Shown in pieces: positions 1-18,672 of a DNA stretch of 18,672 nucleotides. The notes under the pieces were generated by a model. That model ran no database searches, was not told the DNA's origin, and saw only the letters and a list, made by a program, of their open reading frames with translations. Where the stretch lies: positions 1-18,672 of the forward strand of contig MUKB01000004.1 of NCBI GenBank assembly GCA_002049785.1, given 5' to 3'. Both the position numbers and the translations under genes were made by a program. The stretch is from Caldifarciminota bacterium 4484_100. GTDB lineage: Bacteria; Hydrothermota; Tepidihabitantia; SM23-42. How positions within the stretch are numbered: position 1 is the stretch's first letter; the number at the start of each line of letters is the position of its first letter.

Positions 1-59
1 TGCCCAAAACCTAAACCAATGACTATCAAAGACAATAAAATTGTGATTTTGTTCATCAT
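1..59 (-). CDS. N-terminal fragment of small secreted/membrane protein, paralog of next gene (partial)
   Basis: Only the first 19 or so codons lie in the window; the gene continues past the left edge. The minus-strand reading begins with two consecutive ATG codons (59 and 56) and encodes MMNKITILLSLIVIGLGFG, a typical signal peptide. An AGGAGG ribosome binding site lies 5 nt upstream of the first ATG. The start is only 9 nt past the stop of the neighbouring gene, so the two are almost certainly co-transcribed. DNA at 5-56 matches 575-626 (the start of the neighbour) at 49 of 52 positions, so the two are recent tandem duplicates or share a converted 5' end. Function is unknown. Confidence 0.6.
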   Translation of the reverse strand, partial: MMNKITILLSLIVIGLGFG

Positions 60-68
60 CGCCACCTC

Positions 69-626
69 CTATAAATTAAATCCTATTGTCGCACCCAGAG
101 GAGGAATAGCCAAAAAAATAATAAATTCCGTTGTCGAAATATCACCCCACTGTTGATTGATTAAATAACCAGTAACAAATGAGCCAATACCAGCACCAAC
201 TATTGATTTCAACCACGAACCTTTGTGAGATAATAATTTACCCACAATCCAGGTTGCAGTTCCAGTAAAAACTCCGTTGGCCATAGTATACGGATACAAC
301 ATTATCTTATCACGATCAGATATAACAGCAGCCCAAGTTATTAACCAACTGAGCGATACAGTAGTTACACTTGCCCCTGCAAACTCCAACCCATATATCC
401 CTGCCTGTTTCCAGAAAGACCGTTTTGTCCGCAGAGTCTCAGATTCGGCTCGTATGAAGTAATAATTTAATGGAAGCGTATTATCGCATAAAGCTAATCT
501 TTCTGCGTGCTTAATATATATTCGCCTTGAAGCCATCGGTTGAGATTCTACCCCAAAACTTCCTTTATCCTGTGCAAAACCTAAGCCAATGACTATCAAA
601 GACAATAAAATTGTGATTCTCTTCAT
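69..626 (-). CDS. Small hydrophobic secreted/membrane protein, unknown function
   Basis: A 185-residue protein that I cannot assign to a family. It begins with the signal peptide MKRITILLSLIVIGLGFAQ. A polar stretch follows (about residues 20-75), then a hydrophobic half with four likely membrane or beta/Gly-rich segments, at about residues 78-104, 108-131, 137-156 and 165-185. These contain small-residue runs such as SIVGAGIGSF and GATIGF, and the protein ends in a hydrophobic FNL. The frame stays open to an ATG at 662. I chose 626 because it gives a proper signal peptide, has AGGGAGG 5 nt upstream, and lines up with the start of the paralog at 56. A consensus promoter (686-714) lies upstream. 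The gene is first in a transcription unit continuing into the paralog at the left edge. Confidence 0.7.
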   Translation of the reverse strand: MKRITILLSLIVIGLGFAQDKGSFGVESQPMASRRIYIKHAERLALCDNTLPLNYYFIRAESETLRTKRSFWKQAGIYGLEFAGASVTTVSLSWLITWAAVISDRDKIMLYPYTMANGVFTGTATWIVGKLLSHKGSWLKSIVGAGIGSFVTGYLINQQWGDISTTEFIIFLAIPPLGATIGFNL

Positions 627-685
627 CTTGCCTCCCTGTTTTTTGCACCGCACATTATCCATTTTTAATCCCTTTTTAATCTTTT

Positions 686-714
686 AGTATAATTTAATAT
701 CAAAACCCTGTCAA
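686..714 (-). promoter_or_regulatory. Sigma70-type promoter for the small membrane protein pair
   Basis: Read on the minus strand, TTGACA (709-714) and TATACT (686-691) are separated by exactly 17 bp. Transcription would start near 679, giving a leader of about 53 nt before the ATG at 626. The in-frame ATG at 662 would also lie in this transcript. Confidence 0.65.
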
Positions 715-752
715 GACCCAATTTCTCCCGAAATTTCATTCACTTTTATATA

Positions 753-767
753 GGGGGGGGGTTTTTT
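753..767. repeat. G9-T6 homopolymer tract
   Basis: Nine consecutive G (753-761) followed by six T. It lies about 40 bp upstream of the -35 box of the minus-strand promoter at 686-714. Long G tracts are prone to slippage, so the length may vary between cells or be a sequencing uncertainty. Confidence 0.6.
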
Positions 768-820
768 CGTTTTTCTGGTTTATCTGGTTTGTCTCGTTTT
801 TCTGGTTGAAAAGATTTAGA

Positions 821-1008
821 CCCTGAAACAAGTTCAAGGTGACATTCTTTTTCAATTCCGAAATCCAAAATTCGAAATCCGAAATGGTGTTTTTGTCATG
901 CTGAATTTATTTCAGCATCTCTGGTTTTTTTTGGTTTCTCTGGTTTTTCTCGTTTGTCTGGTTTATCTTGTTTAAGATATTGAGATTCTGAAATAAATTC
1001 AGAATGAC
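821..1008. repeat. Dispersed intergenic repeat, copy 1 (REP/MITE-like, with inverted ends)
   Basis: This ~188 bp block is repeated in the same orientation at 5338-5524. Its core is a pair of 27-bp units in inverted orientation, at 895-921 and 982-1008; each reads as the reverse complement of the other at 25 of 27 positions. Each unit is itself a hairpin: TGCTGAA-TTTAT-TTCAGCA in the first and ATTCTGAA-ATAAA-TTCAGAAT in the second. Between them lies a T-rich stretch of CTGGTTT-type units. From 875 to about 954 it matches copy 2 almost base for base, apart from one T in a T run. There is no coding potential. The architecture resembles paired REP elements (REPIN) or a small non-autonomous element; no transposase is in the window. 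Confidence 0.65.
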
Positions 1009-1020
1009 GAACGATTTACC

Positions 1021-1085
1021 AATGACTTAATAACTCAATGACTTAATGACTAAATGTTTTCAATGACTCAATGACATAATGACTT
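1021..1085. repeat. Degenerate 8-bp tandem array (AATGACTN)
   Basis: AATGACTT, AATGACTA, AATGACTC, AATGACAT and related units follow one another with small spacing changes right up to the stop of the propeller gene. The array even seems to run into the last codons, where the plus strand reads AATGACC at 1089-1095. It is low-complexity DNA with no visible function. Confidence 0.55.
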
Positions 1086-1086
1086 C

Positions 1087-2568
1087 TTAATGACCAATCA
1101 AAGCTATCTTTCTAACCTGTGTTTGCTTTCCATACCTCAATTTGCAAAAATATATGCCTTCTGGTAGTATATTACCTGAGTTATCTGTGCCATCCCAGTA
1201 TTTATTGTAAAATCCCGTTACCATCTGCCCATCTACCAAGTTTTTTATAACTCTCCCTGTAGCATCATAAATCTGCAGTTGTATAGACTTTAACTGAGGA
1301 GCCAAAAAGCTAATGGATATTGATTTTTTGAATGGATTTGGATAGCATTTAAAGGACGGGCCAAAATCTAAATTCCCCTTTTCTTCAATTGCAGTAATAG
1401 TTCCCTTTGAAAAATAAACATCATAGGGTCCATACCGGCCATCAAGCCAGGCAACATATATTCCGCCTTCATTGTCAACATCTATATCAGGCCAATGCTG
1501 GGAAAACACGGTATCGTCATTTACCCGAATATTCGGGACTGTCCAGTTGTTTCCTCCATCTGTAGACATAGCAAAATAGATGTCGCAATCACCATCCCTG
1601 GTATCAGCCCAGACAACATAGAGATTTGAAACAGAATCAACCGCAATTGAGGGAACGGCCTTGCCTCCCGGAGTTCCATCATCCACCCTTATATTTTCTG
1701 ACCAGGTCAAACCTCCATCAGTAGATTTCGCAAAGTAGATATGGGACTCACCCGTCCTTTCATCATTCCAGACTACATAGATATTAGCATCATTGTCGAC
1801 CGCGACTGCCGGAACTCCAGCATTTACTCCATTATCTATCTTTATATTTGGCCTCGTCCAGGAATTCCCACCATCAATAGATTTTGCAAAATAGACGCCA
1901 TCGCTATCACTCAAATCCTGTTCCCAGACCGCATAGACATAACCAGAAATATCAACAGTAATTGATGGTGACCATCGATATCCTTCACTATCATCGTTTA
2001 TCCGAACCGCTGGTGCCCAGGTTAAACCTGAATCAGTGGACCAGGATATAAAATCTTTCCAGAACATTTCCCTATCATCTCTCCACGCAACATAGATTAT
2101 ACCTGAAGAACTCAGGGCCAGGCTTGGGTCATAACAAAAACAACAAGTCGGGACATCATCCACCCTTATATTCGGTCTCATCCAGGTATTGCCACCATCA
2201 AGAGATTTTGTAAAATAGATGTGAGAGCCCTCAAGACTATCCCTTCGATCCTCCCAGGCAGCATAAATTATCCCTGACTCATCAACCATAAAAGACGGGG
2301 CGAGTTTTTCCCAGCGTGAATTATCGTTTACCCTTACATCAGGAGTCCAGGTATAACCATCATCAGTAGATTTAGAAAAGTATATATCATTGTTGTATTG
2401 ACCCCCTCTTAGATCCTGCCACATAGCATAAATAGAACCTTGTTTATATCTGACACAAGCGAAAGGTCGACAGACTCCCTGGTCATCGTTTACCTGAACC
2501 CCGGGCCGGAAGGTCTGGGCAAAGACAAATGTCAGGGTCAAACAAATAACGATTGATAATTCTCTCAT
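1087..2568 (-). CDS. Secreted six-bladed Asp-box (BNR/sialidase-like) propeller protein with T9SS sorting domain
   Basis: A 493-residue protein. Signal peptide: MRELSIVICLTLTFVFAQ. Six Asp-box motifs of the S-x-D-x-G-x-x-W type begin at about residues 67, 122, 177, 230, 282 and 335, spaced 52-55 residues. Each repeat also carries an IYxAWxDxR-like strand, as expected of a six-bladed sialidase/BNR beta-propeller. The sialidase catalytic set is not evident, so I infer a binding or structural role rather than glycosidase activity. The C-terminus (about 405-493), with YPNPF, IYDATGRV and PEGIYFCKL, is a FlgD-like/T9SS type A sorting domain, implying export across the outer membrane and surface attachment. 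The start at ATG 2568 is preceded by AAGGGGG at 5 nt; the frame stays open upstream, but only to a TTG. It lies 49 bp after the C25 protease gene and is probably co-transcribed with it. A TCCFC cysteine cluster (residues 141-145) is unusual for this fold. Confidence 0.85.
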   Translation of the reverse strand: MRELSIVICLTLTFVFAQTFRPGVQVNDDQGVCRPFACVRYKQGSIYAMWQDLRGGQYNNDIYFSKSTDDGYTWTPDVRVNDNSRWEKLAPSFMVDESGIIYAAWEDRRDSLEGSHIYFTKSLDGGNTWMRPNIRVDDVPTCCFCYDPSLALSSSGIIYVAWRDDREMFWKDFISWSTDSGLTWAPAVRINDDSEGYRWSPSITVDISGYVYAVWEQDLSDSDGVYFAKSIDGGNSWTRPNIKIDNGVNAGVPAVAVDNDANIYVVWNDERTGESHIYFAKSTDGGLTWSENIRVDDGTPGGKAVPSIAVDSVSNLYVVWADTRDGDCDIYFAMSTDGGNNWTVPNIRVNDDTVFSQHWPDIDVDNEGGIYVAWLDGRYGPYDVYFSKGTITAIEEKGNLDFGPSFKCYPNPFKKSISISFLAPQLKSIQLQIYDATGRVIKNLVDGQMVTGFYNKYWDGTDNSGNILPEGIYFCKLRYGKQTQVRKIALIGH

Positions 2569-2617
2569 CTCGTCCCCCTTATTTGGAGCGCCGGCGAAAT
2601 CTGCCAACTTGATGCAT

Positions 2618-5071
2618 TCAATGTAGAATAATTAATTTTTTTATTTCATTATAGTTATTCGCCTCAAAAATGCAAAAGTATATTCCCGAACCCACAGCAG
2701 TGCCCGTTTCATTTTTCCTGTTCCAGTAAATATTATAATATCCCGGCTTCTCGAATTCGTCAATTAGAGTCTTCACAAGTCTTCCGTTGATATCATAAAT
2801 TTTCAACCTGACTCTTCCCGAAACTGGAACTTGATATTCAATATTAGTAATAGACCGAGAAGGATTTGGGTAGATCGAAGAAAGGGCATAAACCTTAGGA
2901 ATCGCAGAAATATTATTACCAGCACAAGGGCCATTATTTCTCGGATTGTTAACGATATTAATGATAGTTCGCGATGGAGTATACTCATTATATCTCGTAC
3001 AGGTCACTTTTACTTCGCCGGTGGTTCTATAATAGACCAAAAATGTTATCTTACCGGAATCATCGGTGTAACCGGTGTAGTAGTTCTCGTATGGCTTATA
3101 TAAACATACATAGGCATTCTCTACAGGCATTCCATCAGAGGTCACAGTTATTGTAACTTCTACAGGCGTCTGCACCGGGATAGTATTCAAATGACTAGCA
3201 GAAAGTGAAGCGGGTTCTTGTGTCCAAACGGGCATCGCTGGCGTGGCCATAAGATTCAGAGTATATTCCATAAAATGTTCCCACTGTGGAGGATCAATAG
3301 TGGCAAGCATCTTAGATTGAGCATATATCTTTCCGATGGAGTAATCCAAATACGCAGACTTCACCTTGTAAAGAAGTTTAAAAAACCATTTTGCATACTC
3401 TTCTGAGTAGATAAACACACCATCTCGGCTATTGCCAATGTATGCTACTCCACAATGGGGCGCAAAAAGCCAGGTTTCACCAAAACATCTAATACCACCA
3501 TCAAAGTTGCAAGTTTCACAACCCATAGAATAGAATAAACCGTACCTTTCTCCATTTGAGATATCTTCTAAATCCCAATTAGTAATTTCATCTGATCCAT
3601 CCCAATATGGCTTAACAGAAATTGAATAATTATTCCCGTGCCCCTCATGATAGCAGACATAGAAACCTTCATTCAAGTCATTGATCACAGGGTTATGACC
3701 AATCAGTTGATTCTTGGGTGGATAATCAGGTGGCCCAGAGTAATAACCATCGTATGATCTGAATTTTGGCACATCGCCTGGTACAAAGTTTATTACATAA
3801 TCTTCAATCCATTCACCACCAGAGCAATTATCACCGATGGCTGCACCGAGTAGAAGTAAATCACCCGATGTTGTATAATCAGGGGGTGTTCGTTCATATA
3901 TTAGAACTTTGTTAACAAATAAACTAACTTCGTTTGAATTCAATACTGAAACTCTTCCGACCCATACCTCGGGTTCAAGATCAACTTTGTCATATTGATA
4001 TTCACCATAATACTCATTATTATTGGCATTCCATGTTCCGTCAAGACAGGCATAATAGGCATCAGCGGCAACATGCCAATCTGGAAAGTAGTCTGCATTT
4101 GGATATGCTAGTCTTTCAGGTATGACATCAGTGTCTCCACCAAGGAGGATGTATTCTGTGCCACGATTGATATAGGCGTTTCTGATGAATTTGCGTATCT
4201 TTGTTTGTAGATCATCGGTACCGAATTCCTCATTAATTGATTCTATTGTTTTGAAATCTGTTCTTATTCCCCGTTGTCTATACCATTCTGCCAATGGTCC
4301 AAAGGCATCAACAAGAGAATCAGCAGTAATGATTATAAGTGTGCCTGGGCCTTTGGGAAGTGGATTGCCTGAAGAACTTTGAGGAAACATCGAATCTGGA
4401 ACAATTGGTGGTTGATTTGCAAATAGATCCACCTGATTAGGATTTACCACCATCTTCTTTGCCAGATTTATATAACGATTATGCTGCTGTTGAGTTCTCC
4501 TTACTACTGGTAGAGATTGATCAGATGCTGGTTCAAACTGTAGATTGACTCTGAAGTGGGTAAAGAGGATGAGTTTTCTTTCTCCGGGAATATATTGTAT
4601 AGGAAATACAAAGACCTTGGCTAATTTTATCCCGGCAAAATATCCAACTCGAGAAAGTTCAACAATCTTCCCGGGGTATGGTAGCAGAGAATTGTATATA
4701 CTGGTATCAGGGGGAACAAAATTTGGACGTGGGGAGCCATCTGATCGCCATATAGGTTGAGATGGAAAGATTTGATAATTACCATCAATTTGCACAGAGT
4801 CCTTTTCTTCAATTGTGAACCCGGTTACCGTTACATTAGTGGGAATTACAAAGGTTACACAGAGCATTGGAAGCATAGGCTCGCTTACCTTTGTGATATA
4901 AGTGCAGTTCGGCAGAGCAACCACATCATAATCGTGCCGGATTGAGAAGGACAAATCTGCTGGTGTAAGATTAATTGAATAGGTGACCTGACAAAAAACA
5001 GGTGCTACCAAGACGAATAATAAGATAAGAAACAGCACTATCTTTTGATTTGAAAAAACTCTTTCTATCAT
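2618..5071 (-). CDS. Gingipain-like C25 cysteine endopeptidase with T9SS sorting domain
   Basis: An 817-residue secreted protease. Residues 1-28 are a signal peptide ending FCQ. Residues ~29-200 resemble the C25 propeptide. Residues ~243-605 are the peptidase C25 domain: GTLIIITADSL opens it, the ILLGGDTDVIPER strand follows, and the catalytic pair is most likely His478 (YHEGHG) and Cys518 (FYSMGCE), 40 residues apart as in the gingipain layout. An Ig-like region (~630-705, with the TDDSGKITF turn) comes next. The T9SS type A sorting domain occupies ~734-817 (YPNPS, IYDINGRLVKTL, GSGIYFC). By family knowledge it should be exported by T9SS, activated by propeptide removal and displayed or released at the surface. 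Arg/Lys specificity cannot be read from the sequence. Start: ATG 5071 with AGGAGG 6 nt upstream. It is first in a likely two-gene operon with the propeller gene. Confidence 0.9.
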   Translation of the reverse strand: MIERVFSNQKIVLFLILLFVLVAPVFCQVTYSINLTPADLSFSIRHDYDVVALPNCTYITKVSEPMLPMLCVTFVIPTNVTVTGFTIEEKDSVQIDGNYQIFPSQPIWRSDGSPRPNFVPPDTSIYNSLLPYPGKIVELSRVGYFAGIKLAKVFVFPIQYIPGERKLILFTHFRVNLQFEPASDQSLPVVRRTQQQHNRYINLAKKMVVNPNQVDLFANQPPIVPDSMFPQSSSGNPLPKGPGTLIIITADSLVDAFGPLAEWYRQRGIRTDFKTIESINEEFGTDDLQTKIRKFIRNAYINRGTEYILLGGDTDVIPERLAYPNADYFPDWHVAADAYYACLDGTWNANNNEYYGEYQYDKVDLEPEVWVGRVSVLNSNEVSLFVNKVLIYERTPPDYTTSGDLLLLGAAIGDNCSGGEWIEDYVINFVPGDVPKFRSYDGYYSGPPDYPPKNQLIGHNPVINDLNEGFYVCYHEGHGNNYSISVKPYWDGSDEITNWDLEDISNGERYGLFYSMGCETCNFDGGIRCFGETWLFAPHCGVAYIGNSRDGVFIYSEEYAKWFFKLLYKVKSAYLDYSIGKIYAQSKMLATIDPPQWEHFMEYTLNLMATPAMPVWTQEPASLSASHLNTIPVQTPVEVTITVTSDGMPVENAYVCLYKPYENYYTGYTDDSGKITFLVYYRTTGEVKVTCTRYNEYTPSRTIINIVNNPRNNGPCAGNNISAIPKVYALSSIYPNPSRSITNIEYQVPVSGRVRLKIYDINGRLVKTLIDEFEKPGYYNIYWNRKNETGTAVGSGIYFCIFEANNYNEIKKLIILH

Positions 5072-5109
5072 AATAACCTCCTATTAGTTTAAGGCTCTTG
5101 ACCATATTT

Positions 5110-5148
5110 TGTGGAAGAAAGATAGAGCCATAGGACCAATCTTCCACA
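5110..5148 (-). promoter_or_regulatory. Leader hairpin upstream of the protease start
   Basis: TGTGGAAGA (5110-5118) and TCTTCCACA (5140-5148) form a perfect 9-bp stem around a 21-nt loop inside the predicted untranslated leader, about 40 nt before the start codon. It may affect stability or translation of the protease message. It matches no riboswitch I know. Confidence 0.35.
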
Positions 5149-5271
5149 TTTTTTATTCCGCGGTGTCCCTTGTCTGTCAATTTCAATCTTTTTTCTTTCC
5201 AGATTCTCAAACCAATTTCCTCTCAGATTTGAGAACAGACACCTTGCCAGAAATTTTCAAAGACCAATTAC

Positions 5272-5295
5272 GCTAAATTATAATTACAATTTAGC
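5272..5295. promoter_or_regulatory. Operator-like perfect inverted repeat over the -10 of the protease promoter
   Basis: Half-sites GCTAAATT (5272-5279) and AATTTAGC (5288-5295) are a perfect 8-bp inverted repeat with an 8-bp centre. They cover the -10 and most of the spacer of the promoter at 5277-5305. Position and symmetry suit a dimeric repressor; no candidate regulator is encoded nearby. Confidence 0.45.
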
Positions 5296-5305
5296 AAAAA
5301 ATCAA
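5277..5305 (-). promoter_or_regulatory. Sigma70-type promoter for C25 protease/propeller operon
   Basis: On the minus strand TTGATT (5300-5305) and a perfect TATAAT (5277-5282) are separated by 17 bp. Transcription would start near 5270, leaving a leader of about 200 nt before the protease start. Confidence 0.65.
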
Positions 5306-5337
5306 GAACTTTTTTAACTTCCCCTTAGGCACTTCGG

Positions 5338-5524
5338 CCCTGAAATAAATTCAGGGGAACATTCTTTTTCAAATCCGCAATACAAAATCCGAAATGGTGT
5401 TTTTGTCATGCTGAATTTATTTCAGCATCTCTGGTTTTTTTTTGGTTTCTCTGGTTTTTCTCGTTTCTCTGGTTTGTCTGGTTGAAAATATTGAATTGAG
5501 ATTCTGAAACAAGTTCAGAATGAC
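5338..5524. repeat. Dispersed intergenic repeat, copy 2 (REP/MITE-like)
   Basis: Same orientation and order as the copy at 821-1008: a CCCTGAA-ATAAA-TTCAGGG hairpin (5338-5356), TCCGAAAT-like units, the first 27-bp unit (5405-5431, identical to 895-921), T-rich CTGGTTT-type spacer, and the inverted second unit (5498-5524). The second unit differs from copy 1 in its loop (ACAAG instead of ATAAA), while the stem ATTCTGAA/TTCAGAAT is unchanged. Loop change with stem retained suggests selection on structure or spread of two unit subtypes. Confidence 0.65.
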
Positions 5525-5720
5525 ATTTCTTTAATTCCGAAATGGTGTTCTGGTTTTTTAATCACTTTTAACTTTTGCCTTTTTACTTACCTTAAGGAAA
5601 TGACTAACGGTATGTATCCAAATTTTTTCACTAATGTCGACGCCGTATAACGATTAACCATCCTTATGTATCCCTGTCCGCCTCGAGCAGAGGGGAGAAT
5701 TAAAGAGGGGGTGTTCTTTT

Positions 5721-5751
5721 ATCCAGAATCAAGAATCCAGTATCGAGTATC
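5721..5751. repeat. Short degenerate repeat of ATCCAGAATC-type units
   Basis: Consecutive units ATCCAGAATC, AAGAATCCAG and TATCGAGTATC form a roughly 10-bp periodic stretch in the coaD downstream region. It is low-complexity and non-coding. Confidence 0.35.
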
Positions 5752-5833
5752 AATCTTTCAAATCCAAAATGCCTTTTAGGTTTTTCCCATTTTTCTGGTT
5801 TATTTCATTTCAGCATTGATGAAAATCTGAACA

Positions 5834-6313
5834 CTATTTCCTTTTCAACTTCTTCTTTAAGGCCTCGGCAACAACCCTGGGAACAAGTCTGGAGACATCA
5901 CCATCCATCGATGCAATCTCCTTAACCAATGAAGAGCTGATAAATATATACCTTTCCGAAGGCATCAAAAATACGGTTTCTATTTTAGAGTTGAGTTTTC
6001 GGTTCATAAGGGTCAGCTGAAGTTCATAGTCAAAGTCTGATACCGCTCTCATACCCCGGATTATCGTGCGGACATTTATTGCCTGGGCAAAATCGACCAG
6101 AAGGCATTTAAATCCCATAACCGCAATTTTTCCATTGTTTGAAAAGACCTTCTTCACCAATATAATCCGTTCTTTCTGGGAAAAAAGGGTCTTCTTGGGC
6201 CCCGCACTCACTCCAATAATTACCTGGTCAAATATCTTGGTTGCCCTTGAGATTACATCAATATGGCCAAAGGTTATGGGGTCAAAGGTTCCTGCATATA
6301 ATGCCTTTTTCAT
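5834..6313 (-). CDS. coaD: Phosphopantetheine adenylyltransferase
   Basis: Catalyses the fourth step of coenzyme A synthesis: ATP + 4'-phosphopantetheine to dephospho-CoA + diphosphate, in the cytoplasm. The 159 residues have the family length. GTFDPITFGH (8-17) carries the nucleotidyltransferase T-x-G-H motif with His17. The VRTIIRGMRAVSDFDYE block (81-97) is the CoaD signature region, MNRKL follows at 103-107, and ISSSLVKEIA (125-134) is the second ATP-binding signature. There are two adjacent ATGs. I chose 6313 over 6316 because AAGGAG is 5 nt from the former but only 2 nt from the latter. The start overlaps the rsmD stop (TGATG), so translation is probably coupled. It is the last gene of the pilM-coaD operon; the rsmD-coaD pairing is common in bacteria. 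Confidence 0.95.
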   Translation of the reverse strand: MKKALYAGTFDPITFGHIDVISRATKIFDQVIIGVSAGPKKTLFSQKERIILVKKVFSNNGKIAVMGFKCLLVDFAQAINVRTIIRGMRAVSDFDYELQLTLMNRKLNSKIETVFLMPSERYIFISSSLVKEIASMDGDVSRLVPRVVAEALKKKLKRK

Positions 6314-6846
6314 CATCTCTCCTTAATAACCAACGTTATTGATGAACTTCCATAGCTTCGTTCCTTCCAGCAGGAAAAACCTGGAGGAAGTGAAAACCTT
6401 TCCTTTGGACCGTGTTCAATAATCACAATTCCGTCTTTTTTCAGCAGGGAATATCTCTCAATCAGCTTCAAAACCTTTCCTGGATATCCCTTTCCATATG
6501 GTGGGTCCATAAAGATAAGGTCAAATTTTTTCGGGCGTAGCCTTCTCATCCCTGCCTGAAAATCGGCCTTGGAGACCTTCGCTTTTTCTTTAACCTTCAG
6601 AATTTCAATATTCTTTAAAAGTATGGATGGCTTTTTTTCGATAAATACGCACTCCAGGGCGCCGCGAGAAATCGCTTCTAAGCCTAAGACACCAGAACCA
6701 GAAAATATATCTAAGACTCGCGCTCCAATAACTCGAGCACCGATTATATTAAATATTGCACTACGAACAATCGCCTTGGTCGGCCTGATTCCTTTTTTCG
6801 ATACCCTTAACTTCCTACCCCGATTACTTCCTCCTGTTATTCTCAT
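6313..6846 (-). CDS. rsmD: 16S rRNA (guanine-N2) methyltransferase RsmD
   Basis: A Rossmann-fold SAM-dependent enzyme that by family methylates G966 (E. coli numbering) of 16S rRNA during small-subunit assembly. The 177 residues show the family N-terminus MRITGGSNRGRKL and RPT (21-23). SAM-binding motif I, VLDIFSGSGVLGLEA, is at 44-58. Catalytic motif IV, DPPYGKGY, begins at 114. The ATG at 6846 fits the canonical MRIxGG start, but no good Shine-Dalgarno lies just upstream, so initiation may depend on read-through from pilQ, whose stop is 33 nt away. The stop overlaps the coaD start. Confidence 0.93.
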   Translation of the reverse strand: MRITGGSNRGRKLRVSKKGIRPTKAIVRSAIFNIIGARVIGARVLDIFSGSGVLGLEAISRGALECVFIEKKPSILLKNIEILKVKEKAKVSKADFQAGMRRLRPKKFDLIFMDPPYGKGYPGKVLKLIERYSLLKKDGIVIIEHGPKERFSLPPGFSCWKERSYGSSSITLVIKER

Positions 6847-6879
6847 TAAAGAATCGGGAGTTCCTCAACATCGAAGTCA

Positions 6880-8478
6880 TTAATGTTTTATAATGGTCGG
6901 GGTAAGGAAAATCAGAAGTTCCCGATCCTCAACCGAAGTTGTTGTCTCCCTGAACAGCGCACCCAGGATAGGAATGCTTTTTAAAATCGGAATCCCATGA
7001 ACCGATTTGGTCTTCTTCTTCCGGATGAATCCACCAATCACCACAGTATGGCCATCTTTGACCAGCACCTTGGTATCGGCCTCAGATGTCGTAACAATCG
7101 GTCTTCCTGCCAGTGCTGATGCTTTATCCAACTCACTCACCTCAGCATGAATTTCCATTGTCACCTCTTCCAGGGAATTGATATGGGGCGTAACCTGAAG
7201 TTTTGTTCCAACTGTATAGAACTGAATAACAGTATTTCCAGATATATCTCGGGTTGGAAATCCAAAGCGCTGACCACCGAGAATCCGTGCTTCTTCATTG
7301 TCGACTGCAGTTACCCTTGGTGAAGATATCGTGTGGGCTTTACCGGTCTCTTCCAGAAGATTAATCGTCGCATTGACCTGCGCCAATGAAGGAACGGTTC
7401 CCACATTAAATATGCCGTAGCCCGCGATCGTCGGATTCACATTGCTTGAAATATCTGCGCGGACAATTCTGCTTTCTAAACCTTTCAAGGTCCAGTTAAT
7501 ACCCAGGCCCTTTGATGCCGAGGCATCTACATCAACAACCTTGGCCATAATCTCAACCTGAGGGGTGGGTGTATCGAGCAATTTTACCAGCTGTTTAATC
7601 TTCTCATGAATTGGCTGAACCTCGGTAACAACAATAGAATTTGTCCTCACATCCACATTGGCCTTACCCTTGGGTGAAAGCATCGCCTTAATCTTATCAA
7701 GCATCTTCTGAGGATTGGCAAATTCCAGTTTATAAATCTTGGAAGTAGTTGGTAGGTCATAATCCTGCTTATCCAAATTCTCTGCAGTATCGACCCTGAT
7801 TACACCTGGATCCTCACGGAAGGCATAGCCCGAGGCCTTGAGGATAATCTCCAATGCCCGGCGCCAGGGAACATTATGAAGTCTAACTGTAACCGTTCCC
7901 TTAACATCCTTACCCGCAACAATATTCACACCCGCATACTCGGAAAGTGCCCTCAAAACGGTAAGGATATCCGCATTCTCCAGATCTATGGAGATTGGAC
8001 GTCCGGTTACAGTTGCTACCGGTTTTGGAGTGGGTGCCACTGGAGGAGGGGTTGGTGTGGGAGCTGCAGGAATAGCGGTGCTGGCTGAGGCCAGCCATTC
8101 AGGGAATGGTGTGCTAATACCCGTAAGTAGGGTAACAACAAAGTTATTCTCCTCGGTTGAGGTAAGAAAAGAATAATCACGGTCCAGTTTCCCCACCACG
8201 CGGATGAGGTCGGGTTGTTCCGTAAAACCGGTAACCGCAAGTTCCTTGATTCCTCCGGCATTTACTGGAAATGTCTTTCCCACCAGAGGACTTGAGACCC
8301 CAGAACAGTCAACCACGATCCGTGCTGGATCTTTTAGGGTAAATGTATTGGCAACAAATGGTGCATCGGATTTAATAATCAGTTTGGTATTACCCTCCTC
8401 AGAAACCACTGCCAGATCGTTTATAACTGCACCACCTGCCACAGAAATTAATAATGCGAAGATAAATATATTCCTCAT
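6880..8478 (-). CDS. pilQ: Type IV pilus outer-membrane secretin PilQ
   Basis: Forms the multimeric outer-membrane pore through which the pilus passes. 532 residues, short for PilQ (often about 700). Order: signal peptide (1-16); one AMIN domain (~18-117), which in the family binds peptidoglycan; a Pro/Thr/Ala linker (~122-158); STN/N0 domain (~160-230) with the NVPWRRALEIIL signature; one N1/NolW-like domain (~246-305); and the secretin domain (~306-532) with VHGIPILKSIPILGALFR and the final ELLIFLTPTIIK. With a single AMIN and a single NolW-like domain it is a minimal PilQ. AGGAGG stands 6 nt before ATG 8478. The pilP stop is 3 nt upstream. Confidence 0.93.
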   Translation of the reverse strand: MRNIFIFALLISVAGGAVINDLAVVSEEGNTKLIIKSDAPFVANTFTLKDPARIVVDCSGVSSPLVGKTFPVNAGGIKELAVTGFTEQPDLIRVVGKLDRDYSFLTSTEENNFVVTLLTGISTPFPEWLASASTAIPAAPTPTPPPVAPTPKPVATVTGRPISIDLENADILTVLRALSEYAGVNIVAGKDVKGTVTVRLHNVPWRRALEIILKASGYAFREDPGVIRVDTAENLDKQDYDLPTTSKIYKLEFANPQKMLDKIKAMLSPKGKANVDVRTNSIVVTEVQPIHEKIKQLVKLLDTPTPQVEIMAKVVDVDASASKGLGINWTLKGLESRIVRADISSNVNPTIAGYGIFNVGTVPSLAQVNATINLLEETGKAHTISSPRVTAVDNEEARILGGQRFGFPTRDISGNTVIQFYTVGTKLQVTPHINSLEEVTMEIHAEVSELDKASALAGRPIVTTSEADTKVLVKDGHTVVIGGFIRKKKTKSVHGIPILKSIPILGALFRETTTSVEDRELLIFLTPTIIKH

Positions 8479-8481
8479 ATT

Positions 8482-8895
8482 TTACCTCCTTTCTTTCTCT
8501 TTAAGTGGCAATTCATATTTTGTCACAACCCCTGCGTGAACTATCTGGAAGATGATAGCACGGCGATTTATTTCGGCCACTTTACCACCAGCAACCCTAT
8601 CGCCCCTTCTCAGAATATAACCGTTATTCAGACCATCTTTAACTAAGGCATAGTATCCTTTATCTCCCCAGAGAATTCCAATGAGGGTAAGATTTTCTAC
8701 ACTCAGATGACTTGTTTTGCCACCCTGTGACAATTCTGTACCTACCAGGGGAACAAAGGGATCTCGCCTTCCCTTTGCTGTATAATGCCATTTCTCCACA
8801 GGAAAGAGGGTATCTGTTGCAGATGGTGCACTGGGGGTCTGATTGAATAACAGTAATCCTAATAAGAAATTACCTACGACGAGGTGGAGCACCAC
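8482..8895 (-). CDS. pilP: Type IV pilus assembly protein PilP
   Basis: 137 residues. PilP bridges the inner-membrane PilN/PilO pair and the PilQ secretin. A hydrophobic N-terminus (~3-17) is followed by a short linker and the PilP domain: GRRDPFVPL (42-50), LTLIGILWGDKG (69-80), then YILRRGDRVAGGKV. Classical PilP is a lipoprotein, but this one has no cysteine at all, so it is anchored by an uncleaved helix or is free in the periplasm. Start is GTG 8895, with GGAGG 6 nt upstream, giving a 26-bp overlap with pilO. No alternative start fits better. Confidence 0.85.
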   Translation of the reverse strand: MVLHLVVGNFLLGLLLFNQTPSAPSATDTLFPVEKWHYTAKGRRDPFVPLVGTELSQGGKTSHLSVENLTLIGILWGDKGYYALVKDGLNNGYILRRGDRVAGGKVAEINRRAIIFQIVHAGVVTKYELPLKEKERR

Positions 8896-9448
8896 GACGC
8901 ACCTCCTTTCTTTTCGCTACGGTATAAGTAATTGCCCTCAATTCTGCCTCAATCGATTTTTCCTTTGAACCCTTTTTTATCTTCACGGACGGAACATTGA
9001 CGATTCGCGCCAGATTTCCAATATTAGAGAGAAATTTTCCAAGCTGGTGATAACCGCTTGCAACCTTTATCTGTACCGGTATCTCTGCATATTTAGCCTT
9101 AGGATTGGGTCCGCTCGGTTTGAAGAGTATAAAACTCACTCCTGCTTTAGTCCCTGAATTGGAGATCTGTTGAATCAATGATGGTATCTCTTTTTCCTTG
9201 GGCAACATCTTCTTTGCCTTCTCCCATTCTACTTCAAGCCGGGCAATTTTTTCCTGAAGTTCTGGAAGTCTTGCACGAGCCGCCTCAGCCTTCTGAACCT
9301 CAATCTGTAGTGAATCTCTGCGTGCAGTTAACTGTTTAATCTTCTCTCGATTCGACTTATAGGGAAATCGGAAAAAGAGTATCAGTAATACCACTAAGAT
9401 AACAATAAAAATAATTAACTGCTGACCTTTTGATTCTTTGAGATTCAT
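8870..9448 (-). CDS. pilO: Type IV pilus inner-membrane protein PilO
   Basis: 192 residues with standard PilO design: a short cytoplasmic N-terminus, one transmembrane helix (~10-28), a periplasmic coiled coil (~33-85), then a ferredoxin-like domain starting near MLPKEKEIPSLIQQIS. It pairs with PilN in the alignment complex. The tail is unusually basic (RRGAPPRRR); its coding DNA overlaps pilP. Start ATG 9448 overlaps the pilN stop by 4 bp (ATGA), with AGGAGG a few bases upstream. Confidence 0.9.
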   Translation of the reverse strand: MNLKESKGQQLIIFIVILVVLLILFFRFPYKSNREKIKQLTARRDSLQIEVQKAEAARARLPELQEKIARLEVEWEKAKKMLPKEKEIPSLIQQISNSGTKAGVSFILFKPSGPNPKAKYAEIPVQIKVASGYHQLGKFLSNIGNLARIVNVPSVKIKKGSKEKSIEAELRAITYTVAKRKEVRRGAPPRRR

Positions 9449-10053
9449 TTTTTCCTCCTAGCCAGGGTATCCTCCAATCCAACATTTGCGGTGAGGGTAA
9501 ACTGCATCATCTCCTGTTTCTTCACAGCCTTCTTCTCCAAGACGGAAAGATCAACATTGCTGATATAGGGTGAATCTTCCAACCGGTTCATAAAATCGGC
9601 AACCAGAAGGTTGGAGGCAGCAATGCCTTTTAATCCCAATCTCGACTGATTCACATCCACCGAGGTTAACCAGGTGAATTCAGGAATGCGTGAAGAGATC
9701 TCATCGAGGATATGAGCGATGAAGAAGCGGTTCTTATTGAGTTCTTTAATCGGATCAATTAAGGAAGCCAGTTCCCTTTCTCTTCTCTCTAAACTATCAA
9801 CCGTTGCCTTATAGACCTTAAGCTCTTCCAGTCGGCTGGACAACTGGTCAATATTTTTATTGAGCCTACCCATCTGGGATGATTGTGAGAGCAAGAGAAT
9901 TCCTACAATCAGTACAAAAATGACAATTCCCGCAATATAAACAATCGTCGCCTGGATCGAGGGGAGTTTCACACCAGGTCGCGGTACCTTCGCCGGTCTC
10001 GCCTTAGGAGCCCGACCCTTTTTGGCAGTTGGTGCTAAATTTATTTTTATCAT
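9445..10053 (-). CDS. pilN: Type IV pilus inner-membrane protein PilN
   Basis: 202 residues. The extreme N-terminus IKINLAP matches the conserved INLxP motif that docks into cytoplasmic PilM. A basic, Pro-rich cytoplasmic stretch (~10-30) follows, then one transmembrane helix (~35-56), a coiled coil (~60-105) and a periplasmic ferredoxin-like domain. It heterodimerises with PilO. Start ATG 10053 comes one base after the pilM stop; its ribosome binding site AAGGGGGG lies inside the pilM 3' end, implying coupled translation. The Pro/Arg-rich linker is longer than in Pseudomonas or Neisseria PilN. Confidence 0.9.
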   Translation of the reverse strand: MIKINLAPTAKKGRAPKARPAKVPRPGVKLPSIQATIVYIAGIVIFVLIVGILLLSQSSQMGRLNKNIDQLSSRLEELKVYKATVDSLERRERELASLIDPIKELNKNRFFIAHILDEISSRIPEFTWLTSVDVNQSRLGLKGIAASNLLVADFMNRLEDSPYISNVDLSVLEKKAVKKQEMMQFTLTANVGLEDTLARRKK

Positions 10054-10054
10054 T

Positions 10055-11095
10055 TTATTCCCCCCTTAATGCTAAGCCAATCGCTTGCGCCAAAATTGGT
10101 CCTGTAACATCAACCCCTTCTGGCGTAAATATGGTTGGGTCATAGATTATGTTTTTCAGAGGGTTGAGAATTTCAATCGGGATATTAAAGCGCCTCTTTA
10201 GAAATTCCAAGAGATTCGGAATTAATGCGCCGCCGCCAGAAAGATACATCCGATTGATCTTCTCTTCACCGGTAACACTTGAAAGAAATTGTAGACTCCT
10301 TTCGATATGAGTACTGAGGTCATTCACAAACGACTCGAAAACACCTTGGACTGAATCCTGAGAAGCACCGACCGGGATTGTTCCCTTCACCGCATTTGCA
10401 GCATCCTCATAGTTGAAACCAACCTCCTTCTGAAGTTTACTGATAAATGCATTCACTCCATAGTAGACATCACGGGCAGAAAGACAGGAACCACCCTTGA
10501 TAACATTTATAACCATCATCCCAGCGCCGATATGAATCAATCCTACAATTTCATCTGGTGCAGTCTGATAATTAAATTCATAGACATTTTGTAATGCAAA
10601 CGCGGTGGTATCAATAATTGTTGGTTTCAGATTTAGCTCTTTCAAGAGTGAGGTGAGATTATTAATAAGCTCATTCTTCGCGGCGACAAGAATTACCTCC
10701 TGCTGATTTTCTCCAAAATTAGGATTGACGATATCAAAGTCGAGGGTCACTTCGTTGATATCGAAGGGCACATACTGCTCGGCCTCCCACTTTATCTGTT
10801 CACGAGTGTCAGATTCACTCATCCGGTCCATTGTGATGCGTTTAATTATCACATCACGACCCGCCAAGCCGATCACCACATCCTTGCTCGTAAAGCCTTT
10901 CGTTTCGATCAGCGTCCTGATCGAATCCAGGACAGCCTCCCGATCGATTATTTCTCCTTCAACAATAGCATCAGGCAAAACCTTTGCAATCCCATAGTTG
11001 AGCAATTTCTTGCTCTTGCCTGAGCTTAGTTCAACCATTTTGGTTTGGCTTGACCCAATATCAAGCCCAATTACCTTTTTCTTTTTCCCGAACAT
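10055..11095 (-). CDS. pilM: Type IV pilus assembly actin-like ATPase PilM
   Basis: 346 residues, an FtsA/actin-like cytoplasmic ATPase that binds the PilN N-terminus. Phosphate-1 loop LDIGSSQTK (11-19), phosphate-2 region HIGAGMMVINV (~188-198) and adenosine motif LSGGGALIPNL (~286-296) are all present, as is the PilM hallmark IKWEAEQYVPFD (~101-112). Start: the frame opens with a GTG at 11101, but that codon overlaps the ribosome binding site. ATG 11095 stands 5 nt from AAGGAG and is preferred. It is the first gene of pilMNOPQ-rsmD-coaD, with its own promoter at 11138-11165. Confidence 0.93.
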   Translation of the reverse strand: MFGKKKKVIGLDIGSSQTKMVELSSGKSKKLLNYGIAKVLPDAIVEGEIIDREAVLDSIRTLIETKGFTSKDVVIGLAGRDVIIKRITMDRMSESDTREQIKWEAEQYVPFDINEVTLDFDIVNPNFGENQQEVILVAAKNELINNLTSLLKELNLKPTIIDTTAFALQNVYEFNYQTAPDEIVGLIHIGAGMMVINVIKGGSCLSARDVYYGVNAFISKLQKEVGFNYEDAANAVKGTIPVGASQDSVQGVFESFVNDLSTHIERSLQFLSSVTGEEKINRMYLSGGGALIPNLLEFLKRRFNIPIEILNPLKNIIYDPTIFTPEGVDVTGPILAQAIGLALRGE

Positions 11096-11137
11096 AATCA
11101 CTCCTTTTTATTTTCAAATTTCAAATTTTAATTATTA

Positions 11138-11165
11138 ATTATATATATAATTCTGAATATGTCAA
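11138..11165 (-). promoter_or_regulatory. Sigma70-type promoter of the pilM operon
   Basis: On the minus strand a perfect TTGACA (11160-11165) and TATAAT (11138-11143) are 16 bp apart. The start would be near 11131, about 35 nt before the pilM ATG. Confidence 0.65.
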
Positions 11166-11212
11166 GAGAGAAATACACCAGATTCACCATTGTAATTTTT
11201 GGCCAGATTACG

Positions 11213-11224
11213 GCAGATATCTGC
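11213..11224. promoter_or_regulatory. 12-bp palindrome in the divergent pilM / TonB-receptor intergenic region
   Basis: GCAGATATCTGC is a perfect 12-bp palindrome lying roughly midway between the two divergent promoters, about 40-50 bp upstream of each -35 box. This position fits an activator or shared operator. A single site, so low certainty. Confidence 0.3.
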
Positions 11225-11263
11225 GGCGGGATATAAAAAATTCTTTCCTGCCTGCCTGTCCGC

Positions 11264-11291
11264 TTGACAAATTATATTATTTAATTATACT
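11264..11291 (+). promoter_or_regulatory. Candidate promoter of the TonB receptor / ARPP-1 / kinase-helicase unit
   Basis: TTGACA (11264-11269) and TATACT (11286-11291) are 16 bp apart. A TATAAT at 11291-11296 is 21 bp from the -35 and less likely. Either choice places the transcript start at or inside the GGAGG ribosome binding site (11298-11302), giving a nearly leaderless message. The -35 is convincing; the exact -10 is not. Confidence 0.4.
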
Positions 11292-11307
11292 ATAATTGGA
11301 GGTATAA

Positions 11308-13863
11308 ATGCCAAACTTCTTAATTGCACTTTTTCTTATTCAGGGACTTACCGGCAAGATTCAAGGTGTTGTCCTGGATAAAGAAACCAAAGAACCTATC
11401 TCCTATGCAGATGTCATTATTCTCAATACTGAAATGGGTGCAGCATCTGATAATCAGGGCAATTTTTATATCCTGAATGTCCCTCCGGGCCGGTATGATA
11501 TCGAGGTCTCATTTATCGGCTATCAAACGGCAGTAATTCGTGATGTAAAGGTCGAAATCGACCGTACCGCTCGCCTGAAAGTAGAATTAAAGAAAACAAT
11601 TATTGAACTCCCCCCTCTGGTCGTCACCGGAGAGATGCCTGTTGTAAAAAAGGATATGGTGGGAACAACATATATTGTAAGAAAAAGCGAAATCTTAACA
11701 ATCCCAATCGATTATTCAATGGATATTATTGCATTCCAGCCATCGGTAGCTCGAGCCGATACAGCAATCCATGTCCGTGGTGGCCGGGCAACCGAGGTAT
11801 TATATATGATTGACAATGTGCCTATCCTCGATCCCCAGACCGGTGATCCGGCAATAAATGTCTCTAAAGGGGCGGTGAATCAGGTTATCTTTCTACCCGG
11901 AGGTTTTGATGTTGAGTATGGACGGGCAATGTCCGGAATAATTAACCTTATTACCGAACATCCTTCTGCACAGATAAATGGCAGGCTCTTCGGCAAAACC
12001 GAAAGAATAATGCCTTTCTATTATGACTTTGGTTATGAAAACTATCAATCTTCTTTCCATATTCCCCTGACCAGAAAATTAAAAACCTATTTCAGCCTTG
12101 ATCTGATGCATACTGATGATTGGGACCCAAGACTCTATATCCTTCCCCATAAAAGGCGTGATGATTACACCGTTTATGGAAAATTGCTATATACACCTAC
12201 AGGTAAGTTGAATTTTGGTTTTAGTGGAGCAAAGTCGAGAAGCCAATTTGATCGCTATAACAGCAAGTGGAAATATAATATTGACAACTACCGTTCCGAT
12301 ATGAGAAAGGGTGATTTAGAGGCGTTAAACATAAACTTCTTACCGAATTCACGGAATCTATTCAACTTAACCGTTAGTAGACTGTATACAAGAAGGTTAT
12401 TTGGTGTAAGGGAAGCTGGTGGTCAATTTGAAGACTTCACATTTCGCGATTATGCAAATCTTGAATGGCCTCATGGTGGTATTGATAATCCATTTGGTAT
12501 AAATATACCATACATACCCTTTGTCGGTGATTACGACCAATATCAAGATAAATCATCTCAGGTTTTAAGAGCCAATTTCAATACGGATCTACAGATCCAT
12601 CAATACCATGAATTAAGGACAGGGTTTGAGTATAACCTAATGGAAATAAAAAACTTTACCTACTTTATCAGTGACACAATGCATCAGCTGATCGATGAAT
12701 ATAACCACCATCCAAAGGAATATGCTATATTTGTCCAGGATAATATTGACTACAAAGGACTGTTTGCAAAAATCGGCGTCCGTTATGATTACTTTTCAAG
12801 CGATATTGAAGGCATAAAACCTAAGATAAGCATTTCCCCTCGACTCGGTTTCTCCTTTATGGTAACTGAAAAATTTCTATTTCGAGCCAATGTAGGTCAA
12901 TATACCCAGCCTCCATTATATGACCAGATGTATAGTTACTATAACCTTCTCCCTTTTCCAGCATATATAACACAGATTCCACTTATTGGTAACCCAGCCC
13001 TTGGCCCGGAAAAGACAATAGCGATAGAAATCGGCCTTCAGGGTGAAGTCAAAAAAGACCTTCTAATTACGGTAAACACCTTCTATAAAGATATCTCTGA
13101 CCTGCTGGGAACAAAGCTGGTGCAAACCCTGCCCCGCGATTATGTCACTTACTTTAATGTAGAATATGCCAATGTAAAAGGGCTGGAGGCAATTCTGGAA
13201 TTCCAGAATTCTCTATTCAGCGGTAAGGTTTCATACACCCTCTCCTGGGCTCGGGGCACAAGTTCGTATGCAGAGGAAGTCTATTATCGCTATTACTATG
13301 ACAATCCCGACACAAGCTTTGTGCCTCCTACTCAGGAATACTATCTCGATTTTGACCAGCGTCATCGCATCTTTATTCAGGGAAGTTCCCGGCTTCCCCT
13401 TGGCGGGAAACTCGACATATTCGCCTTCTTTGGAAACGGTTTCCCTTATACACCACCCGGTCCTGAGGGTAAATATGAAGAGCGCAATATTGTCCGGCTT
13501 CCTTTCCAGCGCCAGATCGACTGTGCAATTTCCCGTGCCTTTAAAATTCATCAAACAACAATCAACTTCTATCTTGAGGTAATTAACTTACTTGATGAAC
13601 GTTATGAAATCGCCCCCCATTACCCTATCATCGCACTTGAGGACATAAATATGAAAGACTTTGAACATCCACCTCCATATATCGATATTATGGAAAATTC
13701 TGCATATTACAATCCGGCTGGAGACAGAAATCATGATGGACTGATTACACCTTATGAGGAATATCTGGCAATGCATGAATTTGCCCGGGATAGCGATGAT
13801 TGGGTTAATGCATATACCGCACCACGAAGGGCACGGATTGGTATAAATATTGTTCTTAAATAG
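11308..13863 (+). CDS. TonB-dependent outer-membrane receptor with carboxypeptidase-regulatory-like N-terminus
   Basis: 851 residues. Signal peptide (~1-16). A CarboxypepD_reg-like domain (~17-97) has GKIQGVVLDKETKEPISYADV, SDNQGNFYILNVPPG and FIGYQT. The plug domain (~100-220) includes IHVRGGRATEVLYMIDNVPI and VEYGRAMSGIINLIT. The rest is a 22-stranded-type barrel with typical NPALGPEKTIAIEIG and LLITVNTFYKDI blocks. It imports a ligand, not identifiable from sequence, across the outer membrane using TonB energy; there is no SusD partner. Near the C-terminus, residues 806-817 (DRNHDGLITPYE) form a complete EF-hand-type loop in the last extracellular segment, so calcium may shape gating or substrate binding. 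GGAGG stands 5 nt before ATG 11308. The next gene begins 8 nt after the stop. Confidence 0.9.
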   Translation: MPNFLIALFLIQGLTGKIQGVVLDKETKEPISYADVIILNTEMGAASDNQGNFYILNVPPGRYDIEVSFIGYQTAVIRDVKVEIDRTARLKVELKKTIIELPPLVVTGEMPVVKKDMVGTTYIVRKSEILTIPIDYSMDIIAFQPSVARADTAIHVRGGRATEVLYMIDNVPILDPQTGDPAINVSKGAVNQVIFLPGGFDVEYGRAMSGIINLITEHPSAQINGRLFGKTERIMPFYYDFGYENYQSSFHIPLTRKLKTYFSLDLMHTDDWDPRLYILPHKRRDDYTVYGKLLYTPTGKLNFGFSGAKSRSQFDRYNSKWKYNIDNYRSDMRKGDLEALNINFLPNSRNLFNLTVSRLYTRRLFGVREAGGQFEDFTFRDYANLEWPHGGIDNPFGINIPYIPFVGDYDQYQDKSSQVLRANFNTDLQIHQYHELRTGFEYNLMEIKNFTYFISDTMHQLIDEYNHHPKEYAIFVQDNIDYKGLFAKIGVRYDYFSSDIEGIKPKISISPRLGFSFMVTEKFLFRANVGQYTQPPLYDQMYSYYNLLPFPAYITQIPLIGNPALGPEKTIAIEIGLQGEVKKDLLITVNTFYKDISDLLGTKLVQTLPRDYVTYFNVEYANVKGLEAILEFQNSLFSGKVSYTLSWARGTSSYAEEVYYRYYYDNPDTSFVPPTQEYYLDFDQRHRIFIQGSSRLPLGGKLDIFAFFGNGFPYTPPGPEGKYEERNIVRLPFQRQIDCAISRAFKIHQTTINFYLEVINLLDERYEIAPHYPIIALEDINMKDFEHPPPYIDIMENSAYYNPAGDRNHDGLITPYEEYLAMHEFARDSDDWVNAYTAPRRARIGINIVLK

Positions 13864-13871
13864 AGGATAGT

Positions 13872-14747
13872 ATGGAAAAGGAGTGGAAGTTTCCACAGAT
13901 CCTTGAATTTGAAGAGCCGATATTCTTGAGGAATCTGACACTCTATCCGATCGTCGGAAAGGATGGAGAGTCATTTGACGCCCTCAGTATTGAAGAAGCG
14001 CTGGATAAAAAACTTGCTGACATTCAAGAACTTGATATTCCGGATATAAATAGACTTCAACTTGAAAATCGCTCCCCGAGTCCGCTTCTGATGCTGGATG
14101 GCGAGGAGATTATCGGTTCCTTACAGAATCGAATCATCGCCACCTCTACCATCATTCCCGCCAGAACTAAAAAATCTATCAGGGTAATCTGTGCAGAAGA
14201 AGGAAGGTGGAATGAATTGGGTGGATTTAAAACCGGCTTCTGTTCCTATCCTAAGATTCGCGCCATCCTTTCTCAGGGTATACACAAAAGTAATATCCAG
14301 AAAAGAATCTGGAATGAAATCAGCAGAAAATTGACCGTAAGCAAAATCTCTTCAGCCACATCATCAATGCATGATATCTATAACTCCCTTGAGGAAGAAA
14401 TTGCACGTTACATCGAAGGGTTTAAGAGTTTGAATCATAAGACACTCGGCTTTATCGGCTGTTCGAAGAATCAAATATTAGGTTGCGATCTTTTTATAAG
14501 TCCATCACTCTACCAGAAGTTTGAGCCCAAACTGATTCGCGCCTATGCCCTCGATGCAATTGAGCAACAGAATATAAGAACCAAAGCTTCAGATATCAGT
14601 AGATATTTTGATGAACTCTGCTCTTTTCTTGAACAGTTTAAACCACGTTCCAATATGAAACATATAAGGATAAGAGAAAAGTACTTTTTTGGACAGGCCG
14701 TCGCCATTAAAAATAGATTGATACACCTGTCTATATTCCCAAATTAA
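13872..14747 (+). CDS. ARPP-1 domain protein
   Basis: 291 residues, no signal peptide, so cytoplasmic. The N-terminal two-thirds match my memory of the ARPP-1 domain (ARG and Rhodanese-Phosphatase-superfamily-associated Protein): LTLYPIVG (22-29), the ALSIEEALDKKLADIQEL block, the ENRSPSPLLMLDGEEIIGSLQNR block (65-87), IIPARTKKSIRVICAEEGRW (94-113) and a final LIHLSIF. No biochemical activity is established that I know of; the family was named from genomic association with ADP-ribosyl-processing and phosphatase genes in predicted conflict or stress systems. The conserved acidic DGEE (76-79) and CAEEGRW (107-113) motifs are present. It sits between a TonB receptor (8 nt gap) and the kinase-helicase (3 nt gap), so it is probably co-translated and functionally linked with the latter. 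ATG 13872 has GAGG a few bases upstream. Confidence 0.75.
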   Translation: MEKEWKFPQILEFEEPIFLRNLTLYPIVGKDGESFDALSIEEALDKKLADIQELDIPDINRLQLENRSPSPLLMLDGEEIIGSLQNRIIATSTIIPARTKKSIRVICAEEGRWNELGGFKTGFCSYPKIRAILSQGIHKSNIQKRIWNEISRKLTVSKISSATSSMHDIYNSLEEEIARYIEGFKSLNHKTLGFIGCSKNQILGCDLFISPSLYQKFEPKLIRAYALDAIEQQNIRTKASDISRYFDELCSFLEQFKPRSNMKHIRIREKYFFGQAVAIKNRLIHLSIFPN

Positions 14748-14750
14748 TCG

Positions 14751-17279
14751 GTGCTTTCCAAAAGACTGGGGAAATATGAAATAATCGAATGGCTGGGTGG
14801 TGGAAGATTCGGAGATGTCTTTCTTGCCCAGGATACTATTCTCGAAAAGAAATTCGCCCTCAAAATATCACGGATGAAAAAAGAAGTAATGCTGATGCTC
14901 AAAGATGAGGCAAGGCTGCTTGCCTCACTGAATCATCCCAATATTGTTAGGTTCTACAATATCGATTTCATTGATGAAAAATTCGTTATGGTGATGGAAT
15001 ACATCAGAGGAAAAACATTGAGGGATGTAATTAGTGACCAGGGGATTGATATTGAACTGGCAATCAATATCATCAGCCAGGTACTTGATGGCCTCAACTA
15101 TGCCCATAAAAAAGGGGTACTCCACAGGGACCTGAAACCAGAAAATATTCTCATCGACGAACGGATGGCAAGAGATAGTGTAAAGATAACCGATTTTGGC
15201 CTTGCCCTATTTATCAAATCGAAGACAATCTCAACTTCCGTGGCTGGTACCCCAGTCTATATGGCACCTGAATCCTGGTCCGGTAACTACAGTGAAAAGT
15301 CAGACATCTGGAGTGTGGGAATAATTCTTTATGAACTCCTTACTGGAGTACCACCATTTCTTAACAGCAGCCTCGATGGATTGAAAAAAAAGATTGAGAA
15401 GAATAATTACTTGACCCCATCAATTTTAAGAGCAGGTATACCTGATTATATTGAGGAAGTTATTAAACAATGCCTTGAAGTCGATCCACATTCAAGACCG
15501 GATGCCTGCGATGCCTTGGAACAATTGACAAGGAAGAAGAAATCAGTAGCAGTAAAGAAAGCGATTCAACTTCCTGAAAGAAGAACGGTCGAACTTGAAC
15601 TTACACCAGAACAGAAAGAGATCGTCCAGTCACCCGATGGTTCAATACTTGTCCTGGGCCAGGCAGGATGTGGTAAAACCACAACCCTTACACATACAGT
15701 TGTTCACCTGATAAAACATCGAATACCTGCCGATAGGATTCTGGTCTGTACATTTACAAACAAGGCGGCAAATGATATTCTTAACCGAATTCGAGATTTG
15801 ATTACCATCTCCCCCTATGACTTATGGGTAGGAACTTTCCACACATTGGGTATGCGAATCTTGCGTCGGGATGCAGAAAGGCTCAATTTCGACCAGGATT
15901 TCACCATCGTTGAACCGAAAGAGATATTCACAAAGATGAATCTTAAAACAGGAAAATATCGCCTGAGGGCAATAATGAAGACCATCGAAAATCTTAAGGC
16001 AGAAGGGGTCAGCCCGGAACAGTTTGAACCGAGCAACAGGTGGGAGGAATATTGCGCAAAGATTTACCGCAATTATCAGGAACTTTTAAGAGAAAATAAT
16101 CTCCTCGATTATGACGATCTGATTCTCTATACGGTAAAACTTCTAAAGGAACACGAAGATATCAGAAAATACTATCAAAATCTATTTCAGTATATCTTTG
16201 TAGATGAATTACAGGACACCAATTATGCCCAGTATCGTCTCATATCATTAATCTATAAAAAGAATATATTCTTTACCGGCGATGAAGATCAAGCCATCTA
16301 TGGCTGGCGCGGAGGACGGAGGGAATTGATATATCAACTTCCAAAGGATTACCCCAGAATTAAAACTTTCCATCTCAATAAAAGTTTTCGGTTGCCCCAG
16401 GATATCATCGAAATTGCCAATAACCTGATGCACCGCCCCAGCACCGCAATTCCCAATCTCGATTCCGCTGATATTGCGGTCTACACAGCAACTTCTGGTA
16501 AAGATGAAGCAAACTTTGTTGTCCGTGAAATAAAAAATTTAAAAAAAGAAAACTTCCGCTTTCAGGACATCGCTGTTTTATATCGAATGAATTATCTATC
16601 AAGGCAATATGAGGATGCATTAACCCGAGCACACATACCCTATACCATCATCGGAGGCACATCGTTTTATGAACGACTCGATATCAAACCACTGCTCGAC
16701 TACCTCAATCTTGTCAATTCTGTAGGCACAAAGGTGCAATCACTCGAGGCCTTTTCAGGACGTGCAAAGGCAATCCTTCAAATAAAAAGCAGAACTTCAA
16801 ATAAGCTCAATAAGGTTCTTCAATACCATTTTCAAAATAGCCAGCACCTGAAACCGATAAATATCATTGACGAAATTGCTCAGGTCCTCAAAATGGGCGG
16901 TGAGGTAATTGAAGAGTTGAAATCATTCGCCCGAAATTATGGCAGAAATGAAATTCCACGATTCCTGAATGAAGTGCGATTGGTTCAGGAACTTGATCTG
17001 GTAGATTGGGGGCAGGACAAGGTAAAACTTTTGACCGTCCACAGTGCCAAGGGTCTTGAATTCCCCGTGGTTTTTCTTGTCGACCTTGTCGAAGACATCT
17101 TTCCCCTTACCAAAAAACTCACCAACCCAAAAGAGCTGGAGGAAGAGAGAAGACTCTGTTATGTTGGCCTGACCAGGGCAAGGAAAAAATTATATCTTCT
17201 CTATCCAAAACAGCGTGGAGGCCGATATCAAAGGCCCTCAAGATTTCTGATTGATATGTTCAGAAAGAGTAAGTTATAA
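14751..17279 (+). CDS. Hanks-type Ser/Thr protein kinase fused to UvrD/Rep-type SF1 DNA helicase
   Basis: 842 residues in one uninterrupted frame. Kinase (~8-260): Gly loop LGGGRFGDV (15-23), Lys38, Glu53, HRDLKPEN (125-132), DFG (148-150), APE (172-174) and DIWSVG (185-190) are all intact, so it should be active. A basic linker (~261-280) follows. Helicase (~283-842): Q-motif LTPEQKEIV, Walker A GQAGCGKT (303-310), Ia TFTNKAA, GTFHT (361-365), Walker B VDELQDTN (484-491), motif III GDEDQAIYGWRGG (510-522), IV LNKSFRLPQDI (542-552), V VHSAKGLEFPVV (763-774), VI YVGLTRARKKLYL (804-816). The 2B region between the FYER block (639) and motif V is about 75 residues shorter than in UvrD. No transmembrane segment. 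Start is GTG 14751 without a Shine-Dalgarno, 3 nt after the ARPP-1 stop, so translation is probably coupled. I infer kinase control of a DNA translocase, or phosphorylation of repair proteins. Confidence 0.92.
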   Translation: MLSKRLGKYEIIEWLGGGRFGDVFLAQDTILEKKFALKISRMKKEVMLMLKDEARLLASLNHPNIVRFYNIDFIDEKFVMVMEYIRGKTLRDVISDQGIDIELAINIISQVLDGLNYAHKKGVLHRDLKPENILIDERMARDSVKITDFGLALFIKSKTISTSVAGTPVYMAPESWSGNYSEKSDIWSVGIILYELLTGVPPFLNSSLDGLKKKIEKNNYLTPSILRAGIPDYIEEVIKQCLEVDPHSRPDACDALEQLTRKKKSVAVKKAIQLPERRTVELELTPEQKEIVQSPDGSILVLGQAGCGKTTTLTHTVVHLIKHRIPADRILVCTFTNKAANDILNRIRDLITISPYDLWVGTFHTLGMRILRRDAERLNFDQDFTIVEPKEIFTKMNLKTGKYRLRAIMKTIENLKAEGVSPEQFEPSNRWEEYCAKIYRNYQELLRENNLLDYDDLILYTVKLLKEHEDIRKYYQNLFQYIFVDELQDTNYAQYRLISLIYKKNIFFTGDEDQAIYGWRGGRRELIYQLPKDYPRIKTFHLNKSFRLPQDIIEIANNLMHRPSTAIPNLDSADIAVYTATSGKDEANFVVREIKNLKKENFRFQDIAVLYRMNYLSRQYEDALTRAHIPYTIIGGTSFYERLDIKPLLDYLNLVNSVGTKVQSLEAFSGRAKAILQIKSRTSNKLNKVLQYHFQNSQHLKPINIIDEIAQVLKMGGEVIEELKSFARNYGRNEIPRFLNEVRLVQELDLVDWGQDKVKLLTVHSAKGLEFPVVFLVDLVEDIFPLTKKLTNPKELEEERRLCYVGLTRARKKLYLLYPKQRGGRYQRPSRFLIDMFRKSKL

Positions 17280-17885
17280 TTTTTTTCTCTTCATCCTTAC
17301 TAAATAGACCACCAAAAAAATTAAAATGAGGGCAGCAATTAAAGACCCGATTATTATATTATAAGCCCTCAGGAATCGCCGGGCGCTTTCCCAGTTGTTC
17401 CCGACATAAAATCCCACAAGCACAAGAAACAGGTTCCATAACAGAATACTGGCACTACTAAAGAGAAAGAATGTCCGACCATTAATCTTCACCATCCCCG
17501 CTACAAAACAGATTGGTGCCCTCATTCCAGGTATAAATCGGTTCAGAAATATAGCAATTGCACCCCGATGATGAAATCTTGTCTTTGCCCTTTCAAACAA
17601 CTTTACCGGGATAAATTTTCCTAAGAATGAACGCTCAAGATAGTTTATCAGAACATCGCCCTTTGTTCTACCCAAGTAATATATTGTCATAACTCCCGCA
17701 ATGCTGCCGATGACAGTACAGAAGTAAACCATGAAGATGCTGTAAATCCCCTGCCCTGCGATAAATGAAATGACAAGAACAAAGGCATCCGAAGGATAAG
17801 GAGGAAAGATACTTTCGAAGAAGGCATTGAATAACAAAAATGCATAAACCAGAACCAGAGGACGCGCTGCAAGCCATTCAACCAT
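17274..17885 (-). CDS. DedA family (VTT/SNARE-associated) membrane protein
   Basis: 203 residues, polytopic inner-membrane protein. Family hallmarks: an N-terminal re-entrant-like segment with FFESIFPPYPSDAF (acidic E24 and PPxPSD), then the amphipathic FERAKTRFHHRGAIAIFLNRFIPGMRAP block (97-124) with the conserved Arg and Pro, then GFYVGNNWES. DedA/VTT proteins act as lipid transporters/flippases (undecaprenyl phosphate or phospholipid recycling); which substrate applies here cannot be told. The C-terminus is a transmembrane helix with a basic tail. ATG 17885 lies 2 nt after the upstream gene's stop. The 3' end overlaps the convergent kinase-helicase gene by 6 bp, leaving no room for a terminator between them. 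Confidence 0.88.
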   Translation of the reverse strand: MVEWLAARPLVLVYAFLLFNAFFESIFPPYPSDAFVLVISFIAGQGIYSIFMVYFCTVIGSIAGVMTIYYLGRTKGDVLINYLERSFLGKFIPVKLFERAKTRFHHRGAIAIFLNRFIPGMRAPICFVAGMVKINGRTFFLFSSASILLWNLFLVLVGFYVGNNWESARRFLRAYNIIIGSLIAALILIFLVVYLVRMKRKKL

Positions 17886-17887
17886 AA

Positions 17888-18672
17888 CTACAACTCAATG
17901 TCCAGCTGTCCACCAATTTTTTTGATTACCTCGTCGTCTTTGAATTGCAGACTATATTTAGAAGTCAGTTTCAAACAATCGAAAGGTTTAAAAGCGAGAT
18001 AGACAAACCCATAATTGCCCTGATTATAAAATAGATGGTTATTGATAATACCGGGAAGATCAATCTCATAGATATAAACACGAGATGTGTAGGAATCGGT
18101 TATATAGTGACAGCCCCGAACCCGAAAAACAAACCTTTTCGTCTTATAAGCCCCTTCCAGGGCAAGGAATAGACCCTTCTCCCAGACTTCAGCATTATTC
18201 ACATATCTCTCACCAAAACGGAGATCGAAGAACAGACGGGGCAGCGGTTTAATCCGCAGAAAGACCTTGGAACCAGAAAGGTCTTTTACTTCCTCTGTAT
18301 AACGCCAGCGGAATTGCAGTCGTGCCGTCAATATACTGACCCTCTTTTCGAAATTGAGCCTTATCTCCCGCTGGAGTGAATCGTGTTCGACCTTATTATC
18401 AAGGCTGTATATAAATTCAAACTTTCCCAGGGTTGAAATGTTCTTAAGGGTCAAAATGCCTCCGTCGTAGTTATCTTCGACCACCGCACCCTTGGGAGAA
18501 TAGAATCCAGCCGGGAAAAATTTACCCGCCAGGTTAAAATCTAAAAACCCAAATGTGCTTGTAAACCCAAAAATTCCACCCAGTTGATTCCTGAAACTGC
18601 GAGCCACCTCACCAAAGAGATAGAAGTTTCCTGAGGAATATCTTAGATCGAATGCCGAAATCCAGAATTTTT
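17888..18672 (-). CDS. Outer-membrane beta-barrel protein, C-terminal part (partial)
   Basis: The frame stays open to the right edge of the window; 261 codons are visible, with no stop between the GTG at 18607 and position 18672, so this is a C-terminal fragment of a larger gene. The sequence is a succession of alternating polar/aromatic strands (for example FRVRGCHYI, YGFVYLAFKP, LTSKYSLQFKD) separated by short charged turns, ending in QLDIEL, typical of an outer-membrane barrel. The block SRVYIYEIDLPG followed by NQGNYGFVYL and KLTSKYSLQ resembles the C-terminal barrel of ComEA-like helix-hairpin-helix proteins in Bacteroidota-like genomes. This is inference from memory, and the HHH part would lie off the window. 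It is co-transcribed with the DedA gene 2 nt downstream. Confidence 0.65.
   Translation of the reverse strand, partial: KFWISAFDLRYSSGNFYLFGEVARSFRNQLGGIFGFTSTFGFLDFNLAGKFFPAGFYSPKGAVVEDNYDGGILTLKNISTLGKFEFIYSLDNKVEHDSLQREIRLNFEKRVSILTARLQFRWRYTEEVKDLSGSKVFLRIKPLPRLFFDLRFGERYVNNAEVWEKGLFLALEGAYKTKRFVFRVRGCHYITDSYTSRVYIYEIDLPGIINNHLFYNQGNYGFVYLAFKPFDCLKLTSKYSLQFKDDEVIKKIGGQLDIEL

Follow-up and report, generated by a model that had tools for sequence, protein, structure and literature searches.

A kinase-UvrD helicase fusion and its ARPP-1 partner gene: a possible two-gene DNA module in one bacterial phylum

It is hard to find the inputs of bacterial Ser/Thr kinases, many of which are membrane proteins. 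In the locus described here, a kinase shares one polypeptide with a DNA motor. The window, by which we mean the whole 18,672-nt stretch of DNA that was analysed (contig MUKB01000004.1 of Caldifarciminota bacterium 4484_100), carries a gene with a Hanks-type kinase in front and a UvrD/Rep-type helicase behind (Table 1). An earlier note on this DNA had claimed that all of the kinase and SF1A helicase elements are present in one open frame, and this was borne out by the 842-aa translation, which has no internal stop, by Pfam and by an alignment of 93 fusion sequences.

Table 1. Features of the fusion locus, in window coordinates.
Feature	Position	Strand	Basis or remarks
Sigma-70-like promoter match ahead of the 11308 gene	11264..11291	+	TTGACA-16-TATACT, 11/12; consensus match only
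TonB-dependent-receptor-like gene, 8 bp before ARPP-1	11308..13863	+	Pfam; synteny cluster c3
ARPP-1 (PF20208), 291 aa, ends 3 bp before the fusion	13872..14747	+	Pfam, linkage, co-occurrence, conservation
Kinase-UvrD fusion gene	14751..17279	+	Single open frame, 842 aa, GTG start
Hanks-type Ser/Thr kinase domain, residues 9-258	14775..15524	+	K38, E53, HRD 125-127, N132, DFG 148-150, P173-E174, R249
Linker, residues 261-283	15531..15599	+	Basic, predicted disordered, mean pairwise identity 12.6%
UvrD/Rep helicase N-terminal core, residues 284-535	15600..16355	+	Q motif, Walker A K309, motif II D485-E486, Q514
UvrD C-terminal part, about residues 538-839	16362..17267	+	2B-like region 640-756 (fast-evolving), motifs IV to VI; boundaries approximate

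Pfam recognizes Pkinase at residues 9-258 (206.3 bits, cut-off 31.7), UvrD-helicase at residues 284-535 (238.7 bits, cut-off 23) and UvrD_C behind it (165.7 bits, cut-off 25.6); the helicase half as a whole, residues 284-839, is of the UvrD/PcrA type. The Lys, Glu, HRD and DFG of Hanks-type Ser/Thr kinases are all found in the kinase half. E53, H125, D127, N132, D148, F149, G150 and E174 are each kept in all 93 sequences, R126 in 92, and K38 in 92 with one gap; the gap most probably belongs to P0122, whose gene model is short at the N-terminus, and in the DNA of its genome (G121) the match begins at residue 3. The helicase half has the features of the SF1A UvrD/PcrA/Rep superfamily, namely the Walker A Lys, the motif II Asp and the motifs that we take to be Q and I to VI. 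Here G306, G308, K309, D485, Q514, R547, G768, T808 and R809 are each found in 93 of 93, and E486 in 87 with Asp in the other six. The earlier numbering of K38, E53 and K309 was right. Judged by these motifs, the kinase is complete and of the RD type, the UvrD/PcrA-type motor is likewise complete, and both lie in one polypeptide.

The fusion differs from the known members of both families. Compared with PcrA, UvrD and Rep, it adds an N-terminal kinase and has a divergent 2B-like region, and its scores lie far below the NCBIfam equivalog cut-offs for all three (PcrA 455 of 911 bits, UvrD 377 of 1144, Rep 370 of 951). Beyond its match to PcrA residue 644-645 of 724 the chain continues for only 2-3 residues, so there is no PcrA-like C-terminal extension. 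Compared with Hanks kinases such as PknB/Stk1, a helicase takes the place of PASTA: Pfam found no PASTA domain in the fusion, which scored 220 against the NCBIfam PknB_PASTA cut-off of 450. PcrA/UvrD is tabulated as a phosphoprotein in several bacteria in the part of PMC4754617 covered here.

The fusion is widespread. Profiles were run on 216 listed proteins, and both halves were found in 181 (the window's own included) and the helicase half alone in 35. This makes at least 181 distinct protein clusters with both halves among the matches listed, 120 (again with the window's own) and 61 more, over two protein searches. In the second search, the score drops from 446 bits for the last fusion to 343 for the first stand-alone helicase. 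Where the listed clusters carry source names, these include candidate division WOR-3, TA06, Stahlbacteria and Hydrothermota, plus two Thermosulfidibacter-type entries. Calling a fusion where a match ran across the linker at E <= 1e-100, we found it in 62 of the 147 genomes of the window's phylum, with one match each, and in 41 of the 93 that are at least 90% complete with at most 5% contamination. The possibility raised earlier, that related genomes would show a stop or frameshift in the linker, was not seen in these matches; one in-frame TGA lies inside the match of a single genome (G029), and several of the 62 are cut by contig ends. The note had ranked the gene as the strongest candidate for an undescribed system in this DNA. 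It is a real single-chain kinase-helicase and probably belongs to a distinct module, but it is not a lone oddity, as it is present in 18 of the 37 families of the phylum.

Trees of the two halves fit a single origin. The kinase-half tree sets 32 fusion kinases together, apart from 18 sampled stand-alone kinases (support 95/97). In the helicase-half tree, a quick one with long-branch warnings, the 32 fusion helicases likewise group together, apart from 35 sampled stand-alone helicases (SH-aLRT 99). The stand-alone kinases and helicases in these trees were taken as loci among the matches listed; every third of the 35 stand-alone helicases from the second protein search was used (12), and a fragment (L099) and a partial fusion (L070) were dropped. 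In 16-17 genomes of families f1 and f2, the distances of both fusion halves, ARPP-1 and a stand-alone PcrA-like helicase correlate with r of 0.78-0.91, and none of 2000 permutations was as high; in this set, the kinase rows of G068 and G069 extend too far and the ARPP-1 row of G078 is incomplete. The groups in both trees together with the correlated distances are consistent with vertical descent from one fusion event. Separately, we observed kinase frames of about 1250-1770 aa in several related genomes, and 12 kinase matches in G073.

Conservation bears on whether the kinase still matters. Mean pairwise identity over the same 4278 pairs of the 93 sequences is 0.485 for the kinase half and 0.372 for the helicase half. 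Within the latter it ranges from 0.229 in the 2B-like region, the lowest, to 0.553 in the C-terminal core (757-840), which is conserved above the kinase half. Against a same-genus relative, dN is 0.086 for the kinase and 0.176 for the helicase half, and dN/dS does not separate the halves (0.053 and 0.048), these last figures being rough because synonymous sites are near or at saturation. By these comparisons, conservation over the whole kinase half exceeds that over the whole helicase half, and both halves are under selection. One could suppose that the protein works as an ordinary UvrD/PcrA, with the kinase inherited as an accessory or scaffold domain. We examined 25 fusion genomes for other helicases, and in four (G057, G058, G073, G090) the UvrD-type matches are the fusion and a RecB/AddA-like frame (1018-1054 aa) only, which means that a genome may show no PcrA-like enzyme other than the fusion; however, G073 is 79% and G057 89% complete, and the absence of another PcrA there is not proven. 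Nearly invariant catalytic residues in a kinase half that is the better conserved one overall are more than a scaffold would need, and we regard this explanation as highly improbable.

The gene that lies directly ahead of the fusion was missed in the earlier account. Its product scores 218.9 bits against PF20208 (cut-off 27) and has the conserved Cys and Gln of ARPP-1. In 36 of the 62 fusion genomes, an ARPP-1 gene is found no more than 1.5 kb from the fusion on the same strand, upstream in 34 and downstream in two; in the other 26 the two are apart. A partner-type (type a) ARPP-1 is still present in 23 of these 26 unlinked genomes and occurs in only four of the 85 fusion-free genomes of the phylum; this comparison is the independent co-occurrence evidence, with counts that include related genomes and are not phylogenetically independent. 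Three of the four fusion-free cases have a possible explanation: in G092 the contig breaks off next to the gene, just where the fusion would be expected, and the families of G021 and G047 include relatives that carry the fusion. There is no such explanation for the fourth, G065. Three of the 62 fusion genomes (G017, G048, G050) had no ARPP-1 match. Within the same class, the fusion and type a ARPP-1 are both absent from genus g16 and families f6, f7 and f10. The ARPP-1 family is absent from 14 of 14 well-known control genomes. A Fisher value of 3e-32 for type a ARPP-1 against the fusion is partly circular, because linked genes outside the tree were counted as type a by adjacency. The linkage and co-occurrence, both read from genome sequences, show ARPP-1 to be a genetic partner of the fusion.

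We split ARPP-1 into two types from a quick tree, where type a is divided among three groups of 40, 7 and 3 rows and type b between two of 29 and 6, with the roots unsure; the 23 of 26 and four of 85 genomes above are those with an ARPP-1 that falls in neither type b group; L251 (from G034) and G035 were set aside, and row L246 duplicates L053. Type b is a second paralogue, usually longer, that is spread in the phylum including fusion-free genomes (L077, L078, L213-L231, L233-L236, L238-L242, L247-L250 and L252). Wherever a row of either type has a residue at the position, C107, Q85, R87, E109, R112 and R130 are kept; for C107 and Q85 the counts are 48 of 48 in type a and 35 of 35 in type b. 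A Ser/Thr segment is conserved in type a, with S161 in 48 of 48, T163 in 47 of 48, S165 in 48 of 48 and H167 in 46 of 49; in type b, S161 is found in 26 and T163 in 24 of 35. The predicted model of ARPP-1 has low confidence at residues 159-164. Neither sequence nor fold comparison gave a convincing solved relative, and any chemistry proposed for it is therefore conjecture.

The authors of PMC9503650 propose a sugar-directed, SRAP-like role for ARPP. In the part of that paper covered here, ARPP is also placed in predicted ADP-ribose conflict systems that can be linked to helicase genes. ARG-centred systems are reported as well, some of them with such a link, and two-gene ARPP neighbourhoods involve HIRAN, WYL or a deacetylase/glycosidase. 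The window's ARPP-1 resembles these systems in its conserved gene neighbourhood and its conserved Cys and Gln; a kinase-UvrD chain as an ARPP partner was not found in that part of the paper.

The surroundings show what the conserved unit is. In the window, the TonB-dependent-receptor-like gene is perhaps co-transcribed with ARPP-1 and the fusion, and the promoter match ahead of it is a candidate operon promoter. Across 12 loci of families f1 and f2 (the window included), the pair is flanked upstream by a TonB-receptor-like gene in 10 and downstream by an opposite-strand DedA-type gene in 10. In nine, a small lipoprotein-like gene comes before ARPP-1, missing in the window and its same-genus relative; it encodes about 143 aa, and the one example run against Pfam had no match. 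Clusters c2 and c3 in relatives L041-L050 hold this small gene and the TonB-receptor-like gene. Outside these two families the neighbours differ (Mur ligase, rhomboid, tRNA synthetase, glycosyltransferase and others), which leaves ARPP-1 and the fusion as the conserved unit. In one lineage (G122, L067, 1271-5543) the fusion is followed by ARPP-1 and then by a PLD-like gene that has a weak OB-fold match and is a possible third component there.

How the two halves are joined bears on whether one controls the other. The structure prediction of the full chain gave a pLDDT of 87.0 overall and a pTM of 0.59, with pLDDT below 50 at linker residues 263-279. The linker varies in length and sequence and has the lowest conservation of any part (mean identity 0.126). 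Its basic character, as earlier claimed, held up: the net charge is +6 in the window protein, and the family is mildly basic, with +3 or more in 43 of 93 linkers against 16% of random 23-mers from the same proteins. A linker that is the least conserved part and predicted disordered suits a tether better than a fixed allosteric joint, and with its mild charge we read it as a tether. The kinase might nevertheless switch unwinding on or off by phosphorylating the helicase half to which it is joined, or the one in a second copy, with ARPP-1 as an accessory. One chain would guarantee the stoichiometry for this, and a stand-alone helicase frame of at least 600 aa in 19 of the 25 fusion genomes checked makes a separately regulated copy plausible. 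However, neither the variable, disordered linker nor the position of the 2B-like region as the least conserved part of the helicase favors such control, and it leaves the co-inheritance of ARPP-1 unexplained. We consider regulation in cis, as the earlier note had suggested, to be rather unlikely.

The reading that we prefer, and to which we give a little under an even chance, is that the fusion and ARPP-1 form a chromosomal, vertically inherited two-gene DNA-metabolism module, in which the helicase would carry an active kinase to DNA and ARPP-1 would be its substrate or effector. The UvrD half would load on single-stranded DNA, a fork or a repair intermediate and presumably move 3'-5' as its family does. 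The tethered kinase would be brought to that DNA, and its activity would rise through local concentration and trans-autophosphorylation, for which the Ser/Thr-rich activation loop (residues 157-167) is the putative site. It might then phosphorylate proteins met at the DNA, such as ARPP-1 (at the conserved S161, T163 and S165), the helicase itself or repair proteins. Finally, ARPP-1 might act through Cys107 and Gln85, perhaps on a sugar as others have proposed for ARPP. The kinase targets and the ARPP-1 chemistry are the least certain of these steps. A kinase joined to a DNA motor, with a usual partner gene, suggests a built-in way of sending a signal from DNA. A narrower version, which we think unlikely, is a DNA-stress checkpoint of the two genes, where the motor-borne kinase would signal engagement at damaged or stalled DNA and ARPP-1 would be a dedicated Cys-dependent executor, reacting with a sugar or abasic site and controlled through its phosphorylated SxTxSxH segment. 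LexA is found in 40 of 62 fusion genomes and 36 of the 85 others, and SRAP in 13 of 62 and 10 of 85; nothing in these counts points to the pair standing in for SOS or SRAP-type repair.

A precedent for the proposed module is YabT of B. subtilis, described in the part of PMC3708118 covered here as a Hanks kinase that is activated by DNA, best by single-stranded DNA, and phosphorylates RecA. The fusion kinase would also be expected to meet DNA, and both have a Lys/Arg-rich stretch at the end of the catalytic domain. YabT differs in having a putative transmembrane helix and no helicase. PglW of BREX type 2 (PMC12839542, in part) also combines a kinase with DNA-binding modules in one chain, but has NERD nuclease, pseudokinase, wHTH and iSTAND domains and no UvrD motor.

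PglW belongs to a defence system, and anti-phage or anti-plasmid defence is the remaining explanation: the helicase would sense foreign DNA and the kinase would trigger an effector, with ARPP-1 acting on sugar or ADP-ribose. The ADP-ribose conflict systems and helicase links in PMC9503650 would fit this, as would many single-domain PADLOC matches (10 window proteins), the best being GajB at 303.8 bits on the helicase half and mad6 at 274 bits on the kinase half. Against it, the fusion scores 190 of 460 for MAD6 and 96 of 990 for PglW at the NCBIfam cut-offs. Each genome has one fusion match, synteny is kept within two families, and divergence tracks PcrA as it does other chromosomal genes. None of 72,556 plasmid and none of 50,697 phage records had one place covering 80% of the query. 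Among 20 neighbour proteins of relatives, searched with Pfam only, one was PLD-like, three had no match and the rest were metabolic, cell-envelope, peptidase or other non-defence proteins. These results speak against the invasion signal that had been suggested, and we judge defence quite improbable. The DNA-module reading has more support than either defence or tight cis-gating of the helicase.

As far as we found, the parts of the fusion are of known kinds, and their combination in one chain and its pairing with ARPP-1 are so far undescribed: neither was found in the open-licence full texts searched, in agreement with the earlier expectation for the architecture. The words helicase and UvrD are absent from the main text of a 2025 WOR-3 genome study (PMC12542636). 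Some database entries for the fusion are labelled UvrD-helicase domain-containing protein, DNA 3'-5' helicase, PcrA or protein kinase domain-containing protein, so annotation pipelines have met it. Here, in 18 families of one phylum, evolution has kept a kinase attached to a DNA motor, and its likely input, DNA, can therefore be read from the chain itself, with ARPP-1 as its likely output. The two proteins offer a way to test whether kinases triggered by DNA, like the checkpoint kinases of eukaryotes, exist in bacteria.

Elsewhere in the window, on the minus strand, a BNR-repeat protein (1087-2607) and a C25 (gingipain-type) peptidase (2618-5071) both end in a Por_Secre_tail, a type IX secretion sorting domain that is unusual outside Bacteroidota. 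Also on the minus strand, positions 6880-11101 hold consecutive genes for PilM, PilN, PilO, a PilP match that scores below cut-off and an AMIN-domain secretin; after these come a Cons_hypoth95 methyltransferase and a cytidylyltransferase-like gene.
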